A stretch of 41,784 bases of DNA from Clostridia bacterium (GTDB lineage Bacteria; Bacillota; Clostridia; UMGS1883), in the NCBI GenBank assembly GCA_017411435.1, contig JAFQQD010000054.1, positions 1-41,784 on the forward strand. Reading direction: 5' to 3'. Shown here piece by piece: positions 1-41,784 of the stretch (positions are counted from its first letter, which is position 1; the number at the start of each line of letters is the position of its first letter). The notes under the pieces were generated by a model that saw nothing but the letters and a program-made list of their open reading frames with translations, searched no databases and was not told the DNA's origin. Made by a program: the position numbers and the translations under genes.

Positions 1-222
1 CATCATGTATTAAAGTTTGAGGGAATTGTCGACCGTGTGCATTCCAATAACTGCGACATCATGTATTAACATAGCGTCGCTATGCGACGCATTGTGAGTT
101 TATCCTTCGTCGGCTGAACACCGACGATTTCGCAAAGCGAAACCGGAAAACTCAAGTCATTTCCTCGCTTCGCTCGGAGATGGCTGCAATTTTAGATGGC
201 TCTGGCGCGACCAAGTAAAAAA
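1..222. other. Left flank, no convincing gene
   Basis: No convincing gene is visible here. The stretch holds a 13-base direct repeat (CATCATGTATTAA at 1-13 and 57-69) and three short perfect hairpins: 70-84 (CATAGC/GCTATG), 107-127 (TCGTCGG/CCGACGA, 7 bp) and 128-142 (TTTCGC/GCGAAA). It lies on the far side of the truncated tRNA and is therefore inferred to be host chromosome rather than phage. Tandem small hairpins of this kind are common in intergenic DNA downstream of stable RNA genes. No function can be assigned. Confidence 0.5.
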
Positions 223-329
<107 letters not shown>

Positions 330-1949
330 TTAGGCAGCGCCTACCGCTGCCGTCCGTCCCATGAATTTGTAATTTACCGTGATTGTTTGCTGAATGCCGT
401 CCGCTGTGCGTACTCTGTCTCCGATTACGATGCTGTCTACCAGTGTGTGTAGCAGTTCCCTGTCCAGCTCTGTTATCGTTGTGTACTTCTCCGCTGCGTC
501 GATGAACTCTCGCACTGCCGTGTCCTGCGTTCCTATCGCTTCGATGCTCTGGCGCAGTTCCTGCAGTCTGGCTTCCGCTGCGCGCTGTTCCTCTTCGCAC
601 TTTGCTGCCATATCTCTGAACTTCGTGTCCGAGATGATTCCGCTCAGTCGGTCTTCGTACATCATGTCGTACTTGCGTTCCAGCGTTTGTACCCTCTCTT
701 CGAGGTCTCTCGCCTCACGCTGCATCGCTGCTGCATTCTTTGTCTCTGTGGCACTTATCTTCGACATTACCGTTTCGTAGAATGCCTCTTTGTCTTCTTG
801 CACCATTCGCAGTATGTCCTGTATGTCGGCAAGCACTGCTTTGCGTATCTCTCTGTCCAGGATGTAATGGCTGGTGCATCTGTGCGCGCCTTTTTTCTTG
901 TAGGTGTTGCACATGTAGTAATGCGTGTCGCCCTGCTTCCCTGTTGCATTGATTGCGTAACCGCATCGATCGCACCGTAGCAGCCCTGCGAAGATGTTAT
1001 CGAATCCTGTGTTGCTTTCATGCTTTCTGGTTCCAAGGGTTTGCTTAGCATCCATCCACAGTTTTTCGCTTATCACCGCTGGGTGCGTCCCCGTATTCAC
1101 GATCCATGCATCTCGCTGCTGTCTTACTATGCGCTTGCTTTTGAATGATACTTTTCTGCGCTTTCCACTTACGAGTGTGCCTAAGTAAACTTCGTTTTCG
1201 ACCATTTTGTGTATCGATGTCAGATTCCACTCATATGGGTCTTTATCGTACTTTTTGCCAAGCTGCTTTGCTCGGTATGCTGCCGGTGTTAGTACCTTGC
1301 GCTCTGTCAGCACCTTTGCTATCTTGTTGTAACCATAGCCCTTGTATGCTGCCATCTCGAAGATTTCCACCACGATGGCTGCTGCAGTTTCGTCGATTTC
1401 AAGAACATGTTTGTCGTCTGCCGACTTTCTGTAGCCATATGGCGCGTGTGCGCCAATGTACTCGCCGTTCTTCGCTTTTGTTACAAATGCCTGTCGCACT
1501 TTCCGTGAGCAGTCTGCCGGGTAATACTCGTTGAAGATGTTCTTGATCGGGAACATGAGGTCGTAGTCGAGGCTTCCTCTCGCGCTATCCACATCGTCGC
1601 CGATGGCGATGAAGCGTATGCCCATCTCTGGGAAGGTCTCACTTATGTACGATCCTACCTGCAGATAATTTCTTCCGAATCGTGACAAGTCTTTTACGAT
1701 TATTATGCCGAACTCGCCTTTTGCTGCATCCTCCATCATTTGTTTGAAGTCTGGTCTGTTGAAGTTTGTGCCTGTGTAGCCGTCGTCACTATAGCATTTA
1801 TGAATGCCGATTCCATGCTGCTTGCAGTAGTCTGTTAGGACTTTCTCCTGCGTTTCTATCGATATGCTGGTTCCGTCCTGCTCGTCATCATCACTCAGTC
1901 TGCAGTATAACGCGGCTTTGTTTTTGCTTTGCTCTATAATTCTGTTCAT
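330..1949 (-). CDS. Large serine recombinase (phage integrase)
   Basis: 539 aa. The start at 1949 was chosen because GAGGAAAGA precedes the ATG and the protein then begins just before the catalytic domain. The resolvase domain (about 10-150) carries the YxRxS motif with nucleophile Ser19 and the DLSRFGRN motif with the catalytic arginines. A recombinase domain follows (about 170-300), then a zinc ribbon (CxxC...C...C in the LRCDRCG and YYMCNTY region) and a coiled coil (about 400-480) with a C-terminal tail. This is the layout of large serine integrases, which join attP and attB without a long homologous core. The gene lies at the phage edge next to the truncated tRNA and has its own promoter and a terminator behind its upstream neighbour, so it is probably uncoupled from the late operon. 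Confidence 0.95.
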   Translation of the reverse strand: MNRIIEQSKNKAALYCRLSDDDEQDGTSISIETQEKVLTDYCKQHGIGIHKCYSDDGYTGTNFNRPDFKQMMEDAAKGEFGIIIVKDLSRFGRNYLQVGSYISETFPEMGIRFIAIGDDVDSARGSLDYDLMFPIKNIFNEYYPADCSRKVRQAFVTKAKNGEYIGAHAPYGYRKSADDKHVLEIDETAAAIVVEIFEMAAYKGYGYNKIAKVLTERKVLTPAAYRAKQLGKKYDKDPYEWNLTSIHKMVENEVYLGTLVSGKRRKVSFKSKRIVRQQRDAWIVNTGTHPAVISEKLWMDAKQTLGTRKHESNTGFDNIFAGLLRCDRCGYAINATGKQGDTHYYMCNTYKKKGAHRCTSHYILDREIRKAVLADIQDILRMVQEDKEAFYETVMSKISATETKNAAAMQREARDLEERVQTLERKYDMMYEDRLSGIISDTKFRDMAAKCEEEQRAAEARLQELRQSIEAIGTQDTAVREFIDAAEKYTTITELDRELLHTLVDSIVIGDRVRTADGIQQTITVNYKFMGRTAAVGAA

Positions 1950-1965
1950 TCTTTCCTCTCTTTCT

Positions 1966-2012
1966 GAGCAAAGCGACTGGTTGTTGCAACAAGGATTATA
2001 CCAGCTTTGCTC
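1966..2012 (-). promoter_or_regulatory. Integrase promoter inside a dyad
   Basis: On the minus strand an extended -10 element, TGGTATAAT (hexamer at 2000-1995), lies 46 bases before the integrase start. It has no good -35. Two 9-base arms, GAGCAAAGC at 1966-1974 and GCTTTGCTC at 2004-2012, form a perfect inverted repeat that brackets the -10. Shorter CTGGT/ACCAG arms lie inside. The dyad could be an operator that keeps the integrase off, or an mRNA leader hairpin. The -10 is clear; the regulator is unknown. Confidence 0.65.
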
Positions 2013-2045
2013 ACGAATATCCAGCATAAAACGCAAGAAACTATA

Positions 2046-2077
2046 AGAAAAAGCAGTGGTTTTCCACTGCTTTTTCT
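2046..2077. terminator. Bidirectional terminator between late operon and integrase
   Basis: A perfect 14-bp stem (AGAAAAAGCAGTGG and its complement) with a TTTT loop; A- and T-runs flank the GC-rich core, so it can work in either direction. It sits directly after the last small gene of the late operon and before the integrase promoter, and would insulate the integrase from late transcription. Confidence 0.85.
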
Positions 2078-2079
2078 CG

Positions 2080-2226
2080 TTACGATGCCTTCTTTTCCTG
2101 CATGCTTTTTGCGACATACGAAGAAAACAAATCCACAAGGCTTTCATTTCCAAATGTGCGCTGTGTCGTAATTGTGGTATTATCAACGCGCACGATGCAG
2201 CCCTGTTCTACGGTCTTTTCCTTCAT
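2080..2226 (-). CDS. Small protein of unknown function (48 aa)
   Basis: 48 aa starting MKEKTVEQGCIVRVDNTTIT and ending SMQEKKAS. A strong GGAGG lies 8 bases before the ATG, and the gene is nearly contiguous with the LysM-like gene upstream (stop TAA one base before the start). It is the last gene before the terminator, so it is probably made late. The N-terminal half looks like a small beta-rich unit (IVRVDNTTITTQRTF) followed by a helix. No family is recognised. Its place beside a serine integrase makes a directionality factor conceivable, but its late-operon position and lack of obvious DNA-binding charge argue against that. Confidence 0.75.
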   Translation of the reverse strand: MKEKTVEQGCIVRVDNTTITTQRTFGNESLVDLFSSYVAKSMQEKKAS

Positions 2227-2227
2227 A

Positions 2228-2389
2228 TTATTTACCTCCGAGTATGAGGACTTCGCCCGGTGCCAGTGTTGCCACGCGCAGTCCGTTCCGACGCACTATT
2301 TCAACATAGCGGCTTGCCTTGCCGAGTTCTTCCTCGGCAATCTTGCAAAGCGTATCGCCTTCCTGCACGATGTATTTTCTCTCTGCCAT
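2228..2389 (-). CDS. LysM-like cell-wall-binding mini-protein (53 aa)
   Basis: 53 aa. Almost the whole protein is one LysM-like module: YIVQEGDTLCKIAEEELG at the start and a closing hydrophobic strand LAPGEVLIL. LysM domains bind N-acetylglucosamine in peptidoglycan. AGGAGG precedes the ATG, and the gene begins 12 bases after the amidase stop. The length leaves no room for a catalytic domain or signal peptide. It may therefore act as a detached binding subunit for the amidase encoded just upstream, or as a small tail-associated factor. The domain assignment is fairly secure; the partner is inferred from position. Confidence 0.75.
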   Translation of the reverse strand: MAERKYIVQEGDTLCKIAEEELGKASRYVEIVRRNGLRVATLAPGEVLILGGK

Positions 2390-2401
2390 CTGCTGTTCCT
2401 C

Positions 2402-3142
2402 CTACTTCTTAATGAGGTCGTGAAGCCTCTTCAGGAAGACGCACATCTGCTCCCTTGTTACTTCGCTGCGAAGTGCGAGGTTGCCGTGTTCGTCTCCTAC
2501 GATGAGCTTGTTTTCCACCGCCCAGTTCACCGCGTCCTTCGACCACGATGCAGGCGTGTTGTCCTTTGTGGGCTGCTCCTGCTTCTGCAGCTCTGCCTTA
2601 ACATCTGCGCGGAATGTATCCATGCTCTTTCCATGCTTCGGAAACCAATGCATTACATCCGAGTGGTTGCAAGCGATGCCGCGCTTGTAACCTTCGCAAT
2701 GACATACGATATCGTTCTCGGAAAGGCAGTATAATTTGCAGAGGTAGGCGCATAATTCCACCGCTTCTCTGTAAACTTTTCCGAAGTATTCCGCGTTATT
2801 TGTGTCGTCTTCGCATATCTCGAATCCGATGTGCGTGTTGTTCGCGCTGCCGCCTGCGTGCCAGCCACGATGATCCCACGGAAGTGTCTGGTATGTTGCA
2901 ATGCTGCCATCGGCGAGCTTGCCGATGAATGCGTGTACGCAGACCTCCCTGCCTCCGGGATGATATGTGTTCCAATGGTTGTTGTATTTGTTCTTGCCGA
3001 GTTTGCCGTCGTCGGGTCCGACATAGCGGCTGAGCCAAGGGTTATTGGCTGCTGTCGAATGCACCATGATGCCCTTGACCGCAATCTTCTTGCCTGCCTT
3101 ATAGCAGGCGTTTTCTGTTAAAAACAGTTTTTGCAAATTCAT
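2402..3142 (-). CDS. Endolysin: N-acetylmuramoyl-L-alanine amidase
   Basis: 246 aa. The start at 3142 was chosen because upstream in-frame codons overlap the holin gene and the protein then begins MNLQKLFLT. An Amidase_2/PGRP-type domain fills about residues 15-180. It has the zinc ligand His in IMVHSTA, the HAFIGKLADGS strand, the WHAGG turn and the second ligand region HSDVMHWFP. It cleaves the bond between muramic acid and L-alanine to lyse the cell. The C-terminal 50 residues (SWSKDAVNWAVENKLIVGD...SEVTREQMCVFLKRL) resemble one S-layer-homology-type repeat, a likely wall anchor. There is no signal peptide, so export depends on the holin encoded directly upstream. Confidence 0.93.
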   Translation of the reverse strand: MNLQKLFLTENACYKAGKKIAVKGIMVHSTAANNPWLSRYVGPDDGKLGKNKYNNHWNTYHPGGREVCVHAFIGKLADGSIATYQTLPWDHRGWHAGGSANNTHIGFEICEDDTNNAEYFGKVYREAVELCAYLCKLYCLSENDIVCHCEGYKRGIACNHSDVMHWFPKHGKSMDTFRADVKAELQKQEQPTKDNTPASWSKDAVNWAVENKLIVGDEHGNLALRSEVTREQMCVFLKRLHDLIKK

Positions 3143-3143
3143 A

Positions 3144-3614
3144 CTACTCACCGTCCTCTTTGTCGTTTTTGAATTTGTCCTTGAGTTCGGTTGCTGCGTC
3201 CTCTGCTGCATCCTGTGCTTTGTCCTTGAGCTGCACCAGTGCTTCCTTCAACTTGTCGGGTATGGGAAGTCCAATCTTGCCTGCGTTCTCTACGATGGAT
3301 ACGCCCTCGTTTGCGAGGTAAAAGAAAATGACAGCATTCCGAAGGATGCTGCCTGCTCCTATGAGGTATGCGTCAACGATGTGTGCTATGCCTACGAGAA
3401 TGAATATTGCGACTTTTCGGCAAATGCCTTTGTAACCGACCGAACTGCAAAGTTCTTTGTTCACCCACGCTGCCATGATGCCTGTTATGAAATCAACGAT
3501 TGTGAATGCGAGTAGTGTGTAAAAAAATCCGTCCATTTCTCCAAAATACCAGCCGAGCCAACCGCCGAGGCAGGCTGCTGCGGTTCTGATGTAGTCCCAT
3601 ATCATTTTTGTCAT
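3144..3614 (-). CDS. Phage holin (toxin secretion/lysis type)
   Basis: 156 aa. Hydrophobic segments (about 10-30, 35-52 and 70-110) are followed by a charged, amphipathic C-terminal tail rich in K, D and E. The YTLLAFTIVDFITGIMAAW and KELCSSVGYKG patterns are typical of the clostridial phage holin family (phage_holin_4/Cph1 type). It forms membrane lesions that let the amidase reach the wall. GGAGGAGA precedes the ATG, which overlaps the upstream stop (ATGA). The amidase start lies 1 base past its stop region, so holin and lysin are translationally linked. Confidence 0.92.
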   Translation of the reverse strand: MTKMIWDYIRTAAACLGGWLGWYFGEMDGFFYTLLAFTIVDFITGIMAAWVNKELCSSVGYKGICRKVAIFILVGIAHIVDAYLIGAGSILRNAVIFFYLANEGVSIVENAGKIGLPIPDKLKEALVQLKDKAQDAAEDAATELKDKFKNDKEDGE

Positions 3615-3988
3615 GATGTCTCCTCCGTGTCCGTGAATTTAACAAACGGTGCCAGAAGTTCGATGTCGTTTACGGAAAGTGTAATGTCCTCCGTAATCGG
3701 TATTTCGACCACCGCTGCGTTGGGCGTTACTTCCATGTCAAGCAACTCCTCCATTGCTGCCACCGCCTTCTCTTCCTTCGCCGTATCAAGGACGACCGCG
3801 CCCTCCTTGTCGGTATGGCTATACTTCTGGATGACCTTTCTGCGCTCCTCTGAAAAGAAGTCCGCTTCCTTCTGCAGTTCTTCCACGCTTTTCTTCAGTT
3901 TGTACGCGCTGCGAAGATTGAGGTTGCATGCTGTCAGTTTTGCAAGTGCCGGTATTGCCAGCACGATTTGTCTCAGTGTTACCTTCAT
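3611..3988 (-). CDS. Unknown late protein between tail fibre and holin (125 aa)
   Basis: 125 aa, family not recognised. The N-terminal 25 residues form a mildly hydrophobic helix (VTLRQIVLAIPALAKL). A charged coiled-coil-like helix follows (about 30-70, SVEELQKEADFFSEERRKVI). The C-terminal half is acidic with strand-like stretches. The gene overlaps the holin start by four bases and follows the 86-aa gene by overlap, so the three are one translational block. Its position between tail-tip genes and lysis genes is where many siphophages place small tail-associated or lysis-accessory proteins, but no role is shown by the sequence. Confidence 0.8.
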   Translation of the reverse strand: MKVTLRQIVLAIPALAKLTACNLNLRSAYKLKKSVEELQKEADFFSEERRKVIQKYSHTDKEGAVVLDTAKEEKAVAAMEELLDMEVTPNAAVVEIPITEDITLSVNDIELLAPFVKFTDTEETS

Positions 3989-4245
3989 GCCGTTTCCTCC
4001 TGTGTGTCATAACCTGCGATGTAGCCCTCGATGAGTTCCATCTCTTTTACGATGTCTGCCTTCTCTGCTTCAAGTCGTGCTGCATCGTAGCCTGCAGGCG
4101 GCTCTGCTATCAGACTGAGGATGCTTTCCAGCCTGCGCTGCAAATTTGCAAGCGTGAACAAATCGTCGCTCTTGCTATGTGCGACCTCCTGTGTTGCGAT
4201 ACGCTTTCCGTCTTCATAACGGACATTCACGAGTTTCGTTATCAT
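3985..4245 (-). CDS. Small late protein, unknown function (86 aa)
   Basis: 86 aa. It begins with a strand-like segment (MITKLVNVRYEDGKRI) and continues into a long helix with heptad character (about 40-80, LQRRLESILSLI...EKADIVKEMELI). AGGAGG lies 5 bases before the ATG. Its stop overlaps the start of the next gene and it follows the FN3-like tail protein by 10 bases. Small coiled-coil proteins in this position often accompany tail fibres, but no family is recognised. Confidence 0.78.
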   Translation of the reverse strand: MITKLVNVRYEDGKRIATQEVAHSKSDDLFTLANLQRRLESILSLIAEPPAGYDAARLEAEKADIVKEMELIEGYIAGYDTQEETA

Positions 4246-4255
4246 GTTGTTCCTC

Positions 4256-5527
4256 CTATGTAATTGCGTTCAGCTTCGCCATCAGCGTTATGAAATACGA
4301 GCCTCTGACGATGTTGCCCTTCGCAACCTTGCTGATGCCTGTGCTTTTCATTTTGCATATGCAGCAATTCAATGCGTTGAAGCGTGTTGCTGTCATGTTA
4401 CGCGATGATGCCGTCATTTTTGCCTTTGCAAGAATGGTCGAGCATTTTGTCGATGTTGTGTATCCGAAATTATTTGTTCCGATTTTCGCACTGTAGTATT
4501 CCTTGTACTCCAGGAACTCTCCGACCTTTGTTACCATGTCGTTCCATACCTTGTATGAAAAATTGTGCGTCGATGTCAGTTCCGTTACTGCTGTGTATGC
4601 TGCCTTTGTTTTTGCTGCCGTTGCCGACAAGCCATTGCCTGTCCAAGACCAGTCTTCCGGTCTTTCGTTTGTAACATCAAGTGTCCTCGATGCTTTGTAC
4701 TCGCTCGATCCTTTGAGGCATAGCAGTTCGACTGTGCTGCTTGCCTGATACCCTGTCCACATATAAACACGGTATTCTCCTGCTTCCACTGCGGAAAATG
4801 TGTATGTACCTGACGAGTCTGCTGTCTCAATGCAGTCCTCTTCCTCGATGTCGTCCGTGTCTGTATTCACCAGACGGAAGTATACATTTATCGTTTTGCT
4901 GACCTCTTTTTCGAGCGACCAAACCACCGTGATTTCTCGGTCGCTGACATCGTAGGAATCTATAATCGGCTTCGGTGGTGCTACGGTGCATGGGTAGCCA
5001 AATACCCATGAGCCTGTCTTCGAAGAATTCTTCGCGCGAACATGCACCGTGTACTGCTGGCACGGCTCCAGCCCTACGATTCGGATTGTCGGGTATGTCG
5101 ATGTTGCAGTTGTCGTTACTCCGTTCAGCGTAACCTTTGCTTCGTAGGATGTTGCGTCCTGACAGCCAACAAACTTGAATGTAAAACCGTCGTTGTACCT
5201 CGTTGTTGCCAAATCCAGCGGAGTGAGGTCGACATAGGACGATGCCTTTGTTACGAATCCATCGCTCTCGTATTCGAGGTCGCCGCCTTCGAGGTATAAT
5301 TCGAGGTTATAATCGGTGCTTGAGTCCAGGTCGTCCAGGATGAAAACATTGCTGACTGCGTCCCCTCCGTCGAGCGTGAATGTTATGTTGAACGACTGCA
5401 CATCCATGAAGTTGTACCAGATTTCTATGCTCTGGGTTGTGCCTGCATAGTCGCGCGTATCGCCTTCATTGATTACTTTCAAATAAAGGCTGTTGGATGC
5501 CGCTTTCACTAATACGAGTTCTAACAT
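4256..5527 (-). CDS. Tail protein with fibronectin-III-like domains
   Basis: 423 aa, soluble and rich in T, S, Y and beta-strand patterns. The region of about 90-185 has the FN3 signature (DGFTFKFVGCQDATSYEAKVTLNG...IRIVGLEPCQQYTVHVRAKNSS). Weaker repeats lie at about 1-85 and 190-280. The C-terminal 130 residues look different: Ala/Thr-rich and helical (TAAKTKAAYTAVTELTSTHNF) with an unusual CC pair near the end. It follows the tail-tip protein gene by a few bases, with the Shine-Dalgarno inside that gene's last codons. It is most likely an adhesive component at the distal tail. The FN3 call rests on pattern recognition. Confidence 0.82.
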   Translation of the reverse strand: MLELVLVKAASNSLYLKVINEGDTRDYAGTTQSIEIWYNFMDVQSFNITFTLDGGDAVSNVFILDDLDSSTDYNLELYLEGGDLEYESDGFVTKASSYVDLTPLDLATTRYNDGFTFKFVGCQDATSYEAKVTLNGVTTTATSTYPTIRIVGLEPCQQYTVHVRAKNSSKTGSWVFGYPCTVAPPKPIIDSYDVSDREITVVWSLEKEVSKTINVYFRLVNTDTDDIEEEDCIETADSSGTYTFSAVEAGEYRVYMWTGYQASSTVELLCLKGSSEYKASRTLDVTNERPEDWSWTGNGLSATAAKTKAAYTAVTELTSTHNFSYKVWNDMVTKVGEFLEYKEYYSAKIGTNNFGYTTSTKCSTILAKAKMTASSRNMTATRFNALNCCICKMKSTGISKVAKGNIVRGSYFITLMAKLNAIT

Positions 5528-5531
5528 GCTG

Positions 5532-7247
5532 CTACTCTCCGAATACCGCTACGACTGATGTCGTTTCGGGGTATATGATGTTGGTTGCTGTGGAAAAATC
5601 GAGCGTTCCTGTGAAGCACGCACTTGTAAAATTCCAGTTGCCTTTCGCAAAAAGTGTGTTACTCGTTGTTGCGTTGAATCCCATAAAATTGTTGCCGAAG
5701 CTGTAAAAATTTACTGCCTTCATATCCGAGTGAAACGCACCAAAAACACACGACTCGTCCCTTGGGTCGTCTGTCGAATCTGCATTCGGCGAGAAGATGC
5801 CGAAGTCTCCCCAGTCGCCGTTCAGTGCGAAATAGTGACCGTCCGGGTAGTCCTTCGCATAAACCGCAGTGCATGCGAGCGACTCTGTCTCGATGTACTC
5901 CGCTGCGATCTTGCCAGTTGTAATGTTTGCGCCGTTGATGACGGTGCTGCCTTCGTTCTCAAGGTCGGTAAAGGAAACCATGCCTGAGAAATCCACAGTC
6001 GCACTGTCTACTCGAATGCCCGAATATGTCAGTTTTATGGTGCTGCTCTTGTCTCCGTCCGTTGCTGTCAGGGCAAGGCCCTGTGCCACCTCGGCGGCTG
6101 CATTCGCTGTTACCGAAGTAATGTCAATTTTGTTTGCATTTAACTTCAGCGTGCTGCCGTCATCGTTTATTGCCATAATGATGCTGGTGGAGTTGACTTT
6201 GTCGCCGTCTGCCGTCTCGGTTACCACGAGGGAAATCTTACTTGAGAGTTGTGATATTGACGAGCTGAAACTGTCCACCTCTGACTCTGCCTGCAATATC
6301 CGCGTCTCGAATCCCTTAAGCGATAGCGTCATAGTCGCTACTGACTGTTCTGCCGACTGTATTCGGAAATCGAATGTCGAAACCGTCTGAATGAGTTCCG
6401 ACATGTTTCCGTCCATCGTCTGTATCATCGAGTTCATCTTGCCGTCTGCTGCGCGGAACTCTTGCTTGATTTTGTCAAGCTGCTGCGATGTTGAAACGAG
6501 AATGTTCGGAACATAATCGCCAACCTCCACGCGCACGATGTACGGGTTGAATGGGTCGTACTCAATGCCCACGATGCGCGTTTCCACATCGATGTTCAGT
6601 GGTGTGAACTTAATATGAATTTCGTCGCCTGCCTGCAGCGTAACCAGCTTGTATAGGGTAACCTCAAAAGATGTTGTTCCCTCTCGCGCTTCCTCCGTCG
6701 ATGAAATCGCGGTTACATTCTTGCCGTCCATCAGCTCGATGCGCTCTATGCTGCCTCGGTGTTTTCTGAGGTTAATCGTGTATTCGTCATACTCGACCTC
6801 GCAGCCGCATGCGTCCGCAAAACGCATAAGCGCGTCTCTGCGTGTGAGTGTTCCGTCTGTGAAAGCACACTCAACGGCAACCGTCTCCTCGACTTCGCCA
6901 ACTGTAAATGGTGTTCCGTCGAGTATCTCGGTCAGTCCGTCAATCGGGTATCCCTCGAATACGAATGTCACGAGGTTGTACTCCTCGTTATTCAGTTCGT
7001 ATGAAACATGTTCGCACTCTGCTGTTACTGTGGGAAGCGCGTTTGCGAGTGACTTTGCCACTCGCACTACGCGATATATCATTTTGTCCTGCTGCACGAT
7101 CTGTCCGTTCTGCAGCTGAAGCGCTTTCGAGGCAAGTGTCGAAAAACTGAAGGCTGTTTCGCCTGTCAGCTTGTCCGACATTGTTGCATTGAGTACGCCT
7201 CTTATTTTGAAGAGTGGGGTCTGCCCTTCGTATACTTGTATTGCCAT
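5532..7247 (-). CDS. Tail-tip protein (prophage endopeptidase tail/Tal family)
   Basis: 571 aa. The start at 7247 was chosen from GGGGG upstream and because it falls just after the tape-measure stop. The N-terminal 280 residues (IQVYEGQTPLFKIRGVLNAT...ECEHVSYELN) match the hub domain of phage tail-associated lysin proteins, which cap the tail tube and contact the cell. A coiled coil follows (about 285-360), then a triple-strand fibre-like region with repeated KIDITSVTANAAAEVAQGLA-type sequence (about 390-470). The C-terminus is a Gly/Asn/Phe-rich fibre tip. No separate peptidase domain is evident. No distal-tail (Dit) gene lies between this gene and the tape measure. Confidence 0.88.
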   Translation of the reverse strand: MAIQVYEGQTPLFKIRGVLNATMSDKLTGETAFSFSTLASKALQLQNGQIVQQDKMIYRVVRVAKSLANALPTVTAECEHVSYELNNEEYNLVTFVFEGYPIDGLTEILDGTPFTVGEVEETVAVECAFTDGTLTRRDALMRFADACGCEVEYDEYTINLRKHRGSIERIELMDGKNVTAISSTEEAREGTTSFEVTLYKLVTLQAGDEIHIKFTPLNIDVETRIVGIEYDPFNPYIVRVEVGDYVPNILVSTSQQLDKIKQEFRAADGKMNSMIQTMDGNMSELIQTVSTFDFRIQSAEQSVATMTLSLKGFETRILQAESEVDSFSSSISQLSSKISLVVTETADGDKVNSTSIIMAINDDGSTLKLNANKIDITSVTANAAAEVAQGLALTATDGDKSSTIKLTYSGIRVDSATVDFSGMVSFTDLENEGSTVINGANITTGKIAAEYIETESLACTAVYAKDYPDGHYFALNGDWGDFGIFSPNADSTDDPRDESCVFGAFHSDMKAVNFYSFGNNFMGFNATTSNTLFAKGNWNFTSACFTGTLDFSTATNIIYPETTSVVAVFGE

Positions 7248-7261
7248 GTGTACCCCCTTGT

Positions 7262-9901
7262 TTATGCTGTGCCGAGATTGCGGACGAATGCCGCATTCTG
7301 CGTCCACTGAATTTCGGCAAGTATTCTTGAAAGTGTCTTGCCGTCGATTGTGAGCGGAATTGTGACATTGAATGCTTTGCCTCCTGCCAACGCAGGATCA
7401 GGTAAAACGCTGCCAATAGTCGCGTCAACATCGAAGTCGGTCGGAATTGCGTCTTCCATGTCCTTCTCGACATCCTTCATGATGTCTTGGAAACCGACAC
7501 CAATGCCTTCGCCCATGTTTTCACCGATGCCTGCGAACACCGTCGAAGGCGAGTGAATACCGAGGAAGCCCTTGATGCCGTCTACGAGACCGCCAACCCA
7601 GCCTGTCACTTTGTCCCAAAGCCAATCTGCTGCGCCCGATATACCGTCCCATAAACCTTGTACGAGGTTTTTGCCAGACTCAATCAGTTTCGGAACTGAG
7701 TCGATAATTGCTGTAACGATGCCCGAAATAATCTGCGGTATCGCTTTAACGATTTCAACGATGATTTCTGGAAGTGCTTCGATGAGCGACACGAACAGTT
7801 CTATGCCTGCCTGAATGAGCTGAGGAATGCAATTCGCAAGCGCGTTCACGATGCCTGTTATGATTTCGGGTATCGCCTGCACGATGGTTGTTATGATTTG
7901 TGGCAATGCCTTGACGAGCGAAATCAAGAGGTCGATGCCTGCCTGAATGATTTTCGGCAGTCCTTCGAGCACCGCTGTTACGATGCCTTCGATGATAGCC
8001 GGGATGGCTGTCACAATGCCATCTATGATTGTAGGGAGTGCTTCCACGAGCGAGGTCAGCAAGGTTATGCCTACTTCGATAATCTGCGGAATTGCCTCCA
8101 TCAAAAATGTAATGATGTTTGTAATGAGTTCTGGCAGCATACCCACGATTGCCGTAAACAGTTCTGTTATGGCTTCCATAATCTGGGGTATTGCCTCAAT
8201 TACGAAATTGCAAATGCCTGTGAACAGTTCAGGGAGTGCTTCAATGAGCATCGGGAATGCTTCGATGAGTCCGTCCTTGATGCCTGTTACGAGCTGCAAA
8301 AGCGCATCGAGAAGTACGGGCAAATTCTCAATGAGTGTCTGCGCCACCTGTATTACGAGCTGCACGATTTGTGTCAGCAGCGTCGGTGCGTAATTTGCAA
8401 GTCCAGTAACAAGTGTTACGATCATCTGCAATGCTGCTTCTATGAGCATTGGCAAGTTCGCAATAATGCCGTCCACGAGGGTTTGCACCAGTTGTAGTGC
8501 GCCCTGCGTTATTTGCGGCAATGCTGCTATGAGCGCCTGCAGCAATGTGAAAATAACGGTGCTTGCCGTGTCTATCAACATTGGCAAGTTGTCAACGATT
8601 GTCTTTGCAAATGCTGAAACGATTTCCACCGCGATGTTCAGAATTTCGGGTATGTACTGCATGATCATATTGAGGACTTTCGGAAGGATTTCTCCAACCA
8701 CATCCGCAATCTTGCTCATGTCTCCCTCTGCTGCGAGTACGCCGTTTGTAAATTCACCAAGCAACGATACGCCTTCTCCTGCGACCTGTGTCAACATCGG
8801 AAGGAGAATTGTGCCAAGTGCATTTTTCGCTGCTTCGGAACCGACCTTCAGGTATTGCATCTGGTCGTCAAATGCGCCGTATGCGTTCAGCGATTCTTCG
8901 CCTAAAACATACCCTGCTTCGTGTGCCTGTTCTCCGAGTTCCTGCATGCGTTCTGCGCCTGCTTCAATGAGCGGATTCAGGTCTCTCGCACTCTTGCCGA
9001 GCAGCGTCATTGCAAGTGCGTCGCGCTCCGTCTCGTTCTCCATCTTGCCCAGCGAATCAATGAGTTCCCAGTAAACCGTTTCGCCGTCGCGCATGTTGCC
9101 ATTCGCGTCGTAGATGGAAACGCCGAGTTTGTCGTATGCCTCCACGAATGTTTTGCTGCCGTCCGATGCACTCTTCATCGACTTTATGTTTTTCGTCATA
9201 GAGCCTGTGAGCGTCTCGACCGAAACATCCACGAGTTCGGCTGCATACTTGTATTCCTGAAGTTTGTCTGTGGCGATACCTGTTACGGTTGATGTCGTAA
9301 GCACATCGTCCGCGTATGCTGCGCCTGCTTTGCTCATGTCCACGAGCGCCTTGCCTGCTGCCACCGCAGCGGCGCTGACTGCTGCGAAGGCTGCCGCCAT
9401 TGCTGCGCCTGCAGCCTTGCAAACATTACCGAGACCTTCGAAGGATTTCTTTGCTTCTTCGCTTTCGTCCTCTGCTTCGTCGATGTCGTCTGCCATCTCT
9501 TCTGCAGCATCGCCTGCGTCGTCCATGCCGTCTTCGCTCTTTTCAAGTGCCTTCTCGTTTTCTGCGAGTTCCTTGTTCAGGTCGTTGAGCGCGGCTTCCG
9601 CATTGTTGAGCTGTATCTGCCAGTTCTGTGTGCGTTTATCGTTTTCGCCAAAGGAGGTTGCGGCATTATCTAAGGCTGCGCGCAAGGTTTTAACCTTATC
9701 TGCCTGCGCCTGCACCTGTTTGCTTAACACTTCGTGTCTTGCTGCAAGTGCTTCTGCCGACTGGTCGTTCTTGTCAAACTCCGATTTGACGAGTGTCATC
9801 TCGGAACCAAGAACCTTGAACTGCTGGTTGATTTCGGCAAGCGAAGCCTTGAATGCCTTCTCTCCCTCCAGTCCGATTTTCAAACCGAAGTTATCTGCCA
9901 T
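7262..9901 (-). CDS. Tape measure protein
   Basis: 879 aa, the longest gene. A coiled coil spans about 20-145 (LAEINQQFKVLGSEMTLVK...). An Ala-rich membrane-like segment lies at about 160-190. A long run of hydrophobic helical repeats spans about 400-750 and a Gly-rich C-terminal domain follows, containing FLGIHSPSTVF, a motif common at the C-terminus of siphophage tape measures. The length sets tail length; at roughly 1.5 angstrom per residue it predicts a tail near 130 nm. Residues 620-751 are three 44-aa tandem repeats. GGAGGTGGAGGC precedes the ATG. It follows the frameshifted chaperone gene as usual. Confidence 0.96.
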   Translation of the reverse strand: MADNFGLKIGLEGEKAFKASLAEINQQFKVLGSEMTLVKSEFDKNDQSAEALAARHEVLSKQVQAQADKVKTLRAALDNAATSFGENDKRTQNWQIQLNNAEAALNDLNKELAENEKALEKSEDGMDDAGDAAEEMADDIDEAEDESEEAKKSFEGLGNVCKAAGAAMAAAFAAVSAAAVAAGKALVDMSKAGAAYADDVLTTSTVTGIATDKLQEYKYAAELVDVSVETLTGSMTKNIKSMKSASDGSKTFVEAYDKLGVSIYDANGNMRDGETVYWELIDSLGKMENETERDALAMTLLGKSARDLNPLIEAGAERMQELGEQAHEAGYVLGEESLNAYGAFDDQMQYLKVGSEAAKNALGTILLPMLTQVAGEGVSLLGEFTNGVLAAEGDMSKIADVVGEILPKVLNMIMQYIPEILNIAVEIVSAFAKTIVDNLPMLIDTASTVIFTLLQALIAALPQITQGALQLVQTLVDGIIANLPMLIEAALQMIVTLVTGLANYAPTLLTQIVQLVIQVAQTLIENLPVLLDALLQLVTGIKDGLIEAFPMLIEALPELFTGICNFVIEAIPQIMEAITELFTAIVGMLPELITNIITFLMEAIPQIIEVGITLLTSLVEALPTIIDGIVTAIPAIIEGIVTAVLEGLPKIIQAGIDLLISLVKALPQIITTIVQAIPEIITGIVNALANCIPQLIQAGIELFVSLIEALPEIIVEIVKAIPQIISGIVTAIIDSVPKLIESGKNLVQGLWDGISGAADWLWDKVTGWVGGLVDGIKGFLGIHSPSTVFAGIGENMGEGIGVGFQDIMKDVEKDMEDAIPTDFDVDATIGSVLPDPALAGGKAFNVTIPLTIDGKTLSRILAEIQWTQNAAFVRNLGTA
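7649..8044 (-). repeat. Three tandem 44-residue repeats inside the tape measure gene
   Basis: Three in-frame 132-base units encode the pattern ALPxIIxxIVxAIPxIIxG followed by IVxAxxxxxPxLIxAG and a closing LLxSLV-type stretch. The three units align without gaps at 44 residues. More degenerate copies continue towards the N-terminus. Such repeats can change copy number by recombination and would change tail length in steps of about 6-7 nm. Confidence 0.75.
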
Positions 9902-9920
9902 GCCTCCACCTCCTGCTGCT

Positions 9921-10124
9921 TTAGATTCCTGCCGGTATGATTTCGTCTATGTAGTACTCTCTCTTGGGTTTTGCCATGCCTTCGTACTGCTTATGGCATT
10001 CCCATAAATCGAGCAATAGACCGAATGGTGTCAGCCATACCTCCTCCTGCGTCAGGTGAAGGTGTGCTAAACCGTAATAAAGAAGTCGGGTAAAGACTTC
10101 CTCGTCACTTACCCGACCACGGTG
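9921..10124 (-). CDS. Tail assembly chaperone C-terminal extension (reached by -1 frameshift)
   Basis: 67 residues in the -1 frame after the slippery site, ending in TAA at 9923-9921. It starts HRGRVSDEEVFTRLLYYGLA and ends IDEIIPAGI. It has no initiation codon or ribosome site of its own near the upstream stop, and it is open from the slippery heptamer to its stop with the codon count exact (68 including stop). Fused to the first 123 residues of the upstream gene it gives a protein of about 190 aa, the equivalent of lambda gpGT. The T-like part is thought to bind tail tube subunits and the tape measure. It ends 20 bases before the tape measure start. Confidence 0.85.
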   Translation of the reverse strand, partial: HRGRVSDEEVFTRLLYYGLAHLHLTQEEVWLTPFGLLLDLWECHKQYEGMAKPKREYYIDEIIPAGI

Positions 10125-10130
10125 TTTTTT
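10085..10130 (-). promoter_or_regulatory. -1 programmed frameshift signal
   Basis: On the minus strand the heptamer A-AAA-AAC (10130-10124) is in the correct phase of the chaperone frame (X XXY YYZ). After a 6-base spacer comes a perfect 9-bp stem: GTCGGGTAA at 10117-10109 pairs with TTACCCGAC at 10093-10085 across a 15-base loop. The 0-frame stop codon lies inside the stem. Heptamer, spacer and stem together are the classical -1 recoding layout. Confidence 0.88.
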
Positions 10131-10492
10131 CCTTCGGTCTCACTTTCTACATGACGCTGCGTGCCTTTGAAAAGGGCTTCGCTGATTGCCGCCTTAAATC
10201 CTGCAAGGTCATGAGGCGTAGTGAGCAGTTCGACTGCTACCTCCGTCAGCACTTCCTTCGGCGCGTCTTTGTGCTTCAGGTTGTGAATCAAAATGCTCTG
10301 GTTCGCCAGAAGCGTGATGAGCCAAACGATTTCGGCGAGTGCCATCTCGAAGTTCTCCGACTTCATGAGCTTGTCGCCGAGTTTCTCAAGACCGCCGTAT
10401 CTTGCGGCAATCTCCTTGGTTGCTTTTGTGGTGAGAATCAGTTCGTGCTGTTCCTCACCGATAGTGATTACTGCGCTGCGTTCTGTGTTCAC
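10109..10492 (-). CDS. Tail assembly chaperone (G-like)
   Basis: 127 aa in the normal frame. It starts with GTG at 10492 preceded by AGGAG. It is mostly helical and acidic (TKATKEIAARYGGLEKLGDK, ALAEIVWLITLLANQS), as in the tail chaperones found between the major tail protein and the tape measure of siphophages. The last residues EGKNTVVG cover the slippery site, so some ribosomes continue in the -1 frame to give the longer form. Both forms act transiently in tail assembly and are not in the virion in the lambda paradigm. Identity rests on length, position and the recoding signal rather than on a motif. Confidence 0.88.
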   Translation of the reverse strand: MNTERSAVITIGEEQHELILTTKATKEIAARYGGLEKLGDKLMKSENFEMALAEIVWLITLLANQSILIHNLKHKDAPKEVLTEVAVELLTTPHDLAGFKAAISEALFKGTQRHVESETEGKNTVVG

Positions 10493-10504
10493 TTGTCATT
10501 CTCC

Positions 10505-11086
10505 TTATGCAATTACAGGCTCGTAAACCTGCTTAAACCAGTTTGCGATTACATCTGCGCCGAGTGTTGCGTCGCCCTCTGTTGCTTCTGCCTTCCAGGG
10601 ATGACGCTTGTTTGCATCCACCTTGTTTCTGCAAAGCACGGTGCCTTCGATGGTAGGTGTGGAGAAGGTGATGCTGTCGCCCTTCGTTGCGAGGTTCGTC
10701 GCAGGAATGCCGAACTTCACGCGATAGAGCCAGTAATACTTGTACTTGCCATTCGACTTCTTTGCGCGGAAGCCTACCGCAACGGGTGCGCCTCCGTCTT
10801 CGCTGCCAGAAATCACAACGCCGTTATCGTCAATAACCGCGCCTGTGAGGTCGGATGCGACTGCGCCACCGATGTCGTCTACGCCGAGGGAAAGTGTTCC
10901 ACTCTTGAACTCCTTAACAACCTCTGCCACGCCGTCGTCGGCATAGAGAGTTGCCTCTGCGAGTTCGACCGACAAGTCTGCCGTCATTGCTTTTGCAAGC
11001 TGCTTCGGCTCTTCGTAGGACTCTTCGCCGTTTTCGCCTTCCTTGATTTTTGCATAGAAGAGTTTGTCCAGACCAATAGTAGCCAT
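10505..11086 (-). CDS. Major tail tube protein (phi13 family)
   Basis: 193 aa. It begins MATIGLDKLFYAKIKEGENG and has the features of phi13-type major tail proteins: an early LAKAMTADLSVELAEATLYADD stretch, a central acidic loop, and a strand-rich half (YKYYWLYRVKFGIPATNLAT). It polymerises as hexamer rings into the tail tube. GGAGG lies a few bases before the ATG, right after the preceding gene's stop. It is expected to be one of the most abundant late products. Confidence 0.92.
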   Translation of the reverse strand: MATIGLDKLFYAKIKEGENGEESYEEPKQLAKAMTADLSVELAEATLYADDGVAEVVKEFKSGTLSLGVDDIGGAVASDLTGAVIDDNGVVISGSEDGGAPVAVGFRAKKSNGKYKYYWLYRVKFGIPATNLATKGDSITFSTPTIEGTVLCRNKVDANKRHPWKAEATEGDATLGADVIANWFKQVYEPVIA

Positions 11087-11431
11087 TTAGTTATCCTCCA
11101 TTTCGTAATGTTTTTCTGCGTCCACATTGTAGTGGAAGTACCCTGTCTCGCTTTCGTAGCCAAGGTACTGTCGTGCCGTTATCGTAAAATCATTTGCCAG
11201 CAGCGCTCGCACGACCTTCTTCTTTATTCCGAGGTAATTGCCCTGTGAATAAATCGAAATTCGCGCTGCCTGTATGTCAACTCCGGGTGCATTGTCTGCA
11301 TGCAAGTCGAATGTGTCTGAAAGCGGAACTACCACGAGGTATTGTGCCGGTGCTTCGTCTTTGAATATTCCTGTTTCGACCGGTACCCCAGTCGCTGCGA
11401 GTGCCTGCTGCAATTCTTCAAGTATGTTCAT
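11087..11431 (-). CDS. Tail terminator/minor tail protein
   Basis: 114 aa, alpha/beta (EELQQALAATGVPVETGIF...AQYLVVVPLSDTFDLHAD...DIQAARISIYSQGN). This size and pattern, located between a gp10-like protein and the major tail protein, match tail terminator (gpU/gp17-like) proteins that cap the tube end facing the head. Its ATG overlaps the stop of the upstream gene by four bases. The role is inferred mainly from gene order. Confidence 0.75.
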   Translation of the reverse strand: MNILEELQQALAATGVPVETGIFKDEAPAQYLVVVPLSDTFDLHADNAPGVDIQAARISIYSQGNYLGIKKKVVRALLANDFTITARQYLGYESETGYFHYNVDAEKHYEMEDN

Positions 11432-11859
11432 AACTTTCCTACCTCTTCTTCGAGTTTTTGTATCATCGCGTCAACGCACGCTTTTTTGGTTGACCGCTTC
11501 GCCGGTTCGAGAAAGGGCTTTGCAGGCTGACCGTGTTTGCCATACTCAATGACATTCGCAATCATCGCGTTGCTTTTGCCGTCTTTTCTCGGCTCTTTGA
11601 AGCCAAGCTTTATGTTGTAATTTCCGCTGCGATCCACCTTTACAGGCGAGAGTCCAAGCGAGCTTTCCAGCTCGCCTGTCGACCTTGATTTGTGCTTTGT
11701 ACCTCTGCCGATCTGCTGCTGCAGATTCGACTTTGCTGCACGGAGAACAACCTGTCCCCCTGCTTCCAGTACGCGCTCGGAAATTTCGTCCGTTTTTTCG
11801 CCGAGTTTCGACAGTTTTTTCAGCAAATCCTCTGGCATTTTTACGGTAACTTTAGCCAA
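11428..11859 (-). CDS. HK97 gp10-family tail completion protein
   Basis: 143 aa with a TTG start at 11859 that overlaps the end of the upstream gene. The sequence (KMPEDLLKKLSKLGEKTDEISERVLEAGG..., RSTGELESSLGLSPV..., YGKHGQPAKPFLEPA) matches the gp10-like family, whose hallmark is the conserved PAKPFLxPA segment before a C-terminal helix. These proteins join the head connector to the tail. The alternative start means translation may be coupled to the gene before it. Confidence 0.88.
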   Translation of the reverse strand: MAKVTVKMPEDLLKKLSKLGEKTDEISERVLEAGGQVVLRAAKSNLQQQIGRGTKHKSRSTGELESSLGLSPVKVDRSGNYNIKLGFKEPRKDGKSNAMIANVIEYGKHGQPAKPFLEPAKRSTKKACVDAMIQKLEEEVGKL

Positions 11860-12187
11860 GTGTACTCACCACTTTCTTTGCAAGCACCTCGGTATAAAGT
11901 CCTCTGCCCTTCACATCCTCGACCGACTTGATTTCGAAGCGCTCTCCTCCGTATATGAGAACATGCTCCGTCGATACGGTAATGCCCTTCAATGTGCGGA
12001 ATCTGAACAAATCCGTCGCCTCAGAAAAGGCTGCAAGGTTTGCCCATCGAACACTCCCATGCCTGCCTTCTCGGTAGGCACGGAAGCGTGCGACTGTCTC
12101 TTCGCTGTCTGCCACGAAACCATCTGCATCCTTGACTTTCTTCACCGCAAGCAGGGCTGCGAAACCGTTCATTTTGCCGTAGCTCAT
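11852..12187 (-). CDS. Head closure (stopper) protein
   Basis: 111 aa, beta-rich (NGFAALLAVKKVKDADGF..., TVARFRAYREGRHG..., FRFRTLKGITVSTEHVLIYGGERFEI). The final IYGGERFEIKSVEDV segment followed by the last strand is typical of SPP1 gp16-like stopper proteins, which plug the portal until the tail docks. The ATG overlaps the GTGTAG stop region of the upstream gene. Gene order (connector, stopper, gp10, terminator) supports the assignment. Confidence 0.85.
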   Translation of the reverse strand: MSYGKMNGFAALLAVKKVKDADGFVADSEETVARFRAYREGRHGSVRWANLAAFSEATDLFRFRTLKGITVSTEHVLIYGGERFEIKSVEDVKGRGLYTEVLAKKVVSTLG

Positions 12188-12188
12188 A

Positions 12189-12503
12189 CTACACCTTCCA
12201 TTCTCGGTTTAACCGAAGTAACCGATTGACTGTATCCCAGACGGCTGCTCCTGCCTGAACATTGTCAGCGAAGAAACCGCCTGTCGATCCGTCTCTGGAT
12301 TCGTAGAAATGGCTTGCCAGCATAATTACCGCCTGTTCGGTTGTGGGTGCCATCGGGTTATTTTCGTAGTACCCTGTCTCGATATGCTGATAGTCCTCTG
12401 CGTAGGAAATGGCGGCTGCGATGTAGGTCAAAAGCAGCGCGTCATCCACGCTATGATCGAGTATGAGGTTGTCCTTGACTTTGCACAGAATGTTCTCCGT
12501 CAT
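12189..12503 (-). CDS. Head-tail connector (gp6-like adaptor)
   Basis: 104 aa, all-helical: DDALLLTYIAAAISYAEDYQ, then PTTEQAVIMLASHFYESRDG and VWDTVNRLLRLNREWKV. This is the pattern of the phage gp6-like connector family, a ring below the portal. GGGAGG precedes the ATG and the gene follows the capsid gene by 22 bases. Confidence 0.9.
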   Translation of the reverse strand: MTENILCKVKDNLILDHSVDDALLLTYIAAAISYAEDYQHIETGYYENNPMAPTTEQAVIMLASHFYESRDGSTGGFFADNVQAGAAVWDTVNRLLRLNREWKV

Positions 12504-12525
12504 CGCTGCCGCCTCCCTTTATGCA

Positions 12526-13725
12526 TTACGCGCTCTTCTGCGCGAGTACCTTGATTGCCTCAGGAAGTACGAGCTTACCGTCAACGCGCTCGCTACCGAG
12601 GTAGCCGATCTGACCGTTGGGTGGGTAGAGTTCCTGAAGTTTCTTGAAGGAGCGTCCCTGTCTGTCCGCGATCCAGTAGTAGCCGAAGTCACCGAATGCG
12701 ATGGTCTTCGCGCCTGCTGCTGCAGTAGGCATGAATGCGGAAGTCTTGATGGGACGACCGAGAAGAGTGTCGGGTGTGCCTGCGGTAAGCGAAGGCTGCC
12801 AGAGGTACTGACCGCTGTTGTCCTTGAGCTTACGGATGAGCTTCACGGTAGCGTCGTTGAGTACCCACACTGCGTTCTTGCGGTAAGGTGCTGCAAGGCT
12901 GTAGAAGAGATCGATAACCTCATCTGCAGTAATCGCAGTTGCGCTTGCTGCGGTAACGCCTGTCTGCGCACCGCCTGTTGCTGCGAGAATGCCGAGAGGC
13001 TTGCCTTTGCCGTCGCCGGTGAAGAATGCCTCTTCCTCCTTGTTACCGATGCGTCTTGCAAACTCCTTGGTGATGTACGCTTCGAGGTCGAATGCGCTGT
13101 CTGCAATAAGCTCTTCGGAAACCTTAATCATGGTGCCGAGCTTGTATGCACCAAGGGTAACCTGACTGAATGCGTCGTCGCTCTCAACGAATGCGCCCTC
13201 TTCGTCAATCCACGAAGCGGTACCCTTCGCTGCCACTACGGGAATCTTACGGTCTCCGCTGGTAGTCTGAATGGTGTTCGCGAGCTGACGGAAGATGTTC
13301 TCTTCCGTGAGCGCCTCAACGAGGGTACGCTCATACTCGTCGGGAACAAGGAAGCCACCTTCCGAGTCGGTGCCGATCTGGAGTGCGTCGAGGATGGTGT
13401 GGCTTACGCTCTTCTGGCGCATGGTGTTCCAGAAATTCTGCTTGTATTCGTCGGAAGCTCTGCCAGTCTTCTCTGCCTTGCCGCCTGCCATAGGCTTATC
13501 GGTGAGAGGCTTATTCACAGGCTGATTAAGCTCTGCGTCGAGTGCTTCCTGTCTTTCGAGACGAGCGATTTCACGACCGAGGTCGCTGATCTGCTGCTCC
13601 ATCTTTTCGTAGGTTGCGTCGTCTTCTGCGGAGAGAGTGCCGTTCTCACCTCTGTGAGAATCGAGGAATGCCTTTGCGCCCTCCCATGCTTTTGCGCGCT
13701 TTTCGCGCAGTTCGAGAATAGTCAT
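12526..13725 (-). CDS. Major capsid protein (HK97 fold)
   Basis: 399 aa. Residues about 1-105 are a charged coiled-coil delta domain (LELREKRAKAWEGAKAFLDS..., EKMEQQISDLGREIARLE) that acts as internal scaffold and is expected to be cut off by the protease encoded upstream. The rest has HK97-family hallmarks: TDSEGGFLVPDEYERTLVEA, the E-loop region ASWIDEEGAFVESD, and ILAATGGAQTGV followed by GRPIKTSAFMP. It forms the icosahedral shell. AAGGAGG precedes the ATG. The cut site is probably near residues 100-115 but cannot be fixed from sequence alone. Confidence 0.96.
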   Translation of the reverse strand: MTILELREKRAKAWEGAKAFLDSHRGENGTLSAEDDATYEKMEQQISDLGREIARLERQEALDAELNQPVNKPLTDKPMAGGKAEKTGRASDEYKQNFWNTMRQKSVSHTILDALQIGTDSEGGFLVPDEYERTLVEALTEENIFRQLANTIQTTSGDRKIPVVAAKGTASWIDEEGAFVESDDAFSQVTLGAYKLGTMIKVSEELIADSAFDLEAYITKEFARRIGNKEEEAFFTGDGKGKPLGILAATGGAQTGVTAASATAITADEVIDLFYSLAAPYRKNAVWVLNDATVKLIRKLKDNSGQYLWQPSLTAGTPDTLLGRPIKTSAFMPTAAAGAKTIAFGDFGYYWIADRQGRSFKKLQELYPPNGQIGYLGSERVDGKLVLPEAIKVLAQKSA

Positions 13726-13738
13726 ATCTTTGTCCTCC

Positions 13739-14485
13739 TTAATATTTCATGAGATTTAATCTGTCGTAGAGTTCGTCCACTCTGCGACCTTCTGCCTTCT
13801 TTTCAGCCTTCTGCTGAATCTTGCATTTTGCTGCGATCTTTTCCTTGAGGGAATTGACCACTGCTGCTGTGGAATACAGCGTAGAAACTGTGGGTATCTC
13901 TGTGTTTGTGCTGCGCTCCTCCTGACCGAGAATGCCGTCTGCAAAACCAAGCTCAACTGCCTTGTTTGCGTCCATCCATGTCTCTGCGTCCATGAGGTGA
14001 CTCAACTTCGCACGAGAAAGGCTTGTCTTGATTTCGTATGCGTTAATAATGGAATCCTTCACGCTGTCGAGCATCTCGATTGCCTTCTGCATTTCCTCGC
14101 TGTTGCCAAATGCCGCTGTCATCGGATTGTGAATCATCATCATCGATACGGGCGACATGAGCACTTTCGTGCCTGCCATTGCGATGACGGATGCTGCTGA
14201 TGCCGCGATGCCGTCAATCTTCACGGTAACATCGTGCGGATAATCCACGAGCATGTTGTAAATCTGCGCTGCTGCAACGCAGTCGCCTCCGGGTGAATTG
14301 ATCCAAACTGTAATGTTGCCGTTGCCACTCATCAGCTCTTCCTTAAAAAGCTGGGGAGTAACATCGTCGTCAAACCAGCTTTCCTCGGCGATGGTGCCGT
14401 TGAGATGCAGTGTTCTCTCCACCGGTTTCTCCGTCGGTGTCCCCTCCGTCGGCGCCTGATTCGTCCACTTCCAAAACTTCTTCAT
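13739..14485 (-). CDS. ClpP-type prohead protease
   Basis: 248 aa from the ATG at 14485, chosen for its AAAGGAGG. A longer in-frame start would push further into the portal gene. The ClpP fold spans about 25-200: oxyanion strand NSPGGD (63-68), nucleophile Ser96 in GIAASAAS, and His119 in MMMIHNP. It trims the capsid scaffold during head maturation. It overlaps the end of the portal gene by 116 bases, which is unusually long and in another frame. The C-terminal 50 residues are Lys/Glu-rich and may be a scaffold-like tail. Confidence 0.93.
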   Translation of the reverse strand: MKKFWKWTNQAPTEGTPTEKPVERTLHLNGTIAEESWFDDDVTPQLFKEELMSGNGNITVWINSPGGDCVAAAQIYNMLVDYPHDVTVKIDGIAASAASVIAMAGTKVLMSPVSMMMIHNPMTAAFGNSEEMQKAIEMLDSVKDSIINAYEIKTSLSRAKLSHLMDAETWMDANKAVELGFADGILGQEERSTNTEIPTVSTLYSTAAVVNSLKEKIAAKCKIQQKAEKKAEGRRVDELYDRLNLMKY

Positions 14486-15746
14486 CGGGTGTGTCCTCCT
14501 TTCCGTCATCGGTCTTTGTATTTGCAAAAGCTCCTGCGTTTGCCATCGGGAGCATGTTGCCGTTTATGAGGTACAAGTCGCCGCCCTCTTCTTCGGGAAT
14601 TCGGTCGAGGTCTTCCAGTTCGCGGATGTCGTTTGCGCTCATCCAACCGTTCTGTCTGCCTATCGCGTATCCGTTCATGCGGCTCTGGTAGTCTCCGCGA
14701 AGGAGACCTTCCAGATTGAACTTTGCGAAGTATTCCATCTTGTCGTCCTCCGAAAAAAGGCTGCGCCTGATGGACTGTTCCCAGCGCACCACCCACGGGT
14801 CGAGCGTATACTTCACGAATTCCAGCGACTGTTGCTCAATATTTGAAAAGCTCGACTTTTCGAGGTCGCCTACCATGTGTGGAGGTACTCGGAAAATTCG
14901 AGCGATTTCATTTATCTGAAATTTGCGCGTTTCGAGGAATTGCGCCTGTTCTGGGCTTATTCCGATAGGCGTATATTTCATGCCCTCTTCCAGCACCGCG
15001 ATTTTGTTTGCGTTATGGCTGCCTCCAAATGTAGACTGCCAGCTCTCTCGCACTCGCTGCGGATCCTTGATTGTGCCAGGATGTTCGAGTACTCCTCCGG
15101 GTGCTGCGCCGTTTGCGAAGAACTTCGCGCCGTATTCCTCGCAGGCGATTGCCATGCCGATTGCGTTCTTTGCCATCGCTATCGGGCTGTATCCGACGAG
15201 ACCGTCAAAGCCAAGTCCGGGGATGTGCAAAACATCCGTTGGCTTCAGTTTCACCGTTGAGCCTTTCATCGTCGGTGCGTCCTCGGTCTGTCTGGTGTAT
15301 TCGTAGACGAGCTGTCCGTTTGCTTCTCTGTCCACTGTCATTCTGTTTGGCATGAGTGGGTAAAGCGCAACGACTTCCCCTTTTCCGTTACGGATGATTT
15401 GTGCGTAGGCGTTTCCCCAGAGTAGCAAATGTGTCATGAGCGTCTCTCGGAAAACAAACGAACTCATCTCCGGGTTCGGTTCGTTGTGCAGCAGTTTATA
15501 CAGCGGATGGTCGAAAGCCTTTTCCTTGCCTCCGTCCTTCTTCTGCCTGTAAACATGAAGCGGCAGTCCTGCGATTGCCTCCGATAAAATTCGGACGCAA
15601 CTGTATACCGCCGTCATCTGCATTGCCGACCGTTCCGTTACGGATTTGCCAGACGAGCTGCCACCGAAAAAGAAACTGTACGCGCTGCCTGTTGTGCGGT
15701 TCTGAGGCTTGTCCCTTGATCGGAACATGCTTTCAAATAGTCCCAT
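14370..15746 (-). CDS. Portal protein (HK97 family)
   Basis: 458 aa, start at 15746 after GGAGGAAAAGAC. The core (about 40-390) contains AVYSCVRILSEAIAGLPLHV, FRETLMTHLLLWGNAYAQI, LHIPGLGFDGLVGYSPI and the FRVPPHMVGDLEKSS segment, all characteristic of HK97-type portals. It forms the dodecameric ring through which DNA is packed and to which terminase docks. The C-terminal 60 residues are a low-complexity acidic tail (DGKEDTPDEEVLEVDESGAD), encoded where the gene overlaps the protease start. Confidence 0.95.
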   Translation of the reverse strand: MGLFESMFRSRDKPQNRTTGSAYSFFFGGSSSGKSVTERSAMQMTAVYSCVRILSEAIAGLPLHVYRQKKDGGKEKAFDHPLYKLLHNEPNPEMSSFVFRETLMTHLLLWGNAYAQIIRNGKGEVVALYPLMPNRMTVDREANGQLVYEYTRQTEDAPTMKGSTVKLKPTDVLHIPGLGFDGLVGYSPIAMAKNAIGMAIACEEYGAKFFANGAAPGGVLEHPGTIKDPQRVRESWQSTFGGSHNANKIAVLEEGMKYTPIGISPEQAQFLETRKFQINEIARIFRVPPHMVGDLEKSSFSNIEQQSLEFVKYTLDPWVVRWEQSIRRSLFSEDDKMEYFAKFNLEGLLRGDYQSRMNGYAIGRQNGWMSANDIRELEDLDRIPEEEGGDLYLINGNMLPMANAGAFANTKTDDGKEDTPDEEVLEVDESGADGGDTDGETGGENTASQRHHRRGKLV

Positions 15747-15800
15747 GTCTTTTCCTCCGTTTCGCATAGAAAAAGCACCTATCTTCCGACAGATGCTTCA

Positions 15801-16142
15801 CTATTCGGTTAATGTTTTGCCTGTTGATGCTTCAATGAGTTCGCATCCGCATGCCTGTAGTCTCGCAACATACTCTGCGAGTTCCTTTTCCTCTGCAGCG
15901 ATTTTACCTTTGGTAGAGGTAATCACGGTTTTGAACATGCCCTTCTCTGCATCAGCCATCAGTTTCTCGAAGTTCGGCTTCTGCTGCCGTGCCGTTCTGT
16001 CTTCGTCGATGTAAATGTTTTCGAGCTGCAAAGTCTTCTTGGCTGCAATGAATGTGAGAAGTTTCTTTGTTGCCGATTCCTTCTCTGTCTTGCTCACGCC
16101 CTGATTGAATCTCAGGTACGCTGCTGCTTTCCTCTTTGCCAT
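15801..16142 (-). CDS. Inactive resolvase-domain-like protein in the packaging module
   Basis: 113 aa, AGGAGG before the ATG. The whole protein aligns by eye with the N-terminal catalytic domain of serine recombinases: KAAAYLRF, then IYIDEDRTARQQKPNFEKLM, DAEKGMFKTVIT and ELAEYVARLQACGCELIEAS. However, the nucleophile position of the YxRxS motif is Asn (YLRFN), and the later SRxxR motif reads STKGK, so both catalytic arginines are missing. It has no DNA-binding or zinc domain. It lies alone between large terminase and portal. It should be unable to cut DNA and may have been adopted as a structural or regulatory factor in packaging. The fold call is fairly sure; the role is unknown. Confidence 0.8.
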   Translation of the reverse strand: MAKRKAAAYLRFNQGVSKTEKESATKKLLTFIAAKKTLQLENIYIDEDRTARQQKPNFEKLMADAEKGMFKTVITSTKGKIAAEEKELAEYVARLQACGCELIEASTGKTLTE

Positions 16143-16154
16143 TGTTGCCTCCTG

Positions 16155-17765
16155 CTATATAAACAAAATGCCGCGTTCATCGTATACGCTTTCGCCTGTA
16201 TCGTTACCGCAGCGGATTGCTCTATCGAGCGCCATGACGGTCGCAATTGCGCCGTCTATTTTTTCTGTGGATTTTTCCTTGTCGAGTTTGATGTTTCCTG
16301 CCGGGTCTGTCTTCGCGCAAACATTATCGAGCATCCAGCGAAGAACGGGATGTCCTCCGTGTGCAATTCGCTGCTCCAGCACCAGCTTCATTAGTTCCTT
16401 GGTCGGCGGCGACATGTCCTTGAATCCCTGTCCGAATGGCACGACTGTAAATCCCATACCTTCGAGATTCTGCACCATCTGAACGGCTCCCCATCGGTCG
16501 AATGCTATCTCTCGAATGTTGAACTTTTCGCCGAGTTTTTCGATGAACTTTTCGATGTATCCGTAGTGAACTACATTGCCTTCTGTCGTATAGAGGTAAC
16601 CTTCTCGCAGCCATATGTCGTATGGCACATGGTCGCGCCGTACTCTTAGGTCGACCGTCTCTTCTGGTATCCAGAAAAACGGAAGTACGATGTACCGTTC
16701 CGTTTCTTCTCTTGGTGGAAACACCAAAACGAATGCCGTAATGTCGCTGGTAGACGAGAGGTCAAGACCGCCGTAGCAAACACGGCCTGCCAGTTCGTCT
16801 TCGTCGACTGTGTAATCGCATTTGTCCCACTTCTCCATCGGCATCCAGCGCACCGACTGCTTCACCCACTGATTGAGCCTGAGCTGCCTGAATGAGTTTT
16901 CCTCTGCCGGGTTTTGTCTTGCCGACTCGCAGGCTGCCTTGACTTTATCTATACCTACTGTGATGCCGAGCGAAGGGTTTGCCTTTTTCCATACCTTCGG
17001 GTCTGTCCAGTCTTCGTCTTCGCCTGCGCTGTAAATCACAGGGTAAAAGGTCGAGTCGTATTTCCTGCCCTCGATGATGTCCTTTGCCTTCTGGTGTATT
17101 TCGTAGCATATCGAATGTGTGTCTGTGCCTGCTGTGGTTATGAGGAAGTAAAGCGGCTGCGCTCTTGCGTCGCCTGATCCCTTCGTCATAACATCGAACA
17201 GTTTTCTGTTCGGCTGCGCGTGCAGCTCATCGAATATTACTCCGTGAACATTGAAGCCATGCTTTGAATATGCCTCTGCCGATAACACCTGATAAAAGCT
17301 GCCGGTCTTGATGTAGGTAATTCTTCGCTGCGATGCGTTTATCTTGACGCGCTTTCCGAGTTGTGGGCTGTTCTTCACCATCGCTGCTGCAACATCGAAT
17401 ACGATAGAAGCCTGCTGCCTGTCCGATGCACAGCCATAAACCTCGGCGCGCGCTTCCCTGTCACCGCAGCAAAGCAAAAGTGCTATTGCTGCCGCCAGTT
17501 CCGACTTGCCCATCTTTTTCGGAATCTCTATGTATGCTGTATTGAACTGCCTGTAGCCGTTCTCTTTGACCGTTCCGAAAATGTCGCGGATGATCTGCTC
17601 CTGCCAGTCGATAAGTTCAAAAGGTTTTCCGTCCCAGGTGCCTTTGGTATGTGTTAATCGCTCTATGAAGTTTACCGCATGGTCGGCTTTTACCTTATCA
17701 TAGTGCGAGCCTTTTGCCATGAACTTTGTGGGGACATACTTTTTAAGTTTCCTCAGTGTCCTCAC
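16155..17765 (-). CDS. terL: Terminase large subunit
   Basis: 536 aa from a GTG at 17765, giving MRTLRKLKKYVPTKF, close to the usual start of this family. An ATG at 17720 is the alternative; neither has a strong ribosome site and coupling to the upstream gene is likely. The ATPase domain has Walker A EIPKKMGKSE and Walker B GVIFDELHAQ, with motif III around LITTAGTD. The C-terminal RNase-H-like nuclease begins at GGLDLSSTSDITAF (metal-binding Asp), with a further acidic site near IAFDRWGA. It cuts concatemers and pumps DNA into the head. It is separated from the small subunit gene by about 9.4 kb, unlike the usual adjacent pair. Confidence 0.95.
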   Translation of the reverse strand: MRTLRKLKKYVPTKFMAKGSHYDKVKADHAVNFIERLTHTKGTWDGKPFELIDWQEQIIRDIFGTVKENGYRQFNTAYIEIPKKMGKSELAAAIALLLCCGDREARAEVYGCASDRQQASIVFDVAAAMVKNSPQLGKRVKINASQRRITYIKTGSFYQVLSAEAYSKHGFNVHGVIFDELHAQPNRKLFDVMTKGSGDARAQPLYFLITTAGTDTHSICYEIHQKAKDIIEGRKYDSTFYPVIYSAGEDEDWTDPKVWKKANPSLGITVGIDKVKAACESARQNPAEENSFRQLRLNQWVKQSVRWMPMEKWDKCDYTVDEDELAGRVCYGGLDLSSTSDITAFVLVFPPREETERYIVLPFFWIPEETVDLRVRRDHVPYDIWLREGYLYTTEGNVVHYGYIEKFIEKLGEKFNIREIAFDRWGAVQMVQNLEGMGFTVVPFGQGFKDMSPPTKELMKLVLEQRIAHGGHPVLRWMLDNVCAKTDPAGNIKLDKEKSTEKIDGAIATVMALDRAIRCGNDTGESVYDERGILFI

Positions 17766-17913
17766 CTTCTTCGGTAGGTGCCTCTTCGTCGACCTCCTGC
17801 CACTGGTCGGCTGTCGATATTTCGTCGTTATAAAGATGGACGATGTGTCTTTTCTCATCGCCCTTCTGCATTGTTTTGCCTTCTGCTGCTACCAGCGTAA
17901 GTCTCTTATCCAT
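17743..17913 (-). CDS. Small acidic protein ahead of the large terminase (56 aa)
   Basis: 56 aa, beginning MDKRLTLVAAEGKTMQKGDE and ending in a very acidic tail (EVDEEAPTEEGEDTEET). Its ATG directly follows the TAA of the fibre gene, with AAGGGG upstream. Its end overlaps the inferred start of terL by 23 bases, suggesting coupling. The middle (KRHIVHLYNDEISTADQW) may form a small folded unit. No family is recognised. Confidence 0.65.
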   Translation of the reverse strand: MDKRLTLVAAEGKTMQKGDEKRHIVHLYNDEISTADQWQEVDEEAPTEEGEDTEET

Positions 17914-19320
17914 TTATATCATCCCCTTCATGCCGATATTCCATTGGACTTTTCCCCAACCTTGCTCGTCGTAACTATGCATTGCCGTTCCCTCGTAGTA
18001 CTCGTATGTATCAAATTCAGCAAACGGCTCAATTCCACGAAGATACAATGTATCTTCCATCATCTGTGCGCTTAGTTCGACGGTGTGCATGAAGTTGTCG
18101 CTGGAATAAATGAACTTGTACTGTGTTAAAATATCAGGGTTCATCGCTGTTGTCAAAACATCGTTGATGCTATCAAGCTTTACGCGTCCTGTGCCTCCTG
18201 CGTTCTGGTTGATGGCATAGACATCTCCGCGCTGCGTTATGAGGATTTCTCTGCGCGGCAATGTGATACCTTCTATCTGTGTCTGAACCCATGTCTTCGT
18301 TGCGAGTGTAGGCACGCTTAATTTTGCAAGACTGCCTAACTGTACGAAAGTGAAGTCTACGGGTGTCGCAGTATATGCCGATTGGATTTTGATTCTTCCG
18401 TTTTTATATATTTCCAGAAGATTGAAGCGCTTACTATCCGATGTTCCGTTGCCTATCGCGCAAATAATCTGTGAATTATTTACATAACCGTATCTGCCAA
18501 AAAACAATCCGCTTTCGGCACTGTACTCGATGAGATTGCGCTCTCCAGAAACGAGAAGCGCTCTGCCTGTCACATCGTTGTGTGTTCCGCAAATCATATT
18601 TGCGTTACCCATGTTTGTGTTGTAACCACCAAACATCGCCGTATAGTCGCCGTAGCACGTCGAGTCCTGATAGTCGGTGAAATACCAACTCTGCAAACGC
18701 GAACCGCACTGTTTGCCTGCTGCTGAAAAGGTGGCAGATAATGTACCGTTCTGGTGAAGAGAAATGTATCGCTCGTATCGATAGGTATTTTCGTATGCTG
18801 TCACTTTGCTCTGACTGCGAGTCTGATTTAGTATGGTATTTTGGTCTGTCGGTGTCCAATAGTCCACGCCGCGTCTGGGTGTATATCCATTGAATTCGCC
18901 TGCGTCTGCATCGTCGCGCACCGCCTGCGCGATGTCCTTTGTTTCCTCCGCAAGTTTAAGCAAATGCTCCAGTACCGTCGGCGAGTATCCGGGGTCTGAG
19001 GTGCCTTCCTTGTCAACGCCCTTCACGATAACCATAGGCACCGTCGTTGTGGTGAATGTCTTGTCGCCGTTCACTCCCATTGCGCCGACGCGAATCGTGC
19101 CTGCCTGCTCCAGAACTACGGGCGGTATAAAGCATCGGTCGCTTTCGTCGAGAGGAACATGTATTGTGCCTGCGATAGTTTCGAATACTGCAAGTCGCTG
19201 CAGCTCCTTCCACTCATCGTCGAACATAAAAACCGCGCTTACCGTGTTTACGCATCCGCTGGTGAGGCAATAGTTCTTTGCCATACAGTTGTTACGGTAA
19301 ACGCGAATTGAAATTTCCAT
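17914..19320 (-). CDS. BppU-like baseplate/receptor-binding fibre
   Basis: 468 aa. The N-terminal 100 residues (ISIRVYRNNCMAKNYCLTS, VSAVFMFDDEWKELQRLAVFE) resemble the BppU N-terminal domain that anchors fibres to lactococcal and clostridial phage baseplates. A short helix (about 118-140) leads to a beta-helical middle with Gly/Asn-rich turns, including the GNGTSDSKRFNLLEIYKNG segment seen near the end of trimeric phage fibres. The rest is strand-rich. It probably binds the host surface. It stands upstream of terL, far from the other tail genes, behind its own terminator and an AGGAGG site. Domain calls are by eye. Confidence 0.72.
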   Translation of the reverse strand: MEISIRVYRNNCMAKNYCLTSGCVNTVSAVFMFDDEWKELQRLAVFETIAGTIHVPLDESDRCFIPPVVLEQAGTIRVGAMGVNGDKTFTTTTVPMVIVKGVDKEGTSDPGYSPTVLEHLLKLAEETKDIAQAVRDDADAGEFNGYTPRRGVDYWTPTDQNTILNQTRSQSKVTAYENTYRYERYISLHQNGTLSATFSAAGKQCGSRLQSWYFTDYQDSTCYGDYTAMFGGYNTNMGNANMICGTHNDVTGRALLVSGERNLIEYSAESGLFFGRYGYVNNSQIICAIGNGTSDSKRFNLLEIYKNGRIKIQSAYTATPVDFTFVQLGSLAKLSVPTLATKTWVQTQIEGITLPRREILITQRGDVYAINQNAGGTGRVKLDSINDVLTTAMNPDILTQYKFIYSSDNFMHTVELSAQMMEDTLYLRGIEPFAEFDTYEYYEGTAMHSYDEQGWGKVQWNIGMKGMI

Positions 19321-19345
19321 AAGCCCTTGCCTCCTATTTTTGCAA

Positions 19346-19375
19346 TAAAAAGCGACAGCGCCTCGCGCTGCCGTC
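19346..19375 (-). terminator. Terminator before the fibre gene
   Basis: On the minus strand GGCAGCGC-GAG-GCGCTGTC forms an 8-bp stem (one G-U pair) followed by GCTTTTTATT. It ends the small-gene transcript 15 bases after the 68-aa gene and lies 26 bases before the fibre start. Structural genes beyond it need readthrough or antitermination. Confidence 0.75.
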
Positions 19376-19383
19376 CGTTGTAT

Positions 19384-19590
19384 TTACCTTGCTGTATCGA
19401 CGAGGTCAGCCACCTCGCCTATGATTTCGAGCGCTTCCTTGTAGCTGCTTGCTGCGAACACTCTGTCGCGTATGTCATTGTACTCTGCTATCCTGCGCTG
19501 CTTTCGCATCTCGCGCAGGAGTGCTGCGACTATCCAGAAGATGTTGCCTGTCTCGCCTTTGCTGTTGTACTCGATTACCGGTCTCTTCAT
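19384..19590 (-). CDS. Small unknown protein (68 aa)
   Basis: 68 aa. It has a hydrophobic helical stretch NIFWIVAALLREMRKQRRIA near the N-terminus, then an acidic helical C-terminus (YKEALEIIGEVADLVDTAR). GAGGGAGGG precedes the ATG. Its stop lies just ahead of the terminator. The mix suggests a small helical-bundle protein rather than a membrane protein. Family not recognised. Confidence 0.7.
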   Translation of the reverse strand: MKRPVIEYNSKGETGNIFWIVAALLREMRKQRRIAEYNDIRDRVFAASSYKEALEIIGEVADLVDTAR

Positions 19591-19604
19591 TGCTGCGCCC
19601 TCCC

Positions 19605-19826
19605 TCAGTTGTACTTTGCGATGAGGGCATCATATGCCTTCTTCGCTGCGCCTGTGGGTTTCTTTTCCCAGCCTCGGTCGTAGTTGCATACCATCTTGTC
19701 GCCTTCATTGATCTGCAGCTTCGAGATGCGACCGCCGTCGATGCCGAACTCCGAGCCTTCCTCGAAGTGCTTCATCCAGTACTTGTATGTCTTGGTGCCG
19801 ATTGTGATTTCGTTTACTGTCCACAT
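19605..19826 (-). CDS. Small unknown protein (73 aa)
   Basis: 73 aa from the ATG at 19826, chosen for AGGGAGGGCG upstream. Longer in-frame starts overlap the upstream gene and give Arg/Ser-rich noise. The protein (MWTVNEITIGTKTYKYWMKH, EFGIDGGRISKLQINEGDK, VCNYDRGWEKKPTG) looks like a compact beta-sheet fold. Similar short proteins recur in clostridial prophages, but no function is known to me. It forms an operon with the 91-aa and 68-aa genes on either side. Confidence 0.75.
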   Translation of the reverse strand: MWTVNEITIGTKTYKYWMKHFEEGSEFGIDGGRISKLQINEGDKMVCNYDRGWEKKPTGAAKKAYDALIAKYN

Positions 19827-19840
19827 TGTTTCGCCCTCCC

Positions 19841-20116
19841 TTATTCGTAGTCCGCTGCGGTTTTTGCGATTGCTGCTACCGCTTCGTCCGCGTCTTCGTA
19901 TACGCTGAGGTTGTAACTTATCTTGCCGTTCTTGGTTTCCTGTGCTACGAGTGCGCCGTCGAATCTTATCAGGACTCTGACTGTGAGTGTCTTCTTGCCC
20001 TTCTGCCACTCTTTTTCGTAGATGGTGTTCTGTGTGCCTTCTACTCTTTTGTAGCCGCGGGCTTCGAGTGTCGCTGCTGCGATTTCGTGTCTGGTCATTA
20101 CTCTGTTCTGTGTCAT
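19841..20116 (-). CDS. Small unknown protein, paralogue A (91 aa)
   Basis: 91 aa. It starts just downstream of promoter-like repeat R1. It is related to the 97-aa protein at 20569-20862: both share a T-x-x-E-I-x-A-A...G-(Y/F)-K start, an IYxKxW segment, a VRVLI/VRLWV strand and a final helix ending in a run of I/A before D-(Y/F)-E. The fold looks like a small alpha/beta unit. With the shared upstream repeats this points to a duplicated gene block. Function unknown. Confidence 0.78.
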   Translation of the reverse strand: MTQNRVMTRHEIAAATLEARGYKRVEGTQNTIYEKEWQKGKKTLTVRVLIRFDGALVAQETKNGKISYNLSVYEDADEAVAAIAKTAADYE

Positions 20117-20143
20117 TGTGGTGTCCTCTTTTCTTGTATTTGG

Positions 20144-20239
20144 TAAGTATATTAAGCCAGAATAAAGCGAGGAAGTCCAGAGAAATCGCTCGGAAAAACC
20201 ACAGAAGAACAGTGTATCAAACTGTGGAATATGAACAGT
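20144..20239 (-). promoter_or_regulatory. Repeated promoter-like element R1
   Basis: A 70-base block (20213-20144) is nearly identical to R2 and partly to R3. On the minus strand it contains a conserved TGGACT (20179-20174), a 17-base spacer and CTTAAT (20156-20151), plus an upstream conserved ACTGTTCTTCTGTGG. A second ACTGTTC lies 26 bases further upstream (20239-20233). It stands between a strong terminator and the 91-aa gene, so it should be a transcription start region. The extra upstream part can be read as YTVHIPQFDT, close to the end of the methyltransferase that abuts R2 (YTVHLTQIP), so R1 carries a relic of a duplicated gene end. Confidence 0.6.
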
Positions 20240-20241
20240 AT

Positions 20242-20279
20242 AAAAAAAGCGGTTGGCGCGTCTTCGCGCCTGCTCCGCT
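20242..20279 (-). terminator. Strong terminator after the 89-aa gene
   Basis: On the minus strand AGCGG-AGCA-GGCGCG-AAGA-CGCGCC-AA-CCGCT forms a two-part GC-rich stem followed by TTTTTTT. It lies 2 bases after the stop of the upstream gene. It separates that transcript from the R1-driven one. Confidence 0.88.
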
Positions 20280-20281
20280 GC

Positions 20282-20551
20282 TTAGTATTCACTTGCGTAT
20301 AGCACCGTCGTCGTAGGCTTCTTTGCCTTTGTGTCGTCGGTGATGATGTATATGCGGCCGCGCGATGTGTTGTACGCTGCGAGGATGCGTCCTCCGTACT
20401 TCTTTGCCATCGCGTTCATATAGATGTCGTCCTCTGTGAGGTCTCCCCAGTCGTCCTCTCGGTACTTCAGCACCGCGTATATCACTTCTCTTGCGAAGGT
20501 TGCGTCCATCTGTGTGTCTGCCATCAGGCTGCTGGTCATGTAGATTTCCAT
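20282..20551 (-). CDS. Small unknown protein (89 aa)
   Basis: 89 aa from the ATG at 20551, preceded by AGAGGAGG. The sequence (MEIYMTSSLMADTQMDATFA, REVIYAVLKYREDDWGDLTE, RILAAYNTSRGRIYIITDDT) suggests an alpha/beta fold with a central acidic loop. The pattern DDWGDLxxxDxxMNxxA is familiar from small clostridial phage and mobile-element proteins, but I cannot name the family or a function. It follows the 97-aa gene and ends at a terminator. Confidence 0.75.
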   Translation of the reverse strand: MEIYMTSSLMADTQMDATFAREVIYAVLKYREDDWGDLTEDDIYMNAMAKKYGGRILAAYNTSRGRIYIITDDTKAKKPTTTVLYASEY

Positions 20552-20568
20552 GTCTGCCTTGCCTCCTC

Positions 20569-20862
20569 TTATTCGAAGTCCGCGCATCTTGCGATCTCGC
20601 TGATTGCTCTCATCGCTCTCTTCACCGAGGAGTAGTCGCGGAGGTGATCCTCGCGTCTTCCGTTGCGGTATACATTTACGAGTGCGTATCCGTAACTCAC
20701 CCAGAGTCTAACCTCGAGGGTTTCTTCCATCTCGCCAACCCATGCGACCTGCGAGGTCTTTTTCCATGTCTTTGCGTAGATTGTTCTGCCGTCCTCTGTT
20801 ACTTTGTCTGCCTTGAAGCCGTTGGCTGCGAGGATTTCCTCTGCTGTCATTGTCTTTGCCAT
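20569..20862 (-). CDS. Small unknown protein, paralogue B (97 aa)
   Basis: 97 aa, first gene after promoter-like repeat R2. Related to the 91-aa protein at 19841-20116 (shared start, IYAKTWKK segment, strand LEVRLWVSYG, final helix AMRAISEIARCADFE). It differs by a central insertion rich in W, V and E. The two copies with nearly identical upstream DNA show a recent block duplication. Function unknown. Confidence 0.78.
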   Translation of the reverse strand: MAKTMTAEEILAANGFKADKVTEDGRTIYAKTWKKTSQVAWVGEMEETLEVRLWVSYGYALVNVYRNGRREDHLRDYSSVKRAMRAISEIARCADFE

Positions 20863-20891
20863 TGTCTGTGTCCTCTTTTCTTCGTTTTCTG

Positions 20892-20987
20892 TAAGTATAT
20901 TAAGCCAGAAAGAAACGAGGAAGTCCAGAGAAACCTCGCGGAAAAACCACAGAAGAACAGTTACGGAATTTGGGTAAGATGAACAGT
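20892..20987 (-). promoter_or_regulatory. Repeated promoter-like element R2
   Basis: The best-conserved partner of R1. TGGACT is at 20927-20922, then a 17-base spacer, then CTTAAT at 20904-20899, with ACTGTTCTTCTGTGG upstream (from 20961). The upstream end touches the methyltransferase stop codon. A second ACTGTTC box (20987-20981), again 26 bases further, lies inside the last codons of that gene. It probably drives the 97-aa and 89-aa genes. Confidence 0.6.
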
Positions 20988-22280
20988 GTATTCCTTGCCT
21001 TCACGCACCAGTGTTGCTGCCTGATTATCCGTGAATTTCAGCCATCGCTTCACGATAACATCCGCGTACTTCGGGTCAAGTTCCATCGTGTAGCACTTCC
21101 TGCCGAGCTGCTCGCATGTGATGAGTGTCGATCCGCTGCCTCCGAATGTATCCAGAACAATGTCGCCCTGTCGCGAGCTGTTCTTCACGAGCCTTGCCAA
21201 GAGTTTCAGCGGCTTCATCGTCGGATGCTCTGCGTTGCGCAGTGGCTTATGTTCGTCGAGGACGGTTGTCGAAGTCTTGTCGCTGAATACTTCCTTCAGC
21301 AGCTGGCGCATCTCTTCCTTCTTCATCTTGTCGATGTCGATGCGCTTGTCTTCAATGACCGTTGCCTGCGTCCTGTCGTCAACGAAGTAGTGTGCTGCGC
21401 CTTCCGTCCAACCGTATATGCAGGCTTCATGCTTCCACTGGTAGTCCTGATGTCCCATCGTGAATGCGTTCTTGTTCCATATAAGCATCTGTCGTACTTT
21501 GCCGAGGGATGCGTTGCAGCTCTCTCTGAATGCACCGTTCTCGGTCTCTGCATGCCATATGTAAAACGCTGCGCCTGCTTTCATGACCGCCTTCATGCAG
21601 CTGAATGCCGCCTTCAGGAATGCCTTGAACTTCTCCTCTGGCATGCTGTCGTTCTGTATAGTCAGTCCGTTGCTGCCCTCATATGCAACATTGTACGGCG
21701 GATCTGTTACGCAGAGGTCTGCTTCGGCTCCTGCCATGAGCTTGTCGACATCCTCCTGCTTCGTGCTATCACCGCAAAAGAGAACATGTTCTCCGAGCTG
21801 CCATCTGTCGCCTGCCTTGGTAAATGGCTCGACCTCTTCTGCAGCTGCTTCCGGTGCTGTGTCTTCCACGACCTCTGAGTCGTCGTCAAATAGGTCGCTC
21901 ATCTCTGCGACATCAAAGCCTGTGAGTGTCGCGTCGTATCCGCTGTCGCTCAAATCCTTCAAGAGTGCTGTGAGGAGAGGGACATCCCAATCGCCACCGA
22001 TCTTGTTCAGCGCGATGTTGAGTGCCTTCTCTTTTTGAATGTCGAGGTCCAGAACAACGCAATCGACTTCGGTATAACCGAGGTGCTTTAGTACCTTCAG
22101 TCGCTGGTGTCCTCCCACGACTGCACCTGTTCGGCTATTCCAAATGATTGGTTCCACATAACCGAACTCGATTATGCTGCGCTTGAGCTTCTCGAACTCT
22201 TCGTCTCCGGGCTGCAAATCTTTACGCGGATTGTACTCCTGCAAGAGTACCTTTTCCACGGGTATTTTTCTTATCTCCAT
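20961..22280 (-). CDS. ParB-domain DNA methyltransferase fusion (DPPY type)
   Basis: 439 aa. Residues 1-100 are a ParB/Srx-like domain (YNPRKDLQPGDEEFEKLKRS, GGHQRLKVL, NIALNKIGG). Residues about 150-430 are an N6/N4 DNA methyltransferase with the catalytic motif DPPY at 193-196 and the SAM-binding motif DTFGGSGST at 377-385, followed by ELDPKYADVIVKRW. DPPY favours N6-adenine methylation, though N4-cytosine is not excluded. There is no restriction partner, so it is an orphan modifier, perhaps for protection against host restriction. It is a paralogue of the protein at 25814-27127. GGAGAAAAT precedes the ATG. Confidence 0.93.
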   Translation of the reverse strand: MEIRKIPVEKVLLQEYNPRKDLQPGDEEFEKLKRSIIEFGYVEPIIWNSRTGAVVGGHQRLKVLKHLGYTEVDCVVLDLDIQKEKALNIALNKIGGDWDVPLLTALLKDLSDSGYDATLTGFDVAEMSDLFDDDSEVVEDTAPEAAAEEVEPFTKAGDRWQLGEHVLFCGDSTKQEDVDKLMAGAEADLCVTDPPYNVAYEGSNGLTIQNDSMPEEKFKAFLKAAFSCMKAVMKAGAAFYIWHAETENGAFRESCNASLGKVRQMLIWNKNAFTMGHQDYQWKHEACIYGWTEGAAHYFVDDRTQATVIEDKRIDIDKMKKEEMRQLLKEVFSDKTSTTVLDEHKPLRNAEHPTMKPLKLLARLVKNSSRQGDIVLDTFGGSGSTLITCEQLGRKCYTMELDPKYADVIVKRWLKFTDNQAATLVREGKEYTVHLTQIP

Positions 22281-22288
22281 ATTTTCTC

Positions 22289-22318
22289 CAAAAACGAGAA
22301 GGCTGCTGCAGCCTCCTC
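22289..22318 (-). terminator. Terminator between GGCT and methyltransferase genes
   Basis: On the minus strand GAGGAGGCTG-CAG-CAGCCTTCTC forms a 10-bp stem (one G-U) followed by GTTTTTGG. It starts 8 bases after the cyclotransferase stop. The methyltransferase ATG lies 9 bases beyond, so its expression depends on readthrough. Confidence 0.78.
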
Positions 22319-22325
22319 TTTGTGT

Positions 22326-22751
22326 TTATTTCATAAGTGCCAGCGTCTCTTCGATTGCTTTTCTCAGATGCGCTGTGTCGAGTCCGACATCGTTGTATCC
22401 GTCCTCGATTGTCTCGTAGTACGAGTATGCAGGAAGCGCCGGTCTGTCTCGGTTCATGATGTAGACCATTGCGTCGACTGCTTCGCCGTTCATCTCTACC
22501 GTCAGCGTTTCCTTGCGGTAGAGGCTGGGGTACCCTTCGTACCTGTCGAGTGCTTCTTCGCAGCGCTTGTCTATCTCCCATATGCCGACTGGCACTACCG
22601 CGCCTTCTCGCGGTACTATGGTTGCCACTCCGTTGAATAGCAGCTGGTATCCTTCCAGCATTGCAGTGCCGACAACCTTTGCTGTCGGGCACCGCCTTGC
22701 CATCTGTCCGAGGTTAAGGTTGCTTCCGTATGCCATGTACAGTTTCTTCAT
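22326..22751 (-). CDS. Gamma-glutamylcyclotransferase-like protein (AIG2/GGCT fold)
   Basis: 141 aa. It has the diagnostic YGSNLN turn (residues 8-13), the strand YQLLFNGVATIV and the catalytic-type Glu in DRYEGYP. It ends with a helix typical of the family. GGCT-like enzymes release gamma-glutamyl groups as 5-oxoproline. The start overlaps the amidoligase stop (TAATG), so the two are translationally coupled. That pairing is known from comparative studies of amidoligase operons, where the cyclotransferase is thought to undo or process gamma-glutamyl amide links. The actual substrate here is unknown. Confidence 0.9.
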   Translation of the reverse strand: MKKLYMAYGSNLNLGQMARRCPTAKVVGTAMLEGYQLLFNGVATIVPREGAVVPVGIWEIDKRCEEALDRYEGYPSLYRKETLTVEMNGEAVDAMVYIMNRDRPALPAYSYYETIEDGYNDVGLDTAHLRKAIEETLALMK

Positions 22752-23644
22752 TATGCTGCCTCCCTTCCGTTTCTGTATGCGATGTCGCCGTCGAGGTTTG
22801 CGAGGAGGTGCAGTCTTGCTGTCTTGAACTCATCGCCGTTGAGTCCGAGGTGTATCAGCCAGGTGCGGAAGGTGAACTTCTCGTTTGTTGTTACCGTCTT
22901 CTTGCGGCTCGCGCTCTTCTGTGTTTTTGCTTGGTTGCTGATTGCGAGGCACAGTTGGATGTATGCCTTGATTTTGCCTGCGTGTGTTGTGCTGTTGAAG
23001 CATCTGAACTCGACCGTTCCCTTCTGCCATACCGCATGGAGGTTGAGTGCATGGTATCTTGTGTGGTCGTAGTGGTCGTGCGCTCCGTCGTGTCCGTTGT
23101 ACCAGCTGTCTCTGACCTGCTGCATCGTCTTGATGCTCGGCTTGTTCACTCTGTCGAGGAAGCCTTCGTCGACCTTCTGGCACCATCTTCTCACTCTCTC
23201 TTCCTCTGTGTTCAGTGCCTTGAGGAGGAGGTCTTCCTTGCTTGCCATGATGTTCGCTATGTTCTTGAGGCTGCGCGCTGTGTGCTGGCTTGCGTCGATG
23301 TGTACATGGATGCCGCAGCTGTTGTTTACTCGCATGCCACCTTCGCGTCTGAGGATTCTCACGATTTCCTGCACCGTCTCGATGTCCTCGTAGGTGCATA
23401 TCGGGCTGACCATCTCGCAGCGGTTGTCGTCGCTTGCTGTGTGTCCGTCGCGCGTCTCAGGTCTTACGCTGCTGTCGCGCATCACTTTCCATGTTCTGCC
23501 CTGCGTGTCCTTGATTTCGTATGTCTGGTATACGCTGCCTGCGTAGTGTGCTGTGCTACCGAAGTACTTTGCTACCAGCTTTGCTGCGTCGTAGCGGCTC
23601 ATGCCTGTGAACTCGATTTCGATTCCGAACTTCTGGTCTTTCAT
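22751..23644 (-). CDS. Glutamine-synthetase-like amidoligase
   Basis: 297 aa. It carries the three hallmarks of the amidoligase family (COOH-NH2 ligases related to glutamine synthetase): FGIEIEFTG near the N-terminus (residues 6-14), CGIHVHID in the middle, and GTVEFRCFNST towards the end, whose Glu/His/Arg bind metal and ATP. These enzymes form amide or peptide bonds with ATP, but substrates are mostly unknown. AGAAGGAG precedes the ATG and promoter-like repeat R3 lies just upstream. It forms a two-gene cassette with the cyclotransferase. Length is close to family norms with no lost motif, so it should be active. Confidence 0.9.
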   Translation of the reverse strand: MKDQKFGIEIEFTGMSRYDAAKLVAKYFGSTAHYAGSVYQTYEIKDTQGRTWKVMRDSSVRPETRDGHTASDDNRCEMVSPICTYEDIETVQEIVRILRREGGMRVNNSCGIHVHIDASQHTARSLKNIANIMASKEDLLLKALNTEEERVRRWCQKVDEGFLDRVNKPSIKTMQQVRDSWYNGHDGAHDHYDHTRYHALNLHAVWQKGTVEFRCFNSTTHAGKIKAYIQLCLAISNQAKTQKSASRKKTVTTNEKFTFRTWLIHLGLNGDEFKTARLHLLANLDGDIAYRNGREAA

Positions 23645-23687
23645 TGTGTTTTCTCCTTCTACCGTCGGGCTTCCTTGCCCTTGTCGG

Positions 23688-23749
23688 TATACTAATTAAG
23701 CCAGAAAGAACACCGAAAGTCGATATCCAAAAGCACAGAAAAGAACAGT
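23688..23749 (-). promoter_or_regulatory. Repeated promoter-like element R3
   Basis: More diverged copy of R1/R2. Conserved parts on the minus strand are ACTGTTCTT...CTGTG (from 23749), TCGACT (23723-23718), a 17-base spacer and TTTCTGG-CTTAAT (hexamer 23700-23695). The same spacing in all three copies while the rest diverges suggests these are real promoter parts. A short hairpin (ACCG/CGGT around GGGC/GCCC) follows in the leader of the amidoligase mRNA. Confidence 0.55.
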
Positions 23750-23759
23750 CTGAAATTGG

Positions 23760-24884
23760 TCAAATGAGCGGAGAATTAACAGCCTTCAAAAGCGCCTCTG
23801 TGCGGTTCGTTTTCTCCCACGAACTGTGGTCGTCTCCGAAGTGCAAGTTCAATGTTGTCTCCAAAAAAATGGGGTTACGAAGGTGCAATGCTTTGCTGAT
23901 TGCTGCCGGTCTCATATCGAACACCTGAAGCACCGCCTGCTTGATGCGCTCGTCGTCGCCTGTGCCGAATGTGTCAATGTTGACGCTGGTCGGCTCTGCC
24001 TTGCCTATCGCGTATGTGAGTGCGACTTCGCATTCATCTGCGAGTCCTGCTGCCACGATGTTCTTTGCAATGTAGCGTGCCATGTACGCACCGCTACGGT
24101 CGACCTTGCTTGCGTCTTTACCGCTGAATGCGCCACCGCCGTGATGCGCAATTCCACCGTAAGTGTCTGCCATCAGCTTGCGTCCTGTGAGTCCTGTGTC
24201 TGCTTCGAAACCGCCGAGTACGAATTTGCCACTCGGATTGATAAGAACTTCTGCGTCTGCAAGGTCGATGCCTGCAAATACGAAGCCGATTACCTTCTCA
24301 CGAATCTCTTCGCGGAACTGCTCGATGTCCTTCTCTTCTTCATGCTGCGCCGAGACTATAACACTCACTACGCGAGGCTGCTTGCCGTCCTCATATTCGA
24401 CGGAAACCTGTGCCTTGCCGTCTGGCTTGATGCCGTCGATGAGTCCGCACAAATGGCACTCGGTAAGGCGCATCGTAATGTTGTGGGCGAATACGAGCGG
24501 AAGCGGAAGACCGCATGCCGTTTCGTCGGTCGCATAACCGTACATGATGCCCTGATCACCTGCGCCCTGATCAATGCCGTAACTAACCGCCTGCGCGATG
24601 TCCGGGCTTTGTCTGTGAATAAGGACGATGACGCGAAGTCCCTTCGTTTCGTAGCCTGCTGCCTTGATAATTTCGAGTGCGCAGCGCTTATAGTTTACGC
24701 GCGCTCTGGTCGTTACTTCCCCTGCAACGATGACCGTTCTGCCACTGAGAAGCACCTCTACCGCCACGCGGCTTTTTCTGTCTCTCTTCAGGCACTCATC
24801 CAGAATTCTGTCTGCGATGAGGTCTGCGAGCTTGTCGGGGTGTCCGATGGTCACGCTCTCTGCTGTTCTGATCTTCTTACTCAT
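23760..24884 (-). CDS. metK: S-adenosylmethionine synthetase
   Basis: 374 aa, slightly shorter than typical cellular MetK (about 385-400). Core motifs are intact: ESVTIGHPDKLAD near the N-terminus, the ATP-binding GAGDQGIMYGYATDET, the phosphate-binding GGGAFSGKDASKVDRSGAY, and the C-terminal NLHFGDDHSSWEKT. It makes SAM from methionine and ATP. Its start overlaps the end of the PAPS-reductase-like gene, in an operon with two SAM-dependent methyltransferases, so it most likely guarantees SAM supply for them. A host copy is normally essential, so a phage copy is an addition. Small changes from cellular versions (TIGHPDK instead of SEGHPDK) suggest long phage residence. Confidence 0.95.
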   Translation of the reverse strand: MSKKIRTAESVTIGHPDKLADLIADRILDECLKRDRKSRVAVEVLLSGRTVIVAGEVTTRARVNYKRCALEIIKAAGYETKGLRVIVLIHRQSPDIAQAVSYGIDQGAGDQGIMYGYATDETACGLPLPLVFAHNITMRLTECHLCGLIDGIKPDGKAQVSVEYEDGKQPRVVSVIVSAQHEEEKDIEQFREEIREKVIGFVFAGIDLADAEVLINPSGKFVLGGFEADTGLTGRKLMADTYGGIAHHGGGAFSGKDASKVDRSGAYMARYIAKNIVAAGLADECEVALTYAIGKAEPTSVNIDTFGTGDDERIKQAVLQVFDMRPAAISKALHLRNPIFLETTLNLHFGDDHSSWEKTNRTEALLKAVNSPLI

Positions 24885-25827
24885 TTTCGTTATCCTCCAA
24901 ATAAAAATTTTCGTATGGTACTCCCATGTAGTCTAGCACTTCTCTCATGCCAAGACCGCCTTTGTCCCACGGCTTCAGGCAGTACCGCCATATCTGTGGG
25001 TGTGTTCTCTGCAGCCTTTGAAATCTGTTCGGCTCCTTCTCCAGGTGAACTCCGTACATGCAGAAGATGCACCCTGTTCTCGCGTAGCCTTTGTCGTAAA
25101 TGCTGCAGTATGGAATATCGAACTTGTGTATGTATTCCCATATGTCGTCGTCCGTCCAGAAACTGAGTGGTGCGGACTGTGCCTTCTTGTTCTCAAATGC
25201 GTTGCAGCCATACTGCATCCACTTCTGTGTGCGCAGCATCGACTCTGCTGCCATCGTGCCGACTATCGGTACGCGCCATGTCTCCGCTGCATATTCGAGT
25301 ATGGGCTTCTTCTTCATTTCCTTGCAGCATCCCGATCCTATGTCGAATGGTGCGTCCAGCATGAACTTCCACTGATCTGACAATTTGAATCGTGTCTTGC
25401 TGCCGTCAGGATTCTTTCCGTAGAAAGCCTTCTCGATAACGAGCGAACTCTTGCCGTGTCTTATTCTGTGTATCCACTCCGACTGTTCCTTCGATATGCA
25501 CGGATAACCGCACTTCTCAATGACCTGTCGGAATGTCAGCTTTGGCTTTACCCAGACGACATTGTCGAATGTCTTTACGAACTCGCGTATCTCTGGGAAC
25601 TCCAGACCCGTGTCGCTGTAGACCGCAACCAGTTTCGGGTATATGCTTCTGCATAAATGCATTAGCACGGTGCTGTCCTTGCCTCCGCTGAATGAAATGT
25701 AAACGCCGTCCTCACCGAAATGTGTTACCCACTCGGTGATACGGCGCTTCGACATCTCTATTTTTACCTCCAGCGGAAGCGACTGCATCTGCCTGAGGTC
25801 GTCTATCGTGTGTTTATTCTTTGCCAT
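24877..25827 (-). CDS. PAPS-reductase-like ATP-pyrophosphatase protein
   Basis: 316 aa. The PP-loop SGGKDST (47-53) in VYISFSGGKDSTVLMHL defines the adenine-nucleotide alpha-hydrolase/PAPS reductase family. Later cysteine clusters (GSGCCKEMKKKP and TGCIFCMYG) could hold an iron-sulfur cluster. Relatives include sulfate-assimilation enzymes, DndC of DNA phosphorothioation and many phage proteins of unknown role. Here it lies between a methyltransferase and metK with overlapping ends (14 and 8 bases). No DndA/B/D/E partners are present, so classic phosphorothioation is not supported. A sulfur-transfer or nucleotide-activation role in DNA or RNA modification is plausible. Confidence 0.88.
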   Translation of the reverse strand: MAKNKHTIDDLRQMQSLPLEVKIEMSKRRITEWVTHFGEDGVYISFSGGKDSTVLMHLCRSIYPKLVAVYSDTGLEFPEIREFVKTFDNVVWVKPKLTFRQVIEKCGYPCISKEQSEWIHRIRHGKSSLVIEKAFYGKNPDGSKTRFKLSDQWKFMLDAPFDIGSGCCKEMKKKPILEYAAETWRVPIVGTMAAESMLRTQKWMQYGCNAFENKKAQSAPLSFWTDDDIWEYIHKFDIPYCSIYDKGYARTGCIFCMYGVHLEKEPNRFQRLQRTHPQIWRYCLKPWDKGGLGMREVLDYMGVPYENFYLEDNENE

Positions 25828-27127
25828 TCGGCTGCACCTTCTCTGCCTTCTTGCCTGTGAAGTCTTCCCAGCGTTTTACTGCGAGGTCGCAATATTCGGG
25901 CGACTTCTCCATCGCATAACAGATGCGCTCTGCCTGTTCGCATGCAATGATGGTCGTTCCGCTTCCGCTGAACGGTTCCACCACGATGTCCCCTCTGTCC
26001 GAGTGCATCTTGATGCATCGCCACGGAAGCTCGACTGGGAACATAGCCGGGTGTGCCTTGTTTGCACGCACCGTGTTCATTTCCCATATGCCTGCGTATC
26101 CCCAGTTTTTGCGCTCCTCTTTTGTGAGGCGACGCACGAACTTGAATGCGTGACTTGCGTATGCCGAAAGCCACATGTACTCTTGGTCGTTGTATTCCAC
26201 ATCACCGTTGCGGCTGAATGCGGAAATGTATTCGTACTGCTGCGCTGGCTTGTTTGTCGAAAGGTGATAAGGTGCTATGCCGTAGTTGATGCCTTGCTTC
26301 TTCCATATGCGTATCCATATGGGACGGAAGCCAAGCTCCGCGAAGAGCTGCGCCGAGTAGAAATTCGTCGGCTCGATGAACTGTGTGCCTGTCGTGTATA
26401 GGTCACCGAGGTTCCAACATACGATGCCAGCGTACTTTGTGAGGTTAGCGACCACTGGGCGCATCGTTTCAAACCACGGCTCGATGCCGAGTTTTTCGTA
26501 GTCCTTGCCTACGCCGTATGGAGGCGATGTTACCGCCATCTGTCCGCGCTTGCCCTGCATCAGCTTTGCGAAGTCGCTCTCGCTGGTGCTGTCTCCGCAC
26601 ATGAGGTAATGGTCGCCGAGCTTCCAGATGTCGCCTGTCTTTGTGACTGCGCCCTTCGCTTTGATTTTCTCATGTTCTTCGTCAACATCGAAATCGTCCT
26701 GCACCGCTGCCTGCGAGTAAAACTCGTTTAACATTTCGTCGACTTCCGCTGCGTCGAAACCTGTCAATGTAACATCAAATGCGCTGCCATCCAAATCCGA
26801 AAGAAGTGCTGCGAGTTTGTCCTTGTCCCAGTCGCCCTGTATTTTATTCAGTGCAATGTTGAGTGCCTTTTCGCGCTGTTCGTCGAGGTCGACGACCACG
26901 CAATCCACTTCGGTTACGCCGAGGTTTTTCAGCACCGTCAGTCGCTGATGTCCTCCAACCACATTGCCTGTCTGCTTGTTCCAGATAACCGGCTCGACAT
27001 ATCCGAACTCGGTTATGCTGCGCTTCAGTTTTTCGTACTCTGCGTCGCCGGGTTTAAGTTCTTTTCTCGGATTGTACGCTGCAGCCTTCAGCTGCTCGAC
27101 CTTTACTTTTTCAATCTGCATCTGCAT
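25814..27127 (-). CDS. ParB-domain DNA methyltransferase fusion (SPPY type)
   Basis: 437 aa. The N-terminal ParB-like domain (about 1-105) is close to that of the protein at 20961-22280 (YNPRKELKPGD, GGHQRLTVL, NIALNKIQGD). The methyltransferase domain has SPPY at 201-204 (TSPPYG) and FSGSGT at 386-391. SPPY is most often seen in N4-cytosine enzymes, so its product may differ from that of its DPPY paralogue. No restriction nuclease is present. It follows the small terminase by 14 bases and overlaps the PAPS-reductase-like gene, so modification and packaging genes are co-transcribed. Confidence 0.93.
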   Translation of the reverse strand: MQMQIEKVKVEQLKAAAYNPRKELKPGDAEYEKLKRSITEFGYVEPVIWNKQTGNVVGGHQRLTVLKNLGVTEVDCVVVDLDEQREKALNIALNKIQGDWDKDKLAALLSDLDGSAFDVTLTGFDAAEVDEMLNEFYSQAAVQDDFDVDEEHEKIKAKGAVTKTGDIWKLGDHYLMCGDSTSESDFAKLMQGKRGQMAVTSPPYGVGKDYEKLGIEPWFETMRPVVANLTKYAGIVCWNLGDLYTTGTQFIEPTNFYSAQLFAELGFRPIWIRIWKKQGINYGIAPYHLSTNKPAQQYEYISAFSRNGDVEYNDQEYMWLSAYASHAFKFVRRLTKEERKNWGYAGIWEMNTVRANKAHPAMFPVELPWRCIKMHSDRGDIVVEPFSGSGTTIIACEQAERICYAMEKSPEYCDLAVKRWEDFTGKKAEKVQPNGKE

Positions 27128-27141
27128 GTTGTCTCCTTCTC

Positions 27142-27672
27142 TTAATCGAGCAATTGCTCCATGAGGTCATCGTGAGGCCCTGCGCCAACTGGTGTCTCGC
27201 AGTTCTCCTTCACGATCTGATATATGTGCAACCAAATAACATTCGCCTGCTTCAAAAAGTTCAAACCCATCGAAACATACGGGCTGCTTATAGGCATCTG
27301 TGTCGTCGGGTGCTTTGCAAGCAGTCCGTACTGGTTGATGCCTTCTTCGCACTGTATCCAGCGCGATATGTAAAGCGCGTATTGCTCGATGAGTTCCTTC
27401 TTGACCAGCTGCGCGCATCCGCGTTCATTGAGCCACTGCCATGTCTCAATATATATTTCCTCGGTGCGGTTCTGCTGCTGGTTCTTTGTTACTTGCTTGA
27501 GGTAATCTGAAATGGGAGGCATCTCTTCGCCCTGAAGCGAATCGCTGTCTCCCATGTCGAATTCGATTTTTGTAAGAGGTGCCTTTCCGGGGTTTCCGTC
27601 CATCAGCTTTTCTGCAAGCGCCTTCTTCTTGCGCCCTGCACCCGGTCTGACACCGCCGTGTCCGTTTGCCAT
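27142..27672 (-). CDS. terS: Terminase small subunit (P27 family)
   Basis: 176 aa. The N-terminus GHGGVRPGAGRKKKALAEKL is the basic start typical of P27-type small terminases. The rest is helical (EIYIETWQWLNERGCAQLVK, YALYISRWIQCEEGINQYG) and includes the central region of the family. It recognises the packaging start and recruits the large subunit. AAGGAG precedes the ATG. A 1.1-kb non-coding repeat array and an HNH gene lie upstream, the classic arrangement in HK97-type cos phages, but the large subunit gene is about 9.4 kb downstream. Confidence 0.94.
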   Translation of the reverse strand: MANGHGGVRPGAGRKKKALAEKLMDGNPGKAPLTKIEFDMGDSDSLQGEEMPPISDYLKQVTKNQQQNRTEEIYIETWQWLNERGCAQLVKKELIEQYALYISRWIQCEEGINQYGLLAKHPTTQMPISSPYVSMGLNFLKQANVIWLHIYQIVKENCETPVGAGPHDDLMEQLLD

Positions 27673-27686
27673 TGCTTTTACTCCTT

Positions 27687-27716
27687 GAAATAGGGGGCTA
27701 TACCCCTCTTGATTTC
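27687..27716. other. Candidate cos nick site (dyad)
   Basis: An imperfect dyad centred on CTATA: GAAAT-AGGGGG-CTATA-CCCCT-(CTTG)-ATTTC, 15 bases upstream of the small terminase ATG. GC-rich dyads between HNH and small terminase genes are where cos sites occur in this phage type. The symmetry, position and next-door repeat array fit, but a second GC-rich block (GGGGGTAGGGGGATG on the minus strand, about 27776-27792) is an alternative. No cleavage data can be read from the sequence. Confidence 0.4.
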
Positions 27717-27779
27717 CCGATTTTGCGCGTGATACTCCACGCCCGTCTCGATTTTTATTTGCTGTAGGGATTTACATCC

Positions 27780-28430
27780 CCCTACCCCCTCTTTTCCGAA
27801 CACTTTCGGCTAAAACACTCGCATCGGCTGCTGATAATTCTGCAGGAAACCGTGAAAGATACGCACAAAGATTGCCGAAAGACGCGCACAGAGACCGTCG
27901 AAAGACCTTCATTGAGCTGCTGATATTCGGGTAGAAAGTCGCTGAAAGAGGCGCACAGAAGCCGCCGATAGTCGCGTAGAGATGTGCCGAAAGACGCGCA
28001 GAGATCTGCGATATATCTGCCGATATATGCTTAGAGAGTGCGCAAAAGACCGCCACAAATGAACACTAAAGATGTCCATATATCCGCTAAAGACTGCCGA
28101 AAAGCCCCAAAAAGCGCCCTAAAGTCCCCTAAAAGCGCCTAAAGTGCGTATAAGAGCAGGTTGGAGACGCGCAAAGATTTGCGATAGAGAGGCAGGAAAG
28201 ACGCGCAAAGAAGGGGCGAAAGATGCCGAAAGACGAACACAAAAACCCTCGAAAGCGCCTTAGAGAAACGCCGAAAGAGGCGTAGAGAATCGTCGAAAGA
28301 ACACCAGAAAGACCGTCGAAAGAGGCGTAGAAAGTCGTTAAAAGTCGCTCATAGAAGTGCCGAAAGACCCTTAGAAAGACCGCCTAAAGACGCCCATCAG
28401 CTGCTGCATAAGCGTGCAAAAGCACACTTC
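27780..28430. repeat. Degenerate AAAG array with helical spacing (left half of a 1.1-kb non-coding region)
   Basis: About 650 bases with no convincing gene. The plus strand is full of short purine units such as CGAAAGA, CTAAAG and GCGCAAAGA separated by about 10-13 bases. Examples: AAAG at 28319, 28331, 28341, 28363, 28375 and 28386, and a run CTAAAGACTGC, CGAAAAGCCC, CAAAAAGCGC, CTAAAGTCCC, CTAAAAGCGC, CTAAAGTGCG around 28086-28150. This regular spacing close to one helix turn suggests binding sites for an oligomeric protein, or intrinsically curved DNA. It lies between the HNH and small terminase genes, so terminase recognition is the leading idea. Confidence 0.7.
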
Positions 28431-28804
28431 ATATGCGCTTCATTTGTCCTTCATTTTTCGCCATTCTTTTTCATATTTCGCAAAAATACCGCCAAATCTG
28501 GAACTCATTTTCCCATTCATTCGGGCGTCATTTTTTCCTTTTTTTTTCGGCATCTCCGAAAAAGCGCTCAAATTCGTGCAAAAACCGCCATTTTTGCCGT
28601 AAAAAGTGCGTTCATTCGGAACTCATCCTGCTGCCATTTTTCCATTTTCAAAAAAGGCGCGTCGAAAAGGCGAACACATTTTTGCATCCATTCGCCTGTC
28701 ATTCGACCTCATTTTTTTCATTTTTCGAGTTTTTCCCAAAAAAAAGCGAATTCATTTTTCCATCCATTCGCCTTCATCGCGCGTTCATCTGCCGTTTTTG
28801 AACA
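28430..28804. repeat. TTCATT/CATTCG-rich array (right half of the 1.1-kb non-coding region)
   Basis: This stretch switches abruptly to pyrimidine-rich units on the plus strand: TTCATTCG, CCATTCGCC, TTCATTTTTCC, GTCATTCGACC and TTCATCTGCC, again about every 10-14 bases, with long T-runs. Short open frames here are fortuitous: they are low-complexity, lack ribosome sites and would oppose all other genes. The unit differs from the AAAG array next to it, so two different proteins or two functional parts of a packaging site are possible. Confidence 0.6.
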
Positions 28805-29167
28805 CTACTTGCCGAAACGGCTTCCTTCTTCTATGGATTTTCGACTGTGGCATGACCAGCAAAGGCTCTGTAAATTTGCCATGCTGAGTGCTGCGCCTCC
28901 CTGCTTTATGGGCGTAATATGGTCGACCATTGTTGCCGGTGTGATCCTGCCGTTCCTCTGGCATTCCTCGCATAAGGGCTGCTGTTCCAGCTTCGCCTGT
29001 CGCAGCTTGCGCCACGGTGTTGACGAATAAAAATTGCGAGCTTCTTTATCTCGCTCGCGTGTGTTGTATTCGTGATGCATCTGCTTTTGATGCTGCTCGC
29101 AATACCGTCCTTCTGTGAGTTTCGGGCAGCCAGGGTATCTGCAAGGCTTCTTCGGTTTTCTTGGCAT
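28805..29167 (-). CDS. HNH endonuclease of the packaging module
   Basis: 120 aa. It has Cys pairs typical of HNH proteins beside terminases (CRYPGCPKLTEGRYCEQHQ near the N-terminus, and CEECQR with CWSCHSRKS around the active site), the catalytic DHITPIKQGG and the Asn of LQSLCW. HNH proteins next to terminase genes stimulate specific cleavage at cos in HK97-like phages. The gene lies directly upstream of the non-coding array and small terminase, so a packaging role rather than homing is likely. AGGAGGCAGCGG precedes the ATG. Confidence 0.9.
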   Translation of the reverse strand: MPRKPKKPCRYPGCPKLTEGRYCEQHQKQMHHEYNTRERDKEARNFYSSTPWRKLRQAKLEQQPLCEECQRNGRITPATMVDHITPIKQGGAALSMANLQSLCWSCHSRKSIEEGSRFGK

Positions 29168-29189
29168 CCGCTGCCTCCTGTAAATAGAA

Positions 29190-29219
29190 AGGCATCACCG
29201 CGTCTCCGCTGTGATGCCT
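29190..29219. terminator. Strong terminator in the late leader
   Basis: AGGCATCAC-C-GCG-TCTC-CGC-T-GTGATGCCT forms a near-perfect 9+3 bp stem. On the minus strand it is followed by TTCTATTT and on the plus strand by CTGTTTTTCTTTTT, so it can stop either direction. It lies between the late-type promoter and the HNH gene, so the late operon needs antitermination or readthrough here. Confidence 0.8.
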
Positions 29220-29237
29220 CTGTTTTTCTTTTTCCGC

Positions 29238-29310
29238 ATTATAATGATATCATACCTAACCTACTGCACTCAACTGTCTTTAACTGAATTCTTACTGCAC
29301 TTAACTGCAC
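29238..29310 (-). promoter_or_regulatory. Late-type promoter with five helically phased ACTG repeats
   Basis: The minus strand has a perfect -10 TATAAT (29243-29238) but no -35 resembling TTGACA; the -35 position (29266-29261) reads CAGTAG. On the plus strand ACTG occurs at 29263, 29273, 29283, 29294 and 29304, spacing 10, 10, 11, 10, so one per helix turn and the first overlaps the -35. This is the layout of an activator-dependent promoter. The activator is probably the sigma-like regulator whose gene ends at 29301 inside the array. It should drive the HNH-terminase-late genes. Confidence 0.7.
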
Positions 29311-29732
29311 TCTTTTTTCTTTTTTTTCAGAATTTCCTCAAATGCCGCAAGCGCAAGGTCGTGAAGTTTGAATACCCATCTTTCACTGTAGTGCATTTCT
29401 TCTCGGATTTCGCGCCAGTCTTTGCCCTTCAAATAACGCTTTTCCAAAAGCAGTTTGAAATCTTCGTCCTCGAGTTCCACCAGCAAAAGTGCTGCTTCTT
29501 CTCGCATCTCTTTGTGTATCAATTCCTGTTTTCGAAGTTCTTGCCTTTTCTCTGCGATTTTTATTGCAACCGCTTCGAGTCGTGATTTTTCTCCACTTGG
29601 GGCATGTGGCATTCCCGATAATGACGAGGTGGTGCACCCTGCTACTTCTTCAAGCCTTCGGATATCATTTTTTAATGATTGAATTCTTTTCTCTGTTTGA
29701 TATGCCTGCTGCAAATACTCTTTTCCTGTCAT
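29301..29732 (-). CDS. Sigma-70-region-4-like late transcription regulator (DUF1492/ArpU-RinA type)
   Basis: 143 aa from the ATG at 29732 (GAGGAAGCAG upstream; a longer start overlaps the gene before it). The N-terminal half is a long coiled coil (EYLQQAYQTEKRIQSLKNDI... KIAEKRQELRKQELIH). The C-terminus is an HTH resembling sigma factor region 4 (LLLEKRYLKGKDWREIREEM, HYSERWVFKLHDLALAAFEE). This matches the late gene activators of Gram-positive phages. It is the last gene of the replication block and its own 3' end carries the phased repeats of the promoter it probably controls. Confidence 0.85.
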   Translation of the reverse strand: MTGKEYLQQAYQTEKRIQSLKNDIRRLEEVAGCTTSSLSGMPHAPSGEKSRLEAVAIKIAEKRQELRKQELIHKEMREEAALLLVELEDEDFKLLLEKRYLKGKDWREIREEMHYSERWVFKLHDLALAAFEEILKKKKKECS

Positions 29733-29968
29733 CTGCTTCCTCGCTTCTCGATTATCTCTTTGGCGAGCGCCTCCATAAGCCACTTGCCGTCAACCGTTGT
29801 CAAAATCGAAAACCATACCGATGTGAAAAATCGCTCGATTTTCTTCTTGTCCGCTTCTGCCTCTGTATCGTTCGGAAAATCATGCAAGCGGCGAAGTGCT
29901 TTTCTGTAATCGACTGCTGCCTGCTCGATTATCGCGTTTGCCAATTTCTCATAAGGTTCAACTGCCAT
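29729..29968 (-). CDS. Small helical protein (79 aa)
   Basis: 79 aa, overlapping both neighbours (ATGA with the late regulator, 11 bases with VRR-NUC). Entirely helical, beginning MAVEPYEKLANAIIEQAAVD with RKALRRLHDFPNDTEAEADK in the middle and a hydrophobic helix VWFSILTTVDGKWLMEAL near the end. Small helical proteins of this kind are often found just before the late regulator in clostridial phages. The function is unknown; tight coupling suggests it works with one of its neighbours. Confidence 0.75.
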   Translation of the reverse strand: MAVEPYEKLANAIIEQAAVDYRKALRRLHDFPNDTEAEADKKKIERFFTSVWFSILTTVDGKWLMEALAKEIIEKRGSR

Positions 29969-30254
29969 ATGTATCCTCCACCTTTCGTAAAATCCTCTCG
30001 ACCTCTTCCACGCTTCGCACTACTTCGGCGATACCGCCTGCTTTGCGGATCTCCTCTATCGTGTAGTCCTGCAGTCTGGTCGTTGTATTCTTCCCGACCT
30101 TTGCCTCGAATGCTACAAAGCGACCTTTGTAGCAAACGATGACATCGGGGATTCCTGTTGTTCCGTATTGTCCTCCATGCTCCTTCCAGAAGAAGCATTC
30201 GGGCTGCTTTTTTAAGAATTCGCGTATCTTTTTTATCAACTGCGCTTCGCTCAT
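29958..30254 (-). CDS. VRR-NUC domain nuclease
   Basis: 98 aa, a stand-alone VRR-NUC domain with the PD-(D/E)xK signature: Asp in TTGIPDVIV and Glu-x-Lys in FVAFEAKVG, then QDYTIEEIRKAGG. Such small nucleases act on branched or structured DNA (Holliday junctions, flaps) in phage replication and recombination. It lies downstream of the helicase gene across the ACTGA dyad region. No other resolvase for DNA junctions is visible in the window, so it may fill that role. Confidence 0.92.
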   Translation of the reverse strand: MSEAQLIKKIREFLKKQPECFFWKEHGGQYGTTGIPDVIVCYKGRFVAFEAKVGKNTTTRLQDYTIEEIRKAGGIAEVVRSVEEVERILRKVEDTYGS

Positions 30255-30284
30255 TTTTGTTTTCCCTAAAACCCTTTCATAAAA

Positions 30285-30311
30285 GCCATAATAATGGCGA
30301 CTTTTTTATTT
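30285..30311 (+). terminator. Hairpin with T-run, plus-strand direction
   Basis: GCCAT-AATA-ATGGC is followed on the plus strand by GACTTTTTTATTTTT. In that direction it looks like a terminator, although no plus-strand gene is visible. It could block antisense transcripts running from the late region into the ACTGA dyad. Stem is only 5 bp, so weak. Confidence 0.35.
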
Positions 30312-30313
30312 TT

Positions 30314-30417
30314 ACTGAGGTACTGAACTTACTGATTTTATTTTAGGAAAAGTCCTATGCGTGTATATGTAATAGGGAGATTATCAAAAATGCGTTCAGT
30401 TTGGTCAGTACCTCAGT
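30314..30417. promoter_or_regulatory. Symmetric ACTGA array, candidate replication origin or operator
   Basis: ACTGA at 30314, 30322 and 30331 is mirrored by TCAGT at 30396, 30405 and 30413, with spacings 8, 9 then 9, 8; each pair is exactly symmetric about 30365.5. The outer arms form a perfect 13-bp inverted repeat (ACTGAGGTACTGA / TCAGTACCTCAGT). The 60 bases between are AT-rich with a weak central dyad (CCTAT/ATAGG). It sits immediately downstream of the prim-pol/helicase gene, a common place for phage origins. An operator or protein-DNA hub is the alternative. Confidence 0.65.
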
Positions 30418-30423
30418 TCCGCC

Positions 30424-32601
30424 TTATAGCCTGGACGCCTCGCCGCGCAGTGCGAAACCGTACCATTCCATGCCTCCAGTCGCTCCGCTATTGCGCTTTT
30501 GGAAGCCGCGCTCAATCAGTTTTTGACTGAACGGTCTCTGGCTGAGTGCAAACTCTCCGTTCTCTTTGCACCACTCGTCGTACTTCGCACGAAGCATTTT
30601 GTTGCTGACTCTACCTTTTTCGCTCTCGATGCAACATTCGGAAAAGAACGTCGCAAATGAGTCCATCTCTTCCCTGTATTGTTCGCCTGCTGTTTTTACA
30701 TACTCAGGTGGCTTGAGTCCTGCGCGATCCCACATAAGAAATCCCTGTACTGCCCACGCGAGAATGCCAGGCAACTCTGTCTTTACGAGCTTTGTTGCAA
30801 AGGTCTTGTCGCGTTCCTTCTCCGTGAACGTATTCGTAAACGGTATCAGGAACAATCTGCGCCATATCGAGTTTGTCGTGTCTCTGATGATCGGCTTGTG
30901 ATTGACCGCGAGGAACACCTTGAATTGCGGAATGTATTCGAAGTATTCTCCGTAGAGGAATCGTGTTACGAGCTTGTCGCCGCCTGTCACCGACTTTATG
31001 AGCGGCTCTGACAATCGCTTGTTTTCTTCCATCTCGATTGCAGTTACGAACCTTGCACCTTTGAGTCTTGCAATATCGTTGTTTACTGCATCGTTCTTTT
31101 TCTGCATGAAAGTATCCGACGATGTGCCTGCTGCGTATTCTCCGAGGAGTTCCGAGAATGTATTGAGGAGCGTCGACTTGCCGTTGCTGCCGGTGCCGTA
31201 GAGGATGAACATAGCCTGCTCTGAAATGTCGCCCGAAAGTGCATAACCAAGTACGCGCTGAATGTATTGCATGCCGTTCTTGTCTCCGTTTGTTACCTTT
31301 TCGAGCAGCTGCGTCCACATCGGAATCGGGCAGTTTTCGTCGTACCTTGTATTGCATATTTTTGTTATCAAATCCTTCGGGTCATGGGGACGAAGTTTGC
31401 CTGTCTTGAGGTCGATAGTTCCGTTTTCACAATTCAACAAATAGATGTCTCGGTCAAGGTCATCTACGCGCACTGCAATCTTTGGCATTCCTTTTGCCAA
31501 TTCCATGCATGCTCGGATTTTTGTGAAATGCTCGGATTTCTTTGCGTGTGCAAGCAAAGCGTCTCTTTTTTCAACATCGGAAATTGTGCTTGCTTCGATA
31601 AACATCGAACGTGCTGCGTCTATTACGTAGTTATCGATTACTGATTTGTCGACATTCTTCCAGTACTTACCGTTCCATACAAACCACTTGTTGAAGGCAG
31701 CGCAGAATTTAATCTGATTTTGAAACATTTCGGCAAAGCGCTCTGCGTTACCTGCATCTGTGAGGTTGAACTCTTGTACTTCTTCCTCCGGGTCATAGCG
31801 TGCCACGCTTCTTGCTATTCTTGCTACGTCTTCATCAGGAAGCGGCGGTACGATTCTCGATTTATTTTCCTCGCGCAACGCTGCAGCGATTGCTGCTTCA
31901 TCCAAACCTCTTCTGCGAAGAAGTCCTGCTATGGATGCAAGGTGTGTGTTTCTGCTGCCTTCGCGGATTTTGCTCTGTGCTGCGCTTTCCGCTTTCGGTT
32001 TATTCGTTTTCTTTGTAATTGCGGTACCGAAATTGCGGATTACTTGTGTTAACCACTCTGGCATATCTGCAGCTTCGATGTCGAAAGGCGACTTGCCTTC
32101 GTCCCATGTATACTGCGCTCCGCTGCTGTGCAGGCTCGGTGCAACTACGATCATGCCGCCTTGGGTACGAACATCGAGGCCCTTGCGGACGCCGACCACA
32201 TTTTTGAGGGCAAGCTCCTCGGTGTACTTGAAAATATAGTGCTTGCCTCCACCGCCTGTTGTTGCTGTGATGGTATCGGGCAGTTCGTCATTTTCCATGA
32301 CCAAGGCTGCGAGGCTCTTGTCGCCTTCGTGTCGTGTGTCCACATCGAGGGCAACGAGACCGCTTTTTTCTCCCATCGGAATACCGATGTTCGCGTTAGG
32401 TGCCTTCTGCCACCAGCCTTTGATCTTCGCTTCATCGGTCGTTGCCTGCTCGCTCCAGTTGATAATTCTCGGATGCTTGCCTTTTGCCTGACAGTTCGCG
32501 CCTGCCCTGCATGAGCATGCTCCGGTGTTTGTTATCCAATGCAGTGGGAATACTGGGATTCCTGCTGCTGCGTATTGTAATGCCGCTTCAATCATGCTCA
32601 T
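30424..32601 (-). CDS. Prim-pol/D5 helicase (primase-helicase)
   Basis: 725 aa. Residues about 1-190 are a bifunctional primase/polymerase domain with catalytic DVD at 86-88 and the ligand His in GGGGKHYIF. A short linker with a PriCT-like helix region follows (about 205-270), then D5_N (about 280-430) and an SF3-type helicase with Walker A GTGSNGKST (469-477), the B motif in VTAIEMEENKRL and sensor FLAVNHKP. It primes and unwinds at the phage origin. The cysteines in CSCRAGANC (29-37) may bind zinc in the prim-pol part. Full length and motifs are intact. Confidence 0.94.
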   Translation of the reverse strand: MSMIEAALQYAAAGIPVFPLHWITNTGACSCRAGANCQAKGKHPRIINWSEQATTDEAKIKGWWQKAPNANIGIPMGEKSGLVALDVDTRHEGDKSLAALVMENDELPDTITATTGGGGKHYIFKYTEELALKNVVGVRKGLDVRTQGGMIVVAPSLHSSGAQYTWDEGKSPFDIEAADMPEWLTQVIRNFGTAITKKTNKPKAESAAQSKIREGSRNTHLASIAGLLRRRGLDEAAIAAALREENKSRIVPPLPDEDVARIARSVARYDPEEEVQEFNLTDAGNAERFAEMFQNQIKFCAAFNKWFVWNGKYWKNVDKSVIDNYVIDAARSMFIEASTISDVEKRDALLAHAKKSEHFTKIRACMELAKGMPKIAVRVDDLDRDIYLLNCENGTIDLKTGKLRPHDPKDLITKICNTRYDENCPIPMWTQLLEKVTNGDKNGMQYIQRVLGYALSGDISEQAMFILYGTGSNGKSTLLNTFSELLGEYAAGTSSDTFMQKKNDAVNNDIARLKGARFVTAIEMEENKRLSEPLIKSVTGGDKLVTRFLYGEYFEYIPQFKVFLAVNHKPIIRDTTNSIWRRLFLIPFTNTFTEKERDKTFATKLVKTELPGILAWAVQGFLMWDRAGLKPPEYVKTAGEQYREEMDSFATFFSECCIESEKGRVSNKMLRAKYDEWCKENGEFALSQRPFSQKLIERGFQKRNSGATGGMEWYGFALRGEASRL

Positions 32602-33041
32602 TTGACTTCTCCCATCTGTTCGTTGAAGAAGCGCACTCTTTTACCGAGTTTTCTTGCCTCTTCGATTTCTGCCTTCATACCTTCTGAAAAATCCGCGCCG
32701 AATACCCATACTTCTTGGCACTGCGCAAGGAGTGCGAGACCATACATCAGTCCTATTTCGCGCTCCTCATATTTCGTGTCGTTAAGGAACTGTGGGAAGA
32801 GCAAGTGGCTTGCAATCGGTATGTACTTCTGCGCTACCGCAAATCTGCAATACTTCCTTGCTGCTTTGATGTTCGCTGCCGTGTCGCCTGCATACTTCGA
32901 TACGATGTATGCCTTCTTGCGAGACTTGAGCGCATTCTGCTTTGCCCTCTTTTCGCGCTGTTTCTTTTTGTATCTTCCAAGGATGTTACCGATAGCCTCT
33001 CCTGCTGTCGGGTCGCTATATCCTTCTTCATTGATATACAT
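32598..33041 (-). CDS. Rossmann-type small protein (DUF4406-like)
   Basis: 147 aa. The N-terminal 50 residues are basic and helical (EAIGNILGRYKKKQREKRAK). The rest (AYIVSKYAGDTAANIKAARK, YCRFAVAQKYIPIASHLLFP, CQEVWVFGADFSEGMKAEIE) matches the deoxyribosyltransferase-like fold found in many phages (DUF4406 and relatives), which may process nucleotides or nucleosides. It overlaps the helicase start (ATGA) and follows the polymerase closely. GGAGGG precedes the ATG. Enzymatic role not shown. Confidence 0.82.
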   Translation of the reverse strand: MYINEEGYSDPTAGEAIGNILGRYKKKQREKRAKQNALKSRKKAYIVSKYAGDTAANIKAARKYCRFAVAQKYIPIASHLLFPQFLNDTKYEEREIGLMYGLALLAQCQEVWVFGADFSEGMKAEIEEARKLGKRVRFFNEQMGEVK

Positions 33042-33044
33042 CGG

Positions 33045-34976
33045 TCAGCCCTCCAATCCTTCGAGTTTTCCGAAGCACGCGCCATGTTCGCCTTCTGCCA
33101 CGATCGGAACATCGAAGGCTACAAAAGGTCTGCGCTCCATCGCTGTTTTGATAATGGCAATCGCCTCTTCTTCGTGTCCGTCGTCTACCTCGAAAAGCAG
33201 TTCGTCGTGAATCTGGAGAAGTGGGCGAATATACGGTTTGTTCTTCAGTTCCTTCAGTAGTTCGCGCATTGCGAGCTTGAGGATTTCTGCTGCCGTTCCC
33301 TGTATCGGTGTGTTCAAGGCACATCTTTCTGCGAAGCTGCGCTGTCCCCAGTCTGCCATCTTGTTGTTGATGTTCGGGAGGTATCTGCGCCTGCCAAATG
33401 CGCTCTCGGTAAATCCGTCAAGGCGCGCCTTCTTTACCGTCGCCTGCTGCCACTCGGTAAGTCCGGGGTAGCCTGACTTGAGGTTGCGAATGATTTGTTC
33501 GCACTCTCCGAGTCCCATCTTCAGTCCTGCCTTGAACTCCAGCGTGCGCTGCAGCCCTCTTGGGAAGAGTCCGTAGAAGGTGCCGAAGTTTACATTCTTC
33601 GCAATCGTGCGTCGTTCCTTGTAGTCGGGGTTATCCTTGTCGAGCGCTTCATCGACCGTGATTCCGAAGATGACAGATGTCGTACTTGCATGAATGTCGC
33701 CACCGCTGCGGTAGGTCTCTATCATGAACTTGTCTCTGCAGTAGTACGCTCCGACGCGCAGCTCGATTTGTGAAAAGTCGAAGTCGAGGAACTTTGCTCC
33801 CTCTCCTGCCACCACGAACTGGCGCACTCCTATCGGGTCGTTGCCCTTTCGAGGCATGTTCTGCAGATTCGGCTTCCTTGCTGCGAATCTTCCTGTGTCG
33901 GTTCCCATCGGCATGAGGTCTGGGTGAATGCGACCTGTCGCGCTGTTGACATATCTGAGGTATCCGTCGATGTAGGTACTCTTGATCTTAGCCCACTTGC
34001 GGAACTCCTGCACCGTCTCGAAGAACTCCACGAGTTCGGGTGCGTTCTCTTTGCAGTATGTCGTAAGCATCTGAATGGCTTCGCTGTCCGCTGCTTCCGC
34101 GTATTTTGCAGTCGTCTTTACCACTGGCAATTTCAGTGTCTGGTAAAGGAATGCCTTGAACTCTTCTGTTCCGCAGTTGTCACCGATATTGATGTCGCCT
34201 GTGAACTGCTGAATCTTACCGCGAAGCTCTGCGATCTTGCTCTCTGCTGCTTCCTTCTTTGTCTGCATCAGGTCGAGGTCAACCTTGACTCCGTTGTACT
34301 TCATCATGCCTGTGAACACCGCAGCCGGGCTTTCGATGTTCTCGCAAAGCTCTCTGTGCTTTGGAATGTTGAGTTCAAACCACTCGTTGAATGTGTGGTA
34401 TAGCTGCAGCGTCCAGTCGCTGTCGGCGCAGGCGTATCTGCATGTGTTCCATTCGTCTGGGTCGAGTTCGTCGAAGAATCTTCCCTGCACGACCTCCTCA
34501 AATTTCGGAAGCTCGAAATTGTACAAATACGGTACCAGCGTCTTCAGTCCGCTGTCCCTCAAATCTCTGAACTCATAATCGTTCTTCAGTGTGAGCTGCG
34601 ATGCGACGATTGTGTCGTAAAGCGGCTCTTGCAAAACAATGCCATGCTTATATAAAAACATCGCCTCGAATGCGAGGTTGTGTGCTACCTTGACTATGCG
34701 CTCGCTCTGGAAAAGGCGGCTTGTAAGGTATGCCATGACGACCTGAACATCTGCGTTCTCGCCTACCGTGTGTCGCAGCGGAATGTATCTTGCCGTTCCT
34801 GCTGCTACCGACAAAGAAATGCCTGTGATGTCTGCTTTGTGAGGATCGAGTGCCGCCATCTCTTCCTCGCGGTACTCTTCATTCGCCGATGTCTCAAAGT
34901 CGAATGCGACCACTGTCGCTTTGCCTATATATTCTTCAATTTCCGCTACGCTGCGGATTGTCTTGTAATCTTGCAT
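33045..34976 (-). CDS. Family A DNA polymerase
   Basis: 643 aa from the ATG at 34976 (GGAGAGGGAGAG upstream). A 3'-5' exonuclease domain begins with FDFETSANEEY (DxE, about 25-35) and continues with HNLAFEAMFLY and CADSDWTLQLY. The polymerase domain has motif A DFSQIELRVGAY, motif B RRTIAKNVNFGTFYGLF and motif C LLQIHDELLFEVDD. There is no 5'-3' exonuclease domain. It is the replicative polymerase of the phage, following the ssDNA-binding-like and coiled-coil genes. Confidence 0.96.
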   Translation of the reverse strand: MQDYKTIRSVAEIEEYIGKATVVAFDFETSANEEYREEEMAALDPHKADITGISLSVAAGTARYIPLRHTVGENADVQVVMAYLTSRLFQSERIVKVAHNLAFEAMFLYKHGIVLQEPLYDTIVASQLTLKNDYEFRDLRDSGLKTLVPYLYNFELPKFEEVVQGRFFDELDPDEWNTCRYACADSDWTLQLYHTFNEWFELNIPKHRELCENIESPAAVFTGMMKYNGVKVDLDLMQTKKEAAESKIAELRGKIQQFTGDINIGDNCGTEEFKAFLYQTLKLPVVKTTAKYAEAADSEAIQMLTTYCKENAPELVEFFETVQEFRKWAKIKSTYIDGYLRYVNSATGRIHPDLMPMGTDTGRFAARKPNLQNMPRKGNDPIGVRQFVVAGEGAKFLDFDFSQIELRVGAYYCRDKFMIETYRSGGDIHASTTSVIFGITVDEALDKDNPDYKERRTIAKNVNFGTFYGLFPRGLQRTLEFKAGLKMGLGECEQIIRNLKSGYPGLTEWQQATVKKARLDGFTESAFGRRRYLPNINNKMADWGQRSFAERCALNTPIQGTAAEILKLAMRELLKELKNKPYIRPLLQIHDELLFEVDDGHEEEAIAIIKTAMERRPFVAFDVPIVAEGEHGACFGKLEGLEG

Positions 34977-35002
34977 ATTTATCTCTCCCTCTCCACGGCT
35001 GT

Positions 35003-35023
35003 GGGTGCTGCACCGCAGCACCC
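35003..35023. other. Perfect hairpin in the polymerase leader
   Basis: GGGTGCTGC-ACC-GCAGCACCC, 9-bp stem with a 3-base loop and no T-run, 26 bases before the polymerase ATG. Too stable to be chance in a mRNA leader. It may be an RNA processing or translation-control element that sets polymerase level apart from the upstream gene. Confidence 0.55.
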
Positions 35024-35036
35024 TACCGTCAATACC

Positions 35037-35723
35037 TTAGTCTTCGTCTGCGTCCTGAATGTTGCGAGCAATTGCCATGACTTCTTCCGTCATGTCGTTG
35101 ACCGTTGCACGAAGGTCGGGAGAGAGTTCGCCGTCCATGCTGAATGCCAGCTGGCTGTATGTGATGCCGGTGCTGTTCTGCGCTTTCTTGAGCGTGATCT
35201 TGGTTACCACGCTGTTGGAACGCTTGCCCTTCGAAAGAAGGTGTGTAATGTACTTGGTGAATTCGCCGAGTGAGCCTGTGGGAACAGTCAGCATGTAAGG
35301 CATCGCATGGTTTTCCATAAGGATGAACAAGCGACGCTTCTGCTTGCATGCGCGACCGCCGTTCTCTCCGCTGCCGAACTGATTGAACTCGCACTGACTG
35401 CACTTGCGGTATTCGCCTGTTTCCTTGACGATGCCACCCTTGTTATCGAAGCTGCTGCAATCGGGCGGCACATTGCCTCCTGTAAACTTTTCCTTGTAGT
35501 AGGCATTAGCCGGGTGATGATATACGATGATCGCGCGGATCTCCTTGACCGAGTCGGTCTCATTCGTATCCGAAGGCACCTCGAAACTGATGCCGCCACC
35601 AGAAGGGATTTTCACTTTTTCAAATGTGGGGGTAATGCCTTCCGTTTCGTAGGAAGGGATTTCGGTGTTGTTGCCTGCTGCTACTGCAAAATTGCCGTTG
35701 GTATTCATAAGTTCGTTACTCAT
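35037..35723 (-). CDS. Replication-associated protein with a Cys cluster
   Basis: 228 aa from the ATG at 35723 (AAAGGAAA upstream; earlier in-frame starts overlap the previous gene). The region GGNVPPDCSSFDNKGGIVKE, then CSQCEFNQFGSG and GRACKQKRRLFI contains four cysteines spaced as in a zinc ribbon. It is followed by strands and an acidic C-terminal tail (IARNIQDADED). Acidic tails plus OB-like beta content are common in phage ssDNA-binding proteins, and the gene stands directly before DNA polymerase, so that is the best guess. Not proven by any motif. Confidence 0.72.
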   Translation of the reverse strand: MSNELMNTNGNFAVAAGNNTEIPSYETEGITPTFEKVKIPSGGGISFEVPSDTNETDSVKEIRAIIVYHHPANAYYKEKFTGGNVPPDCSSFDNKGGIVKETGEYRKCSQCEFNQFGSGENGGRACKQKRRLFILMENHAMPYMLTVPTGSLGEFTKYITHLLSKGKRSNSVVTKITLKKAQNSTGITYSQLAFSMDGELSPDLRATVNDMTEEVMAIARNIQDADED

Positions 35724-35740
35724 AGTTGTGTTTCCTTTCG

Positions 35741-36145
35741 TTATGCTTTTCTTACCTGAATCGAGGGTTTCTCGAATACTTTTACGAGTCCGTCCAGCCA
35801 TTCTGGGAACTCTCCGTCGTTATTGTTTTTCAACTCTTTCAGCGTTGCTGAGAGTGTCTTCGTGTTGATGGTGAAGAGGTGTTCGAAGCCTTGCTGCTTC
35901 ATTACTGCATAAAGGGCTTCCTTCTCTTCAGGAATTGCGCCGGGGTATGCATTCGTAACGAGTGTAAACATCGTACCGTCGTGCTTGAAACCGTCGCATT
36001 CCTCAGTGGTCATTGCCTCGATAAGCGCTGCTTCCGTCTCTTCAATTGCTTTTTTGATGAGTCTGAGCTGCTCTTCGAGTTCGCTCTTGCGATTTCTTTG
36101 CTCCCGAAGTTTTGCTCCGAGTGCAATCATTTCGTTATTCGGCAT
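35741..36145 (-). CDS. Coiled-coil protein of the replication module
   Basis: 134 aa. The first 50 residues form a strong coiled coil (REQRNRKSELEEQLRLIKKA). A small beta-rich part follows (CDGFKHDGTMFTLVTNAYPG) and then helices to the basic end. The ATG overlaps the helicase stop by 11 bases, with GGAGGCGCAGGAT inside that gene. Similar short proteins accompany helicase/polymerase genes in gut phages. No catalytic motif seen. Confidence 0.75.
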   Translation of the reverse strand: MPNNEMIALGAKLREQRNRKSELEEQLRLIKKAIEETEAALIEAMTTEECDGFKHDGTMFTLVTNAYPGAIPEEKEALYAVMKQQGFEHLFTINTKTLSATLKELKNNNDGEFPEWLDGLVKVFEKPSIQVRKA

Positions 36146-37475
36146 ATCCTGCGCCTCCTATGATTTTCTTGTAGTCGTCGACGAGCAGCCCTGCGACATC
36201 TGCCTTCTGACGAAGTGCTGCCATGACCTTTTCGTCGATTGTGTTCTGGGCAACGAGGTGAATATATACACCCTTTTTCGTCTGCCCGATTCTACGAATA
36301 CGCGCTCTCGACTGTTCGTAGTTCGCGTAACTGAAATCCAGCGAATAATAAACGCCTACGGTGCCTGCCGTCAGTGTCAGTCCCATGCCTGTCGTCTGCA
36401 GCTGCCCGATGAAGACTTTGACATTCGGGTCGGTCTGGAATGCTTCCACTTCCTTCGCCCTGTCTTTCACATCGCCCTTGATGAGCGCATACTCGATGCC
36501 CTTCTTTTTGAGCATCGCTGCTATGGCATCAATCTCAGGGACGAATCGGGCGAAAACTACGACCTTTTTGCCCTCTCCGATGCAACTGTCGACGATGTCC
36601 TCCAGCGCGTCGAGTTTTGCAGTGCTTACTTGCTGCGCTGCTTCGTCTTCGTCGCCACGGATGAAACCGCCTGTGCATTGCGATAACCGAAGCAATCTTG
36701 TCAGGACATTTCTCGCGGTTACGGGGCTGTTCATGAGTTCTGCGAATGAGTCCTTATCGATGCTGTCGTATATCTGCTGCGCCTGCCGTTCCAACTTAAC
36801 CGGTCTTATTTCCTCTATGAACTCTGGCAGCTCTACCGCTTCGTCAATCTTGATGCGATATGCGATGTTGTGTGCCTTTGTGACGAGTTCGTCAAGGTGC
36901 TTGTACCCTACTATCTGGTGATTCTGGAATCCTCCGATAATTGCGTACTTGCTCCTGAAGGAATAGAAGCTCGCTCCGAATATCCCTTCGTCGAGGAATT
37001 TGTACTGACTGAAAAAGTCGAGTGGCGTGTTCGTTATGGGAGTGCCTGTCAGGATGAGGTTGTATTCGCTCTCTTTGCCAAGTTTGTGCAATGCCTTGCT
37101 GCACTTCGCCTGTGGATTCTTAATCTTGCTGCTCTCATCGCAGACGATCATGTCTGGCTTCCATCGAAGAAGCTCTTCTTCCAGTCTCCAGCAGCTTTCG
37201 TAATTTACGACGATTACCTGAAGCCCTGTTCCGACAGTGTGTCGTATGGTGTCTGCCTTCTTTGAACCGTTGCCGTCCAGCACCGTTACCTGATGTGGGA
37301 ATGCCGCGAATTTTGCGAACTCCTGTTCCCACACATTCACGATGGATTTCGGGCAGACGACCAGCATATTTGATATCCAGTGCTTTTTGTGCAGCGCGCC
37401 TGCAACTGCTATGGTGGTGACCGTCTTGCCTGTTCCCATATCCATGAGAAAGGCGCACCCTTTACTACGCTGCAT
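36135..37475 (-). CDS. SNF2 helicase, C-terminal part (split gene)
   Basis: 446 aa. The start at 37475 was chosen from GGAGG lying 6 bases upstream, inside the HNH gene. It holds all SF2 ATPase motifs: Walker A DMGTGKT (12-18), ATPase box VCDESSKI (about 111-118), ILTGTPITN, and the second RecA domain with VVFARFVPEI, IGQLQTTGMGLTLTAG and ARIRRIGQTKKGVYIHL. What is missing at the N-terminus is the Q-like motif segment KPYQHQIRAFNFAL, which is encoded separately at 37881-38198. The two parts are in the same reading frame but separated by an HNH gene. The product may need its N-terminal part in trans. Confidence 0.92.
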   Translation of the reverse strand: MQRSKGCAFLMDMGTGKTVTTIAVAGALHKKHWISNMLVVCPKSIVNVWEQEFAKFAAFPHQVTVLDGNGSKKADTIRHTVGTGLQVIVVNYESCWRLEEELLRWKPDMIVCDESSKIKNPQAKCSKALHKLGKESEYNLILTGTPITNTPLDFFSQYKFLDEGIFGASFYSFRSKYAIIGGFQNHQIVGYKHLDELVTKAHNIAYRIKIDEAVELPEFIEEIRPVKLERQAQQIYDSIDKDSFAELMNSPVTARNVLTRLLRLSQCTGGFIRGDEDEAAQQVSTAKLDALEDIVDSCIGEGKKVVVFARFVPEIDAIAAMLKKKGIEYALIKGDVKDRAKEVEAFQTDPNVKVFIGQLQTTGMGLTLTAGTVGVYYSLDFSYANYEQSRARIRRIGQTKKGVYIHLVAQNTIDEKVMAALRQKADVAGLLVDDYKKIIGGAGYAE

Positions 37476-37884
37476 CGATTTCCTCCAGTTTCTCTTTGGC
37501 AAGTGCCATGTGGAGTTGTCTATGCTGCGCGTCGGTCATAACGAGAAGATTGTCGGGACTGTTGTCCTCTGTGTTTCCGTTGATGTGATGCACCACTTCA
37601 CGAATATTCGGGTCGCTGCTTCTGAACAACTTGCGCCCGATGAGCCTCTCCGCGATGCGTCTGGCTTTTCGGGAATTCGCTCTGCCTCTGTTCGCAACGC
37701 TGCATAGCGGATTGCGTCTGCGGTTGAGTTCCGTCAGGTGAGGTGCTTTGTGATTCTTCGCCATTGCCGAATAGTTCACATGCGCGCTATTCCAGAGGTT
37801 GCGATGTGCCGTCGAGCAAAAATATCTGCCATGCTGTTTGTTCCGCATTACCGCTGCACCGCATAATGAGCAATGTCTTGTCAT
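37465..37884 (-). CDS. HNH endonuclease inserted within the SNF2 helicase gene
   Basis: 139 aa. An N-terminal zinc-finger-like segment (RHCSLCGAAVMRNKQHGRYF, C-S-T-A-H) is followed by a basic linker and the HNH core VVHHINGNTEDNSPDNLLVM, then DAQHRQLH. It overlaps the N-terminal helicase ORF by four bases (ATGA) and the C-terminal helicase ORF by 11 bases. It has its own AGGAG and supplies the ribosome site for the next gene. This is typical of a free-standing homing endonuclease that settled inside a conserved gene. There is no room for a self-splicing intron or intein around it. Confidence 0.92.
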   Translation of the reverse strand: MTRHCSLCGAAVMRNKQHGRYFCSTAHRNLWNSAHVNYSAMAKNHKAPHLTELNRRRNPLCSVANRGRANSRKARRIAERLIGRKLFRSSDPNIREVVHHINGNTEDNSPDNLLVMTDAQHRQLHMALAKEKLEEIDAA

Positions 37885-38198
37885 GCCGTGTCTCCTATTC
37901 CGAACAGTCTGAGTGCGAAATTGAATGCACGGATCTGGTGCTGGTATGGCTTTGCCTTGATAGGCATCGGCACTATCGGCTCTTCGTCCGGCTGCGCTGC
38001 TGCTTCTGCCGTCGGCAAAAGCTCTGCGTCAAGCTCGACTCCGAGGAGTCCCAGCAATGCCACATTTTCGGGCGTGTTCGGAACTACCCACGCTTTTTCA
38101 TCGTTGTCGTAGTACCGACCGCAAATCTCTTTGATGCTCTCGCGTATCATGTAGGCATCGTAGACGCGAATGTGGTTGCCGTCTTTACTTGCTCTCAA
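37881..38198 (-). CDS. SNF2 helicase, N-terminal part (split gene)
   Basis: 105 aa from a TTG at 38198, preceded by AAAGGAGG. It starts with a HARP-like segment (ESIKEICGRYYDNDEKAWVV followed by PNTPENVALLGLLGVEL). After an acidic linker it gives KAKPYQHQIRAFNFALRLFG, the substrate-grip motif that normally precedes Walker A by about 20 residues in SNF2 proteins. It ends FGIGDTA just where the HNH gene begins, and the continuation RSKGCAFLMDMGTGKT is in the next ORF. It is thus the front end of the same ancestral helicase, not a separate protein by descent. Confidence 0.85.
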   Translation of the reverse strand: MRASKDGNHIRVYDAYMIRESIKEICGRYYDNDEKAWVVPNTPENVALLGLLGVELDAELLPTAEAAAQPDEEPIVPMPIKAKPYQHQIRAFNFALRLFGIGDTA

Positions 38199-38541
38199 TA
38201 GCCTGTCCTCCTTTTGTGATTTTTGGTTTTGCGAAGACGGAGAGAATATGCTGCATGCGCTGCTGATCCTCTGGCTGCAGTCCAGGGAGCATGCGGCGAA
38301 GCATCTCTTCGTCTTCATCGCAAAGGTAGGTCTTGCTGAGGTACCATCCATCCGCGACACGGATGCCACCGCCGTTGCCTGCAATAGTGATAAGAGGCAC
38401 GGAAAGGCTTATTTCTGTGATATCGTTACGAATGGTGTCTTTACTAACACCAAACTGTTCCGACAATTCTCTATAAGTTGCAAATCGTCTGAAACTTAGT
38501 TCTTCGATAATTCGCTGTCTGCGCTCCAGAATCTTAGACAT
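38185..38541 (-). CDS. DeoR-type HTH regulator of the replication operon
   Basis: 118 aa from the ATG at 38541 (AAAGGAGG upstream). An N-terminal winged HTH of DeoR type: RRQRIIEELSFRRFATYREL then SEQFGVSKDTIRNDITEI, followed by a small wing (GNGGGIRVADGWYLSKT). The C-terminal 45 residues are helical. It has no sugar-binding domain, so it is a short single-domain regulator. A perfect palindrome 43 bases upstream is its likely operator. It heads the replication operon and overlaps the helicase front end by 14 bases. Confidence 0.88.
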   Translation of the reverse strand: MSKILERRQRIIEELSFRRFATYRELSEQFGVSKDTIRNDITEISLSVPLITIAGNGGGIRVADGWYLSKTYLCDEDEEMLRRMLPGLQPEDQQRMQHILSVFAKPKITKGGQAIESK

Positions 38542-38584
38542 TTCCGCACCTCCTTTCTCCCTTTGCTGATTCAATGGTAAGTGT

Positions 38585-38611
38585 CAAAGTGTGAGGTTTT
38601 CTCACACTTTG
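38585..38611. promoter_or_regulatory. Perfect palindrome upstream of the HTH gene (operator)
   Basis: CAAAGTGTGAG-GTTTT-CTCACACTTTG, 11-bp arms with a 5-base spacer. On the minus strand a TTGACA (38588-38583, TTTGACAC) overlaps the distal arm, but no good -10 follows at 17 bases, so the start point is unclear. An operator for the HTH protein (autoregulation) is the simplest reading; a long mRNA hairpin is the alternative. Confidence 0.6.
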
Positions 38612-38660
38612 AAAAATTTTTTACAAAATAACTTATTCATTTTTCTCGTCGAATTTTAGA

Positions 38661-38722
38661 GAAAAACAAAAAGGCACCGACAAGGCAAACACCTATCTTA
38701 GGTGTTTGTCTTGCCGGTGCCT
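38661..38722 (-). terminator. Long terminator closing the SOS-like module
   Basis: The minus strand AGGCACCGGCAAGACAAACA with CCT, loop AAGAT, and the complementary AGGTGTTTGCCTTGTCGG with TGCCT gives a stem over 20 bp with few mismatches, followed by TTTTTGTTTTT. The arms are unusually long for a terminator. It separates the repressor/polymerase module from the replication operon. Confidence 0.88.
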
Positions 38723-38723
38723 C

Positions 38724-38831
38724 TCATCTATAATGGTTCAACTACCAGCATTTCTACGCAGATGACCTGAGCGAGGTCTTATGTAGCTTGTTTCATCTCT
38801 GCCAGCCCGTCGTTCTGCGGTATTTAATTTT
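38724..38831 (-). ncRNA. Candidate structured RNA with pseudoknot
   Basis: 107 bases without an open frame, between a zinc-ribbon gene and the long terminator. Pairings (plus coordinates): GACCT 38764-38768 with AGGTC 38774-38778; GCAGAT 38758-38763 with ATCTcTGC 38795-38802 (one bulge); CTAC 38754-38757 with GTAG 38783-38786. The last two cross, which is a pseudoknot with the first hairpin nested inside. The terminator directly behind it is typical of a small RNA or an attenuating leader. No known family is recognised with confidence. Confidence 0.4.
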
Positions 38832-39029
38832 CTATACTGCTGTTTTCTCTTTCAACCTGTAAAGCTCAATGGTGCCACGTCGCCTGCTCTTAAATGACCG
38901 TACCATAACAGTTTTGCATTTGTTGCATTCAGCTCGCGTTCTTCCGTCAGCTTCTTGGTATCCTGTAACTTCATTTCCACAATTGGCACAGTGCCAGTTA
39001 ATCTTAGTCCAATTCTCAGCAATCGTCAT
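38832..39029 (-). CDS. Small zinc-ribbon protein (65 aa)
   Basis: 65 aa. Two CxxC knuckles, HCANCGNEV and CNKCKTVMV, define a zinc ribbon. The C-terminus is basic (RSFKSRRRGTIELYRLKEKT), so nucleic-acid contact is plausible. GGGAGAAAG precedes the ATG. It is the last gene of the LexA/Y-polymerase transcript before the candidate RNA and terminator. It resembles its neighbour at 39068 in layout but not closely in sequence. Confidence 0.82.
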   Translation of the reverse strand: MTIAENWTKINWHCANCGNEVTGYQEADGRTRAECNKCKTVMVRSFKSRRRGTIELYRLKEKTAV

Positions 39030-39067
39030 CTTAATCTTTCTCCCCTGTCTGGCGACGCTGCCGCGTG

Positions 39068-39241
39068 TCAGACAGTTTTTTCTACTCTCATCTTTTTATT
39101 AAATAACTCGAATTTTTCTCTTTGCATGACTCTTGACTCTCTGCCACATCTGTCGCATTCAAAATTACCGTCGGTCTCGTCGAGGTAGAGACCCACATTT
39201 ATTTTGTTGCAATATGGACATTCCGCGAAGTATAGTTTCAT
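39068..39241 (-). CDS. Small zinc-ribbon protein (57 aa)
   Basis: 57 aa from the ATG at 39241, with AGGAGG 6 bases upstream. It begins MKLYFAECPYCNKINVGLYL and has CPYCN and CDRCGRE as metal-binding knuckles, so a rubredoxin-like or ribbon fold is likely. Tiny ribbon proteins in phages often bind DNA, RNA or polymerase. Longer in-frame starts run back into the YolD-like gene and lack ribosome sites. Confidence 0.8.
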   Translation of the reverse strand: MKLYFAECPYCNKINVGLYLDETDGNFECDRCGRESRVMQREKFELFNKKMRVEKTV

Positions 39242-39251
39242 TGTGTGCCTC

Positions 39252-39575
39252 CTATCTGTAGTCGCAAATTCTGATGTCGTAAATGTCGTCGAAGAAAACC
39301 TTCGTTCCGTCCACCACCAGAAATTTATACACGATGTCAATCTGGTTCACCCTGCCTTCCAGCTTTATGTCATGGAATGCATGGTAGCATAGCAGCTGTA
39401 TTTTCATGCCTTTTTCGACTCTGGCGAGAACTGCGGAATTTGCATCCGTTTTCTCTTCGGAAATTTCGGTGCGCTCTACTCTCGCGTGTCGCTCCTCGCG
39501 ATCTCGCAAGGCTTCCTGCAAACCTTTCATTGCGTCGAACGGCTGAAACTGTTTAGCTCTTTGTTCTCTTGTCAT
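39252..39575 (-). CDS. YolD-like protein, partner of the Y-family polymerase
   Basis: 107 aa from the ATG at 39575 (AGGATACG upstream). It starts MTREQRAKQFQPFDAMKGLQ, the recognised start of YolD-like proteins, and ends with strands (GRVNQIDIVYKFLVVDGTKV, FFDDIYDIRI). YolD-like genes accompany UmuC/UvrX-type polymerases in Bacillota chromosomes, plasmids and phages and are thought to act with them in place of UmuD. The gene overlaps the polymerase end by 23 bases. Confidence 0.9.
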   Translation of the reverse strand: MTREQRAKQFQPFDAMKGLQEALRDREERHARVERTEISEEKTDANSAVLARVEKGMKIQLLCYHAFHDIKLEGRVNQIDIVYKFLVVDGTKVFFDDIYDIRICDYR

Positions 39576-40842
39576 CGTATCCTGCTCTGTGTCCTCCGAT
39601 AAATGTGTTCCTTTCACGCTGTGTGGCTTCTTCATAATAATTGAATCCACGCATCACCGCGTTTTTTCCTAATTTGTCTTTCAGTTGTAAAACTGTGTGT
39701 TCGAGGCTCTTCTCACGCTCCACGGCCTCCCAGTCTGTAAACAAGTCGTATCCTTCGCAGCCTTCATCGCATACCGCTTCAAACGATATGGCAATGCGCC
39801 TGATCGGTACCTGCCTGTTCGTCGTCTTCTCGAATAGGGCTATTACCTCCGGCTCGATAAACGACCTGAGATTTGTGGTCTGTACCATTGTGGTGCTGCC
39901 TCCTGTCGGTGCGAACATCTCTCCTGTGTAACCGACATATATGCCGATTTTGTGAGTGATGACTTTCCGACGCATCAGCTCCTGCGCGCCGTGATCAACC
40001 ATTTCGCGCATCACTGTCTTTGCCTCCTCGAATGAATAATCGCGAGGCAGTATTTGTGAAAACGAAACCGATTTGCTCTTCGGGCTGTAGTGCTTGATGT
40101 CTTCTATGAGGCAGGACTCGCGTCCCCACGCATGGTCTATGAGCAGCTCTGCGTTGATTCCAAATGCCTTGTACATCGTTTCCGCAGGCATCTGCGTTAT
40201 ACCGAACATATCGTAGACGCCGTACCGCTGCAGTCGTCGTGCAGTCCCTGCCGCGATCTGCCAGAAGTCGGTTATGGGTCTATGATGCCAAAGTGTCTTT
40301 TGGTACAGCCGCTCGTCGAGGTAGCCAATGTGATCCTTGCTGTGTTTTGCCGTGATGTCCAGCGCCACTTTCGCAAGGTATAGGTTTGTCCCGATGCCTG
40401 CTGTCGATGGAATATGGAAGCGCGTTGCAATCTCATTCATGAGTCGCCTTGCTAGCGTCTTTGCGTCAGTCTTGTATAGTGGTAGGTACTCCGTCGCGTC
40501 TATGAATGCTTCGTCTATCGAATAAACATGGATGTCGTCAGGCGAAAAAAAGTCGAGGTACATGCCGTAAATGTCGGCTGCATACTCGATGTAAAGTGCC
40601 ATGCGAGGAGGTGCGACTTCGTATCGCACCTTCGCTGGAATTTCTGATAGCCTGCAACGGTTCTTTATGCCGAGCGCCTTCATCCGAGGGGATATGGCGA
40701 GGCATAGTGCGTTCTTTCCTCTGGTTAGGTCTGCTACCACTAAGTTGGATTCGAATGGGTTTAGCCCTCTCTCCGCGCATTCGACTGATGCATAAAACGA
40801 CTTCATGTCGATGCAAAAGTATGTGCGGATTTTTTCGGGCAT
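39553..40842 (-). CDS. Y-family DNA polymerase (UmuC/UvrX type)
   Basis: 429 aa. Catalytic acidic residues in YFCIDMKSFYASVECAERG (DxD region) and VYSIDEAFIDAT (SIDE motif). The thumb (about 175-230) has the helix-hairpin-helix region TDFWQIAAGTARRLQRYGVY, and the little finger follows from about 260. It copies damaged DNA with low fidelity. The start lies 4 bases after the LexA-like repressor stop, so both are on one damage-inducible message, as in SPbeta UvrX-type loci. Full length, no missing motif. Confidence 0.95.
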   Translation of the reverse strand: MPEKIRTYFCIDMKSFYASVECAERGLNPFESNLVVADLTRGKNALCLAISPRMKALGIKNRCRLSEIPAKVRYEVAPPRMALYIEYAADIYGMYLDFFSPDDIHVYSIDEAFIDATEYLPLYKTDAKTLARRLMNEIATRFHIPSTAGIGTNLYLAKVALDITAKHSKDHIGYLDERLYQKTLWHHRPITDFWQIAAGTARRLQRYGVYDMFGITQMPAETMYKAFGINAELLIDHAWGRESCLIEDIKHYSPKSKSVSFSQILPRDYSFEEAKTVMREMVDHGAQELMRRKVITHKIGIYVGYTGEMFAPTGGSTTMVQTTNLRSFIEPEVIALFEKTTNRQVPIRRIAISFEAVCDEGCEGYDLFTDWEAVEREKSLEHTVLQLKDKLGKNAVMRGFNYYEEATQRERNTFIGGHRAGYDDKRTKS

Positions 40843-40846
40843 TTCG

Positions 40847-41458
40847 TCACCTCAAATCCTTTATTACTTTTACTGCGACGCCCTGAATAATGCAGTTGTC
40901 GACATAGATGTCTTGCATTGAGTCGTTTTCGGGATGCAGTCGTATGCGCCTCTTGCTCGGCTCTGGGTAGTAACGCTTCAGCGTTGCTTCGTCTTCCATG
41001 AGCGCAACGACAATCTGACCTTTCTCTGCGTATGCCTGCTGCTTAATCAGAACAAGGTCGCCGTCGTCTATGCCTGCGTTGATCATTGAATCACCGTTTG
41101 CTCTTAGAAAATAAAAGCTACCGCTACCAAAAAGCGAAACTGGCAAATGAACATACTCTTCAATGTTCTCTTCCGCAAACTTCGGAACTCCACAAGAGAC
41201 AGAACCCAAAACAGGGACTCTTACCGCCTCTGTCTTTGTCCTTCTGGCTTCTTTGGTCTCAATGGAACGACGCTTAGTGCTGTCATAGTTGATTATGCCA
41301 TTCTCACGCATGTACTGCAAATAGCGACTGACATTAGACTTTGACATTCCTGTGCCTTCTGCAATTTCAATAACGGTGGGAGAAACGCCGTTATCTCGCT
41401 GAAAAGCATCAATGAACTGCTCCATCTTCGTAATAAATTCCGTGTTCTTGGTGCGCAT
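40847..41458 (-). CDS. LexA-like self-cleaving repressor (S24 family)
   Basis: 203 aa. Residues about 5-62 form a winged HTH (NGVSPTVIEIAEGTGMSKSN, VSRYLQYMRENGIINYD). The S24 domain has Ser124 in NGDSMINAGI and Lys161 in EATLKRYY. The cleavage site is Cys89-Gly90 in GSVSCGVPKFAEEN; LexA usually has Ala-Gly, while UmuD has Cys-Gly. On RecA activation it should cut itself and release its operators, which makes it a likely prophage and SOS switch. It has two tandem promoters upstream and GGAGGTGCAAC before the ATG. Confidence 0.93.
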   Translation of the reverse strand: MRTKNTEFITKMEQFIDAFQRDNGVSPTVIEIAEGTGMSKSNVSRYLQYMRENGIINYDSTKRRSIETKEARRTKTEAVRVPVLGSVSCGVPKFAEENIEEYVHLPVSLFGSGSFYFLRANGDSMINAGIDDGDLVLIKQQAYAEKGQIVVALMEDEATLKRYYPEPSKRRIRLHPENDSMQDIYVDNCIIQGVAVKVIKDLR

Positions 41459-41507
41459 GTTGCACCTCCTTTTCTAAACGGGATTTCGTTCCCATTTACG
41501 CTCTTTA

Positions 41508-41535
41508 TTATAGCCTGCCATTTCTTAGTTGTCAA
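41508..41535 (-). promoter_or_regulatory. Promoter P1 of the repressor/polymerase operon
   Basis: Consensus sigma-A promoter on the minus strand: TTGACA (41535-41530), 16-base spacer, TATAAT (41513-41508). It lies 50 bases before the repressor start. Just downstream is an AACG-GGATTT-CGTT dyad (about 41478-41491) with GGAAC/GTTTA half sites, in the place expected for an autoregulatory LexA-type operator. Confidence 0.88.
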
Positions 41536-41591
41536 GAGAAAAATCACGAAAAGTTTTGCGTGTTAGTATTTTTGTGCAACCTGCTAAATGA

Positions 41592-41619
41592 ATTATACCT
41601 TTATATGTCGATATAGCAA
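41592..41619 (-). promoter_or_regulatory. Promoter P2, further upstream
   Basis: TTGCTA (41619-41614), 16-base spacer, TATAAT (41597-41592) on the minus strand, about 80 bases upstream of P1. It would give a longer leader. The region between P1 and P2 is AT-rich with no gene. Strong -10, weaker -35. Confidence 0.65.
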
Positions 41620-41660
41620 ATTTGTGTGGCATTTACCACTCTATTATGCTATAATAAGTA

Positions 41661-41688
41661 TAAAAAAATAAGGACGTGAGTCCTTATC
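41661..41688 (-). terminator. Terminator of the gene at the right edge
   Basis: On the minus strand ATAAGGAC-TCAC-GTCCTTAT is an 8-bp perfect stem followed by TTTTTTATAC. Its left arm overlaps the stop codon of the partial gene. It isolates the repressor operon from that gene. Confidence 0.85.
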
Positions 41689-41784
41689 ATTTTGCGTATG
41701 TTTCGATGATTTGCAGTACCGCCTGCTTCTGTGCTGGAGTTAACATCACCCATTTATCCAATAATGTCTGCTGCTCTTCGGTGA
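41687..41784 (-). CDS. 3' end of a gene, possibly an HTH-type regulator (partial)
   Basis: Only the last 31 codons are in the window, ending in TGA. They encode TEEQQTLLDKWVMLTPAQKQ and then AVLQIIETYAK. This pattern, a short acidic helix, a Leu-x-Pro turn and a final helix, is common at the C-terminus of XRE-family phage repressors in Bacillota. With a repressor-type gene next to it that is plausible, but the DNA-binding part is outside the window. The open end means the element or host context continues to the right. Confidence 0.6.
   Translation of the reverse strand, partial: TEEQQTLLDKWVMLTPAQKQAVLQIIETYAK

Follow-up and report, generated by a model that had tools for sequence, protein, structure and literature searches.

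Intrinsically curved DNA is already known, most familiarly as phased A-tracts, in which A/T tracts recur at the helical period and curvature is predicted. Several other described systems bear on the locus reported here. The gyrase motif is a degenerate pattern of G/C phasing at 10.75 bp that is read through bendability (PMC6379681), and it occupies about 130 bp as two arms of ~47 bp around a non-periodic centre. The strong gyrase site of Mu carries bend-inducing repeats in one of its arms (PMC10052514). At the packaging end of phage genomes, the small terminase of HK97 requires only 15 bp, and the DNA is threaded through its tunnel, not wrapped around it (PMC11331095). Phage genomes as a whole generally lack strong periodic signals according to Abel and Mrazek, who offered packaging constraints as the reason (PMC3431218).

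The window analysed here is a whole contig of 41,784 bases that carries a prophage. Its genes include a serine recombinase, an amidase, tail genes, a ClpP-type protease, a portal, TerL and TerS, and further along the prophage lie a DNA polymerase, a primase-helicase and a LexA/S24-type repressor. The region of interest reads on the minus strand, beginning with a late transcription activator-like gene (phrog_36 / phrog_248; 29301 to 29783) and a candidate late promoter (29238 to 29312). These are followed by a terminator-like hairpin in the late leader (29191 to 29218), an HNH endonuclease of the packaging-associated type (28805 to 29167), the array (28804 to 27840), a conserved cos-type block (27800 to 27673) and the terminase small subunit TerS (Terminase_4, phrog_83; 27142 to 27672). 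Gene annotation thus bears out the setting given in a preliminary description of this DNA, in which an HNH gene and a P27/Terminase_4 small terminase gene flank cos. The candidate promoter was recognised in the sequence as AGTGCAGTTA-type boxes at ~10-bp spacing followed by TATAAT at 29238 to 29243, and a simple promoter scan did not call it. The hairpin was read by eye; a pattern scan lists a plus-strand hairpin at 29200 to 29217. Comparable boxes spaced by ~10 bp stand ahead of a TATAAT-like site in three other phage loci (L565, L198 and L170), which suggests that the late leader has a common activator/antitermination layout.

Between the conserved block and the HNH gene lie ~965 bp of non-coding phased DNA made up of two tracts, both described here on the minus strand. 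The main array (27840 to 28410) consists of 52 consecutive 11-bp units with a period of 11.00 bp. Each unit, read in the direction of the genes, is a Y/T-rich box of 4 to 5 bases (TTTC, TCTC, TATC or TATA) followed by a G/C-rich half turn. When the sequence is written in rows of eleven, 52 successive rows hold register to within a base or two, although the unit sequences themselves differ widely. The second tract (28410 to 28804) has a period of about 10.7 bp and runs up to the HNH stop codon, with A/T tracts (AAAAATG / TTTTT) separated by G/C-rich spacers. Taken together, the two tracts alternate A/T-rich steps with G/C-rich half turns, one of each per turn of the helix over ~90 turns, an arrangement that places the A/T minor grooves on one face of the helix.

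The preliminary description had placed about 650 bases of AAAG-type units at 27673 to 28430. Phased non-coding DNA is indeed present there, but positions 27673 to 27800 belong to the conserved cos block, and the phasing continues past 28430 to the HNH stop at 28804. AAAG is likewise enriched and in phase, but it is not strictly the unit, as the box is degenerate. All of the AAAG positions that had been cited (28319, 28331, 28341, 28363, 28375 and 28386) are present in the sequence, and the six-unit run described there has AAAG at 28089, 28101, 28111, 28121, 28132 and 28141. The main array holds 30 AAAG in its 571 bases, or 5.3 per 100 bp versus 0.28 in the remaining window, and a Rayleigh test shows these to keep an 11.0-bp phase (R=0.77, p about 2e-8) that is absent at 10.0, 11.5 and 12.0 bp. 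The 11.0-bp peak of the A-track has a power of 16.3 against a 99th percentile of 2.3, a value reached by none of 300 dinucleotide shuffles, so the helical periodicity that had been proposed stands well above shuffled controls. In the A-track spectrum of the main array the peak lies at 11.00 bp with a variance-normalised power of 70.8, twice the highest value (34.5) that any other stretch of this length in the contig attains. Across the contig in 300-bp windows, the second-strongest helical-period region after the array is the tape-measure gene, to which the weaker 11-bp signals at 7.4 to 8.8 kb of the window were assigned. The largest 300-bp value in 1.16 Mb of host genome, sampled in pieces, is 21, compared with 46 at the array. 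The prophage signal, right at the packaging end, thus exceeds the highest of these host values by a factor of more than two, and it goes against the published view that strong curvature-related periodicity is lacking in phages (PMC3431218).

Curvature was assessed with two simple models, and the values are to be read qualitatively. In five of six combinations of window and model, the curvature maximum of the contig falls in the array, and as a prediction this upholds the earlier proposal of bent DNA. The wedge-model path of the main array has an end-to-end to contour ratio of 0.58 at 10.5 bp per turn and 0.17 at 11.0 bp per turn, whereas the shuffles average near 0.87. At the second of these twist values, where no shuffle fell below 0.68, the array path nearly closes into a ring. 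On these models the ~965-bp region should be strongly curved. It resembles phased A-tract DNA in that its A/T tracts recur at the helical period above shuffles and its predicted curvature exceeds that of the remaining sequence, but it differs in extending over ~90 turns and in lying in a phage. The two periods of the window, 10.7 and 11.0 bp, also recall the degenerate G/C phasing near 10.75 bp of the gyrase motif and the Mu site (PMC6379681, PMC10052514). However, its 52 turns run unbroken with no non-periodic cleavage centre between two ~47-bp arms, and because this arm-centre-arm layout is absent we do not class the array as a gyrase site. As far as the literature was searched, an array of this length, continuity and location is undescribed.

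A spectral scan of loci around TerS and HNH for non-coding helical periodicity found arrays of the same architecture in a few other lineages of Clostridia-type phages. Arrays with a period of 9.75 bp, which fit the gyrase spacing less well, lie upstream of HNH and reach ~1.2 kb (L128, L170, L171, L172, L179, L181 and, more weakly, L177). Two further types have periods of 10.8 bp (L205/L206) and about 10.5 bp over ~260 bp (L198/L344). The L205 and L198 arrays have a CTTTCG / TTTTGTGTTC texture in common with the window, whereas the window and L128 arrays are dissimilar by eye. An HU gene directly adjoins the array in L170 and L179, and none is present on the window contig. Blast of the window and L128 arrays against phage records gave no match, a DNA search for array homologues in phages and plasmids found none, and pattern scans of viral contigs, whose hits were mostly coding repeats, turned up the window array nowhere else. 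Among order-level genomes there was a single match, of 44 bp, to the cos block only and none to the array. When four array-bearing phage contigs were scanned nearly whole, the late-leader/HNH region gave the strongest signal in all four; they had been selected for having arrays, so this speaks to uniqueness within each genome and not to enrichment. When periods of 4.6 to 30 bp were scanned at TerS/HNH loci, the non-coding arrays of other periods were all weak, and the near-helical periods are thus not merely an effect of the range inspected. An apparent array at the same place in L187 and L192 was rejected. Separately, a CCATGCC/GCCGTGC repeat of ~110 bp phased at 5/10 bp lies directly upstream of HNH in L126 (3340 to 3430) and L287 (4370 to 4450). 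Like the window it places helix-scale repeats in the late leader, but it is far shorter and of unrelated sequence.

At a probability of roughly 40%, we prefer to read the array as a late-leader element that acts through DNA shape and would be wrapped by an architectural protein, either gyrase or an HU-like protein. This protein (gyrase, HU of the host or, in phages that have one, a phage HU) would read the bendability of the late-leader/cos region instead of its sequence. The wrap may then keep the DNA by the cos end and the strongly transcribed late promoter in a defined superhelical state, which could help late transcription, the handling of concatemers, or both. Shape readout is favoured over base readout because the box is degenerate, and in this model the 11.0-bp period would suit underwound, negatively supercoiled DNA. 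A further argument for a shape element is the occurrence of sequence-unrelated arrays with the same architecture around the late promoter and HNH in other lineages. Against it, nearly all relatives do without the array, which is therefore dispensable for the phage cycle, and the absence of an HU gene from the window contig also counts against this reading. In addition, the periods of the different lineages range from 9.75 to 11.0 bp, a spread that one wrapping protein would not obviously prefer. A broader version of the idea, which we regard as doubtful, is that phages have convergently and repeatedly acquired, in the late leader next to cos, tracts of degenerate sequence that are phased to the helix and measure from hundreds of bp to ~1,000 bp. 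These would serve as a built-in device for wrapping or holding supercoils through HU or gyrase, with a period (11.0 or 9.75 bp) tuned to the local superhelical state. If functional, these arrays would be natural extreme test pieces for the recruitment of HU or gyrase by DNA shape alone, and would mean that phages control late genes or handle their genomes with the help of a topological device.

The main rival to the shape element, a serious one though somewhat improbable, is stuffer DNA. Here the array would be a ~1-kb tandem expansion of short units at a tolerant site, kept because it is harmless or because it helps a cos phage to reach a minimum genome length. The window gained its extra ~1 kb at precisely the HNH/cos junction, within the late leader. 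At this junction six relatives (L009, L010, L012, L032, L130 and L159) carry RelB/YafQ, HicAB, PIN/Phd, Doc/Phd, Fic or HNH genes, which is why we consider it a tolerant insertion spot; in L012 the insert lies on the TerS side of the cos block, and the fetched stretch has no HNH match. The arrays are also sporadic among relatives with quick turnover, and those of the L128 type show the ordinary decay of tandem repeats with distance. Sparing of phase by substitutions among L128-type relatives, measured with a statistic free of neutral-divergence bias, gave z=-1.27 over 81 differences, which is not significant. Two other substitution statistics seemed positive but were rejected, since a strongly phased ancestor inflates them even when divergence is neutral. 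Phase might also be kept by gene conversion between units. What a stuffer explains less readily is that several arrays, apparently independent of each other, have units of about one helical turn or of 39 bp (4 x 9.75), that non-coding arrays of other periods are so weak, and that the 52 units of the window stay in register despite their widely differing sequences.

It is unlikely that the array instead offers phased sites to which a phage protein binds by sequence, for instance a late activator or a primase-helicase initiator acting at an iteron-type origin. The phage does encode candidates for both roles, in the late activator-like gene and a Prim-Pol/D5 helicase, and the candidate late promoter itself has boxes at ~10-bp spacing. 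However, the degenerate boxes of the array are unlike those AGTGCAGTTA promoter boxes, and an iteron origin would have a conserved motif in each unit with DnaA boxes or an initiator gene alongside. The array contains no DnaA-box match, and the primase gene ends ~1.6 kb away. The position of the array relative to promoter and initiator also varies between lineages, and most relatives have the same modules without an array.

Less probable again is an extended element for terminase recognition or packaging initiation, for example a bend that aids loading of terminase at cos. In favour of this, the array abuts the cos block, and there is a precedent in lambda, where the DNA-bending host protein IHF acts at cos during packaging. 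The preliminary description had inferred a terminase-recognition or bent-DNA packaging element much longer than the usual cos. Terminase recognition is not supported, though the array may have some looser role in packaging. The window does share the HNH, cos block and TerS neighbourhood of an HK97-type cos region, but its cos block is short and separate, and the array is an addition beside it. An alignment of 14 loci shows the block, GGGGGTAGGGGGATGTAAATCCCTACAG ... ACGGGCGTGG ... CACGCGC ... ATCGGGAAATCAAG, to be common to relatives and to lie outside the array. In the 146 loci with both genes the gap between HNH and TerS has a median of 127 bp, with the conserved block inside it; the window has its own copy beside TerS, an ordinary cos block of ~120 bp. 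The comparison with related prophages, set beforehand as a check able to refute the claim, went against it at the level of sequence: the closest TerS relatives (L001, L082 and L083; 79 to 81% identity) have an intact cos block and a gap of ~120 to 150 bp with no array, which is thus not conserved with the terminase. Terminase recognition is further weakened by the HK97 biochemistry outlined above, with its 15-bp requirement and threaded DNA (PMC11331095), and by the L128- and L205-type phages, in which the array lies beyond HNH or at a greater distance. A remnant of a coding or RNA gene is very improbable and was rejected in both forms, as the 205-codon stop-free antisense stretch at 28188 to 28802 is offset by the lack in the array region of a 3-base or 33-bp period, of any PHROG match to its ORFs and of any Rfam match near threshold, and by a predicted transcript that folds no better than shuffles (z -0.04).

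Some further observations were made along the way. The long arrays of L128 (2160 to 3432), L170 (3940 to 4990) and L179 (3790 to 4520) contain 39-bp (4 x 9.75) higher-order repeats of the ACTAAGGTYGGAAAAACGG type beside the late promoter. One genome (G290) has, on five contigs, five copies of the packaging-type HNH gene and probably contains several prophages. In the window, the minus-strand interval between TerS and TerL (20961 to 27127) holds two ParB_N + N6/N4 methyltransferase genes, a PAPS-reductase-like gene, an S-adenosylmethionine synthetase and an amidoligase, a gene set that suggests a DNA-modification or metabolic cassette.
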